DNA of 64,000 nt, taken from positions 310,001 to 374,000 of the forward strand of contig NZ_QQZY01000001.1 in NCBI RefSeq assembly GCF_003351045.1, given 5' to 3'. This document shows, one piece after another, positions 1 through 64,000 of the stretch. The stretch's first letter is position 1. Each line of letters begins with the position of its first letter. The notes under the pieces are model-generated. The model had not been told where the DNA came from, did no database searches, and saw only the letters and a list, made by a program, of their open reading frames with translations. This stretch comes from Gaiella occulta. Its GTDB lineage: Bacteria; Actinomycetota; Thermoleophilia; Gaiellales; Gaiellaceae. The translations under genes were made by a program, and so were the position numbers.

Positions 1-106
1 CGGCCGCCGCGACGCGCAGCTCCTGCTGGAGCGCTTCGACCAGGACGGGCTCACCCGCCGCATCGGCGACCGGCGCGTGCTGCGCCGCGCGGCGCGCGAG
101 GGCTGA
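1..106 (+). CDS. C-terminal end of an unidentified protein (partial)
   Basis: An open frame enters from the left edge (first full codon at position 2) and stops at TGA 104-106. The visible 34 residues are rich in Arg, Leu and Asp and have a short helix-turn character (LLERFDQDGLTRR, then IGDRRVLRRAAREG at the end). The Asp-Gly-Leu followed by a basic strand recalls C-terminal winged-helix ends, but this is too little to name a family. The coding strand is inferred from continuity of the frame and its high-GC codon pattern. I do not recognise the product. Confidence 0.4.
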   Translation, partial: GRRDAQLLLERFDQDGLTRRIGDRRVLRRAAREG

Positions 107-226
107 CGCACCCGACTTCGTGGCTCGGAGCCACGAGGTTGTGCGGCGCTGTCGGGCCCGGGGGCGGCGATCTCGTCGGCGGGCGGGCAGTCGGCCGGGC
201 CGGCCGGGGTAGCGCACGCGCGGAGG

Positions 227-787
227 CTATTCCCTCGCCGCCCGGTCGGCCCATTCGGGCTCGTCCTCGATCCCGACGGCGTCCGCGACCCGGTTGATGT
301 AGTTGAAGTACGCGATCACCTGGATCGCGTCGTGGATGGCGGCGTCGTCCCAGCCGTGGCCGCGCAGGGCCTCGACGTCGGACGGCTCGATCGACGCGGG
401 AGCGAGCGTGAGCTTCTCGGCGAAGTCGCACAGGGCGCGCACGCGCCGCTCGAGCGGCGCCTGCCGGTAGTCGTGGGCGGCGTGGTGGACGATCTCTTCG
501 TCTGCGCCCTCGGCACGGAGGTCGTCGGCGTGCGCGCGCGTTCAGTAGTGGCAGCCGTTCGTGCGCGACACGACGGTGGCGAGCAGCTCGCGCTCCCGGC
601 GGCCGAGACCGGAGGGGCCGAACATGATGCCCTTGTAGAGCTCCATCGAGCGCCGCAGCACGCCGGGCCGCAGGCTCATCGCCTTGACGATGTTGAACAC
701 CTTGCCGGCACGGCCGACCGCCGCGTCGTACTCGTCCTTCAGCGGGCCGGTCGCCTCGTCGGGCTCGATCAAGCGGATGTGCGCCAC
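227..787 (-). CDS. AhpD-like peroxidase-related selenoprotein, UGA read as selenocysteine
   Basis: Carboxymuconolactone decarboxylase/AhpD-fold protein of the uncharacterised peroxidase-related family, about 186 residues if started at GTG 787 (GTG 805 is the alternative). The frame contains one internal TGA at 542-544 and continues on both sides with full family similarity: ATGPLKDEYD and MFGPSGLGRRERELL before it, KLTLAPASIE and AYFNYINRVAD after it. The TGA sits at residue 82, in N-G-C79-H-Y-(UGA)82-T-R-A-H86, where the family has the second Cys of CxxCxxxH. Glu67, Cys79, position 82 and His86 have exactly the spacing of Glu118, Cys130, Cys133 and His137 in Mycobacterium AhpD. A SECIS-like hairpin follows, and a tRNA-Sec gene lies about 0.85 kb away. 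Peroxide or disulfide reduction is inferred from the family. The alternative, a nonsense mutation or sequencing error, is much less likely given the exact position and the nearby selC. Confidence 0.85.
504..526 (-). promoter_or_regulatory. putative bacterial SECIS hairpin after the in-frame UGA
   Basis: On the minus strand, starting 16 nt after the UGA (542-544), the RNA can fold as CCUC/GAGG closing a 6-nt loop CGUGCC (512-517). The stem extends below through one A-G mismatch and one bulged A by three more G-C pairs. The apical loop begins 25 nt after the UGA and has a G among its first two bases. Both points fit the loose published description of bacterial SECIS elements (loop 16-37 nt from UGA, G near the loop start). 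The hairpin lies inside coding sequence, as expected for bacteria. A competing fold (GCACG pairing with CGUGC) exists, so the exact structure is uncertain. Confidence 0.5.
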
Positions 788-803
788 GAGGAGATCGTCC
801 CAC

Positions 804-830
804 ACCCGGCCGGTAGGGGGCTAGGTGGGC
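804..830. repeat. left copy of a composite 27-bp repeat bracketing an ~800-bp segment
   Basis: The sequence is unit A (ACCCGGCCGGTAGG, 804-817) followed directly by unit B (GGGCTAGGTGGGC, 818-830). The same two units recur at 1610-1636 in the order B-reversed then A. Unit A is therefore a direct repeat and unit B an inverted repeat. Unit A itself has the self-complementary core CCGGCCGG, so the whole behaves nearly as an inverted repeat. This copy touches the 5' end of the selenoprotein gene. Such ends suggest a small mobile or invertible segment, but no recombinase is visible nearby. Confidence 0.55.
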
Positions 831-924
831 GTGTTCGGATGGGGGCACGTCGAGGGCGAAGTAGATGGCGCCGCTGATCCACGTCGCGGGCACGACAGAT
901 CGTCTGGGCGGGTGGCACGGTGCT

Positions 925-987
925 TGAGGTTCCCCCGCTTCTCCGGACATTGCTGCTGCTGCTGTCCACCGAAGCGGGGGAACCTCA
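925..987. repeat. 17-bp perfect inverted repeat with nested inner repeat
   Basis: TGAGGTTCCCCCGCTTC at 925-941 is repeated as its exact reverse complement at 971-987. Inside the 29-nt spacer there is a second pair, GGACA (945-949) and TGTCC (963-967), around a CTG-repeat stretch. The whole can form a long two-part cruciform or RNA hairpin. It lies in the non-coding segment between the selenoprotein gene and selC. It could be a terminator, a palindromic repeat element or a mobile-element end; there is no T-run after it. The rest of 831-1110 shows no convincing gene. Confidence 0.6.
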
Positions 988-1110
988 GAGTTGCTTCTCG
1001 CCCGCGTCCCGCGCAGAGCACGATCGATCGGCTCCCACAGCTCGTCGGAAGCGCGCCCGCAAGTAACACCTTGTCACAAGGGTGATTCACAGGGCGTACG
1101 GCGCGAGTGT

Positions 1111-1547
1111 GCTATCCGGACAGAGGTTCCGGCAAGGCTGCGGTGGGAGCAACAGCACCGCGAGTACTCCTGGGCATCCTCCGGAGGAAACGTCGGCCGG
1201 GTGAAGGGACGCTACGACGCCAACGCCACCGGCCGCCTCACGATCGCGCTCACCAACGACGCTCGCGAGGGCCGTGCTGCCTCCTGGTCAGATCGGAGCG
1301 CCTGGACGTTGGATGACAAGCTGCCCGCGCTCCTGCAGGAACTGGAGGTGCGGGCCGCCGAGGACGACCACGCCAAGCTAGAAGCCGAACGCGCCAAGAC
1401 GAGATAGCGAACACGCAGAAGCGGTGGAATGCCTCCTCGCCCGGCGGAGGGATCCTCGCATTGTCTCCGGACGAGCAGAAGCAACGAGTCGACGACTATC
1501 GCGAGGCCCGAGCAGCGAGTCAGAATCCCGTGCCGCCGGAGACATAG
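1111..1547 (+). pseudogene. decayed hypothetical protein gene with a frameshift
   Basis: One frame encodes a stretch with RYDANATGRLTIAL, SWSDRSAWTLDDKLP and LEVRAAEDDHAKLEAERA. It resembles a conserved hypothetical protein type with a YDxxPSGRLT motif, a W-S-D-x-K/R segment and a charged helical tail. That frame stops at TAG 1405-1407. The charged helical pattern resumes in another frame (RWNASSPGGGI, then LSPDEQKQRVDDYREARA) until TAG 1545-1547. No good start codon or ribosome binding site is seen, and the upstream part does not look coding. I read this as a truncated, frameshifted remnant. The family assignment rests on memory of the pattern and is uncertain. Confidence 0.4.
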
Positions 1548-1609
1548 AGACTCTGCGCAGGCCAGGCTCTGCCCCGCCCAGGCACACGAACGGGGCTTCT
1601 CCCCGGCCC

Positions 1610-1636
1610 GCCCACCTAGCCCACCCGGCCGGTAGG
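1610..1636. repeat. right copy of the composite 27-bp repeat
   Basis: GCCCACCTAGCCC (1610-1622, reverse complement of unit B at 818-830) is followed by ACCCGGCCGGTAGG (1623-1636, identical to 804-817). It ends 9 bp before the first base of tRNA-Sec. The repeat is not a copy of the tRNA 3' end, so it is not the usual tRNA integration-site duplication. Confidence 0.55.
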
Positions 1637-1645
1637 CTCAATCCC

Positions 1646-1738
1646 GGAGCGGCACGGGCCCGGTGGCCCAGCAGGTCTTCAAAACCTGTGCGGTGTGGCA
1701 ACCCCACGCTCGGTCGGTTCGACTCCGGCGCCGCTCCG
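1646..1738 (+). tRNA. selC: tRNA-Sec (anticodon UCA)
   Basis: A 93-nt sequence folds as a selenocysteine tRNA. It has an 8-bp acceptor stem (1646-1653 with 1730-1737), a long D stem GGGCC/GGCCC around a short CGGT loop, an anticodon stem CAGGT/ACCTG with loop CTTCAAA (UCA at 1679-1681), a long GC-rich variable arm, and a 5-bp T stem with loop TTCGACT. The 8+5 acceptor/T architecture, the CTTCAAA loop and the CCGGTG D loop match bacterial selC. The CCA end is not encoded; discriminator G is at 1738. It decodes UGA as selenocysteine together with SelA, SelB and SelD, none of which is in this window. The selenoprotein gene at 227-787 is the likely nearby client. Confidence 0.93.
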
Positions 1739-1776
1739 TCGTGCTGTTTGCGGCTTGTTGATGGTATTTGTGCGAC

Positions 1777-1798
1777 GCTGCCCTCGAGAGAGGGCAGC
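1777..1798 (+). terminator. hairpin after selC
   Basis: GCTGCCCTC (1777-1785), loop GAGA, GAGGGCAGC (1790-1798) form a perfect 9-bp stem with a GNRA-type tetraloop 38 nt after the tRNA. There is no strong T-run, which is normal for terminators in such GC-rich genomes. The following stretch to 2029 holds no gene I can support. Confidence 0.55.
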
Positions 1799-2029
1799 TC
1801 GGGCTCGACGGCGACCAGGAGATGCTCATTTCGGAGACACTCCCGGCCTCCCTGGCCCTGAGCGAAGGGATGGACATGCTGCGCGGGAGCCTCAAGGGGG
1901 CGAGAAGCTGGATCCGGTGCGGCAGCCAAGAGCCGAGTCCGCCTCGCGGAGAGCTACGACCCCGAACGCACCGAGCCCAACGCCGTGCAGCGTCTCCGAC
2001 CCGCCGGCGGGGCACGGGAGGAATCGGCG

Positions 2030-2938
2030 TCAGCGGCGCAGCAGCGGCAACACGCGGGCGCAGAGGAGGTCGACCCCGCCCGTCGTCGTGTGTCCCTGCG
2101 GCGTCCCGAGCTCGACGCGGGCGGCGCCGGCGTCCCACAGCTCGACGACGCGCGCCGCGACCTCCTCGGGCGTGCCCGCGATGCAGAACCGCTCGAGCGG
2201 CGGCGCCGCGCCAGCCCGCAGCTCGATCGTCGGGTCGAGGCTGGCGACGACGTCGAGGTAGGGCTCGACCGCAGCGCGGGCGCGCTCGCGCGCCCAGGCG
2301 CCGTCCTCGTCGACGACCGTGACGCAGCCGACGACGATCTTCACCGCCGGGTTCCCGATCCACTCGCGCACGACCGGCACGAGGTCGGGGTTGGCGCTGC
2401 CGCCGAGCTTCACCTCGTCGGCGACCGTTCCCGCCCAGCAGGCGGTCGCCCGGCCCCACGTCCCGACCATCAAGGGCACCGTCCCGCGCACCCGCGGATA
2501 CGCAAGTCTCGTTCCCGGTGCGAGGGTGTACCGGTCGCCCTCGAACCCCGCGTCGTCCCCGGCGAGCAGCGCGCGCACGACGGCCACGGCCTCGCGCAGC
2601 GCGGCGAGGGGTTGCTTCTCCTCGAGGCCGAGCCGGTCGAGCCAGGCCCCTTTCGCGATCCCGAGGTAGGCGCGTCCTCCCGAGACGGCGTCGAGCATGG
2701 CAACCTGGCCGGCAATCTCGTAGGGGTGGAGCGTGAAGGGGTTGAGCGCGGCGGGCCCGAGGCGCACGCGCTCCGTCACGCGAGCCATGAGCACGAGCGG
2801 GCCGATCGCCGGCTGGTACATGAGGTCGTGGAAGACGGAGAGGACGTCGATGCCCGCCTCGTCTGCCCGGCGCGCGATCGCCTCGTACGCGGTCGGCTCC
2901 TGGTCGCCGAGGAGCCCGATGCCGATCTCGCGCGCTAC
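2030..2938 (-). CDS. LLM-class flavin-dependent (luciferase-like) oxidoreductase
   Basis: Luciferase-like monooxygenase-fold protein. Family features seen: the N-terminal strand EIGIGLLGD, the segment LMARVTERVRLGPAALNPF, then GRAYLGIAKGAWLDRLG, MVGTWGRATACWAG and the C-terminal AGTPEEVAARVVELWDAGAA. It probably uses F420 or FMN; the substrate is unknown. The conserved N-terminus begins just after 2935, but there is no ATG, GTG, TTG or CTG in frame before ATG 2821, which would delete the first beta strand and helix. A strong GGAGGAG (2944-2950) stands 5 nt before a GTA codon (2936-2938), one base from GTG and overlapping the stop of the preceding gene. I use that position. A rare start codon or a base error are both possible. 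Confidence 0.75.
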   Translation of the reverse strand, partial: VAREIGIGLLGDQEPTAYEAIARRADEAGIDVLSVFHDLMYQPAIGPLVLMARVTERVRLGPAALNPFTLHPYEIAGQVAMLDAVSGGRAYLGIAKGAWLDRLGLEEKQPLAALREAVAVVRALLAGDDAGFEGDRYTLAPGTRLAYPRVRGTVPLMVGTWGRATACWAGTVADEVKLGGSANPDLVPVVREWIGNPAVKIVVGCVTVVDEDGAWARERARAAVEPYLDVVASLDPTIELRAGAAPPLERFCIAGTPEEVAARVVELWDAGAARVELGTPQGHTTTGGVDLLCARVLPLLRR

Positions 2939-3240
2939 GTCAGCTCCTCCGTCACGAGCGTCCGCTCACCGACCCGCTCGATGCGCATCACGAGCCGCTC
3001 CTCGGGGTCGGGGCAGCAGACGAGGTTGTCCTGCTCGAGCCAGTCCTCCTCGGGGAGTCGGCGCATCTTCGCCGGCAGCAGGGGCATCACCGCCTGGATC
3101 GCGTAGAGGCAGAAGTGCCGGCCCTCGGGTATCCGGACACGGCTCGACTCGGTCACCTCGAACCAGTCGCCGACCTCGAGCCCGCAGACGGAGCGGCCCT
3201 CGATCCGCTCGACGGTCACGCGGACGTCGTAGAGGCGCAT
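2935..3240 (-). CDS. TIGR04076 family small protein
   Basis: About 101 residues from ATG 3240; a GTG at 3249 would add three residues. The pattern YDVRVTVERIEGRSVCGLEVGD, a central LYAIQAVMPLLPA and a CCPDPEERLVMRIER segment match the TIGR04076 family, a small beta-rich protein of unknown function with conserved cysteines. These genes often sit beside amino-acid or peptide catabolism genes. It follows the XRE-cupin gene by a few bases and its TAG (2935-2937) touches the start of the luciferase-like gene, so the three are one operon. No signal peptide. Confidence 0.7.
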   Translation of the reverse strand: MRLYDVRVTVERIEGRSVCGLEVGDWFEVTESSRVRIPEGRHFCLYAIQAVMPLLPAKMRRLPEEDWLEQDNLVCCPDPEERLVMRIERVGERTLVTEELT

Positions 3241-3250
3241 CTCGGTCACG

Positions 3251-3832
3251 TCAGTACACCGTCTCGGTCGTGAAGCCGATCGCCCGCGCGGGCTCGTCCG
3301 CGTCGTTGCGTACGGCGTGCGCGTGCGACGAGGGCCAGACGGCGCACTCGCCGGCCCGCACAAGGTAGTCGACCCCGTCCACGACGAGCACCAGCTCGCC
3401 TTCGGCGACGTACATCACGTCGAGCCCGGCGTGTGTGACGGCGTCCGCGAACTGGGCGCGCGGACCGAACGTCGCGACCATGAACTCGAGATTCGTTCCG
3501 GGGATCCGGAACGCGCGAAGCTCCGTCCCCTCGCCGCGTTCGACCTTGACGTGCTCCTCCGGCTGCACCAAGACCGGTGTCGTCTGCCGCAGTGAGTAGC
3601 CCAGTAGCGAGGCGACGTCGTGGCCGAGCACCGCCGCGACCTGGGCGAGCCGCCCGACCGCGATGTCCGAGCGGCCGCGCTCGACCGCTCCGAGGAACGA
3701 CTGCGAGAGGCCGGACTGCTTCGCGAGTGCGCGCAGCGAAAGACCCCGCTGGTGCCGGAGCTGGCGGATCACGTCGCCGACGCGCGGCGTGGACGTCGCC
3801 CGCCCGTTGCCCTGTGCAACGGTCTCCGTCAT
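3251..3832 (-). CDS. XRE-family transcriptional regulator with C-terminal cupin domain
   Basis: 193 residues from ATG 3832 (ATG 3844 is possible). Residues about 17-75 form a helix-turn-helix (DVIRQLRHQRGLSLRALAKQ, SGLSQSFLGAVERGRSDIAV); residues about 105-190 form a cupin barrel (LDVMYVAEGELVLVVDG, CAVWPSSHAHAVRN). This architecture is typical of local regulators of amine or amino-acid degradation genes (PuuR-like), where the cupin binds the inducer. It is divergent from the RidA gene and first in the operon with the TIGR04076 and LLM genes, so it probably controls the surrounding catabolic genes. The inducer is unknown. Confidence 0.88.
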   Translation of the reverse strand: MTETVAQGNGRATSTPRVGDVIRQLRHQRGLSLRALAKQSGLSQSFLGAVERGRSDIAVGRLAQVAAVLGHDVASLLGYSLRQTTPVLVQPEEHVKVERGEGTELRAFRIPGTNLEFMVATFGPRAQFADAVTHAGLDVMYVAEGELVLVVDGVDYLVRAGECAVWPSSHAHAVRNDADEPARAIGFTTETVY

Positions 3833-3921
3833 GTCATGAAGCATAGAGCCCTGTTGCGCGCAGACGATATTTCGATCAGAGTGACGACATTCCGGTTGCG
3901 ACCGCGCGCAGCCCATGGACG
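3833..3921. promoter_or_regulatory. divergent regulatory region between XRE-cupin and RidA genes
   Basis: 89 bp separate the two divergent starts. It is more AT-rich than its surroundings around 3860-3885 and contains a small inverted repeat, CGATATTTCG (3865-3874). This is where an autoregulatory XRE site and both promoters would be expected. I cannot assign -35 and -10 boxes with confidence. Confidence 0.35.
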
Positions 3922-4317
3922 ATGCAGGCGACACGCACGACACATAGCGACGGCACCGTGTTCGAGCGCCAGGCCTCGTACGCCCGCGCCGTGCGCGCGG
4001 GACGCCACGTGGCGGTGAGCGGCACGGCGCCCATCGGACCCGAAGGGACTCTCCACCCCGGCGACACCTACGGGCAGGCGCGCACCGCGATCGCGAAGGC
4101 CCTGGAGGCCGCCGCCGCGCTCGGCGCCGAGCGCGGCGACGTCATCCGCACGCGCCTGCTGCTCGCCCCCGGCGCCGTCTGGGAAGAAGCGGTGCGCGCA
4201 CACGGCGAGGCGTTCGCCGGCGTCGACCCGGCCAACACGACGTACTTCGTCGCGGGGTTCATCCCGGACGTCCTCGTCGAGGTCGAGCTCGACGCGCTCC
4301 TCCCCGACACGGCCTGA
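3922..4317 (+). CDS. RidA/YjgF/YER057c family protein
   Basis: 131 residues. RidA-fold features: GRHVAVSGTAPIGPEG near residue 30, GQARTAIAKALEAAAALGAE, VIRTRLLL, and a C-terminal VEVELDALLPD. RidA proteins hydrolyse reactive enamines/imines produced by PLP enzymes or oxidases. The canonical catalytic Arg region is represented by the VIRTRLLL segment. Its position opposite the XRE-cupin gene and convergent, 5 bp apart, with the FAD oxidase gene suggests it removes imines formed by that oxidase. This subgroup differs from housekeeping RidA in its N-terminus, so a pathway-specific role is likely. Confidence 0.85.
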   Translation: MQATRTTHSDGTVFERQASYARAVRAGRHVAVSGTAPIGPEGTLHPGDTYGQARTAIAKALEAAAALGAERGDVIRTRLLLAPGAVWEEAVRAHGEAFAGVDPANTTYFVAGFIPDVLVEVELDALLPDTA

Positions 4318-4322
4318 ACCGG

Positions 4323-5432
4323 TCATACGACCTGCGGCTCGGGAATGAGCCGACCCTCGGCGAACCGCCCCGCGTCCAGGACGCCGAGCACCGGGTCTGG
4401 CTCGCCGAGGACGCCGGCCGCCGCGATTCGGCCCACAGCCGGGGCGATCATGAATCCATGCCCGCTGAAACCAACGGCGACGTGCAGGCCGTCGTGCCCC
4501 GGCACTGGCCCGAGCACCGGCTGGCGGTCGGGCGTCACGTCGTACGCGCCACTCGCGAGAACGCTGAACTCCACGTACTCGAGCACGGGAGCGAGCCGGC
4601 GGATCCCGTCGCGCACGACGGCCCGCCAGCGTTGCGCGCCCTCCGCCGGATCGCCGACCGCCCCGAGGTCGCTCGCGAGCACGCGCCCGTCCCCGAGCTG
4701 CTTCGCGGCGAAGCGGAGCTCCGGCGCGACGATGAGGGGCTCGAGCAGGCGCTCCCGCACCGGCTCGCTCAGGAACAGGTGCCGCTCCTCCGGCTCGATC
4801 GGCAGTGCGCACCCGAGCGGCCCGAGCAGCCTGTTCGCGTCCACACCTGTGGCGACGACGACCGCGGCAGCCGTGAGCCGACCGAACGGTCCCGAGAGCT
4901 CCCACCCGCTGCCCGAGGGCGCGACCGCGGTGACCTCCGCGACCCGGACGTCGACGTGGCGTGCGATCGCCTCGACGGCCGCCTGCGGCCGGTCGAAGTA
5001 GCCGTCCTCGGCGCACCACGACGCCCCGACCAGGCCTTCCGCGTCGAGGCCGGGAACCAGAGTGGCCGCCTCCGCGGGTGAGACGATGCGCGACGGGACG
5101 CCCTCGGCGTTCTGCACCTCGACGTTCGAGGCGAGGCGCCTGAGCGTGGCCTCGCCGTGCGCGACGAAGAGGTAGCCGCAGGCACGGAACCCGAGCGGCA
5201 CGGGGCTCGAGAGGCGCGCCTCCGCGTTCCGCCACCAGCTCACCGACTCGCGGGCGAGCCGGCACGCGACGGGCGTACCCCACTGCTGCCGGACGCCGCC
5301 CGGCTGGACGCCCGACTGGCCCGAGGCGACGCCGCTCCGCTCGAGGACGACGACGTCGTGGCCGCGCTCCCGGAGCGCGAGAGCGACCGAGACACCCGTG
5401 ACGCCTCCGCCGACGACGGCGACGTCCGTCAC
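4323..5432 (-). CDS. FAD-dependent amine/D-amino-acid oxidase (DadA/DAO family)
   Basis: 369 residues. The N-terminus has the Rossmann dinucleotide motif VAVVGGGVTGVSVALALRE followed by VVVLERSG; then GQSGVQPGGVRQQWG, the FAD-binding AAAVVVATGVDANRL segment, and the C-terminal GFSGHGFMIAPAVGR typical of DAO-family flavoenzymes. It should oxidise an amine or amino acid to an imine, releasing H2O2. It starts at 5432 and overlaps the cupin stop by 4 bp, so the cupin is co-translated. With RidA next door the pair would complete oxidative deamination. The substrate cannot be read from sequence; sarcosine-, glycine- or D-amino-acid-type are all possible. Confidence 0.85.
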   Translation of the reverse strand: MTDVAVVGGGVTGVSVALALRERGHDVVVLERSGVASGQSGVQPGGVRQQWGTPVACRLARESVSWWRNAEARLSSPVPLGFRACGYLFVAHGEATLRRLASNVEVQNAEGVPSRIVSPAEAATLVPGLDAEGLVGASWCAEDGYFDRPQAAVEAIARHVDVRVAEVTAVAPSGSGWELSGPFGRLTAAAVVVATGVDANRLLGPLGCALPIEPEERHLFLSEPVRERLLEPLIVAPELRFAAKQLGDGRVLASDLGAVGDPAEGAQRWRAVVRDGIRRLAPVLEYVEFSVLASGAYDVTPDRQPVLGPVPGHDGLHVAVGFSGHGFMIAPAVGRIAAAGVLGEPDPVLGVLDAGRFAEGRLIPEPQVV

Positions 5433-5812
5433 GCCGCCCCGCCGGCCGCCGCCGCCGCGTTCCGCCGCACGATCTCGAACGTCTTCTCGAGATCCGCCGT
5501 CGGCGTGAACTCGACCGCCTCGCTGTCCTCGAGGAACGAGATGCGATGCCCGGGCTCGACGTAGTACGCCTGGCCACCGACGATCTCCTCCTGCCGGTCA
5601 CCGTAGTCGACGAGGATGTGGCCGGAGAGCAGCACGCCCCAGTGCGGCGCGTGGCAGCGGCCGTCGGGGAGGCCATCGAGCATCGTCGAGGCGTCCATCC
5701 CGGCCGGCGCGAACTCGAAGCCGACCGTCATGCCGTCCCAGTCGGCGAACCGGCTGCTGTAGCCGGGTGCGATTTCCCGCACCGGCAGGTCATCCCGTCC
5801 AGCATGCGCCAT
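5429..5812 (-). CDS. cupin-domain protein
   Basis: 127 residues from ATG 5812, with GGCAGGAG just upstream. One cupin barrel: a GRCHAPHWGVLLSGHILVDY segment gives the metal-binding His residues, and QAYYVEPGHRISF the second motif. The end is Ala-rich. It overlaps and precedes the FAD oxidase gene. Such small cupins near oxidases often bind or isomerise the substrate, or act as sensors; no specific function is visible. Confidence 0.75.
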   Translation of the reverse strand: MAHAGRDDLPVREIAPGYSSRFADWDGMTVGFEFAPAGMDASTMLDGLPDGRCHAPHWGVLLSGHILVDYGDRQEEIVGGQAYYVEPGHRISFLEDSEAVEFTPTADLEKTFEIVRRNAAAAAGGAA

Positions 5813-5844
5813 CTCCTGCCTCCTTGCCCGTGGTGGGGCTTGGG

Positions 5845-5896
5845 TTGCGGCCGCACCGAGCGGCACAATACGATCACACGGTGCAAAATAACGCAC
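5845..5896 (+). promoter_or_regulatory. putative promoter and operator of the ABC transporter operon
   Basis: TTGCGG (5845-5850), an 18-bp spacer and TACGAT (5869-5874) make an acceptable sigma70-type promoter. Immediately after, GTGC (5881-5884), AAAATAAC, GCAC (5893-5896) is an inverted repeat in an unusually AT-rich patch, placed at the expected transcription start. It is a plausible binding site for the XRE-cupin regulator. The site is inferred and has no matching copy I could verify elsewhere. Confidence 0.4.
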
Positions 5897-5930
5897 ACAC
5901 CTGCCGGACCTCGAACGCACGGGAGCGGTC

Positions 5931-7022
5931 GTGAGCGCCGACGAGTCGACCGCCGCGCCCGAGGCACTCGCCGGCAGGACGCGCAGCCCCCTGCTCCCGT
6001 CGAGAGGCTTCGTTCGGTTCGTCGCCCGTCGGGCCGCCGCGCTCGTGCTGCTCGCGATCGGGATCACGCTCGTCGTCTTTCTCCTCACGCAGGCCGTCCC
6101 CGCCGATCCGGCCGCCTCGAGCCTCGGCGAGCAGGCCGCGGGCGATCCCGAGGCGGTCGCGGCGTTCAGAGAGCACTATGGGCTCGACAAGCCGCTGCCC
6201 CTGCGGTACGCGATCTACCTCAGGCGCCTTGCCCAGGGCGACCTCGGCGAGTCGACGCTGACGCACAACCCGGTGCGGAACGACCTCGGGACGTTCATCC
6301 CGGCGACCGCGGAGCTTGCGCTCTACTCGATCGTCATCGCCGTCGTGATCGGGGTGCTCTTCGGCGTCCTCGCCGCCATGCGGCGCAACCGACCCGTCGA
6401 CCACGCCCTGCGCATCGTGTCGCTCGGCGGCATCTCGATGCCGACGTTCTGGATCGCGCTCGTGTCGCTCTACGTCTTCTTCTATCGCCTCGGCTGGTTC
6501 CCCGGCGGCGGCCGGCTCGGCATCGGGGTCCAGCCGCCGCCGAGCGTCACGGGCCTCTACACCGTCGACGCGCTGCTCGCGGGGCAGTGGTCGACGTTCA
6601 CCGACGCACTCGACCACGTCGCGCTCCCCGCGCTCGTGCTGGCGGCATTCAACGTCAGCCTGCTCACGCGCTACACGCGTTCGGCGGTGCTCGAGGTGAT
6701 CGGCAACGACTACGTCCGCGCGGCGCGCGCAAAGGGCCTTCCCGAGCGGATCGTCGTCATCCGCTACGTGCTGCGGGCCGCGCTGCCCGCGATCGTGACC
6801 GTCATCGGGCTGCTCTTCGCGAACATCCTCACCGGCGCAGTGCTCGTCGAGAACATCTTCTCCTGGCCCGGCATCGGCCAGTACGCGTACCAGAGCGCGA
6901 TCAACCTCGACGTGCAGGCGATCGCGGGTGTGAGCCTGTTCATCGCGGTCGTGTACGTGACGGTCAACTTCGTCGTCGACGTGCTCTACGGGGTCATCGA
7001 CCCGAGGCTCAGGCTGACGTGA
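5931..7022 (+). CDS. peptide-type ABC transporter permease (DppB-like)
   Basis: 363 residues. One N-terminal membrane helix (ALVLLAIGITLVVFLLTQAVPADPA) is followed by the periplasmic loop with the typical GLDKPLPLRYAIYLRRLAQG and LGESTLTHNPV. Five further helices and the BPD permease EAA loop (NDYVRAARAKGLPERIVVIR) follow. It is the first of five genes for a complete importer of the oligopeptide/dipeptide/nickel class; it overlaps the next gene by 4 bp. The substrate is probably a short peptide or a related amino compound, judging from the neighbouring oxidase and M24 peptidase. Confidence 0.93.
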   Translation: MSADESTAAPEALAGRTRSPLLPSRGFVRFVARRAAALVLLAIGITLVVFLLTQAVPADPAASSLGEQAAGDPEAVAAFREHYGLDKPLPLRYAIYLRRLAQGDLGESTLTHNPVRNDLGTFIPATAELALYSIVIAVVIGVLFGVLAAMRRNRPVDHALRIVSLGGISMPTFWIALVSLYVFFYRLGWFPGGGRLGIGVQPPPSVTGLYTVDALLAGQWSTFTDALDHVALPALVLAAFNVSLLTRYTRSAVLEVIGNDYVRAARAKGLPERIVVIRYVLRAALPAIVTVIGLLFANILTGAVLVENIFSWPGIGQYAYQSAINLDVQAIAGVSLFIAVVYVTVNFVVDVLYGVIDPRLRLT

Positions 7023-7900
7023 GCGACGTCGTCGTCTCGGCCGCCGACCGCCGGGCGGCAGCACGGGCGACGCGGCCCGCCTGGGGCCAGCCGCTCGCCC
7101 TCGTCGGTGCGGTGATCGCCGTGGCGTGGGTGCTCATCGCGGTGCTCGCTCCGCTCGTCGCGCCGTACGACCCCCTCGCACAGGACTTCGTCGCGTTCCA
7201 GGGCCCGTCCGGGGCGCATCCGTTCGGAACGGACGAGCTCGGGCGGGATGTCTTCAGCCGCGTGATTTTCGGCGCGCGCCTGTCGATCCCGCTGGCCCTG
7301 CTCCTCGTCGTCCTCGCCGCGAGCATCGGCGGGTTGCTCGGGGCGGTCGCAGGCTACTTCCGCGGGCTCGCGGACGGGGTCGTCATGCGCCTCGCCGACC
7401 TCGTGTTCGCCTTCCCCGCGATCATCCTCGCGATGGTCGTGACGGCGGTACTCGGTCGCGGGGTGCGCAACGCGGTGCTCGCGATCGTCATCGTCGCGTG
7501 GCCCTCGTACGCGCGGGTCGTGCGCGGCCTGGTGCTCTCGATCGGGGATTCCGAGTACGTCCAGTCGTCGCGTCTGCTCGGGGTCTCGTCACGGTCGGCG
7601 CTGTTCCGCGAGGTGCTCCCGAACGTCGCCGGGCCGGTGCTCGTGCTCGCGACGCTCGATCTCGGGACGGCGATCCTCCTCCTCTCGGGGCTCTCGTTCC
7701 TCGGGCTGGGCGCGCAGCCGCCCGACCCCGAGTGGGGCGCGATGGTCTCGACCGGCACCCAGTACTTCCAGTACTGGTGGATGGGCACGTTCCCCGGGCT
7801 CGCGATCTTCACCGCGGTCCTCGCGTTCAACTTCCTCGGCGACAGCCTCCGGGACGTCTTCGACCCGAGGACGGCGCAGGAGGGCCGTCGCATCCGATGA
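7019..7900 (+). CDS. peptide-type ABC transporter permease (DppC-like)
   Basis: 293 residues from GTG 7019, which overlaps the TGA of the preceding permease. Features: an N-terminal helix (LVGAVIAVAWVLIAVLAPLV), the family signature APYDPLAQDF and HPFGTDELGRDVFSRVIFGAR, the EAA loop SEYVQSSRLLGVSSRSALFR, and the C-terminal LSFLGLGAQPPDPEWGAMV. It forms the heterodimeric membrane channel with the DppB-like subunit. ATG of the next gene overlaps its stop. Confidence 0.93.
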   Translation: MSDVVVSAADRRAAARATRPAWGQPLALVGAVIAVAWVLIAVLAPLVAPYDPLAQDFVAFQGPSGAHPFGTDELGRDVFSRVIFGARLSIPLALLLVVLAASIGGLLGAVAGYFRGLADGVVMRLADLVFAFPAIILAMVVTAVLGRGVRNAVLAIVIVAWPSYARVVRGLVLSIGDSEYVQSSRLLGVSSRSALFREVLPNVAGPVLVLATLDLGTAILLLSGLSFLGLGAQPPDPEWGAMVSTGTQYFQYWWMGTFPGLAIFTAVLAFNFLGDSLRDVFDPRTAQEGRRIR

Positions 7901-8868
7901 GCGCGCCTCTGCTCGAAGTCGAGGGCCTATGCGTACAGCTGCCGGCGCGTGGCGGCGCGATCACCGTCGTGGACGGCGTCGACTACGACGTGGCGGAGGG
8001 CGAGGTGTTCGGGGTCGCCGGTGAGAGCGGGAGCGGCAAGACGATGTCGGTGCTCGCCCTGATCGGGCTCCTACCGTCGGGCGCGACCGCGTCCGGACGG
8101 GCGCGCTTCCGTGGCCTCGACCTGCTCACGCTACGCGGCCGAGCGCAGCGGGACGTGCGCGGAGGCGGGATCGGGATGGTCTTCCAGGATCCACTGACCT
8201 CGCTCCACCCCATGCTCTCCATCGGCCAGCAGATCGAGGAGCCGATCCGCCAGCATCTCGGGGTCGGCCGTGCCGCGGCGAGGAAGCGGGCGGCCGACCT
8301 CCTCGAGGCCGTCCGGCTTCCTGACCCCGAGCGCGCTCTTCGGGCCTTCCCGCACCAGTTCTCGGGAGGCATGCGGCAGCGTGTGGCGATCGCGATCGCG
8401 CTCGCCGCCGAGCCCGAGCTCCTCATCGCCGACGAGCCGACGACCGCGCTGGACGTGACGGTGCAGGCGGGCATCATCCGGCTGCTCGACGCCCTGCGAC
8501 GCGAGCGGGGTCTGTCGGTCGTGCTCATCACCCACGACCTCGGTGTGATGTCGGCGATCGCCGACCGCGTCGCGGTGTTCTACGCCGGCCGGGTGGTCGA
8601 GACGGGCCCGCGCGACGATCTGCTGCAGCGCCCCCGTCACCCGTACACCAGGGCGCTCCTCGACGCGCTCCCGCAACCGGAGCGCTCCGCCGATCATCCG
8701 CTCGTCCCCATTGCCGGCGCACCTCCGGCGCCCGCAGCGCTCCCCACCGGGTGTGCGTTCCACCCGCGCTGCGCCCACAGTGTCGCGGAGTGCGAGGCCA
8801 CCGTGCCTCCGCTCGTGCACGACGGCGCCCGCGCGTACGCCTGTCCCGTCGACCCCTTTCACCTATGA
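7897..8868 (+). CDS. peptide-type ABC transporter ATP-binding protein (DppD-like)
   Basis: 323 residues. Walker A GESGSGKT near residue 45, Q-loop MVFQDPLTSLHPM, ABC signature FSGGMRQRVAIAIAL, Walker B LLIADEPTTALD and switch His in LITHDLGVM. The C-terminal oligopeptide-transporter extension is present with the cysteine motif CAFHPRCAHS and later Cys residues. It overlaps both neighbours by 4 bp and would pair with the DppF-like ATPase. Confidence 0.94.
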   Translation: MSAPLLEVEGLCVQLPARGGAITVVDGVDYDVAEGEVFGVAGESGSGKTMSVLALIGLLPSGATASGRARFRGLDLLTLRGRAQRDVRGGGIGMVFQDPLTSLHPMLSIGQQIEEPIRQHLGVGRAAARKRAADLLEAVRLPDPERALRAFPHQFSGGMRQRVAIAIALAAEPELLIADEPTTALDVTVQAGIIRLLDALRRERGLSVVLITHDLGVMSAIADRVAVFYAGRVVETGPRDDLLQRPRHPYTRALLDALPQPERSADHPLVPIAGAPPAPAALPTGCAFHPRCAHSVAECEATVPPLVHDGARAYACPVDPFHL

Positions 8869-9860
8869 GTGTCCTGGAGATCGACGACGTCGAGGTCACG
8901 TACGAGCGCCGCGACCGTACCCGATTCCGCGCCGTCGCGGGCGCGAGCCTCACGGTCGGACGCGGCGAGATCGTCGGGCTGGTCGGCGAGTCGGGCTGCG
9001 GGAAGTCGAGCCTCGCTCGCGCCGCGGTCGGCCTCGTCGCCCCGACGGCGGGGAGCGTCCGCTTCGAGAGCCGCGAGGTGCGGCCGCTGACCCGACGGGC
9101 ACGCCCCAGTGAGTTGACCCGGCTGCAGCTCGTCTTCAAAAACCCGTATTCCTCGCTCAACCCGCGCCGTCGGATCGGCGACCAGGTGGGCGACGCCATC
9201 GCCGTCGCCGGTACCGAGAGCCGGTCGGGCAGGACGGCACGTGTCGCCGAGCTGCTCGAGCTCGTCGGGCTCCCGCCGAGTGCCCAGTCACGCTACCCGC
9301 ACGAGTTCAGCGGGGGGCAGCGCCAGCGCATCGCGATCGCGCGAGCGCTCGCCGCGGACCCGTCGCTGATCGTGCTCGACGAGCCGCTCGCTTCGCTCGA
9401 CGCATCAGCCCAGGCGCAGGTGGCCAACCTCCTGCTCGATCTGTCGCGGCGGCTCTCACTCAGCCTCCTTCTCATCTCGCACGACCTCGCGGTCGTCCAC
9501 CACGTCGCCGACGTCGTCTCGGTGATGTACCTGGGCAAGATCGTCGAGTCGGGCCCGACGCGCGAGGTCTGGGAAGATCCCCGGCACCCGTACACCCAGG
9601 CCCTTATCGGTGCCGTGCCCCACCCGGACGGATCGGGCACGATGCCGGAGGTGCTGCCGGGCGAGGTGCCCGACCCCGCACGGCCCCCGTCGGGCTGCCG
9701 GTTCCATCCGCGCTGCCCGCATGTGATGGACATCTGCCGGTCGCGCGAGCCGCCGCTCGAGCCCGTTGGCGACGACCGTCTCGCAGCCTGCTGGTTGCGC
9801 CACCCTGAGGTCGGGCGCGAGATGTCGACGCTCCCTGTCCCTGCCCACCCACGACCGTGA
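8865..9860 (+). CDS. peptide-type ABC transporter ATP-binding protein (DppF-like)
   Basis: 331 residues from ATG 8865. Walker A GESGCGKSS, Q-loop LVFKNPYSSLNPR (Lys in place of the usual Gln: the common form is VFQxPxxSLNP), signature FSGGQRQRIAIARAL, Walker B LIVLDEPLASLD, switch LISHDLAVVHH, and the C-terminal CRFHPRCPHVMDIC motif. The Q-loop Gln-to-Lys change (nucleotides around 9138-9140, AAA) is unusual, because this Gln normally contacts Mg and couples ATP binding to the channel. The protein is otherwise intact. Confidence 0.92.
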   Translation: MSVLEIDDVEVTYERRDRTRFRAVAGASLTVGRGEIVGLVGESGCGKSSLARAAVGLVAPTAGSVRFESREVRPLTRRARPSELTRLQLVFKNPYSSLNPRRRIGDQVGDAIAVAGTESRSGRTARVAELLELVGLPPSAQSRYPHEFSGGQRQRIAIARALAADPSLIVLDEPLASLDASAQAQVANLLLDLSRRLSLSLLLISHDLAVVHHVADVVSVMYLGKIVESGPTREVWEDPRHPYTQALIGAVPHPDGSGTMPEVLPGEVPDPARPPSGCRFHPRCPHVMDICRSREPPLEPVGDDRLAACWLRHPEVGREMSTLPVPAHPRP

Positions 9861-9889
9861 AGCCCATCCACCAAGAACGGAGGAATCGC

Positions 9890-11500
9890 ATGTCTCGTCC
9901 CTCGACTCGCGTCATGGCGAAGGTGCTGCTCGTCCTCGTCGTGTCGCTCGTCGCAACGACGGCCGCCTTCGCCGCCAAGAGCGGCACGAAGGCCGTGCCA
10001 ACCCTCGTGGTCGACAAGTCGTTCGAGATCAAGACGGCCGACCCGCAGCGGGCGTTCGAGCCGACGGCCTCGATCGTCAACCGCGCCGTGTTCGACACCT
10101 TGTTCACCTACAAAGGCAGCGACGTCGCGCATCCGGTGCCGCTCCTCGTCCAATCGTGGAAGGCGAGCAGCGACGCGAAGACGTTCACCTTCCAGTTGCG
10201 CAAGGACGTCCGGTTCGCGGACGGCACCCCGCTCACCTCGGCCGACGTCGTCTTCTCGCTCCGCCGCCTCGTCAGACTCAAGGGCAACCCGTCGTTCCTG
10301 CTCGACGGGGTAACGGTCAGCGCCGCAGGCAAGTACAGGGTCCTGATGCGCTCGGCGAACGCCAACTCGGCGCTCCCGGCGATCCTCGCGAACACCTCGC
10401 TCTCGATCGTCAACTCGAAGCTCGTCAAGAAGAACGGTGGCACGGACGCGGCGGACGCCGACAAGACGGACAAGGCCGAGCAGTGGTTCAACTCGCCGAA
10501 GTCGCTGGGCGCCGGCAGCGGCCCGTACGTGCTCAAGCAGTACAGCACAAGCTCGCAGATCGTCCTCGCCCCGAACCCGAAGTACTGGGGCCAGAGCAAG
10601 CCGGCGTTCTCGAGCGTCGTCGTCCGCAACATGATCGCCCCCACCCAGCTGATCAACGTCCAGCGCGGGAAGTACGAGGTGGCGATCGACCTGTCCGCGC
10701 AGCAGGCGCAGACGATCCAGGGAAGCAAGAGCCTGAGCGTCCTCACGACCCCCTCCACCTGGGTGTTCTTCCTCTTCGCGAACAACGACCCGAAGGTCTC
10801 CGGGTTCGCATCGAACAAGAACTTCCAGCGGGGTGTCCGCTACGCACTCGACTACAAGGCGATCGCGGGCGTCGCCGGTCCGGGAGCGATCCAGGCCCCG
10901 GGGATCATCCCGTCCATGTTCCTCGGTGCCCTGCCTCAGAGCTCGGCGGTCAAGCAGGACCTGGCGAAGGCGAAGGCCGCGTTCGCGGCGTCCGGCCTCG
11001 CCGACCAGAAGATCACGCTCGAGTTTCCGAGCAGCCTGACGATCAACGGCGTGCTCTTCGACAGCCTTGCCCAGAAGGTCCAGGCCAACCTGCAGGCGGC
11101 CGGCCTCAACGTCGAGCTCGCGGGCGCGCCGGTCGGGACGTGGCTCCAGCGCTACCGCGACGGAAAGATGCCGTTCGGCCTCTCGCTCTGGGGGCCCGAC
11201 TACCCGGATCCCTCCGACTACCTCGCGTTCTTGCCGGGCGAGCTCGTCGGGCTCCGCGCCGGCTGGCCCGCCGGGTCCGAGAAGACGGTCGAGGCGCTCG
11301 GGGCGACCGCCCGCGTGACGACGAACGACGCGGCGCGCGAAAGGCTCTACCAGACGATCCAGAAGCGGCTGAACGCCTACGGGCCGTTCTTCCCGCTGCT
11401 CCAGCCGACGCAGGTCTTCGTCGCCACGAAGGATCTCGCGACGGCGAAGTTCAACTCGGTCTACTCGATCGACGTCACCCAGACGAAGCCAAAGGGCTGA
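9890..11500 (+). CDS. extracellular solute-binding protein, family 5
   Basis: 536 residues from ATG 9890, chosen because AACGGAGGAA lies just upstream and a signal peptide follows (VMAKVLLVLVVSLVATTAAF ending in an A-F-A-A cleavage region). No lipobox Cys is evident. SBP_bac_5 features: the TADPQRAFEPTASIVNRAVF N-domain, FQLRKDVRFADGTPLTSADV, GSGPYVLKQY, and DYPDPSDYLAFLPG near the end. It delivers the substrate to the permease pair. It is the last gene before a strong hairpin. Confidence 0.92.
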   Translation: MSRPSTRVMAKVLLVLVVSLVATTAAFAAKSGTKAVPTLVVDKSFEIKTADPQRAFEPTASIVNRAVFDTLFTYKGSDVAHPVPLLVQSWKASSDAKTFTFQLRKDVRFADGTPLTSADVVFSLRRLVRLKGNPSFLLDGVTVSAAGKYRVLMRSANANSALPAILANTSLSIVNSKLVKKNGGTDAADADKTDKAEQWFNSPKSLGAGSGPYVLKQYSTSSQIVLAPNPKYWGQSKPAFSSVVVRNMIAPTQLINVQRGKYEVAIDLSAQQAQTIQGSKSLSVLTTPSTWVFFLFANNDPKVSGFASNKNFQRGVRYALDYKAIAGVAGPGAIQAPGIIPSMFLGALPQSSAVKQDLAKAKAAFAASGLADQKITLEFPSSLTINGVLFDSLAQKVQANLQAAGLNVELAGAPVGTWLQRYRDGKMPFGLSLWGPDYPDPSDYLAFLPGELVGLRAGWPAGSEKTVEALGATARVTTNDAARERLYQTIQKRLNAYGPFFPLLQPTQVFVATKDLATAKFNSVYSIDVTQTKPKG

Positions 11501-11506
11501 GTCTCC

Positions 11507-11544
11507 GTGCGAGGGGCCGCGGCACACGCCGCGGCCCCTCGCAC
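11507..11544. terminator. strong bidirectional terminator-type hairpin
   Basis: GTGCGAGGGGCCGCGGC (11507-11523), loop ACAC, and its exact reverse complement (11528-11544) form a 17-bp perfect stem. It lies between the convergent ends of the solute-binding protein gene (stop 11500) and the M24 peptidase gene (stop 11553). There is no T-tract in either direction. Confidence 0.75.
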
Positions 11545-11552
11545 GACACCGC

Positions 11553-12686
11553 TCAGCGGTTGCAGACGAGCGCGTCGGGGTACTCGTTCAGCACCCGCCC
11601 GCCCCGCTCGTCGCACACGATGATGTTCTCGATCCGGACGCTGAAGGCGTTCGGAACGATGATCGAGGGCTCGTCCGTGAAGGTCATGCCCGCCTCGAGC
11701 GGCGTCTCGTCCTCGGACGAGACGAACGGGCGCTCGTGCACGTCAAGCCCGATGCCGTGTCCCATGCGGTGGCGGAAGTGAGGCCCGAGCCCCGCCTCCT
11801 CGATCGGCGCACGGCACGCCGCGTCGACCTCGCGCGCGAGCGCGCCCGGACGGCACGCGGCACGGCCCGCTTCGTAGGCGGCGAGCATGACGTCGTAGGC
11901 GTCCAGGAGCTCCTGCGAGGACTCGCCGGCGACGACGGTTCGTCCGAAGTCCGAGCAGTACCCGTCCACGACGCCACCGAAGTCGAACATCACCGACATC
12001 CCCTCGGGCATCGGGACGCGCGCCGTGCCTGTCGAGGAGTCAAGGCTGTCGGGGTCGAGCCCGGTGAAGACGTGCGTCGCGAACGAGGGCGTGCGGGAGC
12101 CTGCCAGCCGCAGCTGGTACTCCACCTCCTCGACGAGCTCCGCCATGCTGACGCCAGGCTGGACGCGCGGCGTCACGGCCTCCATCGCCCGCTCGACCGT
12201 CCGGCATGCGCGGCCCATCGCCTCGAGCTCCTCGGGCGTCTTGACCCGGCGGAGCTCGTTGACGAGCGACGAACCGGTCCGGAGCCGGTCGAATCCGAAG
12301 ATCCGGCCCAGGTTGAGCGTCGTCTCGGCCCACACGCGGTCGCCGATCGCCACCGCGGAGGCCTGGCCGAGGCCCTTCGCGACCCGCTCGAAGACCGCGA
12401 ACCCATCGTCCGTCTCGTTCACGACGACGATCTCGCCGTCCGGCTTGACCGGGAGGTCGAAGGCCGCCACCATGCGCGGGAGGACGAGCACGGGATCGGC
12501 GTCGGGGCGGAAGAAGCCGCCGGCTACCCATCCGTGCGCGTAGGAGCTCTGCCCGAAGAACGGGACCCCGCGCTCCACGCCCGAGAGGTACTCGAGATCG
12601 GCCGAGAGGCCGAGGAAGAGGATGTCGACGCCCTCGGCGCGCATCCGGTCGGAGAGGCGTCGGCGACGCTCGGCGTAGTGGAACAT
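11553..12686 (-). CDS. M24 family metallopeptidase (Xaa-Pro aminopeptidase/creatinase fold)
   Basis: 377 residues. An N-terminal creatinase-type domain (about 1-130, starting MFHYAERRRRLSDRMRAEG) is followed by the pita-bread catalytic domain. Metal ligands are visible: Asp in MFDFGGVVDG, Asp in YCSDFGRTV, His in RMGHGIGLDVHE, Glu in TFTDEPSIIV and Glu in SVRIENIIV. It would cleave an N-terminal X-Pro bond or, as creatinase-like enzymes do, another C-N bond. Placement directly after the importer suggests it acts on the imported compound. Confidence 0.88.
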   Translation of the reverse strand: MFHYAERRRRLSDRMRAEGVDILFLGLSADLEYLSGVERGVPFFGQSSYAHGWVAGGFFRPDADPVLVLPRMVAAFDLPVKPDGEIVVVNETDDGFAVFERVAKGLGQASAVAIGDRVWAETTLNLGRIFGFDRLRTGSSLVNELRRVKTPEELEAMGRACRTVERAMEAVTPRVQPGVSMAELVEEVEYQLRLAGSRTPSFATHVFTGLDPDSLDSSTGTARVPMPEGMSVMFDFGGVVDGYCSDFGRTVVAGESSQELLDAYDVMLAAYEAGRAACRPGALAREVDAACRAPIEEAGLGPHFRHRMGHGIGLDVHERPFVSSEDETPLEAGMTFTDEPSIIVPNAFSVRIENIIVCDERGGRVLNEYPDALVCNR

Positions 12687-13169
12687 GGGCCGATCCTACC
12701 CGGCGGTGATCGGGTCGGGATCCCGCAGCTCACGTCGATGCGGCCTGTCACGGTGTTGGGGCTGCGAACCACCTACGACATCCGCCGGCTCGTCTTCGAG
12801 AGCGCCGGCCAGGACGGGACGAGCTCGGCGGGAGGCGGCATCGCGGCGATCTCCGCGGCGATGCCGCGGGCCCGCCCGCGCGAGGAATGTTCCTCTCCAG
12901 GAGCGCGACGACCGCTGCGCGAGCGGCCTCTGCCGTCGGCTCGTCCGGCATCGGAACCTGCACCGCACCGGGCGACCTGCACGGCCTCGGTCTGGAGGCG
13001 CGGCGGGCTGTTCGCGCTCGCCGCCGCGAAGGCCGGAGCGGCGCTCGACGAGCGACCCCGCGGGCACCTCGCCACCGTGGCCGCCGACCGGGACGGGCCG
13101 CCGACCGGCGGTGGCGAGAAGCGTCCGCGCACGTGGAGGTGAACGTGCGGCGGCCGGTGTCCGCGGGGT
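12687..13169. other. 483-bp interval without a convincing gene
   Basis: Short fragments on the minus strand look faintly protein-like (MPDEPTAEAARAAVVALLER, then in another frame GIAAEIAAMPPPAELVPSWP), separated by a frame change. They may be a decayed gene, but no family is recognisable and no start signal is seen. A small inverted repeat GGCATCGC (12837-12844)/GCGATGCC (12858-12865) is present. No RNA gene seen. Confidence 0.3.
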
Positions 13170-13802
13170 CTAGCCGGTCGGCTGCCGCGTCGTGCGGAGG
13201 TACGGCTTCACGGTCTCGTAGCCGGGGAAGCGCTCCGCCGCTTCCTCGTCGCTGACGGCCGTGGTGATGATCACGTCCTCGCCCTGGCGCCAGTCCGCCG
13301 GGGTTGCGACCTTGTGCTTGGCGGTCAGCTGCAGCGAGTCGATCGTGCGCAGGATCTCGCCGAAGTCGCGGCCGGTGGCGGCGGGATACGTGAGCGTCAG
13401 CTTCACCTTCTTGTCCGGTCCGATCACGAACACCGAGCGCACGGTCGTCGTGTCGCTCGCGTTGGGATGGATCATCCCGTACAGATCGGCAACCGTCCGA
13501 TCGGGATCGGCGACGAGGGGGAAGTTCAGCTTGTGGCCGGTCACGTCCTCGATGTCGCCGGCCCACTCCCGGTGCGAGCCGAGCGGGTCGACGCTGAGCC
13601 CGACGACCTTCGTGTCGCGCTTCTCGAACTCCTCCTTCAGCGCCGCCACTCTCCCGAGCTCGGTCGTGCAGACCGGCGTGAAGTCGGCCGGATGGGAGAA
13701 CAGGACGCCCCAGGAATCCCCGAGGAAGTCGTGGAAGCTGATCGTGCCCTCCGTCGACTCCGCGGTGAAGTCCGGGGCCTCGTCACCAAGCTGGATGCTC
13801 AT
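13170..13802 (-). CDS. 1-Cys peroxiredoxin (Prx6/AhpC-TSA family)
   Basis: 210 residues. The peroxidatic cysteine is Cys45 in the motif SHPADFTPVCTTELG. No other Cys occurs in the chain, so this is a 1-Cys enzyme. Prx6-type features: VVGLSVDPLGSHREWAGDIE, FPLVADPDRTVADLYGMI, RSVFVIGPDKKVKLTLTYPA and the C-terminal arm GETWRQ-like TPADWRQGEDVII. It reduces H2O2 and organic hydroperoxides with an external thiol. It has its own near-consensus promoter about 170 nt upstream, which suggests regulated expression, and is not in an operon with neighbours. Confidence 0.93.
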   Translation of the reverse strand: MSIQLGDEAPDFTAESTEGTISFHDFLGDSWGVLFSHPADFTPVCTTELGRVAALKEEFEKRDTKVVGLSVDPLGSHREWAGDIEDVTGHKLNFPLVADPDRTVADLYGMIHPNASDTTTVRSVFVIGPDKKVKLTLTYPAATGRDFGEILRTIDSLQLTAKHKVATPADWRQGEDVIITTAVSDEEAAERFPGYETVKPYLRTTRQPTG

Positions 13803-13978
13803 TCGCTTCTCCTCGTCGTGTTGCGGTGTGGGCGGGCAGGGGCTCGTCGAGAACTGGCAGTCGTCGTCTCCCGTGTGCGCGGTCAGCGGCTTCGGTGCCG
13901 GCGGCCGGGTCGTGCACGGCTGGGATGAGCGGGTCCATCGCTGCGAGCGCTCCTCGGATCGACCTGACGAAGTCCTGG

Positions 13979-14007
13979 ATTCTAGCCCCCATTACTTCAC
14001 TTGTCAA
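13979..14007 (-). promoter_or_regulatory. near-consensus sigma70 promoter for the peroxiredoxin gene
   Basis: On the minus strand TTGACA (14002-14007), a 17-bp spacer and TAGAAT (13979-13984) match the vegetative consensus almost perfectly. The surrounding 14000-14040 is the most AT-rich patch nearby. The -35 box overlaps ACTTTGACAAGT, a palindrome-like site, next to repeated AAGTGA motifs, so a repressor or activator site may overlap. Predicted start near 13972 gives a leader of about 170 nt before the ATG at 13802. Confidence 0.75.
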
Positions 14008-14051
14008 AGTCACTTCTATGATTGTAGTTTTACGACTTTACGCGCGACCGC

Positions 14052-15104
14052 TCATCTCTTCCGCCGCCAGCTCGTGAGGTCGAACGTCTCGTTCAGTCGC
14101 TTCAGCACCTCGCGTGCGACCATGTCGCCGCCGGCGCTGTCGAGGTGCACGCCGTCGCCTGCCCGCACCTTGATCGACGTGCCGTTCGCGCCTTGCAGGT
14201 ACTCGGCGTACCCGCCGTCGGCGCCTGCGAACATCGCGTAGGTGTCGACGTAGATCGCCCTGCCGCGCCGTTTCCTCGCCTCACGCGCGACGACGGAGTT
14301 GATGACGTCGAAGCGCTGCGTCTGCTTCCTGCTGCGAGTGATGGGCAGGCCGATCCACACCGCGACGGCACCTGCGCGCGCGATCGTGTCGAAGAGCCCG
14401 CCGACGCGGCGGGCGTACTCGCGCCGCCAGGAGGGCGTGCCGAAGCCGTCGACGCTCACCCCGTCGGGCAGCCCCGTCATGTAGCCGTGGTCGTCGTTGC
14501 CGCCGAAGCCGAGCACGACGACGTCGGCGCGCAGCCGCTTCACCTGCGCCCTGATCTCGGTGAACCAGTTGAACACGTCGGGTCGCTCGAGCCCCGTGCC
14601 GACACGGCCGTCGACGCCCAGCGACCGGATCACGGGGCTCGCGCCGGCCGCGCGCACGAGCGAGTAGCCCGGCGTGATCACGAGCGAGTCGCCCGCGACC
14701 CACAGGCGCAGCTTCCGCTTCGGCGTGAAGACCGGCAGCGCCGGCGGCGCCGGCGCCGGCCCGGACGTGGCGGGCGCCGCGGGCGGCAGCGCGATCTCGG
14801 TGTCGATCCTGTCGCCGTCGCCGCGGCCGATCGCGTCCCTCACGAGCTGCCGCGGCCGGTCGAGCAGCAGCGCGTGGCTCACGCGCGCGAGCGGCCCCGT
14901 GATCGCGAGCGCCACGTCGCGCCGCAGGCCGGGCTGCTGGTTGAACGCCGACTTGTGCATGCCGGGCGCCGTGAGCAGCGCGCCGGCGGCGAGCGCCAGC
15001 ACCGCGACGGCGATCCCGCGACCCGCGCTCGACAGCAGACGGCCGTCCTCGCCGCGGCGCGCCCGCGGCGGCGTCTGCGTGCGTGGATGCGTACGTGCCG
15101 CCAT
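14052..15104 (-). CDS. SGNH/GDSL hydrolase domain protein, membrane-anchored
   Basis: 350 residues from ATG 15104, overlapping the MBOAT stop. A basic N-terminus and one membrane helix (GIAVAVLALAAGALLTAPGM, about 30-50) are followed by a Pro/Ala linker and an SGNH fold: block I LRLWVAGDSLVI with the nucleophile Ser, block III LGFGGNDDHG, and block V GDGVHLDSAGGD with the catalytic Asp and His. It matches the DUF459/AlgX-DltD-type partners of MBOAT proteins, acting outside the membrane to transfer or remove acyl groups on a glycan. The acceptor is unknown. Confidence 0.85.
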   Translation of the reverse strand: MAARTHPRTQTPPRARRGEDGRLLSSAGRGIAVAVLALAAGALLTAPGMHKSAFNQQPGLRRDVALAITGPLARVSHALLLDRPRQLVRDAIGRGDGDRIDTEIALPPAAPATSGPAPAPPALPVFTPKRKLRLWVAGDSLVITPGYSLVRAAGASPVIRSLGVDGRVGTGLERPDVFNWFTEIRAQVKRLRADVVVLGFGGNDDHGYMTGLPDGVSVDGFGTPSWRREYARRVGGLFDTIARAGAVAVWIGLPITRSRKQTQRFDVINSVVAREARKRRGRAIYVDTYAMFAGADGGYAEYLQGANGTSIKVRAGDGVHLDSAGGDMVAREVLKRLNETFDLTSWRRKR

Positions 15105-16522
15105 CAGAAGCGGAAGTAGATGAAGGGTGCCACGCCCTCGGGGCCGAGCGCGTTCGTCAGGGTCAGCGCGATTGCCAGGGTGGCCGCCTGGCCGAGCAGC
15201 GGCAGGCGCGCGAAGCGTTCCATGAGCAGGAACGGCACCCGCGCGGGCAGATACTGCGAGCCGATGCCGACCGCGATCGCGAGCAGCACGCCGAGGCTGA
15301 CGAGCGGCGACGGCGCGCCCCAACCGGTGACGAGGCCCGAGAGCAGGTCGAACGCCCGACCGAACGTGTCGGCGCGGAAGAACACCCACGCGAGGCAGAC
15401 GAGGTGGAACGTGAGCACGCGCTCGACGGCACGCCGCCGCAACGTCGAGGGAGCAGGCGCATGGCCTGACCCGTGCCTCCACCAGCGCTCCGCCGCGAGG
15501 CCGACGCCGTGGATCCCGCCCCACACGACGAACGTCCATCCGGCCCCGTGCCAGAGGCCGCCGATGAGCATCGTCAGCAGCACGTTGCGGTACGTGAGCA
15601 CCGTGCCCCTGCGGCTGCCGCCGAGCGGGATGTAGACGTAGTCGCGCAGCCACCGCGACAGCGTCATGTGCCAGCGGCGCCAGAAGTCCTGCAGCGAGCG
15701 GGCCGTATAGGGCGAGTCGAAGTTCTGCGGAAACGAGAAGCCGAGCAGGAGCGCGATGCCGATCGCGATATCCGTGTAGCCGGAGAAGTCGGCGTAGATC
15801 TGCACCGCATACGCGTAGATCGCGATCAGGATCTCGAGCGACGAATGCTGGCCCGGCGCCGCGAACACCTGGTCGACGATGCTCGCGGCGAGGTAGTTCG
15901 CGATCACCACCTTCTTGAACAGCCCCGTCGCGATGAGGTAGAAGGCGCGGCTCGTATCGACGCGGCGCGGGTCGCGAGGCGTGTCGAGCTGGGGGATGAG
16001 CTCCCCGGGCCGCACGATCGGCCCGGCGACGAGGTGCGGGAAGAACGACAGGTAGGCGGCGAACTTCTCGAGCGTCGTCGGCACGATGTCGCCGCGGTAG
16101 GTGTCGACGACGTAGCTGATCGCCATGAAGGTGTAGAAGGAGATGCCGACGGGCAGGACGATCGACCGCAGCGACAGCGGCGCGTCGAGGCCGACGAACG
16201 CAAGCAGGCTCCCGGACGAGTTGACGAAGAAGTCGTAGTACTTGAAGTAGCCGAGCACGCCGAGGTCGCCGGCGAGCGCGAGCCACAGCAGCGCCTTTCT
16301 CCGCGCCCGCGCCGTGGCGCGGTGGATGCGCACCGCCATGAGCTGGTTCCAGACGGTGCAGCCGGCGAGCAGGAGGATGAACCGCCAGTCCCACCAGGCG
16401 TAGAAGACGTAGCTTGCGGCGACGATGAAGGGGCGCCAGCGGTGCACCTTCGGCATCGCGAGCCACGACAGCGGCAGGACGATCAGGAAGAAGATCGCGA
16501 ACGTCGCGGTCGGGAAGAGCAT
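15104..16522 (-). CDS. MBOAT family O-acyltransferase (AlgI/DltB-like)
   Basis: 472 residues, about ten membrane helices. AlgI-type features: SWLAMPKVHRWRPFIVAASY near the start, LPVGISFYTFMAISYVVDTY, FFPHLVAGPIVRPGELIPQ, YADFSGYTDIAIGIALLLGF, DFWRRWHMTLSRWLRDYVYI and the catalytic His in GGLWHGAGWTFVVWGGIHG. It moves an acyl group across the membrane onto an extracellular acceptor together with the SGNH protein translated from the overlapping next gene. An exopolysaccharide or wall polymer is the likely target. Confidence 0.95.
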   Translation of the reverse strand: MLFPTATFAIFFLIVLPLSWLAMPKVHRWRPFIVAASYVFYAWWDWRFILLLAGCTVWNQLMAVRIHRATARARRKALLWLALAGDLGVLGYFKYYDFFVNSSGSLLAFVGLDAPLSLRSIVLPVGISFYTFMAISYVVDTYRGDIVPTTLEKFAAYLSFFPHLVAGPIVRPGELIPQLDTPRDPRRVDTSRAFYLIATGLFKKVVIANYLAASIVDQVFAAPGQHSSLEILIAIYAYAVQIYADFSGYTDIAIGIALLLGFSFPQNFDSPYTARSLQDFWRRWHMTLSRWLRDYVYIPLGGSRRGTVLTYRNVLLTMLIGGLWHGAGWTFVVWGGIHGVGLAAERWWRHGSGHAPAPSTLRRRAVERVLTFHLVCLAWVFFRADTFGRAFDLLSGLVTGWGAPSPLVSLGVLLAIAVGIGSQYLPARVPFLLMERFARLPLLGQAATLAIALTLTNALGPEGVAPFIYFRF

Positions 16523-16565
16523 CGCGACAGCCTACGGTTCGCCCCTGCCGCGGGCACGGGCTCGA

Positions 16566-17141
16566 TCAGCCGCCGGCGGGCCGCTCCACGGTGGCCTCGA
16601 TCTCCTGCGGCTGCGGCAGCTTCGTCACCGCCGTGCGCGCGTCCGCGGGCGTCTCGAGCACGGTCTGCTCGACCGGCGGCACGAACCACGCCGCGTCGGC
16701 GGGCGTGGGCTGCTGCGGCGCGGGCGCGGGAGCGACGAAGAGCTCGCCGCGGCGTCGCTCGGCGCGCGAGGCCGCCCATTCGATCAGCGCCACGAGCAGC
16801 CAGGCGCCCGCCATCACGGCGACGATCACGGGGGCGTCGAGCTCGGCCACCGCGGCCGCGACCGCGGCGCCGGCGAGGAAGAGCGCCTCGAACAGGAAGC
16901 GCGGCACGGACGGGCGGCGCCGCACAGGCGCCCGCAGCGAGCCGATCCACGCGTAGGAGGCGGCCGGCGGCGCGGCGGCCGCTCCGGCGTCCCAGCCGGG
17001 TCCGGCGGGCGGAAGGCTCGACTCTCCGAGCCGGCGTACCTCGGCCTGCAGGGCCTCGATCCGGTCGGACAGGACTCTGACCGCATCGGCGAGGTCGGCG
17101 CCGGCAGCGCCACCGGCCTGCGTGCGCTCCGTCGCGCTCAT
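16566..17141 (-). CDS. hypothetical membrane protein with coiled N-terminus
   Basis: 191 residues from ATG 17141, overlapping the stop of the upstream small gene. A short leucine-zipper-like segment (ADAVRVLSDRIEALQAEVRRL, about 17-40) precedes a Pro/Ala linker, two close membrane helices (LFEALFLAGAAVAAAVAEL and VIVAVMAGAWLLVALIEWAA, about 82-125) and a cytoplasmic Pro-rich tail. I do not recognise a named family. It is co-translated with the 96-residue protein before it. Confidence 0.65.
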   Translation of the reverse strand: MSATERTQAGGAAGADLADAVRVLSDRIEALQAEVRRLGESSLPPAGPGWDAGAAAAPPAASYAWIGSLRAPVRRRPSVPRFLFEALFLAGAAVAAAVAELDAPVIVAVMAGAWLLVALIEWAASRAERRRGELFVAPAPAPQQPTPADAAWFVPPVEQTVLETPADARTAVTKLPQPQEIEATVERPAGG

Positions 17142-17428
17142 GCGCGATCCTCGCCGTCCCGCATCGAGGCGATCGTCTCCTGTGCCCTGGCGTGGATGCG
17201 CGCGCGCCGCTCGTCGAGGGTCTCCGCCTGCTCGCCCTCCGCGGGGCCGCTCCTCTGAGCGGCGAGCTTGCGGCGCAGCACTTCGGCCGGGTCGACGTCG
17301 TCCTCGCCGGCGAGCGGCTCGGCGGGGGCGGGCGCGGGCGCCTGCGACGTCGTTCCGCGGCGGGCGAGCAGCCGCCCGAGAGCGGCGATGCCGGCGAGGC
17401 CGGCGACCCAGGCGAGGGCGCGCTTCAC
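17138..17428 (-). CDS. small single-helix membrane protein
   Basis: About 96 residues from GTG 17428. An N-terminal helix (RALAWVAGLAGIAALGRLL) is followed by a disordered Pro/Ala stretch and a charged C-terminal helix (DPAEVLRRKLAAQR, ETLDERRARIHARAQETI). It resembles small actinobacterial hypothetical proteins with an AEVLRRKLAxxR motif. Function unknown. It overlaps the next gene by 4 bp. The start could be further upstream, but the region before it is Pro/Arg-rich and unlike protein. Confidence 0.6.
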   Translation of the reverse strand: MKRALAWVAGLAGIAALGRLLARRGTTSQAPAPAPAEPLAGEDDVDPAEVLRRKLAAQRSGPAEGEQAETLDERRARIHARAQETIASMRDGEDRA

Positions 17429-17629
17429 GGAGCGGATCGTAGCCCGGATCCGGCCGCGCGGGCCGGACGCCGGCGCCGGCGGCCGGGCGCCCGAGCTGAT
17501 CTCCACCCGCAGCTCCCGTGTCCATCAGCTACCGTTGCTCGTGCTTCCTGCCTCGCTTCGCGACACCCATTCCCAGGTGCGCTTGCCGGTGAGGCCGCCT
17601 AAGACCGAAGGAAGGAGAACAGGGAACCC

Positions 17630-17998
17630 GTGGTCGACTACGAGATCCTGCTGTTGCTGGACCCAGACCTCGCCGAGGAAAGCCAGGCGGAGGTGATCGC
17701 GCGCGTGCGCGAGCTTATCGAGAAGGGCGGCGGCACGTTCGACCGCCACGAGCCGTGGGGCAAGCGCAAGCTCGCCTACGAGATCGACAAGAAGAGCGAC
17801 GGGAACTACCACCTGCTGCACTTCAGCGCCACGCCGGAGACGCTCGACGAGGTCTCCCGCGTGCTCAAGATCGACGACAACGTGATGCGTCACATGGCGA
17901 CACGTCGGCCCCAGGGGGGTCCGTCCGAGCCACTTTCGGTGGGCGCGCCGGCGAGCCACGATGCTGTGGTCGACGATCTCGCTGCGGAGGAGGAATGA
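17630..17998 (+). CDS. rpsF: 30S ribosomal protein S6
   Basis: 122 residues from GTG 17630, with GAAGGAGAAC about 10 nt upstream. S6 features: YEILLLLDPDLAEE at the start, the GGTFDRHEPWGKRKLAYEI strand and FSATPETLDEVSRVLKIDD. It binds 16S rRNA with S18, encoded two genes downstream. The C-terminus carries a 25-residue acidic extension. It is the first gene of the conserved rpsF-ssb-rpsR-rplI operon; the 200 bp before it hold the promoter region, though no clear boxes stand out. Confidence 0.96.
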   Translation: MVDYEILLLLDPDLAEESQAEVIARVRELIEKGGGTFDRHEPWGKRKLAYEIDKKSDGNYHLLHFSATPETLDEVSRVLKIDDNVMRHMATRRPQGGPSEPLSVGAPASHDAVVDDLAAEEE

Positions 17999-18001
17999 CA
18001 C

Positions 18002-18439
18002 ATGGCCGGTGACATCAATCGCGTGACGCTCGTCGGGCGCCTGACCCGCGACCCGGAGCTGAAGCATCTGCCGTCCGGGAGCGCCGTCCTCGAGATGGGG
18101 CTCGCCGTCAACGGCCGCCGGCAGGACGCCGGCGGCCAGTGGGTCGACAAGCCGAACTTCTTCGACGTGAAGGTGTTCGGCAACCAGGCCGAGATGCTCG
18201 CCCAGCATCTCGCGAAGGGTCGGCGGATCGGCATCGACGGCCGCCTCGACTGGTCGTCGTGGGAGTCCCCCGACGGCGGCAAGCGGTCGAAGGTGGAGGT
18301 GATCGCGCAGTCCGTCCAGTTCCTCGACAGCCGTGGCGACGGCGGCGAAGGCGGCGGCTCCTTCGTGCCGGGCGGCGGCGCGCAGCAGGCGAACGCCGAC
18401 TTCCCGGCTTCCGCATCAGACGACGACATCCCGTTCTAG
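18002..18439 (+). CDS. ssb: single-stranded DNA-binding protein
   Basis: 145 residues. The OB fold begins [20 protein letters not shown] and contains [19 protein letters not shown] and [21 protein letters not shown] Gly-rich linker leads to the acidic tip SDDDIPF, the binding site for replication and repair partners. It lies 3 bp after rpsF, in the usual replication/ribosome operon. Confidence 0.96.
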
Positions 18440-18452
18440 GAGATCTGCACAC

Positions 18453-18710
18453 ATGGCTCAAAAGGCACCGGCGCGCAAGCGCCCCAGCTCCGGCGCCGCC
18501 CCCGGGCGGCGCAAGAGCTGCCACTTCTGCAAGGACAAGGTGACGGAAGTGGACTACAAGAACGTCAACCAGCTTCGGCGCTACATCTCGGAGAAGGGCA
18601 AGATCCGCAACCGCCGCATCACGGGCGCGTGCCGCCGCCACCAGCGGCAGGTCGCCCTCGCGGTGAAGCGGGCCCGCGAGGTCGCGCTGCTGCCCTACGT
18701 CGCGAGCTAG
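18453..18710 (+). CDS. rpsR: 30S ribosomal protein S18
   Basis: 85 residues from ATG 18453. S18 features: [34 protein letters not shown] and the basic C-terminal [20 protein letters not shown]. The N-terminal CxxC and the later Cys fit the zinc-ribbon (C+) type found in many Actinobacteria, which often have a second S18 paralogue without it. It sits between ssb and rplI. Confidence 0.96.
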
Positions 18711-18714
18711 GACG

Positions 18715-19332
18715 ATGGAGATCATCCTGCTCAGGGACGTCGAGAAGGTCGGGCTTCGCGGCGAGGTCGTGAACGTCGCCCGCGGATACGCCCGCAACTT
18801 CCTGTTGCCGCGCAAGCTGGCGGAGGTCGCGACCCCCGGCCGCGTGGCCGAGGTGAGGCGCATCGAGGCGGAGCGCGCACGGCACGAGGCCCGCAGCGCC
18901 GAGCAGGCGGCGGAGATCGCCGCCACGCTCGGGAAGACCGTGCTCCGCTTCGACGTCAAGGCGGGGCCGACCGGGTCGCTGTTCGGCTCGGTCACCCCGA
19001 CCGACATCGCCGACGAGATCTGGCGCACGCGCAAGATCCGCGTCGACCGGCGCAAGATCGGCGTCGACACGATCAAGCGGATCGGCCGCTACGCCGTGCC
19101 GGTCGACGTGTTCGACGGCGTCAGCGCCGAGCTCAAGCTGATGGTCGTGCCCGAGGGCGGCGAGCTGCCGCCCGAGGAGGAGCTGGCCGCGATGGCGGCG
19201 GCCGAGGCCGCCGCGGAGGCCGCCGCGGCTCCTGCCGCCGCCGGCGGGCCCGCGTCCGGCGAGCCCGCTGTCGAAGGGCCCGTCGCCGGGGAGCCGGCAG
19301 AGGAGCCCGCCGCCGAGGCGGACGAGGCCTAG
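18715..19332 (+). CDS. rplI: 50S ribosomal protein L9 with long C-terminal tail
   Basis: 205 residues, about 55 more than typical L9. The N-domain (EIILLRDVEKVGLRGEVVNV, GYARNFLLPRKLAEVAT) and C-domain (GSLFGSVTPTDIADEI, DVFDGVSAELKLMVVPEG) are intact to about residue 148. The extra part is an Ala/Glu/Pro low-complexity tail, common in this lineage and presumably disordered. A 16-bp hairpin terminator follows directly. Confidence 0.95.
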   Translation: MEIILLRDVEKVGLRGEVVNVARGYARNFLLPRKLAEVATPGRVAEVRRIEAERARHEARSAEQAAEIAATLGKTVLRFDVKAGPTGSLFGSVTPTDIADEIWRTRKIRVDRRKIGVDTIKRIGRYAVPVDVFDGVSAELKLMVVPEGGELPPEEELAAMAAAEAAAEAAAAPAAAGGPASGEPAVEGPVAGEPAEEPAAEADEA

Positions 19333-19338
19333 ACGTTC

Positions 19339-19374
19339 CACACGGCTCTCCACACCCCTGTGGAGAGCCGTGTG
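19339..19374 (+). terminator. terminator hairpin of the ribosomal protein operon
   Basis: CACACGGCTCTCCACA (19339-19354), loop CCCC, and the exact complement (19359-19374) give a 16-bp perfect stem starting 7 nt after the rplI stop. It separates rplI from dnaB, so dnaB should have its own promoter in 19375-19569. That stretch contains two GGGGACAA motifs (from 19400 and 19433) but no promoter I can define. Confidence 0.75.
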
Positions 19375-19569
19375 AACTTCCCGCTGCGAGCGGACATCTC
19401 CGGGGGACAACGTGGACGCCCTCTGGGGACAATCCGTCCGCGGCTGGGGATAGACTCCGAACATGCGTTCTGTTTTCCCTGCATGTCGGCGCCTGCGCGG
19501 CGTGCCGCGGCCGATCTTGCCGTGGCCTGCGCCGGCAGGTTGACTGCCGCGGTGACCGCCGCTCCGACG

Positions 19570-22188
19570 ATGCCGTCGGCCATCGTGCCGCCCCAGAACC
19601 TCGAGGCCGAGGAGTCCGTTCTCGGCGCGATGCTGCTCTCGCCGACTGCGATCGGCGCCGTCACGGAGATCCTCGACGCCTCCGATTTCTACCGCGAGTC
19701 GCACGGCACGATCTACCGTGCGGCGCTCGCGCTGTACGGCAAGGGCGAGCCGGTCGACGCGATCACGCTGGCGAACGAGCTGGACGAGCGCGGCGAGCTC
19801 GAGCGGGTCGGCGGCAGCGCCAAGATCGCCGAGCTCGCGGCCCTCGTGCCGGCGGCGTCGAACGCCGAGCACTACGCGCGCATCGTCAAGGAGATGGCGA
19901 CGCTGCGCGGCCTCGTGCGCGTCGGCCAGGAGATCACGAGGCTCGGCCAGGACCGTCCCGGGCAGACGACCGACCTCGTCGACCGTGCCGAGCAGATGGT
20001 GTTCGAGCTCGCCTCGGAGCGGGTCAGCGGCGACTTCGCGCACATCGAGTCGCTGCTGAAGGAGAGCTTCGAGCGGATCATGCACCTGTACGAGGCGGGA
20101 GTCGAGATCACCGGCATTCCGTCCGGCTTCCGCGAGCTCGACAAGCTCACCTCCGGGTTCCAGCCCGGCAACCTGATCATCCTGGCCGCGCGACCGTCGA
20201 TGGGGAAGTCCGCCCTGGCGCTGTGCGCCGCCGCCAACCTCGGCGTCCGCCACGAGACCCCGGTGGCGCTGTTCACGCTCGAGATGTCGAAGGCCGAGGT
20301 GACGCAGCGGATGATGTGCAGCGAGGCGAAGGTCGAGTCGCAACGCCTGCGCTCCGGCCGCCTCGGCCAGGACGACTGGCCGCGCCTCACCGCCGCCTGC
20401 GACAAGCTGATGAAGGCGCCGATCTACGTCGACGACACGGGCTCGATCACGATGATGGAGCTGCGCTCGAAGGCGCGCCGGCTGAAGTCGCGCGAGCCGA
20501 AGCTCGGGATGATCATCGTCGACTACCTGCAGCTGATGACGTCGGGCTCGAACCCCGAGAACCGGGTGCAGGAGGTGTCGCAGATCTCCCGGTCGCTGAA
20601 GGTGCTGGCGCGCGACCTCGAGGTTCCGATCCTGGCGCTCTCGCAGCTCTCGCGTGCCGTCGAGCAGCGTCACGACAAGCGCCCGATCCTGTCGGATCTG
20701 AGAGAGAGCGGCTGCCTCGCGGGCGAAACGCCCGTCTATCTTCCGGACGAAGGCGTCCACCGGCCGATCCGGGACCTCGTCGGAACGAGTGGGTTCAACG
20801 TTCTTGCCCTCGACGAGTCGACGTGGCAGCTCGAGCCCCGGCGCGTGACCCATGCGTTCGCGACCGGGCGAAAGCCTGTCTTCCTGCTGAGGACGCGCCG
20901 TGGGCGCACGATTCGTGCGACGGCGAACCACAAGTTCCTTGCCTTCGATCGCTGGCGCCGACTGGACGAGCTCGCGCCCGGGACGCAGATCGCCTTGCCC
21001 CGTCGGCTCGATACCCGTGGCGACGGAGCGAGGACGATGAGCGACGCGGAGCTGGCGCTGCTCGGGCACCTGATCGGGGACGGCTGCACCCTTCCCCGAC
21101 ACGCGATCCGGTACACGACGCGTGAGCCGGAGTTGGCCGCACTGGTCGCCGATCTCGCCGAGGCGGTTTTCGGCGATGTGGTTGCGCCGAGGGTGAAGGC
21201 GGAGCGGACCTGGTACCAGGTCGACCTGCCGGCAACGGCGAGACTCACCCATGGCGTCCGCAACCCCGTCGCCGCGTGGCTCGACGGGCTCGGCGTGTTC
21301 GGGCTCCGCAGCTACGAGAAGCGAGTGCCAGACGAGGTCTTCCGGCAACCGGTCGAGGCGATCGAGACGTTCCTGCGCCACCTCTGGGCGACGGGCGGTT
21401 GCCTGCGCGCCGGCGACGAGCGGGCCTACGCGGTCGTGCGATACGACACCACGAGCGAGGAGCTTGCGTACGGAGTGGTCTCCCTGCTCCTGCGTCTGGG
21501 CATCACGGCAGGCACGCGGGTCGTCTCGATGGGTGCGAAGGGCCGACCTTCGCATCGCGTCGACGTGACGGGGCGCGACGACGTACTCCGCTTCCTCTCG
21601 TTCGTGGGTGCGACCGGAGAGCGTCGAGGCGAAGCTCGGCGCGAGATTCTCGGCAAGCTCGCGGTCGCAGCAGGTACCACCAATCGAGACACGCCTCCGC
21701 GCGCGACGTGGAAGGGACTCGTGGTGCCGGCGACGGCAAGCGCGGGTGTCACGGCTCGACAGTTGCAGGAGCGACTCGGGATGCGCTATTGCGGCTCGAC
21801 TCTCTACAAGGCTGGTATTTCGCGAGCCCGCGCGGAGCGCGTCGCAGAGATCGCGGACTCGAGTGAGCTTCGTTCACTCGCTCGCAGCGACGTGTGCTGG
21901 GATGAGGTTGTTGCCGTCACACCGGATGGAGAGGAAGAGGTCTACGACCTCACAGTCGACGAGCTCCACAACTTCGTCGCGGCGAATACTATTGTCCACA
22001 ATTCCATCGAGCAGGACGCCGACCTCGTCATGTTCGTCTACCGCGACGAGTACTACAACGGCGAGGAGTCCGACGCGCAGGGGCTCGCGGAGATCATCCT
22101 CGCCAAGCACCGCAACGGCCCCACCGACGCGATCAAGCTCAGCTTCCTCAAGCGCTACGCGAAGTTCGCCGACCTGGCTGCCTCGTAG
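19570..22188 (+). CDS. dnaB: replicative DNA helicase DnaB, intein-containing precursor
   Basis: 872 residues from ATG 19570 (upstream ATG 19483 and GTG 19552 are also open). The N-terminal domain begins PQNLEAEESVLGAMLL; the RecA-like domain has Walker A in ARPSMGKSALAL near residue 207, LFTLEMSKAEVTQRM and Walker B LGMIIVDYLQLM. The chain is interrupted after DLRESG by a 430-residue intein (residues 382-811) and resumes with SIEQDADLVMFVYRDEYYN. After splicing the helicase would be about 442 residues, the normal size. It unwinds DNA at the replication fork. The 3' end of the coding region is built into a 21-bp hairpin. Confidence 0.95.
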   Translation: MPSAIVPPQNLEAEESVLGAMLLSPTAIGAVTEILDASDFYRESHGTIYRAALALYGKGEPVDAITLANELDERGELERVGGSAKIAELAALVPAASNAEHYARIVKEMATLRGLVRVGQEITRLGQDRPGQTTDLVDRAEQMVFELASERVSGDFAHIESLLKESFERIMHLYEAGVEITGIPSGFRELDKLTSGFQPGNLIILAARPSMGKSALALCAAANLGVRHETPVALFTLEMSKAEVTQRMMCSEAKVESQRLRSGRLGQDDWPRLTAACDKLMKAPIYVDDTGSITMMELRSKARRLKSREPKLGMIIVDYLQLMTSGSNPENRVQEVSQISRSLKVLARDLEVPILALSQLSRAVEQRHDKRPILSDLRESGCLAGETPVYLPDEGVHRPIRDLVGTSGFNVLALDESTWQLEPRRVTHAFATGRKPVFLLRTRRGRTIRATANHKFLAFDRWRRLDELAPGTQIALPRRLDTRGDGARTMSDAELALLGHLIGDGCTLPRHAIRYTTREPELAALVADLAEAVFGDVVAPRVKAERTWYQVDLPATARLTHGVRNPVAAWLDGLGVFGLRSYEKRVPDEVFRQPVEAIETFLRHLWATGGCLRAGDERAYAVVRYDTTSEELAYGVVSLLLRLGITAGTRVVSMGAKGRPSHRVDVTGRDDVLRFLSFVGATGERRGEARREILGKLAVAAGTTNRDTPPRATWKGLVVPATASAGVTARQLQERLGMRYCGSTLYKAGISRARAERVAEIADSSELRSLARSDVCWDEVVAVTPDGEEEVYDLTVDELHNFVAANTIVHNSIEQDADLVMFVYRDEYYNGEESDAQGLAEIILAKHRNGPTDAIKLSFLKRYAKFADLAAS
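20713..22002 (+). mobile_element. DnaB intein with degenerate LAGLIDADG homing endonuclease
   Basis: 430 residues inserted at the known DnaB-b site between DLRESG and SIEQD. Splice residues are present: Cys1 (CLAGETPVYLPDEG), block B RTRRGRTIRATANHKFLAF with its Thr and His, and the C-terminal VDELHNFVAANTIVHN, i.e. His-Asn followed by extein Ser+1. The endonuclease block C reads LLGHLIGDGC, with the acidic residue kept. Block E reads FLRHLWATGGCL, where the active-site Asp expected at the first G of GG is replaced by Gly (codons GGC GGT near 21394). Splicing is probably active but homing probably lost. Confidence 0.93.
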
Positions 22189-22214
22189 CGTTGCGAGGCA
22201 GCCAGGTCGGCGAA
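22165..22214 (+). terminator. 21-bp hairpin overlapping the dnaB 3' end
   Basis: The last seven dnaB sense codons (22165-22185) are the left arm of a perfect 21-bp inverted repeat whose right arm is 22194-22214. The 8-nt loop contains the TAG stop codon. It is the terminator of dnaB, with the coding end recruited into the stem. A smaller hairpin, GGCGAGGC/GCCTCGCC, follows at 22227-22245. Confidence 0.75.
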
Positions 22215-22380
22215 CGTGTTCGTAGGGGCGAGGCGCAGCCTCGCCGGACCAGCGACAATCGCGCGTGCAGAGGACCGGTTGTCCAGCAAGGCACGTGCCT
22301 CGCAGGACCGACGCCGCGCGCTCTTCCCGGTGCCGCACCTACGTGGAGCTCACATGGCTCCGCGGGGGTAGGGCTGGAGT
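22215..22380. other. short intergenic region rich in hairpins
   Basis: Between the convergent ends of dnaB and the E1 gene. It contains the 8-bp hairpin at 22227-22245 and the palindrome GGCACGTGCC near 22290. No gene or promoter is seen. Confidence 0.4.
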
Positions 22381-24510
<2,130 letters not shown>

Positions 24511-24576
24511 GTGCGGCAGGACGGTATCGCGTCGAGGTTGCGCCAGGCGGCACGCCGCTCGGCTGCGCATGCGAGA

Positions 24577-25851
<1,275 letters not shown>

Positions 25852-25873
25852 GGCGGCGCGCCCCGGGGCCCGC

Positions 25874-27126
<1,253 letters not shown>

Positions 27127-27130
<4 letters not shown>

Positions 27131-28449
27131 TCGCACGCTACTCCCGTCCGGCGATGGCCAGGATCTGGTCGGACGAGGCGAAGCTGCGGCGGTGGCTCGA
27201 CGTCGAGCTGGCCGCGCTCGAGGGCTGGGCGCAGGCCGGCGTGATTCCCGGCGAGACCGTGGCGGCGATCAGGGAACGCGCCGTCCCGCCGACGCCGCAG
27301 CGCGTGGCGGAGATCGAGCGCGAGACGAACCACGACGTCGCCGCGTTCGTCGACGCGGTCGCGGAGCAGCTCGGCGAGGAGGGGCGCTGGTTCCACTACG
27401 GGCTCACGTCGTCCGACGTGCTCGACACGGCGCTGGCGCTCGCGGTGCAGGACGCGGGCGCGGTCGTGCTGGAGGGCGTCGACCGCGCCTTCCGCGCCGT
27501 CGTCGCGCGCGCGGAGCAGCACCGCCGGACGCTCTGCATGGGCCGCACGCACGGCGTGCACGCGGAGCCGACGACGTTCGGGCTCAAGCTCGTCGGCTGG
27601 GCGTTCGCCCTCGACCGCGAGCGCGCGCGGCTCGAGCGCGCGTTCGAGGGGCTGCGGTTCGGCAAGCTCTCCGGCGCCGTCGGCACCTACTCGGCGACCG
27701 GCCCCGAGATCGAGCGTGCAGCCTGCGAACGGCTCGGGCTCGAGCCGGCCCCGAGCTCGACGCAGATCTTGCAGCGCGATCGGCATGCCGAGGTGCTCTC
27801 GGCCCTGGCGCTGCTCGCCTCGTCGCTCGACCGCTTCGCGACCGAGATCCGCCACCTCGCGCGGACCGAGGTGCGCGAGGTGGAGGAGCCGTTCGGCCGG
27901 GGCCAGAAGGGCTCGTCCGCCATGCCGCACAAGCGCAACCCGATCACGGCGGAGCGGATCTGCGGGCTCGCCCGCGTCGTGCGCGCCAACGCGCTCGTCG
28001 GCCTCGAGAACGTCGCGCTGTGGCACGAGCGAGACATCTCGCATTCCTCCGCCGAGCGCGTCGTGCTGCCCGACTCGTTCCTCGCCGTCGACTACATGCT
28101 CGACCGCTTCGCCTGGTTGGTGGAGGGGCTCGTGGTGCGCGAAGAGCGCATGCGCGAGAACCTCGAGTCCAGTCACGGCCTCTTCTTCAGCCAGCGGCTG
28201 CTCCTCGCCCTCGTGGAGTCGGGTCTCGCCCGTGACGAGGCCTACCGGCTCGTGCAGCGCGCCGCCATGCGCGCGTGGGACGAACGGGTCGGGTTCCGCG
28301 AGCTCGCCGAGGGCGACGCGGAGATCGCCGGCCGCGTCGATCTCGACGCGGTGTGCGACCTCGGCGCCTACACGCGTCACGCGGGCGCCGTGTTCGAGCG
28401 GCTGCGAGCGCTCGTCGCCGCCCGCGAGGCGGAGGGCGCCCGTGCCTGA
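27127..28449 (+). CDS. purB: adenylosuccinate lyase
   Basis: 440 residues from GTG 27127. Aspartase/fumarase superfamily features: ETNHDVAAFVDAVAEQLGEE, WFHYGLTSSDVLDTALAL, CMGRTHGVHAEPTTFGLKL and the signature GQKGSSAMPHKRNPITAER. It catalyses both the SAICAR-to-AICAR step and adenylosuccinate-to-AMP. It overlaps purD and purC, so the three are translationally coupled. Confidence 0.96.
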
Positions 28450-29299
28450 CGCCGTGCACGTCGGCAGCGGCAAGGTGCGTGAGATCTACGCGCTCGACGA
28501 CGAGCGGCTGCTGCTCGTCGCCTCCGACCGCGTCTCCACCTTCGACGTCGTGCTGCCGACACCGATCCCCGACAAGGGGCGCGTGCTCACCGGGCTGTCG
28601 GCCTTCTGGTTCGCCCGCACGCGGGCGATCGTGCCGAACCACCTGCTCGATCTCGGTGACGACGCGCGCTCGACCGTGTGCCGCCGGCTCACGATGCTTC
28701 CCGTCGAGATCGTGGTGCGCGGCTACCTGTCCGGCTCCGGCTGGGTCGACTACCGCGAGACCGGCGCCGTCTGCGGGCACGCGCTGCCGGGAGGGCTGCG
28801 CGAGTCCGAGCGCCTTCCGGCGCCGATCGTGACGCCGGCGACGAAGGCAGAGGAGGGGCACGACCTCAACATCGGCGAGGACGAGGCCGCCGCGCTGTGC
28901 GGTGACGAGCGCTACGCGGCCGCGCGCGCCGCGGCGCTCGCCCTCTACGCGTTCGCCGCGTCCCATGCGGAGGCGCGCGGCATCATCCTCGCCGACACGA
29001 AGTTCGAGCTGGGCGTCGACGCCGCGGGCGTGGTCACGCTCGGCGACGAGGCGCTGACGCCCGACTCCTCGCGCTTCTGGCCCGCCGCCGGGTACGAGCC
29101 GGGCCGCCCGCAGCCGTCCTTCGACAAGCAGTTCGTCCGCGACTTCTGCCTTGCGACGGGCTGGGACCGCACCCGTCCCGGGCCCGAGCTGCCGGAGCAC
29201 GTCGTCGCCGGCACGCGGGCGCGCTACGTCGAGGCGTTCGAGCGCCTCACGGAGATCGAGTTCGACCGCTATCTCGCCGACCCGAAGGTGGTGCTGTGA
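28442..29299 (+). CDS. purC: SAICAR synthetase
   Basis: 285 residues from GTG 28442, inside the purB end. Features: HVGSGKVREIYALDDERLLL, ASDRVSTFDVVLPTPIPDKG, VEIVVRGYLSGSGWVDYRE, IILADTKFELGVD and LTPDSSRFWPAAGYEPG. It condenses CAIR with aspartate. Its TGA overlaps the purS start. Confidence 0.96.
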   Translation: MPDAVHVGSGKVREIYALDDERLLLVASDRVSTFDVVLPTPIPDKGRVLTGLSAFWFARTRAIVPNHLLDLGDDARSTVCRRLTMLPVEIVVRGYLSGSGWVDYRETGAVCGHALPGGLRESERLPAPIVTPATKAEEGHDLNIGEDEAAALCGDERYAAARAAALALYAFAASHAEARGIILADTKFELGVDAAGVVTLGDEALTPDSSRFWPAAGYEPGRPQPSFDKQFVRDFCLATGWDRTRPGPELPEHVVAGTRARYVEAFERLTEIEFDRYLADPKVVL

Positions 29300-29541
29300 A
29301 GGGAACCGTTCTCATCCGACCGAAGGCCGGCATCCTCGACCCGCAGGGCGAGGCCGTGCGCGACTCGCTGGCCAAGCTCGGCTTCGCGGTCGCGCGCGTC
29401 CGCGTCGGCCGCCTCGTCGAGGTCGAGGTCGAGAGCGACGACCCCGCGGAGGCGCGCGCCGCGCTCGAGCGCATGGCGGCCGAGCTCCTCGCGAACCCGC
29501 TCATCGAGTCCTTCACGGTCGAGGTCGAGGCGGAGCGCTGA
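29296..29541 (+). CDS. purS: FGAM synthase PurS subunit
   Basis: 81 residues: KGTVLIRPKAGILDPQGEAV, LAKLGFAVARVRVGRLVEVE and a C-terminal LANPLIESFTVEVE. It bridges PurQ and small PurL in the three-part FGAM synthase. It overlaps purC by 4 bp and precedes purQ by 5 bp. Confidence 0.95.
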   Translation: MKGTVLIRPKAGILDPQGEAVRDSLAKLGFAVARVRVGRLVEVEVESDDPAEARAALERMAAELLANPLIESFTVEVEAER

Positions 29542-29546
29542 GCGGC

Positions 29547-30233
29547 GTGCCGCGGATCGCCGTCGTCACGTTTCCCGGGTCGAACGACGACGGCGACGCC
29601 GTGCTCGCACTCGAGCAGCTCGGGGCCGAGGCCGTCGCCGTCTGGCACGCCGATGCCGCGCTCCCGGAGAGGACGGCAGGCGTGGTGCTGCCGGGCGGGT
29701 TCTCGTACGGCGACTACCTGCGCTGCGGCGCGATCGCGCGCTTCGCGCCCGTGATGGACGCCGTCACCGCGTTCGCCGCGCGGGGTGGGCCGGTGCTCGG
29801 CATCTGCAACGGCTTCCAGATCCTCTGCGAGGCCGGCCTGCTGCCGGGCGTGCTGCGTCCCAACCGGCAGCGGCAATTCGTGTGCCGCGACGTGACCGTC
29901 GCCGTCGCGAGCACGGCGAGCGTCTTCGCGGCCGGCTGGGAGATCGGCCGGGAGCTCGTCATCCCCGTCAAGCACGGCGAGGGAAACTGGTACGCTGACG
30001 GGGAGCGGATAGCCGCCCTGGAGGCGCGAGGCCAGGTGGCGCTCCGCTACACGGAGGACGTGAACGGCTCTCTCGGGCGGATCGCGGGAGTCACGAACGA
30101 GGCGGGCAACGTGCTCGGCTTGATGCCCCACCCGGAGCACGCCGTCGATCCTCTGCTCGGCCCCGTCGGAGGCGTTGCCGTGCTCGAAGGGCTGATCGCA
30201 GCCGCGTCGCGGGCCGCCGCCGTTCCCGTCTAG
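29547..30233 (+). CDS. purQ: FGAM synthase glutaminase subunit
   Basis: 228 residues from GTG 29547. Class I amidotransferase: RIAVVTFPGSNDDGDAVLAL, the nucleophile Cys in VLGICNGFQILCEAGLLPG, FVCRDVTVAVASTASVF and the His/Glu pair in MPHPEHAVDPLLG. It supplies ammonia to PurL, whose gene is 5.8 kb downstream beyond unrelated genes. Its TAG stop is part of the first of three hairpins. Confidence 0.96.
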   Translation: MPRIAVVTFPGSNDDGDAVLALEQLGAEAVAVWHADAALPERTAGVVLPGGFSYGDYLRCGAIARFAPVMDAVTAFAARGGPVLGICNGFQILCEAGLLPGVLRPNRQRQFVCRDVTVAVASTASVFAAGWEIGRELVIPVKHGEGNWYADGERIAALEARGQVALRYTEDVNGSLGRIAGVTNEAGNVLGLMPHPEHAVDPLLGPVGGVAVLEGLIAAASRAAAVPV

Positions 30234-30285
30234 TGCGGCGTCTCGCAACATTGCACCGGAAAGCCTTGTTGCGAGACGCCGCACT
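30232..30285 (+). terminator. 19-bp hairpin at the purQ stop
   Basis: AGTGCGGCGTCTCGCAACA (30232-30250) and its exact complement (30267-30285) enclose a 16-nt loop. The left arm starts inside the purQ stop codon. A strong terminator for the first purine block. Confidence 0.75.
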
Positions 30286-30297
30286 CGATGCTTGCTG

Positions 30298-30335
30298 CAT
30301 GTCGCCCGGCTGCTGCGCAGCAGCCGGGCGACATG
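30298..30335. repeat. 38-bp perfect palindrome
   Basis: Starting CATGTCGCCCGGCTGCTGC, every base to 30335 is matched by its complement, giving a 19-bp arm with no spacer (a minimal 4-nt loop if folded as RNA). It is the second of three hairpins between purQ and tag and probably part of a bidirectional terminator. Confidence 0.75.
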
Positions 30336-30344
30336 ATCCTGAAG

Positions 30345-30363
30345 GGGCGCGCTTCGCGCGCCC
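30345..30363 (-). terminator. 8-bp GC hairpin before tag end
   Basis: GGGCGCGC (30345-30352), loop TTC, GCGCGCCC (30356-30363), followed on the plus strand by ATTTCGG. It lies 30 bp beyond the end of the minus-strand tag gene, so it likely terminates that gene. Confidence 0.5.
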
Positions 30364-30393
30364 ATTTCGGGTCGAACGTCTGGAGACGGCGCA

Positions 30394-30963
30394 CTAGGCG
30401 ACGGCGAGGCACCCCTCGATGTGGTCGTCGACGAGGCCGGCTGCCTGCATGAACGCGTACACGGTGGTGGGTCCGACGAAGCGGAAGCCGCGACGCCTGA
30501 GCTCCTGCGACAGCGCCACCGACTCGGCGCTCGCCGCAGGAAGCTCCGCGAGCGCGCGCGGTCGCCGCGCGCGCGGCGGCGGCGCGAACGACCACACGAG
30601 CGCGGAGAGCCCGCCGGTGAGCCCGAGCGCCGCCCGCGCGTTGCCGATCGCCGCCTCGATCTTGCCGCGATGGCGGACGATCGACGCGTCGGCTAGCAGG
30701 CGCTCGACGTCCGGCTCCGCATACGCGGCGACCGCCTCCAGCTCGAAGCCGCCGAAGGCGCGCCGGAACCCCTCGCGCTTGCGCAGGATCGTGATCCACG
30801 CCAGGCCGGCCTGGAAGCCCTCCAGCGTGAGCAGCTCGAACAGCCGCGCGTCGTCGGCGAGCGGCCTGCCCCACTCCTCGTCGTGGTAGGCGCGGTAGAG
30901 GGGATCGTCGCCGCACCAGCCGCAGCGCGCGAGGCCGTCGTCGCCGATCAGCAGATCGGCCAT
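30394..30963 (-). CDS. tag: DNA-3-methyladenine glycosylase I
   Basis: 189 residues from ATG 30963. Features: ARCGWCGDDPLYRAYHDEEW with the zinc-binding Cys, GRPLADDARLFELLTLEGFQ, AGLAWITILRKREGFRRAF and the C-terminal FRFVGPTTVYAFMQAAGLVD and DDHIEGC with His/Cys ligands. It removes 3-methyladenine from DNA. It is in an opposite orientation to the purine genes and stands alone. Confidence 0.95.
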   Translation of the reverse strand: MADLLIGDDGLARCGWCGDDPLYRAYHDEEWGRPLADDARLFELLTLEGFQAGLAWITILRKREGFRRAFGGFELEAVAAYAEPDVERLLADASIVRHRGKIEAAIGNARAALGLTGGLSALVWSFAPPPRARRPRALAELPAASAESVALSQELRRRGFRFVGPTTVYAFMQAAGLVDDHIEGCLAVA

Positions 30964-31084
30964 GCGTCCGATCGTGACCGGCGCCGGGTTCGGCAGACGG
31001 TCCCCGCGCCGAGCGGCGACAACGCCGGCCCGTACCTTGCGGCGCGGAGAGGCGCCCCCGGCGGCGCAACGCGTTGCGGCTGGC

Positions 31085-31633
31085 TCACAGCTTGCGGACG
31101 GCGTCCCCGCGGCGCACCGTGCCGGGCTCGACGACCCTCGCGTTGACACCGCGGAGGTTGAGCGCCCTGCCCGTCGGCGAGCTCACGAAGCGGAGCGCCT
31201 CGTGGCCGAAGCGGTCGCGGAACTTGACGCAGCCGGTGTGTGGCTCGGCCGTCACCTCCACCACGGCGGAGCCCAGAGCGAGCCGCGTCCCCGGCGGCAG
31301 GTTGCCGGCGCTCAGGTCGAGGTCGACGTAGAGCTGGTCTCCGGCGAGAGCCCAGCGCTCCCGCTCCCCCGCGAGGAGCGCGGCGACCCTGCTGTTCATG
31401 AGAGTGAGCTGCGCGTCGGGATTCGCGGAGCCGTCCGGCGTGCTCCGGCTCCCGCGCACGCGCCAGCAGTCACCGACGAGGCCGTCGTCGAGGTCGAGCG
31501 TGCCTTCCTCGAGCACCTCCCGGGCGCCCTCCGCCGGACGGCCGACGATCAGCTCGACGACCCCACCGTCGCGTGGCGAGCGGCGGATCTCGGCGAGACC
31601 GGCCTCGAGCTCCTCGGCGCCTGCGTGATCCAT
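31085..31633 (-). CDS. MOSC domain protein
   Basis: 182 residues from ATG 31633. The central MOSC pattern is QLTLMNSRVAALLAG, LDLSAGNLPPGTRLALGSA, VVEVTAEPHTGCVKFRDRFG with the conserved Cys, and a final LRGVNARVVEPGTVRRGDAV. MOSC domains bind molybdenum cofactor or carry sulfur; the substrate of this short form is unknown. It follows the glyoxalase gene by 14 bp in the same direction, so they may be co-transcribed. Confidence 0.85.
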   Translation of the reverse strand: MDHAGAEELEAGLAEIRRSPRDGGVVELIVGRPAEGAREVLEEGTLDLDDGLVGDCWRVRGSRSTPDGSANPDAQLTLMNSRVAALLAGERERWALAGDQLYVDLDLSAGNLPPGTRLALGSAVVEVTAEPHTGCVKFRDRFGHEALRFVSSPTGRALNLRGVNARVVEPGTVRRGDAVRKL

Positions 31634-31647
31634 GTCGCGAGACCGGC

Positions 31648-32028
31648 CTAGGTGTCGCCGCGCTCGATCAGCTCGATGCGGTAGCCGTCCGGATCGCGCA
31701 CGAAGCAGAGCAGCGAGCCGCCCTCGCGGATCGAGTACGGCGGCCGCTCCGGCTCGATCCCCTGCTCGGCGAGACGGGCGAGCGTCTCTTCCATGTCCCC
31801 GACCGTGAGCGCGATGTGACCGTAGCCGGTGCCGGGCTCGTAGGAGTCGACGCCGAAGTTGTACGTCAGCTCGAGCTCCGGCAGCGGCTTGCCCGGCACG
31901 CCGAGGAAGTAGTTGACGGCCTCCTCGCGGATCGGCAGCTCGCGCCGCTTCTCCAGCCCGAGCGCCTCGTAGAACGCGATCGACTTCTCCGGATCGGTGA
32001 TGCGGTAACAGGTGTGGATGAGTTCCAT
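31648..32028 (-). CDS. glyoxalase I-type lactoylglutathione lyase family protein
   Basis: 126 residues. VOC fold: MELIHTCYRITDPEKSIAFY with the first metal His, LELTYNFGVDSYEPGTGYGH with Glu and the second His region, and LLCFVRDPDGYRIELIERG with the final Glu. This is the standard glyoxalase I arrangement. The thiol cofactor in this lineage is probably not glutathione, so the physiological substrate (methylglyoxal adduct) is inferred. Confidence 0.88.
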   Translation of the reverse strand: MELIHTCYRITDPEKSIAFYEALGLEKRRELPIREEAVNYFLGVPGKPLPELELTYNFGVDSYEPGTGYGHIALTVGDMEETLARLAEQGIEPERPPYSIREGGSLLCFVRDPDGYRIELIERGDT

Positions 32029-32102
32029 CGCCGCAGCTTAGCCCGGATCCTTCGCGCGGCCGGCCGGGTGAAGGATCCGGGACGGCCTGCCATGATCGGC
32101 GC

Positions 32103-33206
32103 GTGCACCTCGCACCGTTCCGCATCGAGCAGTACTACGCCCGTCACGAGTTCACCGCCCGGTACATGCTCTCCTCGAGCGACGCCGAGTCGGTCGCCGT
32201 CGCCGACGTGCTGGCCCTCGAGCCGGGCGCGGCCGACCGGCTCTTCGCGCTGCGGCTCGGCTACACCGAGTCGCCCGGCGCGCCCGAGCTGCGGGCGGCG
32301 ATCGCGATGATCTACGAGCGCATCGCGCCCGAGGACGTCGTCGTCTGCGCGGCGGCGGAGGAGGCTATCTTCGCCGCCTACCACGCGCTCCTGCAGCCGG
32401 GCGACCACGCCGTCGTCGAGACGCCCTGCTACGAGTCGGCGCTCGAGCTGGCCCGCTCCACCGGAGCAGACGTGACGGAGTGGCGACGCTCCTTCGCCGA
32501 CGGCTGGGCGCACGACCTCGACGCGCTCGAGCGCGCTCTGCGGCCCCATACGCGGCTCGTCTACGTCAACACGCCGCACAATCCGACGGGCACGTCGATG
32601 CCGCGGTCCGTGCTCGACCGGATCGTCGAGCTGTGCGCCGAGCGCGGCGCCTGGCTGTTCTGCGACGAGGTCTACCGCGAGCTCGAACACGACCCGGCGC
32701 AGAGGCTGCCAGGCGCATGCGATCTCTACGACCGCGCGCTCTCGCTCGGCTCGCTGTCGAAGACGTACGGTCTGCCGGGCCTCCGGCTCGGCTGGCTCGC
32801 ATCGTGCGACCGGGACGCGCTGCGGCGCATCATCGACCTGAAGCACTACACGACGATCTGCTCGAGCGCCCCCAGCGAGCTGCTGGCGACGGTCGCGCTG
32901 CGCCATCGCGACGTGCTCGCCGACCGCAACCGGTCGATCGTCGCGGCGAATCTCCCCCTGCTCGACGCCTTCTTCGAGCGGCGCGGCGACCGCTTCGCGT
33001 GGGTGCGCCCGAGCGCGGGCCCGATCGGCTTCCCGCGCGTGCACGGCGTCGACGAGACGGCGGCGCTCTGCGAGCGGCTCGTCGCCGAGACCGGCGTGCT
33101 GCTGCTCCCCGGCGGCGTCTACGACGAGCCGGGGCACGTGCGGGTGGGCTTCGGCCGCGCGAACCTGCCGGAAGCGCTCGCGCTGCTCGACGGCTGGCTC
33201 GGCTGA
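32103..33206 (+). CDS. PLP-dependent aminotransferase, class I/II fold
   Basis: 367 residues. Fold type I features: LRLGYTESPGAPELRAAIA, EEAIFAAYHALLQPGDHAVV, VYVNTPHNPTGTSMP, the PLP-Asp in WLFCDEVYRELEH, and the Schiff-base Lys in SLGSLSKTYGLPGLRLGWLA. The C-terminal GHVRVGFGRANLPEAL supplies the carboxylate Arg. It resembles capreomycidine-synthase-like aminotransferases by its N-terminus (PFRIEQYYARHEFTARYMLS), but the substrate is unknown. It is divergent from the glyoxalase gene. Confidence 0.87.
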   Translation: MHLAPFRIEQYYARHEFTARYMLSSSDAESVAVADVLALEPGAADRLFALRLGYTESPGAPELRAAIAMIYERIAPEDVVVCAAAEEAIFAAYHALLQPGDHAVVETPCYESALELARSTGADVTEWRRSFADGWAHDLDALERALRPHTRLVYVNTPHNPTGTSMPRSVLDRIVELCAERGAWLFCDEVYRELEHDPAQRLPGACDLYDRALSLGSLSKTYGLPGLRLGWLASCDRDALRRIIDLKHYTTICSSAPSELLATVALRHRDVLADRNRSIVAANLPLLDAFFERRGDRFAWVRPSAGPIGFPRVHGVDETAALCERLVAETGVLLLPGGVYDEPGHVRVGFGRANLPEALALLDGWLG

Positions 33207-33229
33207 GCGCGCTCCGCTACGGTCGCACC

Positions 33230-34153
33230 GTGCGCGGCAGACCGGTCATCGTCCTCGCGGCCGCGCTGTCGGCCCGGCAGGCGATGCGGCGGCTGTCCCA
33301 CCGGTACGGCCGGCCGCCGCGGCGGCCGCTTCCCGGTCGGCAGCCGCCGGCGGATGCCGTCGACGTCGCCGTGCGGGTGAACGCCCGCACCGTGCGCGGC
33401 TGGTTCCTCCCGTCCGCGCCTGCCTGCGTGCCGGGCCCGGCCGCGCTCGTCATGCACGGCTGGGGCTCGAGCGCGGCCGACATGCTTCCGGCGGCCACGC
33501 CGCTACGGGACGCGGGGCTGCGCGTGCTGCTGCTCGACGCGCGTTGTCACGGCCGCAGCGACGACGACGAGTTCGCGTCCATGCCACGCTTCGCGGAGGA
33601 CGTCGCCGCGGGCCTCGCCTGGCTGCGCCGCCACCCGGACGTGGACTGCTCCCGGATCGTCCTCGTCGGCCACTCCGTCGGCGCCGGGGCGTGCCTGCTC
33701 GTCGCCTCCCGCGATCACGGCGTGGCAGCCGTCGTCTCGATCGCCTCGATGGCCCACCCCGAGGTGTTCATGAGGCGCACCCTGCGCCGGCGCCTGCCCG
33801 CGCCGCTGACGCGGCTCGCGCTCCGCTACCTCGAGCGTACGATCGGGCAGCGCTTCGACACGTTCGCGCCCGTCAACACGATCGGCCGCGTGCGCTCGCC
33901 CGTGCTCCTCCTGCACGGAGGCCGGGACACGACCGTGCCGGTCGAGGATGCGTACGCGCTGCAGGCGCGCGCAGGCGGGCGCGCGCGGATCCACGTGGTG
34001 CCGGCAGCAGACCACGGGGGCAGCGACGCGCTTGCGGAGGCCGCGCCGGCGCTGCTCGCCTTCCTGCGGGACGCGCGTGTCGTCGACGACTCCGCGGACG
34101 CATCCGGGCTCGAGCGGCGCGGTCAGTCCAGGTCTTCCTCCACGAGCCGGTGA
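33230..34153 (+). CDS. alpha/beta hydrolase
   Basis: 307 residues from GTG 33230. Features: oxyanion region LVMHGWGSSAADML, a LLLDARCHGRSDDDE strand, nucleophile elbow VLVGHSVGAGACLL (Ser), acid LLLHGGRDTTVPVEDAY (Asp) and AADHGGSDAL (His). It is most like the BAAT/prolyl-oligopeptidase-type hydrolases with a short N-terminal extension. No signal peptide is convincing; the N-terminus is basic. Substrate unknown. 24 bp after the aminotransferase, likely one transcript. Confidence 0.8.
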   Translation: MRGRPVIVLAAALSARQAMRRLSHRYGRPPRRPLPGRQPPADAVDVAVRVNARTVRGWFLPSAPACVPGPAALVMHGWGSSAADMLPAATPLRDAGLRVLLLDARCHGRSDDDEFASMPRFAEDVAAGLAWLRRHPDVDCSRIVLVGHSVGAGACLLVASRDHGVAAVVSIASMAHPEVFMRRTLRRRLPAPLTRLALRYLERTIGQRFDTFAPVNTIGRVRSPVLLLHGGRDTTVPVEDAYALQARAGGRARIHVVPAADHGGSDALAEAAPALLAFLRDARVVDDSADASGLERRGQSRSSSTSR

Positions 34154-34214
34154 CGCACGCCGTCGAGCGCGACCACGAACAGGCCGAAGGCATCGGGCCC
34201 CGCCTGCGATCGCT

Positions 34215-35105
34215 CTATCTCCACCGCCGCAGGTGCAGCGCGCCCGACCCGAGCGCCACGCCCAGCAGGATCAGAGCCAGCCCGCCGAGCGCGGCGGCCG
34301 TGATCGTCTCGTCGAGGAGCAGCGCGCCGTAGACCAGCGCGATGCCGGGCATCAGGTAGGTGACCAGGCTGAGGCGCCGGGCGCCGAACAGCGCGATGAC
34401 GCGGAAGAGGATCAGTTGCGCGAGCGCGGTGCCGGCGAGCGCGAGCGTCAGCAGCGACGCGATCGCGCCCGCGGTCGGGAGCGAGCGCGGCGGCTGCGCG
34501 ACGGCGAGCGGCAGCAGCATGATCCCCCCCACCAGGATCGACCCGGTCGCCAGCACGGGCCCCGGCGTGCCCTTGATGCGCAGCTGCCCGTAGATCGCGG
34601 CCGAGGCGTAGAAGACGGATGCGAGCACGACCGCGAGCGTGCCGGCGACCGCCCACGCATCACCCTCGGGCGCGACGCCGGCCACGAGGCCGACGCCGAC
34701 GAGACCGAGCGCGACGCCGGCGATGCGGGTCGCGCCGATGCGCTCGTGCGGCAGGAAGCGCAGCCCGATCAAGAGGGAGAAGATCGGCACCGTCGCCTGC
34801 GCGATCGCCGCCACGCTCGAGTCGATGTGCTTCTCGCCCCAGGCCACGAGCCAGAACGGCAGCGCCGCGTTGAGCGCGCCGAGGACGACGGCCGCCCGCC
34901 ACGAGCCGAGCAGCTCGCCGAACGCGAAGCGGCGGCCCTGCGTCCACACGAGATAGGCGAGCAGCACCGCCGCCGCGATCAGCGAGCGTGCCGCCATCAG
35001 CGCGCCGGGCGAAAAGCCTCCCTCCACCCCGACCTTGATGAACAGGTACGAGGCCCCCCATGCGGCGGCGAGCACGAGGATCAGCGGCCAGTAGCGGCGG
35101 GTCAT
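34215..35105 (-). CDS. EamA/DMT-family transporter
   Basis: 296 residues, ten membrane helices. The first EamA repeat starts WPLILVLAAAWGASYLFIKV; the second is around AGTLAVVLASVFYASAAIYG. Conserved ALNAALPFWLVAWGEKHIDSS and LVTYLMPGIALVYGALLLDE are typical of drug/metabolite exporters. It overlaps by 4 bp with another EamA gene of about the same length, so they arose by tandem duplication and are co-translated. The substrate is unknown; the C-terminus ends LHLRRWR. Confidence 0.92.
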   Translation of the reverse strand: MTRRYWPLILVLAAAWGASYLFIKVGVEGGFSPGALMAARSLIAAAVLLAYLVWTQGRRFAFGELLGSWRAAVVLGALNAALPFWLVAWGEKHIDSSVAAIAQATVPIFSLLIGLRFLPHERIGATRIAGVALGLVGVGLVAGVAPEGDAWAVAGTLAVVLASVFYASAAIYGQLRIKGTPGPVLATGSILVGGIMLLPLAVAQPPRSLPTAGAIASLLTLALAGTALAQLILFRVIALFGARRLSLVTYLMPGIALVYGALLLDETITAAALGGLALILLGVALGSGALHLRRWR

Positions 35106-35974
35106 CGTGCGCGGGCCCTCGCCGCGCGCATGCGGCCGGTTGCGAGCGCGGTGCCGCCGAGCACGAGCGCCAGCCCGGCCAGCGCCGTCGCCGTCAGCGC
35201 CTCGTCGAGGAAGACCCCGCCGTAGACGAGCGCGAAGGCCGGCACGAGGTAGGTGACGAGGATCGCCCTGGAGGCGCCGGCGCTCGCGATGATCGCGAAG
35301 TAGAGCAGGTAGGCGATGCCCGAGCCGAGCACGCCGAGTGCCGCGACGGCGAGGAGCACCCTCGCCTGCGGCAGTCCCGGCGGCAGCTGTGTGACGCCGA
35401 ACGGCGCGATCAGCACGGCGGCGCACGCCAGCTGGCCGATCGACACCTGCAGCGGCGGCAGCCCGCGCACCGTCCGCCCCGCGTAGAGCACCGACACGGC
35501 GTAGCACAGCGCCACCCCGATCACCGCGAGCGCGGCCGTCAGCTCGCCGCCGCGCTGGACGCCCACGAGCAGCGCGACACCGACGAAGCCGACCGCGACG
35601 CCGAGCAGGCGCACACCGCTCACCGTCTGCGTGACGTCGATGCGGGAGGCGAGCAGCACCGTGAAGATCGGCGCCGCCGCCTGGATCACCGCGGTGAGGC
35701 CCGAGTCGAGCCGCGTCTCCGCGAAACCGAGCAGCCAGAACGGCACCGCGTTGTTGAGCGCGCCGAGCACGACGAGCGGGACGAGCCGGCCGCGCAGCGG
35801 CGCGAGCCCACCGCGGCCCGGGAGGAGCGGCAGCAGCACGAGCGTCCCGACCACGAGCCGGCCGAGCACGACGACCGACGGCTCGAGCGCGTCCACGCCC
35901 AGCTTGATGAAGAGGAACGACGATCCCCAGATGGCGGAGAGGAGGAGCAGGAGGAGGGCGTCGCGTCGACTCAC
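35102..35974 (-). CDS. EamA/DMT-family transporter
   Basis: 290 residues from GTG 35974; the first of the tandem pair. Features: LLLLLLSAIWGSSFLFIKLG, ALNNAVPFWLLGFAETRLDS and LVTYLVPAFALVYGGVFLDE. The two repeats and ten helices are intact. It is divergent from purL across about 100 bp. Confidence 0.92.
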   Translation of the reverse strand: MSRRDALLLLLLSAIWGSSFLFIKLGVDALEPSVVVLGRLVVGTLVLLPLLPGRGGLAPLRGRLVPLVVLGALNNAVPFWLLGFAETRLDSGLTAVIQAAAPIFTVLLASRIDVTQTVSGVRLLGVAVGFVGVALLVGVQRGGELTAALAVIGVALCYAVSVLYAGRTVRGLPPLQVSIGQLACAAVLIAPFGVTQLPPGLPQARVLLAVAALGVLGSGIAYLLYFAIIASAGASRAILVTYLVPAFALVYGGVFLDEALTATALAGLALVLGGTALATGRMRAARARAR

Positions 35975-36073
35975 GGCTCGTCGAGGGTAAACGCGCCGGC
36001 CGGCCGGCGCGTGAGGTGCCGTCGCCCGTGCGGAGCCCGCGGGCAGCGCCGACGCCGCCGCTAGGATGTCGTC

Positions 36074-38176
36074 CTGAGCTCTGTCGCGGAACAGCCACTC
36101 CACCGCCGGCTCGGCCTCACGGACGGGGAGTACGACCGCATCGTCGAGCTGCTCGAGCGCGAGCCCAATCACTTCGAGCTCGCCGTCTTCTCGCTGCTGT
36201 GGTCGGAGCACTGCGGGTACAAGCACTCGGCGCTGCTGCTCGAGCGCCTCCCCAGCGAAGGCGCGCGTGTGCTCCAGGGGCCGGGCGAGAACGCGGGCGT
36301 CATCGACCTCGGCGACGGCCTCGCGGTCGCGTTCAAGGCCGAGAGCCACAACCACCCGTCCGCGGTCGAGCCCTTCCAGGGCGCGGCGACCGGCGTCGGC
36401 GGAATCCTCCGCGACGTCATCGCGATGGGCGCCCGTCCGGTCGCGCTGCTCGACGCCCTTCGCTTCGGGGCCCCCGACGACCACTTCTCGCGCGCGGTCG
36501 GCGGCATCGGCGCCTACGGCAACGCCGTCGGCGTCCCCACCGTCGGCGGCGAGGTGGTGTTCGACGACGTCTACGCGTCCAACTGTCTCGTCAACGCGAT
36601 GTGCGTCGGCCTGCTGCCCAGCGAGCGGCTCACGCGGGCGAAGGCCGGTGAGGCCGGAGCGCTGCTCGTCCTCTACGGCGCCACCACGGGCCGCGACGGG
36701 ATCGGCGGTGCGTCCGTGCTCGCAAGCCAGGAGCTCGGCGAGGAGTCGGCCGACAAGCGCCCTTCCGTGCAGGTGGGCGATCCGTTCACGGGCAAGCGGC
36801 TGATCGAGGTGTCGGTCGAGCTCGTCGAGCGCGGACTCGTGCTGTCGCTGCAGGACTGCGGCGCCGCCGGCCTCGCCTCGTCGCTCTCCGAGATGGCAGC
36901 CGACTTCGGCATCGACGTCCACCTCGACCGCGTGCCCCGTCGCGAGGAGGGGATGGAGCCATGGGAGATCATGATCTCCGAGTCGCAGGAGCGGATGGTC
37001 GCGATCGTGGCGCCCGAGCGCCTCGCGGAGGCGGAGGCGGTGATAGACCGCTGGGAGCTGCATCGGGCGGTGATCGGCGAGGTGACCGAATCCGGCAGGC
37101 TGCGCGCCCTCTGGCACGGCGAGGTGGCCGGCTCGATTCCCGCACGGCACCTCACGGCCGGCTGCCCGCGCTACGCCGTCGCGCGCGTCCCGCGCGAGGC
37201 TCCCGCCGAGGTGGCGGTCGACGGAGCGCCGCCGACCGCGCAGGCGCTGCTGGAGCTGATCGGCTCGGACGCGCTGCGCTCCCGCGCCTTCGTCTACCGC
37301 CGCTACGACCAGCTCGTGCAGTCGCGCACGGTGCGCCGGCCGGGGCTCGACGCCGCCGTGCTGCGGCTGCGGCCCTCCTTCCGGGGTCTGGCCGTCACCC
37401 TCGACGGCACGGGGCGGATCGGGTCGCTCGATCCGTTCACGGGCGGGGCGCTCGCGATCCTCGAGGCCGCGCGCAACGTCGCCTGCGCGGGCGCCGAGCC
37501 GCTCGGCTTCACCGACTGCCTCAACTTCGGCAACCCCGAGAAGCCCGAGGTCGCCTGGCAGCTCGCCGAGGCGATCGAGGGGATCGCGCAGGCGTGCCGT
37601 GCGCTCGGGCTGCCGGTCGTGTCCGGCAACGTGTCGCTCTACAACGACACGGACGGCCGCTCGATCCACCCGACGCCCACGGTCGGCTGCGTCGGCCTCG
37701 TCCCCGACGTGCGCCGCGTTCCCGGCGCCTGGAGGGAGGGCGACGCGATCCTCGTCGCCTCCGCCGGCACCCCGGCGCTGCCCGGCTCGGAGTACCAGGC
37801 GCGCTACGGCATCCCCTCCGGCACGCCGGCCGCGCTCGACCTCGCGGCCGAGGCGGAGCTCGTCCGCTTCGCCGCCGCGGCGGCGCCCCGCTGCTCGCTC
37901 GCCCACGACGTGGCCGAGGGCGGTCTCGCGGTCGCTCTCGCCGAGGCCGCGGTGCACTCCGGGATCGGGGCCCGTCTCGACCTTCCCTCCGCAGCCGCGG
38001 CGCTGTTCGGCGAAGGGCCCGGCCAGGTGATCCTCGCCATGGCTCCGGAGCAGGTCGAGATCGACCCGCTCGGATCGTCCGTCGGCGTGCGGCGCATCGG
38101 CGAGGTGGGAGGCAGCAGCGTGCTCGGTGTGCCGCTCGCAGAGCTCCGGGCCGCCTGGGAGGGGGGGAGCCGCTGA
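36074..38176 (+). CDS. purL: FGAM synthase large subunit (small-type PurL), probable CTG start
   Basis: About 700 residues. N-terminal RRLGLTDGEYDRIVELLERE and FSLLWSEHCGYKHS, AFKAESHNHPSAVEPFQGAA, GVGGILRDVIAMGARPVALL, LSLQDCGAAGLASSLSEMAA and EPLGFTDCLNFGNPEKPEVA are diagnostic. The first in-frame ATG (36269) would cut off the conserved EHCGYKHS segment. No ATG, GTG or TTG lies between the in-frame stop at 36062 and there. CTG 36074 with AGGA (36063-36066) seven nt upstream is the best start. It makes FGAM with PurS and PurQ, which are in the first purine block. Confidence 0.93.
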   Translation: MSSVAEQPLHRRLGLTDGEYDRIVELLEREPNHFELAVFSLLWSEHCGYKHSALLLERLPSEGARVLQGPGENAGVIDLGDGLAVAFKAESHNHPSAVEPFQGAATGVGGILRDVIAMGARPVALLDALRFGAPDDHFSRAVGGIGAYGNAVGVPTVGGEVVFDDVYASNCLVNAMCVGLLPSERLTRAKAGEAGALLVLYGATTGRDGIGGASVLASQELGEESADKRPSVQVGDPFTGKRLIEVSVELVERGLVLSLQDCGAAGLASSLSEMAADFGIDVHLDRVPRREEGMEPWEIMISESQERMVAIVAPERLAEAEAVIDRWELHRAVIGEVTESGRLRALWHGEVAGSIPARHLTAGCPRYAVARVPREAPAEVAVDGAPPTAQALLELIGSDALRSRAFVYRRYDQLVQSRTVRRPGLDAAVLRLRPSFRGLAVTLDGTGRIGSLDPFTGGALAILEAARNVACAGAEPLGFTDCLNFGNPEKPEVAWQLAEAIEGIAQACRALGLPVVSGNVSLYNDTDGRSIHPTPTVGCVGLVPDVRRVPGAWREGDAILVASAGTPALPGSEYQARYGIPSGTPAALDLAAEAELVRFAAAAAPRCSLAHDVAEGGLAVALAEAAVHSGIGARLDLPSAAAALFGEGPGQVILAMAPEQVEIDPLGSSVGVRRIGEVGGSSVLGVPLAELRAAWEGGSR

Positions 38177-39564
38177 TGTGCGGCGTGTTCGGCATCCGCT
38201 CGATCGAGCGCGACGTGGCGCGGCTCTCCTACTTCGCCCTCTTCGCGCTGCAGCACCGCGGCCAGGAGTCGGCCGGCATCGCCGTCTCGGAGGGTGGGCG
38301 CCTGACGGTGCTGCGCGACATGGGCCTCGTGGCCCAGGTGTTCAACGAGCAGCAGTTGCAGGCGCTCCCCGGCGAGGTGGCGATCGGGCACACCCGCTAC
38401 TCGACGACGGGCGGCGCGCACTGGTCGAACGCGCAGCCGCTCGTCCACCACGGCCGCGCCCGCACCGTCGCGCTCGGGCACAACGGCAACCTCACGAACC
38501 CCGGGATGCTCCGCGACGAGCTCGTCGCGGACGGGATCCGGCTCGGCTCCACGTCCGACACCGAGGTGATCGCCGCGCTCGTCGCCCGCGACCCCGCGCC
38601 GCTGCCCGAGGCGGTGGCAGCGACGATGCGCCGGCTCGAGGGCGCATACTCCGTCGTGGCACTCGTCGACGAGACGCTCGTCGCCTTCCGCGACGCGAAC
38701 GGCATCCGGCCGCTCTCCCTCGGCCGCATCGGCGACGACTGGGTCGTCGCCTCCGAGACGTGCGCCCTCGACCTGATCGGCGCCGAGGTCGTGCGCGACG
38801 TGCGCCCCGGCGAGGTTCTCTGGGTGGACGCGAACGGCCTCCACACCGCGCAGGCGCTGCCGGAGGGGCGGAGCGCGCTCTGCGTCTTCGAGCACGTCTA
38901 CTTCGCGCGCCCCGACTCGCGACTGGCCGGCACCGAGGTGCACTCGGCGCGCGTGCGCATGGGCATGCGGCTCGCCGAGGAGGCGCCCGTGGCCGCGGAC
39001 GTCGTGATGCCGATCCCCGACTCGGGCACGCCGGCCGCGATCGGATTCGCCAAGCGCTCGGGCATCGCGTACGACGAGGGGCTGATCAAGAACCGCTACG
39101 TCGGGCGCACGTTCATCCAGCCCGACGAGGAGCTGCGCCGGCAGGGCATCCGGTTGAAGTTCAACCCGCTCGACGAGATCTCCGGCCTGCGCTGCGTGAT
39201 CGTCGACGACTCGATCGTGCGCGGCAGCACGATGCGCGCGCTCGTGCAGATGCTGTTCGACGCGGGCGCCGCCGAGGTGCACGTCCGCATCTCGTCGCCG
39301 CCGGTCGTCTCGCCGTGCTTCTACGGCATCGACATGGCCGACGAGGATCAGCTCGCCGCGGCGCACCGGTCGGTCGACGAGATGCGCGAGCTCGTCGGTG
39401 CCACCTCGCTGCACTATCTGTCGGTGGCGGGCATGCAGTGGGCGACGCGGATGCCCGGCTCGTCGGTCTGCCGTGCCTGTTTCACGCGCGAGTACCCGAC
39501 GCGCCTGCCCGAGCAGGGGAACCTCGCCAAGATGCGCTTCGAGCCGGCCTCCGCGTCCGCCTGA
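38176..39564 (+). CDS. purF: glutamine PRPP amidotransferase
   Basis: 462 residues, starting MCGVFGIRSIERDVARLSYF, so Cys2 is the N-terminal nucleophile after Met removal. Other features: ALQHRGQESAGIAVSEGGRL, GHTRYSTTGGAHWSNAQPL, the PRPP loop CVIVDDSIVRGSTMRAL, and Cys residues in ALCVFEHVYFARPDS, VSPCFYGIDM and SSVCRACFTREYP placed as in the B. subtilis [4Fe-4S] type. It commits PRPP to purine synthesis. It overlaps purL at ATG/TGA. Confidence 0.96.
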   Translation: MCGVFGIRSIERDVARLSYFALFALQHRGQESAGIAVSEGGRLTVLRDMGLVAQVFNEQQLQALPGEVAIGHTRYSTTGGAHWSNAQPLVHHGRARTVALGHNGNLTNPGMLRDELVADGIRLGSTSDTEVIAALVARDPAPLPEAVAATMRRLEGAYSVVALVDETLVAFRDANGIRPLSLGRIGDDWVVASETCALDLIGAEVVRDVRPGEVLWVDANGLHTAQALPEGRSALCVFEHVYFARPDSRLAGTEVHSARVRMGMRLAEEAPVAADVVMPIPDSGTPAAIGFAKRSGIAYDEGLIKNRYVGRTFIQPDEELRRQGIRLKFNPLDEISGLRCVIVDDSIVRGSTMRALVQMLFDAGAAEVHVRISSPPVVSPCFYGIDMADEDQLAAAHRSVDEMRELVGATSLHYLSVAGMQWATRMPGSSVCRACFTREYPTRLPEQGNLAKMRFEPASASA

Positions 39565-39609
39565 GCGAATCCCCCACCTGCGCGCCGCGCCATCGTCTAC
39601 GCTCGTCGG

Positions 39610-40569
39610 GTGCCTGCCGAAGAGCAGACGTACGCTGCCGCGGGGGTTTCGCTCGCCACCGCCGACGCGATCGTCGAGCGCCTGCGTGGCGCCGTCTCGT
39701 CGACCCGAACGTCGAATGTCGAGGGCGCGTTCGGCGCATTCGCCGGACTGTACGCGCTCGACGAGCGCCGCCTGCTCGCCGCCAGCACGGACTCCGTGGG
39801 ATCCAAGCTCGTGCTCGCCCGCAGGGCCGGCCGGCTCCGCTCCTGTGGCGCGGACATCGCCGCGCACGGGATCAACGACGTGCTCACGACGGGCGCCGAC
39901 CCGCTGTTCTTCCTCGACTACGTCGCCGCCAGCACGATCGACCCGGAACAGGTCGCCGACCTCGTCGACGGCGCCGCCGACGTCTGCCGCGCGGCCGGCT
40001 GCGCGATCCTGGGAGGCGAGACGGCCGAGCTGCCGGGCATCTACCGCGAGGGTGAGATCGACTTCTGCGGCACCGTCGTCGGCGTCGTCGACCGCGATCG
40101 CCTGGTCGACGGCTCGCGGATCGCCGACGGCGACGTCGTCGTCGGGTTCCCGTCCACCGGCATCCACTGCAACGGCTTCTCGCTCGTGCGCCGGATCGTC
40201 GGCGACGGCCCGTTCGACGCCGACCTGCTGCTGCCGCCCACCGCCTGTTACCTCGACGGCGTGCGCGCGCTGCGCTGCCGCGCCGACGTGCGCGGACTGG
40301 CCCACGTGACGGGCGGCGGCATCGCGGGTAACCTCGCGCGCGTGCTTCCCGAGGGTCTCGGTGCCGTCGTCGACCCGGACGCGTGGACGCGGCCCGCGGT
40401 GTTCGGATGGCTCGCGCAGAGCGGGGTGTCCGAGGACGAGCTGCGCCGCGTGTTCAACATCGGCATCGGCTACTGCGCCGTCATCCCCGCCGCCGAGGCG
40501 ACCGCCGCCGATCTCGTGATCGGCCGTATCGAGAGCGGGGTGGAGGGCGTCGCATGGAGCGACAGGTGA
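39610..40569 (+). CDS. purM: AIR synthetase
   Basis: 319 residues from GTG 39610. Features: [80 protein letters not shown] and [20 protein letters not shown]. Slightly shorter than the usual ~345 residues, mostly in loops; the active site looks complete. It closes the imidazole ring of AIR. The purN start lies within its last 16 bases. Confidence 0.96.
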
Positions 40570-41108
40570 TCGGCGTTCTCGTCAGCGGCTCCGGCTCCAA
40601 CCTGCAGGCCCTCCTCGACGCCGGCCTGCCCGTGAGCGCGGTCGCGGCGAACCTCGAGGGCGTGCCCGCGCTCGAGCGCGCGGCGCGGGCCGGCGTCGCG
40701 CACGCCGCCTTCCCGCTCGACGCGCACGTCGACCGGGCCGCACGGGACCTGGCGATGGCGGACTGGCTCGTCGCGCAGGGCGTCACGCTCGTCGTCTGCG
40801 CCGGCTACATGCACCTTCTCACGCCGGCGTTCCTCGACCGCTTCCCGGGGCGCGTCGTCAACGTCCACCCGGCGCTGCTGCCGTCGTTTCCGGGAGCGCA
40901 CGCCGTCGCCGACGCGCTCGCCGCCGGTGTCGCGCAGACAGGGGCGACCGTTCACCTCGTCGACGCGGGCGTCGACACGGGCCCTGTGATCCGCCAGGAG
41001 CCGGTGCCGGTCCTGCCCGGCGACACGCCCGAGACGCTGCACGCGCGCATCCGCGCCGTCGAGCAGCGACTGCTGCCGCAGGTCGTGAAGGAGCTCGTCG
41101 GGGCATGA
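40554..41108 (+). CDS. purN: GAR transformylase (folate-dependent)
   Basis: 184 residues from ATG 40554. Features: [40 protein letters not shown] and the catalytic Asn-His...Asp segment [20 protein letters not shown] with [16 protein letters not shown]. It formylates GAR with 10-formyl-THF. Overlaps both purM and purH. Confidence 0.96.
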
Positions 41109-42640
41109 GGCGCGCGCTGCTGTCGGTGTACGACAAGACCGGCGTCGCCGCGTTCGCCGAGGAGCTGCGACGCCTCGACTTCGAGCTCGTCGCGAGCGGC
41201 GGCACCGCGACGCTGCTCGCAGGCGAGGGGATCCCCGTCACGCCCGTGGAGGAGCTGACCGGCTTCGCGGAGATGCTCGGGCACCGGGTCGTCACGCTCC
41301 ACCCGGCGCTCCACGGCGCCGTCCTCGCGCGCCGCGACCTCCCCGAGGACATGGCCGACCTCGCGCGGCACGGCATCGCTCCGATCGACCTCGTGTGCGT
41401 GAACCTGTACCCGTTCGAGCGGACGGTCGCCCGCCTCGACGTGAGCTGGGACGAGGCGATCGAGCAGATCGACGTGGGAGGGCCCGCGCTGCTGCGGGCC
41501 GCCGCGAAGAACCACGCGCACGTGATCCCCGTCTGCCGGCGCGACGACTACGAGCCCGTGCTCGCGGAGCTGCGCGCCGGCGGCGACGTCGCAGCCGGCA
41601 CGCGGCGCCGGCTCGCGGCGCGGGCATTCGCCGTGACGGCCGCCTACGACAGCGCCGTCACCGCCTGGCTCGCCGGCGACGAGCGATTTCCCGAGACGAT
41701 CGTGCCGGCCTTCGACCGCGCTCTCGAGCTCGCATACGGCGAGAACCCGCACCAGCGTGCCGCCTACTACGCCGAGCGCGGCGCGCGCACCCACCTGCTC
41801 GCGCGCGTCGAGCAGGCGCACGGCCGCCCCCTCTCGTACAACAACCTCAACGACCTCTCGGCCGCCCGGCTGCTCGCCCGCGAGCTCGAGAGCCCCGCCT
41901 GCGTGATCGTCAAGCACGCGAACCCGTGCGGCGTCGGCGTCGCGCAGACGATCGAGGAGGCGTACGAGAAGGCGCTCGCGGCCGACCCGGTCTCGGCCTA
42001 CGGGGGCGTCGTCGTCCTCACGCATCCGGTCAGCGCCGCGCTCGGGGAGCGGCTCGCCGAGCAGTTCGTCGAGGTGCTGTTCGCGCCCGGCTACGACGCC
42101 GTGGCGATGGAGGCCCTCGTGCAGAAGCCGGCGACGCGGATCCTCAACGATCGCGAGCGTCGCGGCTTCGATCCGACGGAGCGCGACCTGAAGCGGGTGC
42201 TCGGCGGGCTGCTCGTGCAGGACCGTGACGGCGAGCCGGATCCGCTCCACGAGATGGAGATCGCTGTCGGCAGCGTCTCGCCCGAGCAGTGGGACGACCT
42301 GCTCTTCGCCTGGACGGTCGTCCGGCACGTGACCTCGAACGCGATCGTGATCGCGCGTGGCGGCATGACGCTCGGGATCGGTGCCGGCCAGATGAGCCGT
42401 GTCGACGCCGTCCGCATCGCCGTCGAGAAGGCACGCGAGCACGGCCACGACCTCACCGGCGCGGTGCTCGCATCGGACGGGTTCTTCCCCTTCGCCGACG
42501 GGCCGGCGCTGGCGCTGCGGGCGGGCGTGACGGCCGTGATCCAGCCGGGCGGCTCCAGGCGCGACGCCGAGGTCGAGGCCGCGGTGGAGGAGGCCGGCGC
42601 CGCGATGGTGCTCACGGGGCGCCGGCACTTCCGGCACTGA
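41105..42640 (+). CDS. purH: AICAR transformylase/IMP cyclohydrolase
   Basis: 511 residues. The N-terminal cyclohydrolase domain: [40 protein letters not shown] and [20 protein letters not shown]. The transformylase domain: [58 protein letters not shown] and [20 protein letters not shown]. It performs the last two steps to IMP and ends the second purine block. Confidence 0.97.
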
Positions 42641-42657
42641 CCAGGCGCGCCCGCCGG

Positions 42658-42924
42658 CTACTCGTCGCCCGTGTCGAGGCGGCGGCGGAGCAGCTCCCGG
42701 GCGTCCTCCACGGCGATCGTGCGGCCCGCGTCGAGAGCGTGTCGCAGGTCGAGCAGCAGCGAGGCCAGCTCGGGCCTGCCGTCGAGCTCTGCCTCCACGC
42801 GGGCGAGCGCGCAGCCGCGATCCCAGAACGGGCACGTCTCGCCGGGGCAGCGCCGAGCGTGCCCCTCGGCGATGAGCTCGATCGTACAGAGCTGCCGGTG
42901 ACCGGGCGCGTCTTCGGGTGCCAC
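42658..42924 (-). CDS. small conserved Cys-motif protein
   Basis: About 88 residues from GTG 42924; the frame stays open to 43065 but the upstream part is Arg/Ser-rich and overlaps the divergent cystathionine synthase start. Four Cys form a likely metal site: HRQLC, then RRCPGETCPFWDRGCAL. The pattern followed by LLLDLRHALDAGR resembles a small actinobacterial hypothetical family with CPGExCPFW. Function unknown. Convergent with purH, 17 bp apart. Confidence 0.6.
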   Translation of the reverse strand: MAPEDAPGHRQLCTIELIAEGHARRCPGETCPFWDRGCALARVEAELDGRPELASLLLDLRHALDAGRTIAVEDARELLRRRLDTGDE

Positions 42925-43054
42925 GACCGCGATCGTGCCCTCGCCCGGCGAGCGCCGCCATCGGTCGCTGCACGGATCGCGCTGCGGAAAGCTACGGAGC
43001 GCCCGCGACTCGCGTGAAAGCAATTCTGCGTCTGCGGCGACTAGTGTTCCCGCG

Positions 43055-44467
43055 ATGGGCCGCACCTACCCGACTCTGCTCGATCTCGTCGGCGGCACGC
43101 CGATCGTGCGCCTCGACCGCTTCGGCCGCGACGTGCCGCCGCAGCTCCTCGCCAAGCTCGAGCTCCTCAATCCCGGCGGCTCCAACAAGGACCGGATCGG
43201 GCTCGCGATGATCGAGGCGGCGGAGCGCGAGGGCAAGCTCCGACCCGGCGGCACCATCGTCGAGCCGACCTCCGGGAACACGGGCGTCGGCCTCGCCATC
43301 GCCGCGGCGCAGAAGGGCTACCGCTGCATCTTCGTGATGCCGGACAAGATGAGCCAGGAGAAGATCTCGACGCTGCGCGCCTACGGCGCCGAGGTGGTGA
43401 TCACGCCGACGGCGGTCGACCACGACTCTCCCGAGTCGTACTACTCCGTCTCCGACCGGCTCGCAGAGGAGATCCCGGGTGGGTTCAAGCCCGACCAGTA
43501 CTCGAACGCGGCGAACCCGGAGGCGCACTACCGCAGCACGGGCCCGGAGATCTGGGAGCAGACGGACGGCGGCGAGATCGACGCGATCGTCATCTCCGTC
43601 GGCACGGGCGGCACGATCTCCGGCGTCGGCCGCTACTTCAAGGAGCGCAAGCCCGAGGTGCTGATCGTCGGCGCCGACCCGGAGGGCTCGGTCTACACCG
43701 AGGACGCCGAGCATCCGACGCACCCGTACCTCGTGGAGGGGATCGGGAAGGACACGTGGCCCGAGACGATGGACGCGGCGGTCGTCGACGAGTGGGTGCG
43801 CGTGTCCGACCGCGACTCGTTCCTCACGGCGAGGCGGCTCGCCCGCGAGGAAGGGCTGCTCGTCGGCGGCTCGTGCGGCTCGACCGCGTGGGCCGCGCTC
43901 CAGGTCGCCGGCAGGATGGGACCAGGCGCCCGGGTGCTGATGCTGCTGCCCGACGGCGGCCGCTCCTACCTGTCGAAGTTCTACGACGACAACTGGATGA
44001 TCCAGTACGGGTTCATGGAGCGCAGCGCCCCCGTCCCCACCGTCGACGAGGTGCTGCGCTTCAGGCGCGGCGAGGGGTCCGAGCTGCCGGACCTCGTCAC
44101 GATCGAGTCGGCGAAGAAGGTCGGCGCCGCGATCGACCTCATGCAGCGCTACGGCATCTCGCAGCTCCCCGTCGTGCGGCAGGAGCCGGCGGCGGCCCTG
44201 ACCGACATCGTCGGATCGATCCAGGAGCGCAGCCTGCTCGACCGCGTGTTCAAGAACCCCGACGCGCTGAACGAGGACATCGCGGTGGCGATGCAGCCGC
44301 CGCTCGCGATCGTCGACGCGCGCGCTTCGCTCGACGAGGTGTTCTCGGCCCTCTCGGGCCCCGCCGCCGCGGTCGTCGTCGCGGCCGGCGGCGTGCCCGC
44401 CGCGATCCTGACGCGCTCCGACCTGCTCGAGTTCCTCGCCCATCAGCGCATGCAGGTGGAGGGCTAG
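43055..44467 (+). CDS. cystathionine beta-synthase with C-terminal CBS pair
   Basis: 470 residues. PLP domain (1-330): DLVGGTPIVRLDRFG, the Schiff-base Lys in NPGGSNKDRIGLAMIEAA, VEPTSGNTGVGLAIAAAQKG, VGTGGTISGVGRYFKER and EGLLVGGSCGSTAWAALQV. A pair of CBS domains follows (about 340-470: DLVTIESAKKVGAAIDLMQR, YGISQLPVVRQ, ILTRSDLLEFLA). This layout fits cystathionine beta-synthase, as in M. tuberculosis, more than simple cysteine synthase. It makes cystathionine from homocysteine and serine; the CBS pair would sense adenosyl ligands. Confidence 0.92.
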   Translation: MGRTYPTLLDLVGGTPIVRLDRFGRDVPPQLLAKLELLNPGGSNKDRIGLAMIEAAEREGKLRPGGTIVEPTSGNTGVGLAIAAAQKGYRCIFVMPDKMSQEKISTLRAYGAEVVITPTAVDHDSPESYYSVSDRLAEEIPGGFKPDQYSNAANPEAHYRSTGPEIWEQTDGGEIDAIVISVGTGGTISGVGRYFKERKPEVLIVGADPEGSVYTEDAEHPTHPYLVEGIGKDTWPETMDAAVVDEWVRVSDRDSFLTARRLAREEGLLVGGSCGSTAWAALQVAGRMGPGARVLMLLPDGGRSYLSKFYDDNWMIQYGFMERSAPVPTVDEVLRFRRGEGSELPDLVTIESAKKVGAAIDLMQRYGISQLPVVRQEPAAALTDIVGSIQERSLLDRVFKNPDALNEDIAVAMQPPLAIVDARASLDEVFSALSGPAAAVVVAAGGVPAAILTRSDLLEFLAHQRMQVEG

Positions 44468-45348
44468 GAGCGGCTCTCGCGTCTCACGGTCGCGAACACG
44501 GCGGCGAGCACGATCAGCGCCCCGAGCGCCGTCGTGACGGTCAGCTTCTCTCCCAGCAGCAGGGCACCGAGCGCGATCGCCACCAGCGGATTCACGTACT
44601 GGTGCGTGACGACCTGGGAGATGGGCGCGTTGCGCAACAGCCAGGCGTAGGCGCTGAAGCCGACGAGCGAGCCGAACACGACGAGATAGCTCCATGCGGC
44701 GATCGACTGTGCGGAGATCGCGTCGACGCGGACGTCGCGGCCCTCGCCGACGGCGAGCGCGAGAACGCACAGCATGGCGCCGCCGACCAGCATCTCGTAG
44801 AAGGTCGTCACGAACGCGTCCGCCGGCAGGGAGAGCCGGCGCGAGACGAACGAGCCGGTCGACCAGGACACCGTCGCGGCGAGCATCAGCGTGAGCCCGA
44901 TCGCCGTCGACCCGCCCGTGACGCCCTCCGGCACCACGATCAGGGCAAGCCCGGAGATCCCCACGGCGGCGCTGATCCGGGTCGCAGACGCGACGCGCTC
45001 ACGGCTCGCCGTACGCATCGCGATCACCTGCAGCGGTACCGACCCGGCGATCATCGCGGCCACGCTCGAGTCGATGCGCGTCTCGGCCAGCGTCACGACG
45101 CCCACCCCGAGCGTCAGCAGCGCGATCCCGAGGCCGCCTGCCGCGAGCGCCTGCCGCACCGGGACACGCAGCGACGCGCCCACGGCGACGAGGATCCCGG
45201 CGAGGATCAGCGCGGCGAGCAGGAAGCGGAGGCCGGCCGAGAGCAGAGGCGGCAGTGTCCGCACCGAGACCTTGATCGCGAGGTAGGTCGACCCCCAGAC
45301 GAGGTAGACGATCCACAGGGCCGCCCACAGTCTCCATCCGCGTGCCAT
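44464..45348 (-). CDS. EamA/DMT-family transporter
   Basis: 294 residues, ten helices in two repeats: LWIVYLVWGSTYLAIKVSVR, LTLGVGVVTLAETRIDSSVA and THQYVNPLVAIALGALLLGE. It is closest in style to RhaT/YedA-type exporters and is not a tandem copy of the pair at 34.2-36.0 kb. Convergent and overlapping by 4 bp with the cystathionine synthase gene. Confidence 0.92.
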   Translation of the reverse strand: MARGWRLWAALWIVYLVWGSTYLAIKVSVRTLPPLLSAGLRFLLAALILAGILVAVGASLRVPVRQALAAGGLGIALLTLGVGVVTLAETRIDSSVAAMIAGSVPLQVIAMRTASRERVASATRISAAVGISGLALIVVPEGVTGGSTAIGLTLMLAATVSWSTGSFVSRRLSLPADAFVTTFYEMLVGGAMLCVLALAVGEGRDVRVDAISAQSIAAWSYLVVFGSLVGFSAYAWLLRNAPISQVVTHQYVNPLVAIALGALLLGEKLTVTTALGALIVLAAVFATVRRESRS

Positions 45349-45401
45349 CGCCCCTGTTGTAACGAAGGACGGGGCCGAGACCGTGAGGTACAGTCGCCGC
45401 C

Positions 45402-45656
45402 ATGGGAATGCTGGATCGCCTGCGCCGCTGGATCTGGAAGGCCGAGGAGGCCTCGAACGAGCTCGAGTACACGGCGATCGAGGCGATCGACCGGGCCGAG
45501 GCGGTCGTCGACGAGCACACCGGCGGTCGCGTCGGACGCGCGCTCGAGACGGTCGAGGAGGAGTCGCGCGAGTTGCTCGAGCGCCTCCATCTCGACGGCC
45601 CCGGCGAGTCTGCGGTCGAGGCGGACGACGGCGCCGCCGGCCAGGCGGACCGCTGA
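45402..45656 (+). CDS. small acidic hypothetical protein
   Basis: 84 residues: one long amphipathic helix (DRLRRWIWKAEEASNELEYT, AIEAIDRAEAVVDEHTG) and an acidic end with GQADR. No family recognised. It is divergent from the EamA gene and convergent with the adenosine-deaminase-like gene. The codon pattern and short promoter-containing gap support it as real. Confidence 0.6.
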   Translation: MGMLDRLRRWIWKAEEASNELEYTAIEAIDRAEAVVDEHTGGRVGRALETVEEESRELLERLHLDGPGESAVEADDGAAGQADR

Positions 45657-45678
45657 GCGCCGGGGAAGCCGGCCGGGC

Positions 45679-46683
45679 TCACGTCCGGCCGATGAAGCTC
45701 GCGGCGTGTCCGCGCGCGTTCGCCCGTGCAAGCTCCTCGGCCGAGAGCGCGCCGATGCGCTCGAGCAGCTCCAGCTCGTCGCGCAGGTGCGTCCGCATCA
45801 TCTCGGGGCCGTCGGTGGCGATCGTGAACGGGACATCGTGCCGCGCGAACGTCCGCAGCGTGTCGCGGAGCGCCTCTTCGTCGGGCAGCGCCTTCGTGAG
45901 GAGGTTCGAGGTGGGGCAGATCTCCAGCACGACGCCGGCGTCGCGGAGCAGCGCCATCAGCCGCGGGTCGGCCGCGGCGAGGATGCCGTGGCCGATGCGA
46001 TCGGGCCGCAGGCGCTCGACGACCTCGCCGAGCTCCTCGCGGCCCATGTCGCCGCCTTCCTCGCCGACGTGGATCGTCACCCCGAGACCGGCCGCGCGGG
46101 CCGCCTCGACCATCGGCGCGGCCTGCGCGTAGTCGTAGCGGCGCCCGCCCGGACGCGGGCCGGCGAGGTCGACGCCGACGATGCCGCGCGGCGCCCATCT
46201 GATCGCCTTCTCGACGATGATCTCGTTCTGGCGCGCGTCGAAGGTGCGGTCCATCATCAGGATCAGCCCGGCCCGCACCTGCGGGTACTCGAGGCTCGCC
46301 AGGTCGAGCCCGCGGATCGCGGCGAGGATGATGTGGTCGAGGTCGCGCTCGCCGCCGCGGTTGCGCTTCATCGGGTTGAAGCGCAGCTCGAGCGTCGTGA
46401 TCCTCTGCGAGCGGTAGGCGCCGCCGATCGCCGCGTGCACCGAACGCTCGACCGCGAGCGGCGAGGACTGGATCAGCTCCGTCCAGTGGTAGACGGCGTC
46501 GAGCGCGTCGAGGTTCTCGACCCCGCGCGGGTCGGAGACGGTGACGAGCCGGTCGAACTCCCAGAAGTCCTTCACCGGCAGGGCGATCCCCTGCTCGTGC
46601 GCGAGGCTCCAGAGGATGTCGGAAGCGACGGAGCCGCCGAGATGGGTGTGAAGCTCGGCGAGGCCCTCGTCGGCGGCGATCAT
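45679..46683 (-). CDS. adenosine-deaminase-like metal-dependent hydrolase
   Basis: 334 residues from ATG 46683. TIM-barrel deaminase features: LAELHTHLGGSV (metal His-x-His), LELRFNPMKRN, the third His and the Glu in GVTIHVGEEGG, RIGHGILAA, and EICPTSNLLTKAL. Two differences from classical Add are seen: HLGGS instead of HLDGS near the first motif, and TDGPEMM instead of TDDP near residue 290, so one of the paired Asp residues is Gly. The catalytic Asp of TDG remains. It belongs to a divergent subgroup; adenosine is a likely but unproven substrate. Confidence 0.8.
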   Translation of the reverse strand: MIAADEGLAELHTHLGGSVASDILWSLAHEQGIALPVKDFWEFDRLVTVSDPRGVENLDALDAVYHWTELIQSSPLAVERSVHAAIGGAYRSQRITTLELRFNPMKRNRGGERDLDHIILAAIRGLDLASLEYPQVRAGLILMMDRTFDARQNEIIVEKAIRWAPRGIVGVDLAGPRPGGRRYDYAQAAPMVEAARAAGLGVTIHVGEEGGDMGREELGEVVERLRPDRIGHGILAAADPRLMALLRDAGVVLEICPTSNLLTKALPDEEALRDTLRTFARHDVPFTIATDGPEMMRTHLRDELELLERIGALSAEELARANARGHAASFIGRT

Positions 46684-46840
46684 CCCGCACACTCTATGCG
46701 GAGCCCGCGCTGCCTCCTGCCCGTCGCTTCCTCCGCCGCCGGCGCCGACGCCGTCTCGGGCGTTCAGCGCTGGGATCCCGTGCCGGCACTACGACGGTCA
46801 TAGCGGTGCCGTCTCAGCGCCTACGACCGCGAATGCGGAA

Positions 46841-47242
46841 TCAATCGTCCAGAGGACGCGGGCGGCCGCGGAACGACCAGGCTCTGTTGGCGGTGAAACT
46901 CAGCGGCATGACGATCATGACCGCCAATGCTTGTGCCTCGACCGCCCTGAGCCCGAGGGCCGTGAGTGCGGTCAGCATGAGCAGGCCGGCGCCGCCCACG
47001 GCGACGGAGACGGCGAGGAAGCGAAGTCCCTGCCGGGCCACGCTGCCGCGCCTCGCTCGGAACGTCCAGAGGCGGTTCCACGTGTAGTTGCTCGCGGCGG
47101 CGGCCAGGAACGAGCAGCTTGCGGCCGGCAGCCTGTTCATGCCGGCGAGCTGCAGGAGCGTCGCGTAGACGGCGATGTTGATCACGTAGCCGCTCGAGCC
47201 TACGAGCGAGAACTTCGCGAGCTGGGCCGCGTGCGTGCGCAT
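46841..47242 (-). CDS. GtrA-like membrane protein
   Basis: 133 residues with four membrane helices: AKFSLVGSSGYVINIAVYATL, ASCSFLAAAASNYTWNRLWT, FRARRGSVARQGLRFLAVSVA and LAVMIVMPLSFTANRAWSFR. GtrA proteins help move polyprenol-phosphate-linked sugars across the membrane. It follows the polyprenol-phosphate sugar transferase gene by 3 bp. Confidence 0.9.
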   Translation of the reverse strand: MRTHAAQLAKFSLVGSSGYVINIAVYATLLQLAGMNRLPAASCSFLAAAASNYTWNRLWTFRARRGSVARQGLRFLAVSVAVGGAGLLMLTALTALGLRAVEAQALAVMIVMPLSFTANRAWSFRGRPRPLDD

Positions 47243-47245
47243 CGC

Positions 47246-48076
47246 TCAGAGCCGCCCTGCGAGTGCCGCCAGACGCAGGGAGGGCACCGTGCGGAGTGCC
47301 TCGAGCAGGATCGTCCAGCTCATCTTGGAGCCGCCGGCGGCTCGGTCGGTGAAGGTGATCGGCTGCTCGACGACGTGGAAGCCGGCGTGGTGTGCGCGGT
47401 AGGTGAGCTCGATGTTGAACGCGTAGCCCTTCGAGTGGATCGCGTCGAGGGCGACTCGTTCGAGGACTTCGCGCCGGACGCACTTGAAGCCGGCGGTTGC
47501 GTCGCGCACCGGCAGGCCCAGGATCGTCCGTGCGTAGAGTGAGCCGCCGCTCGAGATCAGCCGCCGGCCGAGGGTGCGGTTGTCGATGCCGCCGGCGGCT
47601 GAGCGCGAGCCGAGGACCACGTCTGCTTCCTGGGCGGCCGCGATCAGGCGGGGAACGTCGTGGGGGTCGTGCGAGAAGTCGCAGTCCATTGTCAGGACGA
47701 GCTCGGCGCCCAGTTCGAGCGCGCGGCGGAAGCCGGCAAGGTAGGCGGGGCCTAGCCCCTCCTTGCGGCGCCGGTGCAGGACCTCGACCCGGACGCGGCC
47801 GACCGACGCGGCCAGCCGCTCAGCCAGCTCGCCGGTGCCGTCCGGTGAGTTGTCGTCGATCACGAGGACGAGATCGTCGCGTCCGAGCGCGTCGCCGAGC
47901 GCGCGCAGCATCGGCTCGATGTTCTCGCGCTCGTTGTAGGTCGGCAGGCAGATGAGCGCGCGCACAGCACGTTTCCCGGGCCGGGGCTCGGCGCTCATCA
48001 CGAGGGCGGGGAGCAGGGGCGGCCGGGCGGCGTCGTCGCCTGGCCGGACGATTCCGGGAGCTGGGTAGGAGCTCAC
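47246..48076 (-). CDS. polyprenol-phosphate mannosyltransferase-type GT2 enzyme
   Basis: 276 residues from GTG 48076, overlapping the upstream stop; an internal ATG (MSAEPRPG) would give about 250. GT2 features: ALICLPTYNERENIEPMLRA, the DxD-type DLVLVIDDNSPDGTGELA, AELVLTMDCDFSHDPHDVPR, VLGSRSAAGGIDNRTLGRRL and FHVVEQPITFTDRAAGGSKM. It transfers mannose (or a similar sugar) from GDP-sugar to a lipid phosphate. Like the mycobacterial Ppm1 catalytic domain it lacks a membrane helix of its own, so GtrA or the GT87-like protein may anchor it. Confidence 0.93.
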   Translation of the reverse strand: MSSYPAPGIVRPGDDAARPPLLPALVMSAEPRPGKRAVRALICLPTYNERENIEPMLRALGDALGRDDLVLVIDDNSPDGTGELAERLAASVGRVRVEVLHRRRKEGLGPAYLAGFRRALELGAELVLTMDCDFSHDPHDVPRLIAAAQEADVVLGSRSAAGGIDNRTLGRRLISSGGSLYARTILGLPVRDATAGFKCVRREVLERVALDAIHSKGYAFNIELTYRAHHAGFHVVEQPITFTDRAAGGSKMSWTILLEALRTVPSLRLAALAGRL

Positions 48077-50181
48077 GCGCCGGCCCCACGAACGAACTGG
48101 ATCGAGAGGAGGTTCGAGTAGCCGTGTGGGGCATCACGCCGCGGGGCGACCCAGGCTTGGAAGAAAACGGGGTCGCGCTGGGGTTGGACGGAGCGCACGA
48201 CGAAGTGGGCGGCGCCGTCGCGGTCGGTCAGCTCGCGCACCGGGCTGGTGCCCTCTGGGAGCCCGTTGATCGACGCCTGTCCGGGGATCAGCGCGTGCTG
48301 CCCGTAGACCACCTGGGCGAGAGCAACGGGCACGCCGGGTCTGCGGAGTGGGTTCCCGAGCCGGCCGACGAGCCGGACGGTGATCGCCACACGCCTGCCG
48401 GCAGGGACGGGGCGATCGACGGCATCGGGTGTGAGCACGAGGTGCTCGGCGGACGGTGGTGAGAGCCTGCTGGCGCTGACGGTGTCCGGCCTGCGCGTGA
48501 ACGCCTCGAGCACGAATCCGCCCGTCAGCGCGGGCATCGAGTCGGTGTTGGGCGCCCGCAGGAAGAGCGTCCGCGTCTGATGGGCGGGGATCACGCGCGG
48601 GCGCCCCGGGTCGGGCATCTCGTACCAGAAGGTGGTCAGGTAACCGCCCTTGATCACCGTGAAGTGCGGCTCGAGCGGCCTGCCGGAGGTGTTGGTGACC
48701 CGGACGCGGATGCCGTCGATCGACCCCTGCTGGCCGGTCGAGAATGCGTCGAGGACGGCGATCTTCAGGGGCGGGGCCGTGGAGAGGGCGAGGACGACCG
48801 TGCCGAGGAAACAGGCGCCGATACCGGCGAGGATCGAGGCGCGCAGGCGGCGGGCCGGGAGCGGGAGGCGAGCCGGCGCGGGTCTGACCGTTGTCGCCGC
48901 CAGGAGCGCGACGGGGGCCATGTCAACGAGGTAGCTGGCGAACGAGCGTGCGGGCCAGAAGAAGACGAGCGCGACGAGCGGCACCCAGGCGCGCTTCAGG
49001 CTCGGGTAGAAGAGCGCGAACGCGGCCAGGGCGCCGATCAGGGCGGTTGCGCCGGCAAGCTTGTAATAGAGCATGATGCCGCCGAGACCCTCGAAGAGGG
49101 CGAGGTTGACGAGTCCCTGCCCGCCGGCGACCATCGGGCTGACCAACGGGACCGTGACGGCACGCACCCAGGCGACCGGGTCGGCCGCGATGTAGGGGCC
49201 GTTTGTCGCGATGAAGACGGCGCCGGCGACCGTGAGGTAGCGGGCGGGCTGCCAGAGCCAGCTGCCACCGCGGCGGCGCGACTCGTGAGCGACGCCGACC
49301 AGCAGGAAGGGGAGCAGGAACCAGGGCGACTGCTTGACCGCCATCGCCAGCCCCAGCGCGACGGGGCCGATCCAGCGCGCGAGGCCACGCTCGTCCGGGT
49401 CGCCGTAGCGATCCCAGCGCCAGAGGGCGACGAATACGAACGGGAGGAACATCGCGTCGGTGACCCCGCCGACGACGAAGGAGGCGTAGGTGATGAAGCT
49501 CATCAGGATCCCCGCCGTCCAGCCCAGCCCGCGGGGCAAGAGCCGCCAGAGCAGCACGAACGCTCCGACCCAGAAGACGAGGTTGCTCAGCACCGCCGCC
49601 TGCATGTGCAGGCCAAGGAGCAGTGAAGGGATGTAGAGCAGGAAGGCGAGCGCCGGATAGGAGACCGAGTCGACCGGCGTTCCGTCGAGCAGGTAGGTGT
49701 GGTAGATCGACGGGACGAGGAAATGCTGCAGCGAGGGCGCCATCGACTCGAGGTAGGGGTTGCGCCCCTGCAGCACGAGCTCGGCCGCGTACTGGCCGAA
49801 GGCGATCGAGTCGGTGCCGTAGGCCGGCTGCAGCACGATTTGCAGGTACCCCCAGAGCAACACCCCCGCGCCCAGGAGCGTGACCAACGCACCCTGCTCC
49901 CAGGTTCGCAGGCCGCGCGGCGCAGCCCAGACTCGCCAGCAGGCGATCAGGCCCGCCAGCGTCAGGCCGACCGCGGCGACATTCATCCAGGCGACGACCA
50001 CCGAGCCGGTCCAGAGGCGAATGCCCCAGAAGATGACGAGCAAGGCGCACAGCGACCAGCCGCTCCGCTCCGCCGGGCCGGTGAGCTCGCCGCGCGCGGC
50101 CCGGGCCGCCGGAATCTCCCGGGGCTGTGCCACCTCGCCCGTCGGGCGAGGTGGCACAGGCTCTAGCGTGGCTGCTCTCAC
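48073..50181 (-). CDS. GT87-like integral membrane glycosyltransferase with C-terminal extracytoplasmic domain
   Basis: 702 residues from GTG 50181, overlapping the stop of the upstream gene. About eleven membrane helices (first SLCALLVIFWGIRLW) with loops such as QPAYGTDSIAFGQYAAELVL and GRNPYLESM (the acidic residue in the first loop is typical of lipid-sugar-dependent GT-C enzymes), and LAMAVKQSPWFLLPFLLVG. After the last helix near residue 460 comes a ~240-residue beta-rich domain with no Cys. Together with the lipid-phosphate sugar transferase it would add mannose outside the membrane. The 5' coding part is a 16-bp hairpin. Confidence 0.8.
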   Translation of the reverse strand: MRAATLEPVPPRPTGEVAQPREIPAARAARGELTGPAERSGWSLCALLVIFWGIRLWTGSVVVAWMNVAAVGLTLAGLIACWRVWAAPRGLRTWEQGALVTLLGAGVLLWGYLQIVLQPAYGTDSIAFGQYAAELVLQGRNPYLESMAPSLQHFLVPSIYHTYLLDGTPVDSVSYPALAFLLYIPSLLLGLHMQAAVLSNLVFWVGAFVLLWRLLPRGLGWTAGILMSFITYASFVVGGVTDAMFLPFVFVALWRWDRYGDPDERGLARWIGPVALGLAMAVKQSPWFLLPFLLVGVAHESRRRGGSWLWQPARYLTVAGAVFIATNGPYIAADPVAWVRAVTVPLVSPMVAGGQGLVNLALFEGLGGIMLYYKLAGATALIGALAAFALFYPSLKRAWVPLVALVFFWPARSFASYLVDMAPVALLAATTVRPAPARLPLPARRLRASILAGIGACFLGTVVLALSTAPPLKIAVLDAFSTGQQGSIDGIRVRVTNTSGRPLEPHFTVIKGGYLTTFWYEMPDPGRPRVIPAHQTRTLFLRAPNTDSMPALTGGFVLEAFTRRPDTVSASRLSPPSAEHLVLTPDAVDRPVPAGRRVAITVRLVGRLGNPLRRPGVPVALAQVVYGQHALIPGQASINGLPEGTSPVRELTDRDGAAHFVVRSVQPQRDPVFFQAWVAPRRDAPHGYSNLLSIQFVRGAGA
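50125..50159 (-). repeat. 16-bp hairpin in the 5' coding region of the GT87-like gene
   Basis: CTGTGCCACCTCGCCC (50125-50140) and its complement (50144-50159) form a perfect stem with a 3-nt loop. It covers codons 8-19 of the membrane protein gene and lies about 20 nt beyond the stop of the secreted-protein gene. It can reduce transcription or translation of the downstream genes, like an intra-operonic attenuator. Confidence 0.6.
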
Positions 50182-50723
50182 CGGGCGGCCAGCACCGCGA
50201 ACTCGGAGGGGCGGTTGAACTGGATCGTCACCGAGCCGCGAGCGAACCTGACGAGCCTGCTCGGGATCGCGACGAACGCGCGCTTGGCTGCGCTCCAGCC
50301 GACAACGCGGTCGCCGGGCTTGACGGCCGGGTTCTTCAGCGTGACGGTCATCGGCCGGGCGGAGATGCGGCCTTGGATCGGCATCCCTTCGGTGGTCGCG
50401 GCGCGTACGGCGATGCTCGCGTGGGCTTGTCCGGGCAGGCGGGCCCGCCGCGTGTTGTCGGCACCGACGAGCGTGAGCTGCACGGGAGACTGGAGCGCGC
50501 CGGCCGGAATCGCGACGGCCACCGAGGTGCTGCCGGTGCGAGCGGTGAGCGAGCCCCCGCTCGAGCTGCGGGTCGCGCTGGCCAGAACCTGCGAGAAGGC
50601 GCCGGAGCCGGCCGGGCCCGTGGCCGGGGCGGGCCCGTAGCCGGCACGCCCGGCCTCCGCGGCCGCTGCCACGCTGGCCATGGCCAGCGTGCAGCCGAGC
50701 AGCGCGATCTTCGATCTCTTCAT
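50178..50723 (-). CDS. secreted hypothetical protein
   Basis: 181 residues from ATG 50723, with GAGGAACGAG upstream. A signal peptide (RSKIALLGCTLAMASVAAAA) precedes a Ser/Thr/Gly-rich region and beta strands (SVAVAIPAGALQSPVQLTLV, GRISARPMTVTLKNPAVKPG). The latter resembles a domain of secreted proteins with an IPAGAL motif. Function unknown. It sits between gmd and the membrane glycosyltransferase in one operon, so an envelope role is likely. Confidence 0.75.
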   Translation of the reverse strand: MKRSKIALLGCTLAMASVAAAAEAGRAGYGPAPATGPAGSGAFSQVLASATRSSSGGSLTARTGSTSVAVAIPAGALQSPVQLTLVGADNTRRARLPGQAHASIAVRAATTEGMPIQGRISARPMTVTLKNPAVKPGDRVVGWSAAKRAFVAIPSRLVRFARGSVTIQFNRPSEFAVLAAR

Positions 50724-50763
50724 CTCGTTCCTCCTACGGTTGGATGTGTGCTGAGCGAGTGGT

Positions 50764-52211
<1,448 letters not shown>

Positions 52212-52337
52212 GTGAAATCGCCTCCCGCAGCTCTCGCGGCCATCGCCGCTCTCGCGCTCCCGTCGCTCGCCTTCGCCGGCGGGCGGACGGGCATCGCCCT
52301 CACGGCGGCCCCACTCGCAGCCGATATGCCTTCTTGA
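52212..52337 (+). CDS. small signal-peptide-like ORF coupled to the sigma factor gene
   Basis: 41 residues from GTG 52212, with AAAGGACCG upstream. It is essentially a signal peptide: KSPPAALAAIAALALPSLAF, cleavage at AFA-GG, then a short tail. Its TGA (52335-52337) overlaps the TTG start of the sigma factor (52334), the same coupling used by neighbouring genes. It may be a short leader peptide, a small secreted protein, or a chance ORF. I do not recognise it. Confidence 0.4.
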   Translation: MKSPPAALAAIAALALPSLAFAGGRTGIALTAAPLAADMPS

Positions 52338-53590
52338 CGATGGCCGCCTTCGAACGCACGCCGGCCCATCCCGGCAACTCCCCGGCTCGCGACGGAAGCG
52401 ACCCAGCGGCACTTTGCATCGGGCGGCTGTACGAAGAGCACTCCCGGATGATCCGGGCGCTCTGCCAGCTGCTGCTGCGCAACCCGTTCGACGCCGAGGA
52501 CGCCGCCCAGCAGACGTTTCTCTCGGCCTTCGGGAGCCTCATCGACGGCACCGTCCCGAAGCTGCCCGCGCCCTGGCTCGCGACGATCGCACGCCGCGAG
52601 TGCTGGGCGCGCACGGCGCAGCGGCGGCGCCAGCCGGTGGCCCTCGACGAGAGCAACGCCCCCGCCTCGGCGGCGGACAATCCGCTCGACGAGGCCATTC
52701 GCAACCTCGACCTGGCGGCGCTCTGGCGCGCGATCAACGACCTGCCTCGCAAGCAGCGCACCGCCTTCCTGATGCGCGAGTTCGCCGGACTCTCCTACGC
52801 CGAGGTGGCCGAGGCGCTGGGCGCGACCGAGTCAGCCATCGAATCGCTGCTCGTGCGCGCCCGCCGACAGGTGCGCGACGGCCTCGAGCCTGCCGTGCGC
52901 GCCGCGAACCTCGTTCTCACTCCGGTCGTGCTCCTCCAGCACCGCCTCGGACGCCTCCTCGGCGAGCGCGGAGCCGCCACGGGAGCAGCGGCGACCGCGG
53001 GGATTCCCGCGGCGGCCAAGCTCGGAGCCCTCGTGGGAGCTGTTGTCGTCGGCTCGGCCGGGATCGGGGGCGGCGTCCTCTACGACCGCACCACGGCCCA
53101 CCGTGCCCCCCTCGATCTCTCCGCGCGGACCCCCGCGCCGAATGCAGGCACGGTCTCGAGCGCTCTCGACCGGCTGCTCGGAGAACCGGTGGCCGGCAGT
53201 CTGTTCCCGCTCACGAGCGGCCGCGACCCACTCGGCAGCCCGCCCTACGCGTCCGACCGCGCCGCCGTCCCCTCCGGCGGCATCAGCCCCGCCGGCGCGA
53301 CCACAGCCGGCAGCGCCCAGGCGCCGAGCGAAGGAACATCGACCGGCGCTGCCGGCACCGATTCCAACCCGGCAGATCCTGCAGCCGACCCGACCGCCTC
53401 GAGCAACCCGAGCTCCGCCGCCGACTCGCCGGAAACGACAGACACCGCGCCGACCGACACGACGCCACCCGCCGACATGACGTCCAGCGTCGACACCACG
53501 CCGACCCTCGATCCGGCGCCCGCGGACAGCTCGCCTACAGCCACGGATGACCCGGCGACAGCGCCCACCGACACCACCGCCGGTCCCTGA
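52334..53590 (+). CDS. ECF-type sigma factor fused to a membrane anchor and Ser/Thr/Pro-rich tail
   Basis: 418 residues from TTG 52334, or 416 from ATG 52340. Sigma region 2 spans about 30-98 (LYEEHSRMIRALCQLLLRNP, FDAEDAAQQTFLSAFGSLID) and region 4 about 125-182 (LDLAALWRAINDLPRKQRTA, GLSYAEVAEALGATESAIES, LLVRARRQVRDGL). A membrane helix follows at about 226-250 (KLGALVGAVVVGSAGIGGGV), then about 165 residues of Ser, Thr, Pro, Ala and Asp, presumably outside the cell and possibly glycosylated. There is no separate anti-sigma gene next to it; the tethered form may be controlled directly. Such membrane-linked ECF factors are known in Actinobacteria. Confidence 0.85.
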   Translation: MTMAAFERTPAHPGNSPARDGSDPAALCIGRLYEEHSRMIRALCQLLLRNPFDAEDAAQQTFLSAFGSLIDGTVPKLPAPWLATIARRECWARTAQRRRQPVALDESNAPASAADNPLDEAIRNLDLAALWRAINDLPRKQRTAFLMREFAGLSYAEVAEALGATESAIESLLVRARRQVRDGLEPAVRAANLVLTPVVLLQHRLGRLLGERGAATGAAATAGIPAAAKLGALVGAVVVGSAGIGGGVLYDRTTAHRAPLDLSARTPAPNAGTVSSALDRLLGEPVAGSLFPLTSGRDPLGSPPYASDRAAVPSGGISPAGATTAGSAQAPSEGTSTGAAGTDSNPADPAADPTASSNPSSAADSPETTDTAPTDTTPPADMTSSVDTTPTLDPAPADSSPTATDDPATAPTDTTAGP

Positions 53591-53708
53591 CGCGAACGCG
53601 GGCGAGGACCTCTCGTAGGCACGGTGAGGTAGGTGACTCTCACACGGCGGCCGCGTCCGGGAAGTGGTCTCGAGCTCTAGGGCGCGGTATCGACCGCTTC
53701 GTGATGGA

Positions 53709-54158
53709 TCAGCGGAGCAGCCTTCCGGCGGCGACGAGCAGCCTGTTCCCGGTCTTGGCGTAGCGCGCGCCGTCTTCGGCGTACGTGATCGAGGCCGCAC
53801 GCTGGTGGGCGAGGCGGGCGCGCCCGCTGGCGGCCCACATGCTGCCTGCGAGGGAGTAGTACGTGTACGCCGTGAGGGCGAGACGGCGCGCTCGGCGACC
53901 CTTGGCCGTCGTGGGCTCCTGGGCCGCGATCGCCGAGCGGGCGCGCAGCGCGTCCCGGTGGAACCGATCGGCGCTGTAGGTCATTCGGCGGGGGTGGCGC
54001 CGACGGGCCGCGAGCGCGACCGACCTCCCGTCCGCGCTGATCTGCTTCGACCAGGTGTTCAGGGTCGTGCGCAGCGTGGCGGCGCTCGCGCCGGCGCCCG
54101 CCGCGAGTGCCAGCGGGAGCGCGACGGTCGCGACGAGCAGAAGCGGTACACGGTGCAT
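53709..54158 (-). CDS. secreted hypothetical protein
   Basis: 149 residues from ATG 54158. A signal peptide (RVPLLLVATVALPLALAAGA, cleavage at GASA-A) and then an all-helical basic domain (TLRTTLNTWSKQISADGRSV, SADRFHRDALRARSAIA, LALTAYTYYSLAGSMWAASG). No family name recognised. Convergent with the sigma factor gene, whose end is 118 bp away. Confidence 0.7.
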   Translation of the reverse strand: MHRVPLLLVATVALPLALAAGAGASAATLRTTLNTWSKQISADGRSVALAARRRHPRRMTYSADRFHRDALRARSAIAAQEPTTAKGRRARRLALTAYTYYSLAGSMWAASGRARLAHQRAASITYAEDGARYAKTGNRLLVAAGRLLR

Positions 54159-54223
54159 GGCGCAGTCCTTTCTCGACGGGAGGAAGGCGGGCCCGCGTGC
54201 GGGCTCTCCTGGGACGGCGCCTG

Positions 54224-54526
54224 CTAGCCCTCCTGGCCGCTCTGGCCGTTGTCGCCCTGCTCCTCGCTCTGGTCGTTCGGGCCCTGCTGGTCGCCGCTCT
54301 GGTCGTCGGCGGCCGTGCTTGCGGCCTCCGCCTGGACGTCGTCCGCGGCATCGGCGACGTCGTTCGCCGCGCCCTGCTCGTCGACGCCCTGCTGGCCGCC
54401 CTGCACGTCCGACGTGGCGGTCGAGGTGTTTCCCGCGGGCGTCGTGTCCGCCAACGCCGAGGCAACGCCCAGGCCGGCGGCGATCACACCGGCGGCCATC
54501 ATGATCCCGATCTTCCGCTTCGACAT
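54224..54526 (-). CDS. small secreted acidic Gln/Gly/Asp-rich protein
   Basis: 100 residues from ATG 54526 with GAGGACG upstream. Signal peptide RKIGIMMAAGVIAAGLGVAS with cleavage at ALA-D, then a low-complexity acidic tail (GNTSTATSDVQGGQQGVDEQ, GDQQGPNDQSEEQGDNGQSG). It lacks aromatic residues after cleavage and is probably disordered. It precedes the helical secreted protein in the same direction by 65 bp. Confidence 0.65.
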   Translation of the reverse strand: MSKRKIGIMMAAGVIAAGLGVASALADTTPAGNTSTATSDVQGGQQGVDEQGAANDVADAADDVQAEAASTAADDQSGDQQGPNDQSEEQGDNGQSGQEG

Positions 54527-54698
54527 CTCGTCCTCCTTCGTCTGTCGCGTCTGGTCGCGCGTTCACCCGGCAAGAGCGCCAGCAGCCGAGAAACATGCGC
54601 CTCACCGACGAGAATCCCCCGAACGGGGCCCGGCCCAGCCAGGCGCCGTGTCCGCGCGCGAGCGCAGCTACCAGCTCGGTGACGAAGACTTCCAGCCG

Positions 54699-55325
54699 CT
54701 ACGTCGCGGCCGCGACGAACGCCTGCAGCTCCGGCAGCACGCGAGGGTCGATCGTGTGCGGCAGCGGCGACTCGCGCCAGAGCACCTCGGCGCCGGCTGC
54801 GCGCACGCGCTCGGCCGCCGCGCGACCGAGCTCGACAGGGATGACGGGGTCGTGCGACCCGTGCGCAACCGCGATCGGATAGCCGTCGAGCGCCGTCAGG
54901 TCGAGCTCGAGGCCCTCCACCTGCGGCATGAATCCCGACAGAGCCACGATCGCGGCCGGCCGCGGCCGGCCGGCCGCGAGCCCGAGCGCCCAGCTCATCA
55001 CCGCCCCCTGCGAGAAGCCGCCGAGCACGACGCGGTCGACGGGCACCGGCAGGGAGTCGAGGAACGCGGCCGCCTCCGCGAACGTCGGGAAGAACGTGGC
55101 CGGATCGGGCGTGGGGATGCCGCCGAGCCGGTACCAGTGGGCGCCGCCCGGCGGCAGCGCCAGCGGCCCGCGCGGCGTGATCCCGAGCAGGCGCCGCTCG
55201 GGGTCGAGCGCGTCGAGCAGGGGGAAGAGGTCGTGCTCGTCGGCGCCGCGACCGTGCAGCAGCACGAGCGCCCCTTCGGGCTCGCCGGCGGCAGGGCGCT
55301 CGAGGAAGCGGAGCGCCCCGTTCAT
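54699..55325 (-). CDS. phospholipase/carboxylesterase family hydrolase (MhqD-like)
   Basis: 208 residues from ATG 55325. Features: ALVLLHGRGADEHDLFPLLD, the nucleophile in VVLGGFSQGAVMSWALGLA, Asp in VAHGSHDPVIPVELGRAA and His in ESPLPHTIDPRVL. It overlaps the dioxygenase gene by 4 bp. In Bacillus the homologous pair mhqD-mhqO sits with a MarR repressor and detoxifies quinones, which matches this arrangement. Confidence 0.87.
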   Translation of the reverse strand: MNGALRFLERPAAGEPEGALVLLHGRGADEHDLFPLLDALDPERRLLGITPRGPLALPPGGAHWYRLGGIPTPDPATFFPTFAEAAAFLDSLPVPVDRVVLGGFSQGAVMSWALGLAAGRPRPAAIVALSGFMPQVEGLELDLTALDGYPIAVAHGSHDPVIPVELGRAAAERVRAAGAEVLWRESPLPHTIDPRVLPELQAFVAAAT

Positions 55326-56251
55326 GCCGTCGCCCACGACGCGCGCGGGTCGGGGAGCGGCGTCAGCAGCGGCTCGATCCGGGGCCGCAGGTGCTCGAAC
55401 GCGGGAGGCAGGATGAGCGCCTCGCCCAGGTGCTCCGGATCCTCGTCGACGGAGAAGCCGGGGCCGAGCGTCGCGATCTCGAACAGCACCCCGCTCGGCT
55501 CCCGGAAGTAGATCGAGCGAAACCAGAAGCGGTCGATGACGCCGCTGGCGCCGAGCCCCGCAGCCCTGACCGCGTCGAGCCAGGCGCCGTGCTCGTCCGT
55601 CGGGGAGGCGAAGGCGACGTGGTGCACCGTGCCGGCGCCGGGAACCCCGGCTCCCGAGCCCGGCGGGGCGTCGTAGGCGTAGACGCCGCCGCGAGCGCCG
55701 CCGCGCACCTCCCACGCTGCCGCTCCCGCCGGCGTGAAGCCGAGCGTCTGCTCGAGCAGACGCCGGCTCGCATCCGGGCTCGCGGCGAAGGCGCGCACGC
55801 CGTCGAACCCCTGCAGCGCGTGCTGCGCGGGGATCTCTGGGTGCCCGGCGACGAGCGGCGCGTCGCTCGTCTCGACGGCGGCGAGCTCGAGCCCGAGACC
55901 CTCCGGATCGTCGAAGCGGAGGCGCCCGTCCGCCCGGCGCGTCGGGGTGCCCGCGCCCTCGAGGCGCTGCTCCCAGAAGTCGAGCGCGGCCTCGGAGGCG
56001 ACGCGGAAGGTGACGCGATGCACCATCCCGGCCCCCGCCCGGCCGCGGCGGGCGCCCGGATACTCGAAGAAGGTGATGTCCGCGCCGGGGCTGCCCGCCT
56101 CGTCCGCGTAGAAGAGGTGGTAGACGGTCGGGTCGTCCTGGTTGACCGTCTTCTTCACCAGACGCAGCCCGAGCACGCCGGTGTAGAAGTCGACGTTGCC
56201 CGGCGCGTCGCCGGTGATGCACGTGACGTGGTGGATGCCCTCGAGCCGCAT
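55322..56251 (-). CDS. ring-cleaving dioxygenase (MhqO/VOC superfamily)
   Basis: 309 residues from ATG 56251 with GGGAGGACCG upstream. Two VOC repeats: LEGIHHVTCITGDAPGNVDF with LRLVKKTVNQDDPTVYHLFY, and QGFDGVRAFAASPDASRRLL with GAGTVHHVAFASPTDEHGAW and SGVLFEIATLGPGFSVDEDP. The metal set is His in IHHVT, His in VHHVAF and Glu in LFEIA. It is expected to open hydroquinone rings. Divergent from the MarR gene, with two operator-like repeats between. Confidence 0.9.
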   Translation of the reverse strand: MRLEGIHHVTCITGDAPGNVDFYTGVLGLRLVKKTVNQDDPTVYHLFYADEAGSPGADITFFEYPGARRGRAGAGMVHRVTFRVASEAALDFWEQRLEGAGTPTRRADGRLRFDDPEGLGLELAAVETSDAPLVAGHPEIPAQHALQGFDGVRAFAASPDASRRLLEQTLGFTPAGAAAWEVRGGARGGVYAYDAPPGSGAGVPGAGTVHHVAFASPTDEHGAWLDAVRAAGLGASGVIDRFWFRSIYFREPSGVLFEIATLGPGFSVDEDPEHLGEALILPPAFEHLRPRIEPLLTPLPDPRASWATA

Positions 56252-56293
56252 CGGTCCTCCCTTCGTGGCGAAGTGTCGCCCCATCATGAATAC

Positions 56294-56326
56294 TTGTCCA
56301 GGCAAGTAAGATAATTGTACATGCAA
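56294..56326. promoter_or_regulatory. two phased MarR-type operator repeats
   Basis: TTGTCCAGGCAA (56294-56305) and TTGTACATGCAA (56315-56326) share TTGTnCAnGCAA and have TTG-N6-CAA dyad symmetry. Their starts are exactly 21 bp apart, i.e. on the same helix face two turns apart. The first lies within the longer inverted repeat TACTTG-N6-CAAGTA (56291-56308). The second overlaps the MarR start codon. A -10-like GATAAT (56310-56315) between them would give a leaderless MarR mRNA starting near its ATG. Confidence 0.65.
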
Positions 56327-56785
56327 ACACTTTCGCTCAACGGGCTCACTCCCGCAGAGCTCGGCGCCTGGCGCGGACTGCTGCGCGTGCACGCGCAGCT
56401 CGTGCGCGAGCTCGACCGCGAGCTGCAGGAGGAGCACGGCCTGCCGCTCCACGCCTACGAGGTGCTGCTCGTCCTCGAGCGCTCCCCCGGGGCGCGGCTG
56501 CGCATGTCCGAGCTCGCCGACGCGGTGCTGCTGAGCCAGAGCGGGCTCACCCGCCTCGTCGACCGGCTCGCGCGCGACGGCCTCGTCGAGCGGTCACGCT
56601 GCGCGGACGACCGGCGCGGCCTGCTCGCCCACCTCACCGCCGCAGGGCGTGCGCGGCTCGCGCAGGCCCGGCCCACGCACCTGCGCGGCGTCCGCGAGCG
56701 CTTCCTCGCGCACCTCGACGAGACGACGCTGCGGGAGCTCGCCGCCGTATGGGAGCGCGTCCTTCCCGGCGCGGCCTCCGAGTGA
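56321..56785 (+). CDS. MarR family transcriptional regulator (MhqR-like)
   Basis: 154 residues from ATG 56321 (TTG 56315 is possible). MarR features: LHAYEVLLVLERSPGARLRM, recognition helix LADAVLLSQSGLTRLVDRLA, wing GLVERSRCADDRRGLLAHLT. A Cys in the wing (SRCADDRRG) could act as a redox/quinone sensor, though that is inference. It is divergent from the dioxygenase-hydrolase pair and should repress them and itself through the repeated sites. The next gene (GT4) starts 14 bp later but is functionally unrelated. Confidence 0.9.
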   Translation: MQTLSLNGLTPAELGAWRGLLRVHAQLVRELDRELQEEHGLPLHAYEVLLVLERSPGARLRMSELADAVLLSQSGLTRLVDRLARDGLVERSRCADDRRGLLAHLTAAGRARLAQARPTHLRGVRERFLAHLDETTLRELAAVWERVLPGAASE

Positions 56786-56798
56786 ATAGGCTCCACGC

Positions 56799-57941
56799 GT
56801 GAAGATCGGCATCGTCGTGCCGTTCTCGTGGTCATTCTGGGGCGGGGTGCTCGAACACGCCGAGGCCCAGGCGGCGGCGCTCGAGGCGCGCGGCCACGAG
56901 GTGCGCCTCGTCATGGGCAACGACCCCCCGGGGCAGTTCACGCGCACCCTGCACCCGCGCGTCGGCCGGCACGGCGAGCCGCCCGCGAACGTGATCCCGA
57001 TCGGGCGCTCGGTGATCGTGCCGGCCAACGGCTCGCTTCCCAACATCATCCTCAGCCCGCGCGCCGTCCTGCGCATCCGGCGCGTGCTCGAGCGCGAGCG
57101 CTTCGACGTCGTCCACCTGCACGAGCCGATGACCCCGGTCACCTGCATCGCGACGCTGGTGTTCGCGACCTCGCCCATCGTCGCCACGCACCATGCCTCC
57201 GGCGATCTCGGCTGGATGAAGCTCGGCATGCCGGCCTGGGCGTTTCTGATGGACCGGATCGACGAGCGCATCGCCGTCTCCGAGCGCGCACGCGCCTCGG
57301 CTGAACGCTGGCTCCCGGGCGACTACACGATCGTCCCCAACGGCGTCGTCCTGCCCGACGGCGTCGAGCCCGCCGGGCGCGAGCACACGATCACCTTTGC
57401 CGGCCGCCACGAGCCGCGCAAGGGCCTCCACGTGCTGCTGCGGGCCTGGCCGGCGATCCGGGAGCGTACGGGCGCCCGCCTGCGCGTGTGCGGCTCCGAC
57501 CCGCTCGCCGTGCGCCTGCTGCTGACGCGGCTGCGCGTGCCGGACGACGGGATCGACATCCTCGGCTTCCTGCCCAAGGACGAGCTGACGGCCCTGCTGT
57601 CGCGGACGAAGGCGCTCGTGGCGCCGTCGCTCGGCGGCGAGAGCTTCGGCATGGTGCTGACCAACGCGTTCGCCTGCGCGCTCCCTGTCGTCGCCTCGGA
57701 CATCCCCGGCTACCGGGAGGTGATCACGCCCGCGTCGTCGGTCGCCGTCGCGCCCGACGACCCGGCGGCGCTCGCGGACGCCGTCGTCGCGTTGCTGGCC
57801 GACGAGCCGCGCCGGGAGGCGATGGGCGCCGCGGCGCGGCAGGTGGCGGTGGAGAAGTACGGCTGGCCCGACATCGCCCGCCGGCTGGAGGAGATCTACG
57901 AGCGGGCCGTGCGGAAGGGCCGGAAGCCGGTCGCCGCGTGA
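56799..57941 (+). CDS. GT4 glycosyltransferase, PimA-like
   Basis: 380 residues. GT-B features: KIGIVVPFSWSFWGGVLEHA, the loop near GNDPPGQFTRTLH, VVHLHEPMTPVTCIATLVF, and in the C-domain ITFAGRHEPRKGLHVLLRAW, LAPSLGGESFGMVLTNAFAC and VVASDIPGYREVIT with the donor-binding Glu. It resembles phosphatidyl-myo-inositol mannosyltransferase. The next overlapping gene encodes a flippase-like membrane protein, an arrangement common in Actinobacteria. Confidence 0.87.
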   Translation: MKIGIVVPFSWSFWGGVLEHAEAQAAALEARGHEVRLVMGNDPPGQFTRTLHPRVGRHGEPPANVIPIGRSVIVPANGSLPNIILSPRAVLRIRRVLERERFDVVHLHEPMTPVTCIATLVFATSPIVATHHASGDLGWMKLGMPAWAFLMDRIDERIAVSERARASAERWLPGDYTIVPNGVVLPDGVEPAGREHTITFAGRHEPRKGLHVLLRAWPAIRERTGARLRVCGSDPLAVRLLLTRLRVPDDGIDILGFLPKDELTALLSRTKALVAPSLGGESFGMVLTNAFACALPVVASDIPGYREVITPASSVAVAPDDPAALADAVVALLADEPRREAMGAAARQVAVEKYGWPDIARRLEEIYERAVRKGRKPVAA

Positions 57942-59026
57942 GCGCCGGGCTGCGGCTGCTGAAGAGCCCGTGGGCGCGCGGCGTGCTCGTGCTCGCGCTG
58001 CTCGGCTCCGCGCTGCTCGCCCTCTGGTGGCGCGGCCCCGACTGGACGACCGTCTACCACGCCTTCGACTTCGTCGCATGGCGCTGGGTCGCGCTCGCGG
58101 TCGTGCTCAACCTGCTCTCGGTGCTCGTGCGCGCGATCGCGTGGCGGCTGACGATCGGCCAGGCGCTGCCCGACCCGCAGCCGTCGTTCGGGCACGTGTT
58201 CTCGTCGTTCGGCGTCGGGCTGCTCGGAAACGCGGTGCTACCCGCCCGTGCCGGCGAGCTCGCACGCGTCGCCGTCCTGCGCCGCCATCTGCCCGGCCAC
58301 GGACGCGGGACGACGGCGACCCTGCTCGGCACCGTGTTCGCGCACCGGCTGTTCGACTTCCCCGCCGTCGCGCTCCTCGTCGCCTACGTCTTCGCGACCG
58401 CGAAGATTCCGCACTGGGCGCTGACCAGCCTCGTCGTGTTCGGGCTCGTCGGGCTGGCGCTGCTCTCGGCCGCGGTCATCTCCGTGCGGCGGGCACACGG
58501 TGCGGCGCACGCGCTCGACGCGGGCGTCAGCTCGCTCAGACGGCTGCTCGTGATGGGGCGGCAGGGGCTCGTGGTCCTGCGGGCGCCGCTGCCGGCCGCC
58601 GGCGCGGCGTTCTTCCAGCTCGGCGGCTGGGTCCTGCAGCTCCTCGCCGTCTACGCGGTGATGCGGGCGTTCGACCTCGGCGTGCACCTGCCGGCGGCGG
58701 GCCTCGTGCTGCTGCTGATGAACGTCGCCACGATCTTCCCGTTCTGGCCCGGCAACATCGGCCTGCTGCAGGCGGCCGTCGCGCTGCCTCTCGTCACCTA
58801 CGGGGTCGCCTACGGCGTCGGGTTCGCGTTCGCGCTCGTCCTGCAGGCGGTCGAGATGTCGGTCGGCGTCGGCGTCGGGCTCGCCTTCCTCACCCGCGAG
58901 GGGCTCTCGCTCGCCTCCCTGCAGCGCATGGAGGAGGAGCAGGAGTACGAGGAAGACGCGATCATCGCGCGCGAGGCGGCAAGGGTCGGGTCCGAGGCAG
59001 CGCGCGAGCACACGCCGGCGCTCTGA
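57938..59026 (+). CDS. lysylphosphatidylglycerol synthase-TM/YbhN-like flippase-type membrane protein
   Basis: 362 residues from GTG 57938. About eight membrane helices. Typical features: GVLVLALLGSALLALWWRG, WRWVALAVVLNLLSVLVRAI, FSSFGVGLLGNAVLPARAGE (the conserved N-x-x-x-P-x-R-x-G-E motif), TVFAHRLFDFPAVALLVAYV and ATIFPFWPGNIGLLQAAVAL. Such UPF0104 proteins are thought to translocate lipid or lipid-linked sugars. The C-terminal 45 residues are acidic and helical. Confidence 0.87.
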   Translation: MSAGLRLLKSPWARGVLVLALLGSALLALWWRGPDWTTVYHAFDFVAWRWVALAVVLNLLSVLVRAIAWRLTIGQALPDPQPSFGHVFSSFGVGLLGNAVLPARAGELARVAVLRRHLPGHGRGTTATLLGTVFAHRLFDFPAVALLVAYVFATAKIPHWALTSLVVFGLVGLALLSAAVISVRRAHGAAHALDAGVSSLRRLLVMGRQGLVVLRAPLPAAGAAFFQLGGWVLQLLAVYAVMRAFDLGVHLPAAGLVLLLMNVATIFPFWPGNIGLLQAAVALPLVTYGVAYGVGFAFALVLQAVEMSVGVGVGLAFLTREGLSLASLQRMEEEQEYEEDAIIAREAARVGSEAAREHTPAL

Positions 59027-59109
59027 GGGAGGGGCCGCCCGCGCCGCTCGATGAGCGCGGCCAGGCGGGGCCTGCAAGCGCGTGGCGTCCACGCTAGGCA
59101 GGGAGGAGC

Positions 59110-59721
59110 TCATGCGTCTCCCAGGGCACGGCTCCGGGCCGCCTCGGCGGCCGCGGCGAGACGGGCGGCGCGGCCGGAGTGCTCGCCCGCCGGGACGGTG
59201 GAGAGGTTCACGTCGACGAGGTGGGCGGACGCCCGCACCGCGGCCGCGGCGAGGATCGCGGCCGCGGTCGCGTCGGGGCGCAGCGTGTGCTTGCCCGCGG
59301 CCGCGGCGAGCGCCGCCAGCTCGGCGACGTCGGCGGCGGCGTCCGCGATGCGCAGAGGCACCTCTGCCGCCGCGATCAGCGCGCGGCCGAGCGCGAAGTC
59401 GCGCTGCTCGGGCGTCCTCCCCGGTACGTCGCGCATCGCGTCGAGCACGGCCCGGTACGCGCGCGTGTCCTCGTCTCCCAGCAGCTGCAGGCGCTCGCGC
59501 AGCCTGCGCGCCTGCGCGGCGATGCCCGGCGCCTCCTCCCACGTCGGCGTTCCGCGCGCGACCATGACGACGAGGGCCGCGGCCATGGCGGCGGCCGTCG
59601 CGGCCGCCGTGCCGCCCGAGGGAGCGGGCGCAGGCGCCTCGAGCTCGTCGAGGAAACGGTCGAGCGGGCTTGCCGGCGCGGCCACGGCCGGCGGAGATGC
59701 GGGATCCGTCTGTTCCGTCAC
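59110..59721 (-). CDS. cyclodeaminase/cyclohydrolase family protein (FTCD C-terminal type)
   Basis: 203 residues from GTG 59721. Helical bundle features: PLDRFLDELEAPAPAPSGGT, AAATAAAMAAALVVMVARG, RLRERLQLLGDEDTRAYRAV and EVPLRIADAAADVAELAALA. Close to formiminotetrahydrofolate cyclodeaminase/FchA. It may convert methenyl- or formimino-THF. No transferase partner is adjacent. Confidence 0.82.
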   Translation of the reverse strand: MTEQTDPASPPAVAAPASPLDRFLDELEAPAPAPSGGTAAATAAAMAAALVVMVARGTPTWEEAPGIAAQARRLRERLQLLGDEDTRAYRAVLDAMRDVPGRTPEQRDFALGRALIAAAEVPLRIADAAADVAELAALAAAAGKHTLRPDATAAAILAAAAVRASAHLVDVNLSTVPAGEHSGRAARLAAAAEAARSRALGDA

Positions 59722-59762
59722 GTCTCGAGGCGCCGTCGTCCGCGTTCGGCACAGTGCCCCGG

Positions 59763-60173
59763 CTAGCGCGACTCTGCCGCGCGGAGGCGCTCGGCGAGCG
59801 TCTCGAGCAGCTTCCACGCGAGCTCGGGGCGCTGCTCGACGAACGGCCGGAAGCTCCACACGGGGAGCGCATAGGCCACGAGCGGCATCGTCGCGACGAC
59901 GGTTGCCGACCGGGCAGACTTGTCGACGAGCGCGACCTCGCCGAACGAGTCGCCGGGGCCGAGCGTGCCGACCTGCTCGCCGCCGACGCTGACCGTCGCC
60001 TCGCCGCTTGCGACGACGAAGAAGTTGAGCCCGTCGACGCCCTCGGTGGCGATCGCCGTGCCCGCGTCGAAGTGGCGCTCGATGAACTCGCCGGCGAGCC
60101 GCTCGACGGTCCTGTCGTCGAGGTCGGCGAAGAGGGGCACGGAGCGGATGAGCGCTGCCGAGGGCCGCGGCAT
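59763..60173 (-). CDS. cyclic-nucleotide-binding domain protein
   Basis: 136 residues. One CNB domain: SVPLFADLDDRTVERLAGEF, FDAGTAIATEGVDGLNFFVV and the phosphate-binding cassette GDSFGEVALVDKSARSATVV with the canonical Glu and Arg. No DNA-binding domain follows, so it is not a Crp-type regulator. It may bind cAMP and interact with another protein. Lies 41 bp upstream of the cyclodeaminase gene, same strand. Confidence 0.87.
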   Translation of the reverse strand: MPRPSAALIRSVPLFADLDDRTVERLAGEFIERHFDAGTAIATEGVDGLNFFVVASGEATVSVGGEQVGTLGPGDSFGEVALVDKSARSATVVATMPLVAYALPVWSFRPFVEQRPELAWKLLETLAERLRAAESR

Positions 60174-60182
60174 GGCGCGACC

Positions 60183-60401
60183 TTACAGACCGGGCTCGCC
60201 GCTGTCACGGGCGTCGGCCGACAGCGCCTCGATCCGCCCCTCGGCCGCCTCGAGCATCGTGGCGCAGCGGCGATACAGCTCCTCGCCGCGCTGCCACAGC
60301 ACGATCGCCTCGTCCACCTGCACGTCGCCGCGCTCGAGCCGCCCGACTATCTCCTCCAGCTCGCGCTGGAGCTCCTCGAACGGCCTCTCCGCCTCGCTCA
60401 C
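60183..60401 (-). CDS. xseB: exodeoxyribonuclease VII small subunit
   Basis: 72 residues from GTG 60401, overlapping the xseA stop. Features: RPFEELQRELEEIVGRLERG, VQVDEAIVLWQRGEELYRRC and MLEAAEGRIEAL, the usual helical hairpin. Together with XseA it degrades single-stranded DNA. Confidence 0.93.
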   Translation of the reverse strand: MSEAERPFEELQRELEEIVGRLERGDVQVDEAIVLWQRGEELYRRCATMLEAAEGRIEALSADARDSGEPGL

Positions 60402-61552
60402 CGCCGCACCTCCTCGACGAGCGCCGCGAGCGCGCCGCGCGCCAGCTCGACCTCCACGTGCGCTCCCGCGGGCACCGTAGCCGCGTCGCGGACAGCCGCG
60501 TCGCCGTGACGGACGATCGCATACCCGCGCTCGAGCGTCGCCCGGGGCGAGAGCGCCTGCAGACGGGCGCCCGACCGGTCGAGCGCGGCCCGCCTGCGCT
60601 CGAGCAGCAGCCGCGGTGCCGCGCGCAGGCGGTCGTGCTGTCGCGCGAGCCGCTCGCGGTCGCGCTCGAGCAGGCGCCGCACGGAGCGCTCGAGTCCCGT
60701 GCGCGAGCGCTGGAGCGACGCCAGCAGCTCGCCGGCGTCGGGCACGACGATGCGTGCCGCCGCGGTCGGCGTCGACGCGCGCGCGTCCGCGGCGAGGTCG
60801 CACAGCGGCGTGTCCTGCTCGTGGCCGACGGCCGAGACCACCGGCACCGGGCAGGCGGCGACGGCGCGCACGACGCGCTCGTCGCTGAACGGCAGCAGGT
60901 CCTCGAAGCTGCCGCCCCCGCGGGCGACGATGACGACGTCCACGCGCGGGTGGGCTGCGAGCGCCGACAGGGCGGCGACGATGCGCTCCGCGGAACCCGC
61001 TCCTTGCACCCGCGTCTCGGCGACGACGACGTGGGCGGGCGGGAAGCGGGCGCGGATGCCGGTGAGCACGTCGCCCCTGGCGGCCGCGTCGGCGCCGGTG
61101 AGGAGGCCGACGGCGCGCGGGAAGCGCGGCAGCGGGCGCTTGCGCTCGGCGCGAAACAGGCCCTCGGCGGCGAGCGCCTGCTTCAGGCGCTCGAGCGCGG
61201 CGAGATGGTCGCCGCTGCCCAGCCGTTCGATCGCGGCCGCCCGGAACGCGAGCTCCCCCTTCGCCTCGTACAGCTCCGCTCGCCCCTGCACGTGCACGCG
61301 CTCGCCGTCCGCGAGCCCGAGCTGCAGCGCGTCGAAGCTCCGGCGCTGCATCGTCGCCGGCAGGCAGGCGCCGGTCGCCGGGTCCTTGAGCGTGAAGAAC
61401 ACGGTCGCCCACGCCTCGTTGCGGCGCAGCTCTGTCACCTCGCCCTCGACCCAGAGCTCGGGGAGCCGCCGCAGCCAGCTTGCGACGCCGCGGTTGAAGG
61501 CGGAGACGGGATACACCTTGCGCTCGCCGTAGAGGATCGGCTCGACCTTCAT
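60398..61552 (-). CDS. xseA: exodeoxyribonuclease VII large subunit
   Basis: 384 residues, slightly short of the common 400-450. The OB domain (ERKVYPVSAFNRGVASWLRR, LWVEGEVTELRRNEAWATVF) and core (RFPRAVGLLTGADAAARGDV, RVDVVIVARGGGSFEDLLPF, VRAVAACPVPVVSAVGHEQD, LCDLAADARASTPTAAARIV) are intact, including the Gly-Gly-Gly-Ser and His-Glu-x-Asp motifs. The coiled-coil part is shorter than usual. xseB overlaps at the end. Confidence 0.95.
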   Translation of the reverse strand: MKVEPILYGERKVYPVSAFNRGVASWLRRLPELWVEGEVTELRRNEAWATVFFTLKDPATGACLPATMQRRSFDALQLGLADGERVHVQGRAELYEAKGELAFRAAAIERLGSGDHLAALERLKQALAAEGLFRAERKRPLPRFPRAVGLLTGADAAARGDVLTGIRARFPPAHVVVAETRVQGAGSAERIVAALSALAAHPRVDVVIVARGGGSFEDLLPFSDERVVRAVAACPVPVVSAVGHEQDTPLCDLAADARASTPTAAARIVVPDAGELLASLQRSRTGLERSVRRLLERDRERLARQHDRLRAAPRLLLERRRAALDRSGARLQALSPRATLERGYAIVRHGDAAVRDAATVPAGAHVEVELARGALAALVEEVRR

Positions 61553-61616
61553 ACGGGCAGCGTAGACGCCCGTGCTCGCGTCACCTCGGCGGGGCGGCGG
61601 CGCAGGCCTCGCGCGG

Positions 61617-61820
61617 CTACAGCAGGATCTCGGCGGCGGTCGCCGGCGAGCAGCCCTGGCGGATCAGGTCGATGCAGGTGTGGAGGTCCGCCTCGCTCGC
61701 GGCGAGCCGCTCCGCGAGCGGCAGCGGGAAGCCGCCCTCGATGAGGACGTGCAGGCGCCAGCTCTCGACCTTCGCCTGCTCGTTCTCCTGCTCAACGGGT
61801 GTTTCGGTCGTCTCAGCCAT
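61617..61820 (-). CDS. small conserved hypothetical protein
   Basis: 67 residues from ATG 61820. Acidic start (AETTETPVEQENEQAKVESW) then an amphipathic HVLIEGGFPLPLAERLAASE and LHTCIDLIRQGCSPATAAEI. The latter resembles small actinobacterial proteins annotated hypothetical. Function unknown. It is flanked by xseA and the coiled-coil protein, all on the same strand. Confidence 0.6.
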   Translation of the reverse strand: MAETTETPVEQENEQAKVESWRLHVLIEGGFPLPLAERLAASEADLHTCIDLIRQGCSPATAAEILL

Positions 61821-61878
61821 CTTGTGCCGGGAGATTCGTGATTGATACGACGTTCCCTCCCGCCGATAGTTGGGCGGC

Positions 61879-62796
61879 TCAGGTCGCCTCGTCGAGGCGT
61901 CGCGCGAGCTCCTCGCGCGAGAGAAACTCGACCGCCCGGTCGAGCTCGCGGCTGAGCTGCGACGCCGCCTCCTCGCGGATCTCCCGCATCCGCTCCTCGA
62001 ATGCGGCCCCCGCGATCTGGGCATGACGCTCGATCTCGCGCTCGCTGACGCGCTCGAGCCGCTCGGTCTGCCTGCGCTCGAACTCCACCAGCGTGACCTC
62101 CAGCCGAGCCCGCGCATCCGTCTCGGCGCGCTCGATTCCCTCGGCGATCGCGGCCTCCCGCGCCCGCAGGCGCTCGGTTATCTCCTCGATCGCGCGCCGC
62201 CGCTCCAGCGTCTGCGCCTCCAGCTCGTCGAGCGCCTCCGTGACGGCGGTGCTCGCGGCGCGCTCGAGCTCCTCGCGCAGCCGCAGCACTGCCTTGCGCT
62301 GCTCGTCGGCCGTCGAGCCGAGCTCCGCCGCCTCCGCCTCGATACGAGCCTCGACCTCCGCGATCGCCTGCTGCTGGCGCTGTATCAGGCGGGCGAGCCG
62401 CGCCTCGAGATGGCGCCCGGCACGGTCGACATCCTCGACGACGCCTCGCAGACGGTCTTCCAGGCGGCGCTCGACGGCCGACAGCGTCTCGCTCAGCGAC
62501 TCGCCCGCCCGCCGCTCGCGCTCGGCTGCGGACGCCCGTCGCTCCTCGGCGATGCGGCGCTCCTCGACCACGAGCTGCGACATCGCGTTGGCGCGCTCGC
62601 GGGCCAGCACGTGGCGGATCTCCTCGACGTGGGCCGCGGTCTCCTCCTCGACGGCGGCGCGGAGCTGCGAGCGGGCTGCCGCGATCAGCGCGTCGGCGGC
62701 GGCGGCGCGGGCGCGCGCCCGTCGCAGGGCGAGCAGCAGCGCGGCGACCGCGACGAGCGCGGCCACGAGGCCCGCGGTGAATATCCAGACGGCCAC
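61879..62796 (-). CDS. membrane-anchored coiled-coil protein
   Basis: 305 residues. One N-terminal membrane helix (AVWIFTAGLVAALVAVAALL) and then almost 280 residues of Glu/Arg/Ala-rich helix (ERRASAAERERRAGESLSET, QRQQQAIAEVEARIEAEAAE, RLREELERAASTAVTEALDE). It resembles ATP-synthase-b- or RmuC-like coiled coils only in general character, without a nuclease domain. Function unknown; cell-envelope scaffold is one possibility. Confidence 0.7.
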   Translation of the reverse strand: MAVWIFTAGLVAALVAVAALLLALRRARARAAAADALIAAARSQLRAAVEEETAAHVEEIRHVLARERANAMSQLVVEERRIAEERRASAAERERRAGESLSETLSAVERRLEDRLRGVVEDVDRAGRHLEARLARLIQRQQQAIAEVEARIEAEAAELGSTADEQRKAVLRLREELERAASTAVTEALDELEAQTLERRRAIEEITERLRAREAAIAEGIERAETDARARLEVTLVEFERRQTERLERVSEREIERHAQIAGAAFEERMREIREEAASQLSRELDRAVEFLSREELARRLDEAT

Positions 62797-62813
62797 GACC
62801 TCACCCTAATCAT

Positions 62814-63530
62814 CTACACCCGGAACGCGACGAGCGCGGCGGCGAGCACGACCGCCGAGAGCGCGAGCAGGCGAAGCGCGGCCTCCGGCGCGGCGGCGAG
62901 CAGCTCCCGCGTGACGGGCTGCGAGGTGCCGTCCGCGAGCTCGAGCGCGCCCGTGACCGAGGCGACACGGCGCCTGGCGGTACGGGCGGCGGTGGAGAGC
63001 CGGCGCTGCGCGAGCGCGAGCGCCGCCGCCCACGCGGCCGCGAGCACGGCCTCCACGCGGATCGTGCCCGCGCACGCGACGTAGCCGGTGATCACGGGGA
63101 AGGCGCCCCACGCGAGCGCGAACCAGAGGTCGGAGTGGAAGCGGCCGCCGAGGAGCTCGAGGTTGTACGCGGGGACGAGAAAGGCGCCGGCGGCGACGAG
63201 CGGGAGGATCCAGAGGCTGAAGGCGGCGGCCACGGCGATCCCGATCGCGCACGCCGCCGTGATGGAGACGAGCGCGAGCGCGCCGAGCATCCGCCCGGGG
63301 ATGCCGGTGCCGAGCGGGCGGCCGCAGAGCTCGTCGAGCGCATGCGCGCCGATTCCCATCGCGAGGAAGAACGCGAGCAGCGTCAGGCCCAGGCGCGTCC
63401 ACGAGACGGCGGGGGCAAGGGCGCCGCCGACGACGACGTACGACAGGTGCCAGGCGGTGTAGGGCGGGTGCAGGAGCGTCACCCAGTCGCGCCAGCCGCC
63501 CGGCCGCAGTGCGTAGAACGCCGGCCTCAT
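62814..63530 (-). CDS. integral membrane protein, UbiA-like in layout
   Basis: 238 residues, about seven helices. It starts LRPGGWRDWVTLLHPPYTAW, then AFFLAMGIGAHALDELCGRP and WFALAWGAFPVITGYVACAG. The segment HALDELCGRPLGTGIP sits where UbiA-type prenyltransferases have their first Asp-rich motif, but only one Asp and one Glu are present and the second motif is not evident. It could be a divergent or inactive UbiA relative. A methyltransferase gene lies 13 bp upstream, as in quinone pathways. Confidence 0.6.
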   Translation of the reverse strand: MRPAFYALRPGGWRDWVTLLHPPYTAWHLSYVVVGGALAPAVSWTRLGLTLLAFFLAMGIGAHALDELCGRPLGTGIPGRMLGALALVSITAACAIGIAVAAAFSLWILPLVAAGAFLVPAYNLELLGGRFHSDLWFALAWGAFPVITGYVACAGTIRVEAVLAAAWAAALALAQRRLSTAARTARRRVASVTGALELADGTSQPVTRELLAAAPEAALRLLALSAVVLAAALVAFRV

Positions 63531-63543
63531 CGGCGCCGTGCCG

Positions 63544-64000
63544 TCATCTCTTGACCCCCCATACGACGACGCCGCCGCCGAGGCTCATGCGGCGGGCGCG
63601 CACGTCCCGCACGCCGGCGCGGGCCCACAGCCCGAGCTGCAGCTCCAACGGGAAGCGCTCGTAGAAGTCACGGATCGAGGGGCCGAGGAAGCGGCCGACC
63701 TCGTGCCAGCCCGGTGAGACGAGCCTGCCCGCGGCGGGCAGGCCGACCGCGACGTAGCGATCCCAGAGAGGGCGCCAGATGCCCCGCGGCAGGCAGAACT
63801 CGAGCGAGGCGATGGTCCCTCCCGGCCGCACGACGCGCGCGAGCTCGCGCAGCGTCGCCGCGGGATCGTCGACGTAGCGGAGCAGGTACGTGAAGGTGAG
63901 ATGGTCGAAGGACGCGTCCGGAAACGGGATCTCCGTCGCCGAGGCCTCGACGAGCTCGACGCGGCCGCCGAAGCGCCGGCGCGCCTCGGCCAGCATGGCG
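63544..64000 (-). CDS. class I SAM-dependent methyltransferase (UbiE/MenG-like), partial
   Basis: The reading frame enters from the right edge; the visible part has LVEASATEIPFPDASFDHLT, FTYLLRYVDDPAATLRELAR, VVRPGGTIASLEFCLPR and a C-terminal end GGGVVVWGVKR. These are motifs after the SAM-binding motif I, which lies outside the window. It is of the UbiE/MenG quinone methylase type, supported loosely by the adjacent UbiA-like gene. Start not visible. Confidence 0.8.
   Translation of the reverse strand, partial: AMLAEARRRFGGRVELVEASATEIPFPDASFDHLTFTYLLRYVDDPAATLRELARVVRPGGTIASLEFCLPRGIWRPLWDRYVAVGLPAAGRLVSPGWHEVGRFLGPSIRDFYERFPLELQLGLWARAGVRDVRARRMSLGGGVVVWGVKR

Follow-up and report, generated by a model that had tools for sequence, protein, structure and literature searches.

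A predicted AhpD-like CxxU selenoprotein gene between selB and the tRNA-Sec gene of Gaiella occulta

The gene at positions 227-787 on the minus strand of the analysed window (64,000 nucleotides of Gaiella occulta, C1:310001-374000) is predicted to encode a selenoprotein in which selenocysteine (Sec) occupies the second cysteine position of an AhpD-type active site. We assign a probability of about 0.97 to this reading as a whole, in which UGA codon 82 would be translated as Sec through SelA, SelD, SelB, tRNA-Sec and a downstream hairpin, and the product would act as an AhpD-type redox relay. The gene adds a member to a selenoprotein family that is already described, a kind known since 2005. 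The features on which this reading depends are listed below in window coordinates.

227..787, minus strand: predicted selenoprotein gene, TIGR01926/CMD (PF02627) AhpD-like peroxidase-related protein; 186 residues, GTG start at 787-785, TAG stop.
542..544, minus strand: in-frame TGA, codon 82, the putative Sec codon at the second position of CxxCxxxH; TGA in 80/80 closest relatives (best 80 of 523).
505..524, minus strand: bSECIS-like hairpin CG-A-CCUC(CGUGCC)GAGG-G-CG, with wobble conservation among close orthologues and, in wider relatives, compensatory C-G to U-A changes.
1..106, plus strand: 3' end of selB (elongation factor SelB), whose 600-codon open frame starts some 1.7 kb ahead of the window.
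1646..1737, plus strand: tRNA-Sec gene; Rfam RF01852, 64.6 bits (gathering score 47).

Translated, the frame runs to 186 codons, ends at a normal TAG stop and is interrupted only by one in-frame TGA; it shows no other lesion, as the initial annotation of this DNA, which placed the TGA at the second Cys of CxxCxxxH, had described it. The active-site motif reads E67-x11-C79-H-Y-U82-T-R-A-H86, so the Glu67 and the AhpD spacing Glu-x11-Cys-x2-Cys-x3-His named in that annotation are both present. The GTG start aligns with the starts of the orthologues. Under the standard code the gene falls apart into ORFs at 542-805 (87 aa) and 227-442 (71 aa), a split that had been foreseen. If the TGA is taken as an amino-acid codon, the product scores 57.2 bits against PF02627 (CMD), for which the cut-off is 23. 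Against TIGR01926, "peroxidase-related enzyme", it reaches 157.8 bits where the cut-off is 81.8, and this second match covers residues 4-178 and hence both sides of the TGA. Since its score against TIGR00777, AhpD alkylhydroperoxidase proper, is 29.2 bits and below the cut-off of 191.95, the protein is, as judged by family models, AhpD-like and not AhpD itself.

Relatives were sought in one genome per species across 84,980 species, and an alignment used as the query returned 523; a scan of genome contigs with the single protein as query found none. Among the best 80 of the 523 (49-74% identity), every one has TGA at codon 82 and none has a Cys codon, the two outcomes between which the initial annotation had proposed that close relatives be compared, and codon 79 is TGC or TGT throughout. 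By their record titles these 80 span Thermoleophilia, Planctomycetota, Acidobacteria, Gemmatimonadetes, Chloroflexi, Neomarinimicrobiota and others; the nearest named records are Thermoleophilia metagenome bins, one of them titled Gaiellaceae. The query carried Cys at position 82 and the search patterns left that codon uncovered, so the ranking of relatives, if anything, favours Cys forms. All 14 orthologues found in 100 related genomes (64-74% identity) likewise have TGA at codon 82; for the most part their contigs recur as the first loci of the larger scan, and they were counted once. In the resulting alignment of 15 orthologues, E67, C79, U82 and H86 are invariant, and strong conservation continues 3' of the TGA, with invariant columns as far as W179. 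Cys occupies the position of Sec82 in more distant homologues (L032-L036, about 36-39% identity) and in the proteins of the solved structures 2PFX and 6K40. Because every close relative has TGA at the homologous codon, the TGA at codon 82 is, on this comparison, not a matter of chance.

The genome contains selA, selB and selD, the three genes that the initial annotation had named as the ones to look for, and a tRNA-Sec gene besides. The selA gene (C1:307217-308257) precedes selB, which starts between C1:308304 and 308379 and ends at 310106, or window position 106; selD lies at C1:188930-189844. The predicted selenoprotein gene is thus flanked by selB, which is convergent with it, and by the tRNA-Sec gene. 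Seven other contigs (L073, L074, L077, L081, L083, L086 and L088), all from Thermoleophilia or related actinomycetotes, also show a selB match immediately downstream of the gene, on the opposite strand. A convincing selA match was absent from 4 of the 15 orthologue genomes, all four being MAGs of 78-88% completeness. The search for tRNA-Sec across relatives was noisy because other tRNA genes score too, giving matches in each of the 101 genomes and each of the 14 controls, and it was left out of the presence/absence counts. Spurious long ORFs overlap the tRNA-Sec gene on both strands (1638-2459, minus; 1424-1861, plus), and clustering of the neighbouring ORFs, which are mostly spurious overlapping GC-rich frames, gave no convincing functional partner beyond the sel genes.

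These observations bear on three readings in which the codon would not specify Sec. That the TGA is a real stop in a broken gene agrees with the two fragments that standard translation yields, yet the protein is conserved beyond a TGA that stands at the same codon in 80/80 relatives (best 80 of 523), and the frame at 227-787 holds no second lesion; the relatives' TGA falls at exactly codon 82, and none of the results that the initial annotation had named as refuting its reading, such as random stops elsewhere in the gene among relatives, appeared. We regard such a nonsense mutation as highly improbable. A sequencing or assembly error would require a single wrong base, but the identical TGA recurs in 80 other assemblies, the work of many projects and drawn from many phyla, which makes the idea untenable, and the gene adjoins sel genes; of the three it is the least probable. 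UGA is reassigned in some bacteria, and the codon might accordingly be read as another residue such as Cys or Trp, or read through without selenium. Against this stand the complete Sec machinery of the genome, tRNA-Sec included, and a formate dehydrogenase in the same genome with a textbook U-H-x-P motif, and we consider such recoding very unlikely, if slightly less so than a broken gene. The selenocysteine reading of the initial annotation is thereby supported at the level of sequence.

The search for a bSECIS element that had been suggested led to the hairpin at 505-524, which has the right spacing and comparative support. It consists of a six-nucleotide loop, CGUGCC, on four base pairs, with two more beyond an A.G mismatch. 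A G occupies the second loop position and the distance from the UGA to the apical loop is 24 nt, both inside the limits published for bSECIS elements, from which our criteria were taken (PMC13188914). Among the 15 orthologues, the block GACCTCCGTGC.GAGGGCGC directly 3' of the UGA is nearly unchanged and the third positions of D89, L90, R91 and E93 are invariant. Identity at third positions averages 0.67 and rises to 0.88 in codons 88-96 (permutation p 0.005); codons 155-164 show wobble conservation equal to that of this segment. Across 79 distinct sequences, 86% of cells allow the hairpin pairs, as against 30-52% when the pairing is slid, and 34 paired cells are doubly changed; in 500 shuffles that keep the relatedness of the sequences, neither value was reached once.

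The isolated hairpin has an energy of -5.9 kcal/mol, short of a published bSECIS threshold of -7.5 kcal/mol or lower (PMC13188914), and the full 45 nt adopts another structure, at -14.4 kcal/mol with a z of +0.4. Folded singly, the window's own sequence has a different minimum-energy structure, and no useful hairpin came from RNAalifold run on two sequences. Since folding of single sequences fails to single out the element, the case for the hairpin is a comparative one, and as the fold is not the one preferred by the window's own sequence we call the bSECIS at 505-524 only probable.

An AlphaFold model of the protein has a mean pLDDT of 82, with a poorly defined N-terminal part, and its best structural matches are 2PFX, 3C1L and 6K40; the CMD-fold debrominase Bmp8 is also among the fold matches. 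We propose that SelB delivers a tRNA-Sec whose charging involves SelA and SelD, that this tRNA decodes codon 82 as Sec, and that the hairpin just 3' of the UGA, for which the comparative data speak, would guide the insertion. The product would adopt an all-helical CMD/AhpD fold. Its Sec82 selenolate would most likely attack an oxidised substrate, either a peroxide or the disulfide of a partner; Cys79 would then form a selenenylsulfide to resolve the intermediate, and the enzyme would be regenerated by a thiol donor. Because Sec82 stands at the position of Cys133 in M. tuberculosis AhpD, selenol-based reduction of a peroxide or disulfide is likely by analogy. A competing view accepts the selenoprotein and differs from our explanation in its functional part alone: the protein would be a thiol/selenol redox adaptor, or catalyse a Bmp8-like reductive reaction, in place of reducing peroxide. 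CMD-fold proteins vary in activity, Bmp8 is one of the matches, and the peroxidase role of TIGR01926 proteins is here putative; the closest structures and families nevertheless carry the names peroxidase-related and AhpD. We hold this view to be a serious possibility, albeit a somewhat unlikely one.

Several known systems resemble the predicted selenoprotein. It shares the Glu-x11-Cys-x2-Cys-x3-His spacing with M. tuberculosis AhpD, in which Cys133, Cys130, Glu118 and His137 correspond by spacing to U82, C79, E67 and H86. That enzyme belongs to a different subfamily and has His132 where Tyr81 stands here; P. aeruginosa PA0269 likewise has Tyr in place of the AhpD His132 (PMC3141380). The TIGR01926-type proteins 2PFX, 3C1L, 6K40 and 2OYO have the same fold, family and Glu/Cys/Cys/His site, but with Cys instead of Sec, and are about 32-38% identical to it. 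NF041238 (AhpD_rel_CFYUT) also comprises CMD-fold CxxU selenoproteins, and our protein scores 76 bits, well under its cut-off of 175. The closest likeness is to the AhpD-like CxxU selenoprotein (COG2128/TIGR01926), which has the same NCBI family and motif, Sec at the second position and a downstream bSECIS; the only difference found is that the present copy is thermoleophilian and lies between selB and tRNA-Sec.

That AhpD-like selenoproteins form a known class, as the initial annotation noted, is borne out by the literature. CxxU AhpD-like proteins were reported in 2005 as a new selenoprotein family in Sargasso Sea data, with 27 sequences in COG2128 (PMC1088965), and in 2008 the GOS data contributed 299 "AhpD-like 1" CxxU sequences (PMC2398784). 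A 2026 review lists the "AhpD-like protein, TIGR01926, CxxU" with MCB9421940.1 as its representative (PMC13188914), and the claim that the second-Cys variant in this subfamily deserved description has to be given up accordingly. The list of selenoprotein families is unchanged by the gene. What it offers is the recovery of a gene left in two pieces by standard annotation, an indication of active Sec use in Thermoleophilia, with a selenoprotein inside the sel locus, and, in its Sec-only best 80 of 523 relatives, a case in which to test why selenium is retained. Our literature search on Sec in Thermoleophilia or on CMD selenoproteins in Actinobacteria found nothing on point. As there is no Cys form among those 80 relatives from several phyla, one may speculate that the clade needs Sec, that it may do chemistry beyond the reach of Cys and that the gene, to judge by its position between selB and tRNA-Sec, may help to retain the Sec system in Thermoleophilia; we rate this combined proposal as rather improbable.

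Sec use in this genome seems not to be confined to a single protein, because two further genes bear a Sec-type TGA. A formate dehydrogenase alpha-like gene (L157, C3:72533-74401) carries a lone in-frame TGA, flanked as SCNRT-U-HAP, and is likely to encode a second selenoprotein. A second CMD protein with an in-frame TGA (L156, C5:225036-225269), in the context QINGCPF-U-IDLNAAG, belongs to a different CMD subfamily and is likely the third. In related genomes, several other CMD subfamilies have TGA at the same place (L029-L031 and L037-L043; CHYU, CPYU, CYYU, CPFU and CPWU), which suggests that the set of CMD selenoproteins is unusually rich there.

Follow-up and report, generated by a model that had tools for sequence, protein, structure and literature searches.

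A zinc-finger-less clade of putatively membrane-tethered ECF sigma factors in Gaiella occulta and its relatives, and a rare promoter-like motif ahead of genes for secreted proteins

The 64,000-nucleotide stretch of Gaiella occulta DNA analysed here (the window) encodes an ECF sigma factor whose sigma regions are followed, in the same chain, by a membrane-like segment and an acidic tail. Tethering as such is already known (ECF48/52/53, IutY), and the clade to which the window protein belongs is a zinc-finger-less variant. What this analysis adds is a promoter-like motif of rare occurrence, CGCAnGTTT-N13..16-CTCT. The model that we favor, in which the tethered ECF would be freed by proteolysis and would drive few secreted genes from this rare promoter, is put forward tentatively, as a reading that, taken as a whole, falls somewhat short of probable. 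The features of the locus, with positions in the window, are as follows.

52149 to 52177, + strand: stretch at the motif position before the leader; -10-like CTCTAG present, -35 GTTT absent
52200 to 52205, + strand: Shine-Dalgarno-like AAAGGA of the leader, six bases ahead of the leader GTG
52212 to 52337, + strand: 41-codon leader ORF, signal peptide and short stretch, read as a putative remnant of a DUF5666-like partner
52340 to 53590, + strand: membrane-tethered ECF sigma factor, alternative start TTG 52334
52427 to 52627, + strand: sigma region 2 (Pfam PF04542, Sigma70_r2, 2.7e-8)
52715 to 52870, + strand: sigma region 4 (Pfam PF08281, Sigma70_r4_2, 3.4e-17)
53021 to 53077, + strand: single membrane-like segment LGALVGAVVVGSAGIGGGV (hydropathy; low-confidence AlphaFold helix)
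53090 to 53587, + strand: acidic Ser/Thr/Pro-rich tail, presumed outside (composition; model low-confidence, mostly unstructured)
53709 to 54158, - strand: second small signal-peptide protein, basic; ATG 54158; next gene on the same strand
54227 to 54526, - strand: small secreted acidic protein, predicted target; ATG 54526, 73 nt downstream of where the motif starts
54573 to 54599, - strand: CGCATGTTT-N14-CTCT, a promoter-like motif for which the genome has this and one other exact site

The window protein has sigma-70 regions 2 and 4 only, as in an ECF sigma factor, with Pfam and TIGR02937 matches above cut-off. One hydrophobic segment lies C-terminal to region 4, behind a linker of ~50 residues (residues 228-246 from ATG 52340, mean hydropathy 1.84); it is Ala/Gly-rich. 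The tail comprises 166 residues, of which Ser, Thr and Pro make up 45%, and carries a net charge of -15. The C-terminal membrane helix with a long tail, a trait of ECF48/52/53, is thus present in the window protein, as judged by hydropathy. In the AlphaFold model, pLDDT exceeds 90 at residues 21-90 and 131-180 (the sigma core), a long helix (164-208) runs on continuously from region 4 with falling confidence, and a helix at 225-238, of low confidence, coincides with the membrane segment. No zinc finger was found in the window sigma, and no Pfam match was obtained for the tail of the window protein or of the 11 clade members scanned. The initial annotation had described the sigma regions, the single membrane-like helix and the Ser/Thr/Pro tail, and Pfam, hydropathy and composition confirm this description. 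It had also named loss of the tail in orthologues as evidence against its reading; the orthologues were checked and retain a tail, the sequence of which varies freely among them. For the role of wall-stress sensor that the annotation offered as one possibility, the tail gives evidence neither for nor against. Its remark that no anti-sigma gene adjoins holds for the five neighboring ORFs scanned (leader, 50178, 50764, 53709, 54227), none of which gives an anti-sigma Pfam match.

In a tree of 49 related ECFs, the window protein falls within an 11-row zinc-finger-free clade (support 97/92). A weakly supported neighbor of the clade, L075 (86/47), matches the bare zinc-finger pattern but has no Pfam zf-HC2 match. 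A ten-member profile finds 23 genes at 185 bits or above in 21 of the 103 genomes of the family, with the next match at 163 bits, and in an even draw of 349 genomes across the class (eight candidates scored per genome) the 21 genomes with E <=1e-50 all belong to the same family. A contig search with the single window protein gave no match, and one with the clade alignment gave 79 loci, mostly weak ECF matches of other groups. GDP-mannose dehydratase was tried as a synteny marker and set aside; of the 6 other genomes in the genus, 2 gave a match.

A hydrophobic segment of at least 1.45 follows region 4 in 21 of the 23 clade genes; the genes below this value are G100, which is short (1.31), and G013 (0.97), which is truncated where its contig ends. 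G092 is truncated in this way too, yet its segment is present. In a frame control on those 21 genes, which used slightly different stretches than the preceding count, the other two frames reach 1.45 in 0/21 and 1/21 and the true frame in 20/21. Pfam detects a zinc finger in none of the 11 clade members scanned, and an Hx3Cx2C-like pattern is absent from all 23 clade genes. The relatives thus support, together with the window sequence, the earlier reading of the protein as a membrane-tethered ECF.

Sigma regions followed by a membrane helix are likewise found in ECF52 (SCO4117) and in ECF48 and ECF53 of Actinobacteria, and the Pro-rich outer stretch of ECF52 is comparable to the tail of the window sigma (PMC8999054 and PMC5826349, in the parts available). 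In the latter source, SCO4117 is described with a zinc finger, a membrane region, a Pro-rich stretch and a carbohydrate-binding module. The window clade, in contrast, has neither the zinc finger (zf-HC2) nor a carbohydrate-binding domain, and it is not filed in ECF48/52/53 because it is without the zinc finger and a recognised outer domain. It differs further in the secreted partner gene that overlaps or abuts the sigma gene in relatives, and in a predicted regulon of few secreted genes rather than a pleiotropic one. IutY of Pseudomonas putida (ECF243) is a sigma-TM chain cleaved and activated by Prc and RseP, according to a section of PMC5411451, and a passage in PMC8999054 expects a like proteolytic activation for ECF48, ECF52 and ECF53; the window clade may work like these three. 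IutY shares with the window sigma the sigma domain, the single membrane segment and the outer part in one chain, whereas the outer part of the window protein is of low complexity, with no recognised anti-sigma domain, and no receptor gene is found among the same five neighboring ORFs.

Since zinc-free anti-sigma domains are common (those without the Hx3Cx2C motif, in an excerpt of PMC7406223), the main rival to control by the tether alone is a clamp hidden in the linker: a degenerate, zinc-free helix between region 4 and the membrane would act as an anti-sigma in cis and respond to a conformational signal, with or without proteolysis. The continuous model helix from region 4 and the partial conservation of the linker within the clade are consistent with such a clamp, and a zinc-finger version of the sigma/partner pairing exists in the same genome. 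This protein (G000:C7, L226:3551-5609) resembles the window sigma in having sigma regions, a membrane-like segment and a tail, and also in its overlapping DUF5666-like gene, which is without the motif. A zf-HC2 domain (22.5 bits against a cut-off of 22.2) has, however, been retained C-terminal to region 4, ahead of the segment. A linker of ~50 residues, however, equals the lower cut for such domains in that excerpt of PMC7406223 and half their average of 101, and the 11 scanned members lack any other anti-sigma Pfam match as well as the zinc finger. We consider the clamp unlikely.

Tandem pairs of tethered ECFs beside an lpdA-like gene (named by eye) were seen in other genomes of the family (L047, L051, L058, L060, L062, L053). 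In the five tandem pairs in the tree, one copy has the zinc-finger pattern and the other does not (a single copy of the L053 pair was long enough for the tree). The zinc-finger-less rows form a nested clade, which suggests a loss of the zinc finger independent of that in the window's clade.

A signal-peptide ORF overlaps or abuts the sigma start in 12 of the 23 clade loci, and in nine of these it is DUF5666-like. The nine partners belong to one family (ORFs of 218-318 codons), marked by DUF5666-like stretches and an end rich in Asp and Gly; when the first 25 residues are left out of the count, net charges range from 0 to -24, so not all of the nine are acidic. The remaining three upstream ORFs are acidic in G019 (136-157 codons), 61 codons long at the paralogue in the window's genome (G000:C2), and shortest, with 41 codons, in the window leader. 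In G119 and G121 the sigma gene is followed directly by a DUF5666-like gene, in G115 such a gene is on another contig, and a partner was not found in eight of the 23 loci (seven with flanks read, and G001, which is cut by a contig end). The remote G115 partner reaches the Pfam cut-off for DUF5666 (PF18914, 37.1 bits vs 27), and a single profile picks up this partner as well as the adjacent ones; the adjacent partners of G006 and G020, in contrast, are below this cut-off, and those of G035, G064 and G065 have no score, likewise the gene at G000:C7.

The DUF5666-like profile matches in 26 of the 103 genomes, 13 of the 21 with the clade sigma and 13 of the 82 without (P 6e-5), a contrast that is biased because nine of the first 13 are rows of the search profile. 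With these rows removed, the partner is present in 4 of 12 genomes with the sigma and in 13 of 82 without it (P 0.14), and the contrast was therefore dropped as support. Structure prediction for the partner, from a two-sequence alignment, gave a mean pLDDT of 35, and a profile search of the PDB gave weak matches (best E 0.0029). Among the papers listed by literature searches, whose coverage of subscription papers was small, none was seen to tie DUF5666 to sigma factors.

The sequences ahead of 11 partner or leader genes, a set that does not include the leader of the window, have in common CGCAnG(T/A)TTT and a CTCT-like box, with 22-25 bases between the first bases of the two and a position 60-105 bases ahead of the start codon. 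In G035, the hexamers GCAAGT and CTCTTA are separated by a spacer of 16, and about 16 bases between the boxes is the usual spacing of ECF promoters. In 18 genomes, a strict pattern, GCAnGTTTT-N11..15-CTCT, has 14 sites and its reverse has 3; eight of the 14 belong to the operon of the clade itself, and the window's genome has no such site. The loose pattern, CGCAnGTTT-N13..16-CTCT, which was picked after the matrix had revealed the site at 54599 of the window, gives 24 sites in 42 genomes against 6 for its reverse; the 21 genomes that have the sigma account for 17 of these sites, and the 21 sigma-free genomes for 7. Eight of the 24 are at the clade operon, two in the window's genome and one 88 nt before the remote G115 partner; two neighbor other tethered ECFs, one precedes a small membrane-like ORF in G012, and the remaining ten are chance-like or unclear. 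A strong match was also seen at G034:C19:37216 (L123), 140 nt ahead of a 454-codon ORF that has no signal peptide.

The motif goes with the sigma. All 11 DUF5666-like genes that adjoin a sigma gene have matrix scores of 20.4-33.3 (nine scored leave-one-out; those of G119 and G121, downstream of the sigma gene, were never in the matrix). Among the 13 such genes scored in sigma-free genomes, the top score is 14.3 (G073), followed by 12.4 (G009); this set includes two doubtful starts (G120, G032), and a fourteenth gene, of G102, was left out. Fisher's test for motif score against presence of the sigma yields 4e-7, and 0.0095 when the adjacent set is restricted to the two independent genes; since the genomes are related, the events are not independent. 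G002, of the window's genus, keeps the DUF5666-like gene, and both the sigma and the motif are absent (score 6.5). The DUF5666-like gene that overlaps the zinc-finger tethered sigma gene at G000:C7 scores 7.0, and several of the clade loci without a partner are also without the motif.

These sites would be read by the clade sigma, in the window's genome presumably by one or the other of its two copies. Sites like GCAAGTTT occur beside other tethered ECF clades too, so another tethered sigma could read them. The motif might then belong to a different regulator, a tethered ECF or a repressor, with the clade sigma merely travelling with the partner gene, and both the eight of 23 loci in which no partner was found and the presence in the window's genome of two clade members and at least one further tethered ECF are in line with this. 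The motif nevertheless tracks the sigma (11 of 11 adjacent genes reach a score of 20, against 0 of 13 sigma-free ones), and its box spacing fits an ECF promoter. Another owner of the motif is, in our estimate, about as improbable as the clamp.

The GCAAGTTT sites at L053 (8820, -), L065 (7525, -) and L129 (G015:C141), which lie beside other tethered ECFs, adjoin a gene for a small membrane-like protein (MGIxNRRNAxxGW...KKKA). A variant, TGCAnGnTTC...CGTCT, was seen 57-60 nt upstream of the DUF5666-like genes at L241, L248 and L249 (G107, G106, G101), in genomes without the clade sigma or without its motif; a different tethered sigma may read this variant.

An exact match to CGCAnGTTT-N14-CTCT occurs twice in the 3.03 Mb genome of the window, both times 73 nt upstream of the ATG of a secreted acidic protein. 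With one mismatch allowed, the N14 pattern has 4 sites, against 2 for the reversed pattern; the two one-mismatch sites are in the paralogue's operon and inside an 888-codon ORF. The protein behind the window site (54526-54227) has a net charge of -17 after the first 25 residues. The second exact site (G000:C4:254109) lies ahead of the ATG of a secreted RTX repeat protein (L108:1574-2248; HemolysinCabind 4.1e-44, net charge -36), a calcium-binding protein and likewise a predicted target. The site at 54599 scores 18.3. In the 561 kb made up by both strands of 20 loci, among which tethered ECFs are frequent, 6 positions attain this value. Position 56335 (-) of the window, between divergent genes, has a higher matrix score of 19.3 and no match to the strict pattern. 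A scan for sigma-70 promoters was empty, and one terminator-like site was found, at chance level.

The two signal-peptide-like ORFs at 53709-54158 and 54227-54526 bear out the earlier mention of small secreted proteins downstream on the opposite strand. Their treatment there as bystanders may not hold for the second of them, which is a candidate target because it carries the clade's promoter-like motif. The protein encoded at 53709-54158 has no Pfam match, and its gene is possibly co-transcribed with the acidic-protein gene. Homology of the acidic protein to the G019 partner was considered and rejected, none being detectable, and in 40 relatives the protein has no clear relative, with one match at E 0.005. 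At the window locus, control of the sigma gene by its own product by way of the motif finds no support and was set aside, as the leader promoter scores 2.0 against the matrix of the relatives and is not recognisable as the motif. With the motif missing there and a site at the adjoining secreted gene, the window copy appears to lack self-activation.

The leader and the sigma gene are in close contact: the leader TGA (52335-52337) overlaps the TTG at 52334-52336. This overlap was described in the initial annotation and stands, with the correction that an in-frame ATG at 52340, two bases past the leader stop, is at least as likely a start as the TTG. No Shine-Dalgarno sequence is seen by eye at either codon. 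In G000b, G019, G091 and G092, a CGAAAGGA site is found ahead of the leader or the partner. A GGCGACGACTAGC-like junction recurs in several loci (noted with L085, L089 and L083, i.e. G064, G125 and G124). In G064, G125 and G124 the sigma reading frame has no ordinary start codon near the junction with the partner stop, which fits coupled or overlapping starts.

The start of the leader is more similar to the N-termini of five of the nine partners than shuffled leaders are (G064, 0/2000 shuffles; G091, P 0.001; G035, G006 and G020, P 0.0085-0.018), while six of the 11 comparisons are not significant (the four other partners and the leaders of G019 and G000b). Four unrelated signal peptides of the window's genome score 15, 18, 31 and 31 against the leader, and the five significant partners 36-56. 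The leader ORF has the signal-peptide-like stretch and lacks the DUF5666-like domain itself. These sequence comparisons suggest that the leader is probably a partner gene shrunk to its signal peptide, with translational coupling to the sigma gene kept. Coupling, as first proposed, finds support in the sequence and in the relatives, and the earlier picture of a free-standing signal-peptide ORF would give way to that of a remnant of a DUF5666-like partner.

The leader might instead be untranslated, a by-product of high G+C, with the sigma starting alone at ATG 52340. Short ORFs are abundant, the third-position G+C of the leader is 0.76 where the two predicted targets have 0.95 and 0.90, and the non-significant N-terminus comparisons also point this way. 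This is nevertheless less likely still than the two alternatives above, given that a ribosome site is seen ahead of the leader but not ahead of the sigma gene, that signal-peptide ORFs end at the sigma start in 11 other loci, and that five partner signal peptides are similar to the leader. In the proposed model, translation of the leader, a shrunken partner gene with a ribosome site and a signal peptide, would bring ribosomes to the sigma start.

The rest of that model can be described as follows. The ECF would be anchored by its C-terminal membrane helix, with the acidic tail outside, and the resting sigma would be held at the membrane, with no need for a separate anti-sigma. An event at the surface, namely binding of a secreted partner to the tail, its loss from the tail, or cleavage of the tail itself, would trigger site-1 and then site-2 (M50) proteolysis and set the sigma domain free. 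M50 proteases are present in the window's genome and in all 14 control genomes, and proteolytic release of the window sigma, an option already raised in the initial annotation, is plausible by analogy with IutY. Once released, the sigma would recognise CGCAnGTTT-N13..16-CTCT and activate a very small set of genes for secreted proteins: in nine relatives the DUF5666-like partner with its Asp/Gly-rich end, and then the sigma gene itself; in the window's genome the acidic protein at 54526-54227 and the RTX calcium-binding protein encoded elsewhere. A sigma active while membrane-bound, its tether localising the transcription of secreted-protein genes and silencing nothing, would suit the secreted nature of the predicted targets and the lack of a recognised inhibitory domain, but is very unlikely, as IutY, the only characterised sigma-TM chain named in the part available of the review, works by release (PMC8999054, PMC5411451).

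IutY is also the only experimentally characterised case of activation by proteolysis named in that part of the review (PMC8999054), and the comparison of relatives now gives a specific candidate promoter and a predicted regulon of 1-3 genes. The clade and its neighbors form a natural series in which the zinc finger is present or absent and the partner is upstream, downstream, elsewhere, shrunken or not found. The candidate promoter, the small regulon and this series make it directly testable whether the tether alone replaces the anti-sigma. In its furthest form, the proposal would describe a one-protein switch from surface to gene, in which the anti-sigma domain has been lost, the tether alone controls the sigma, and the protein senses its own secreted, possibly calcium- or wall-binding partner and serves a regulon of 1-3 secreted genes; we regard this form as rather doubtful. 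If true, it would be an unusually small surface-to-gene signalling circuit, dedicated to a handful of secreted proteins.
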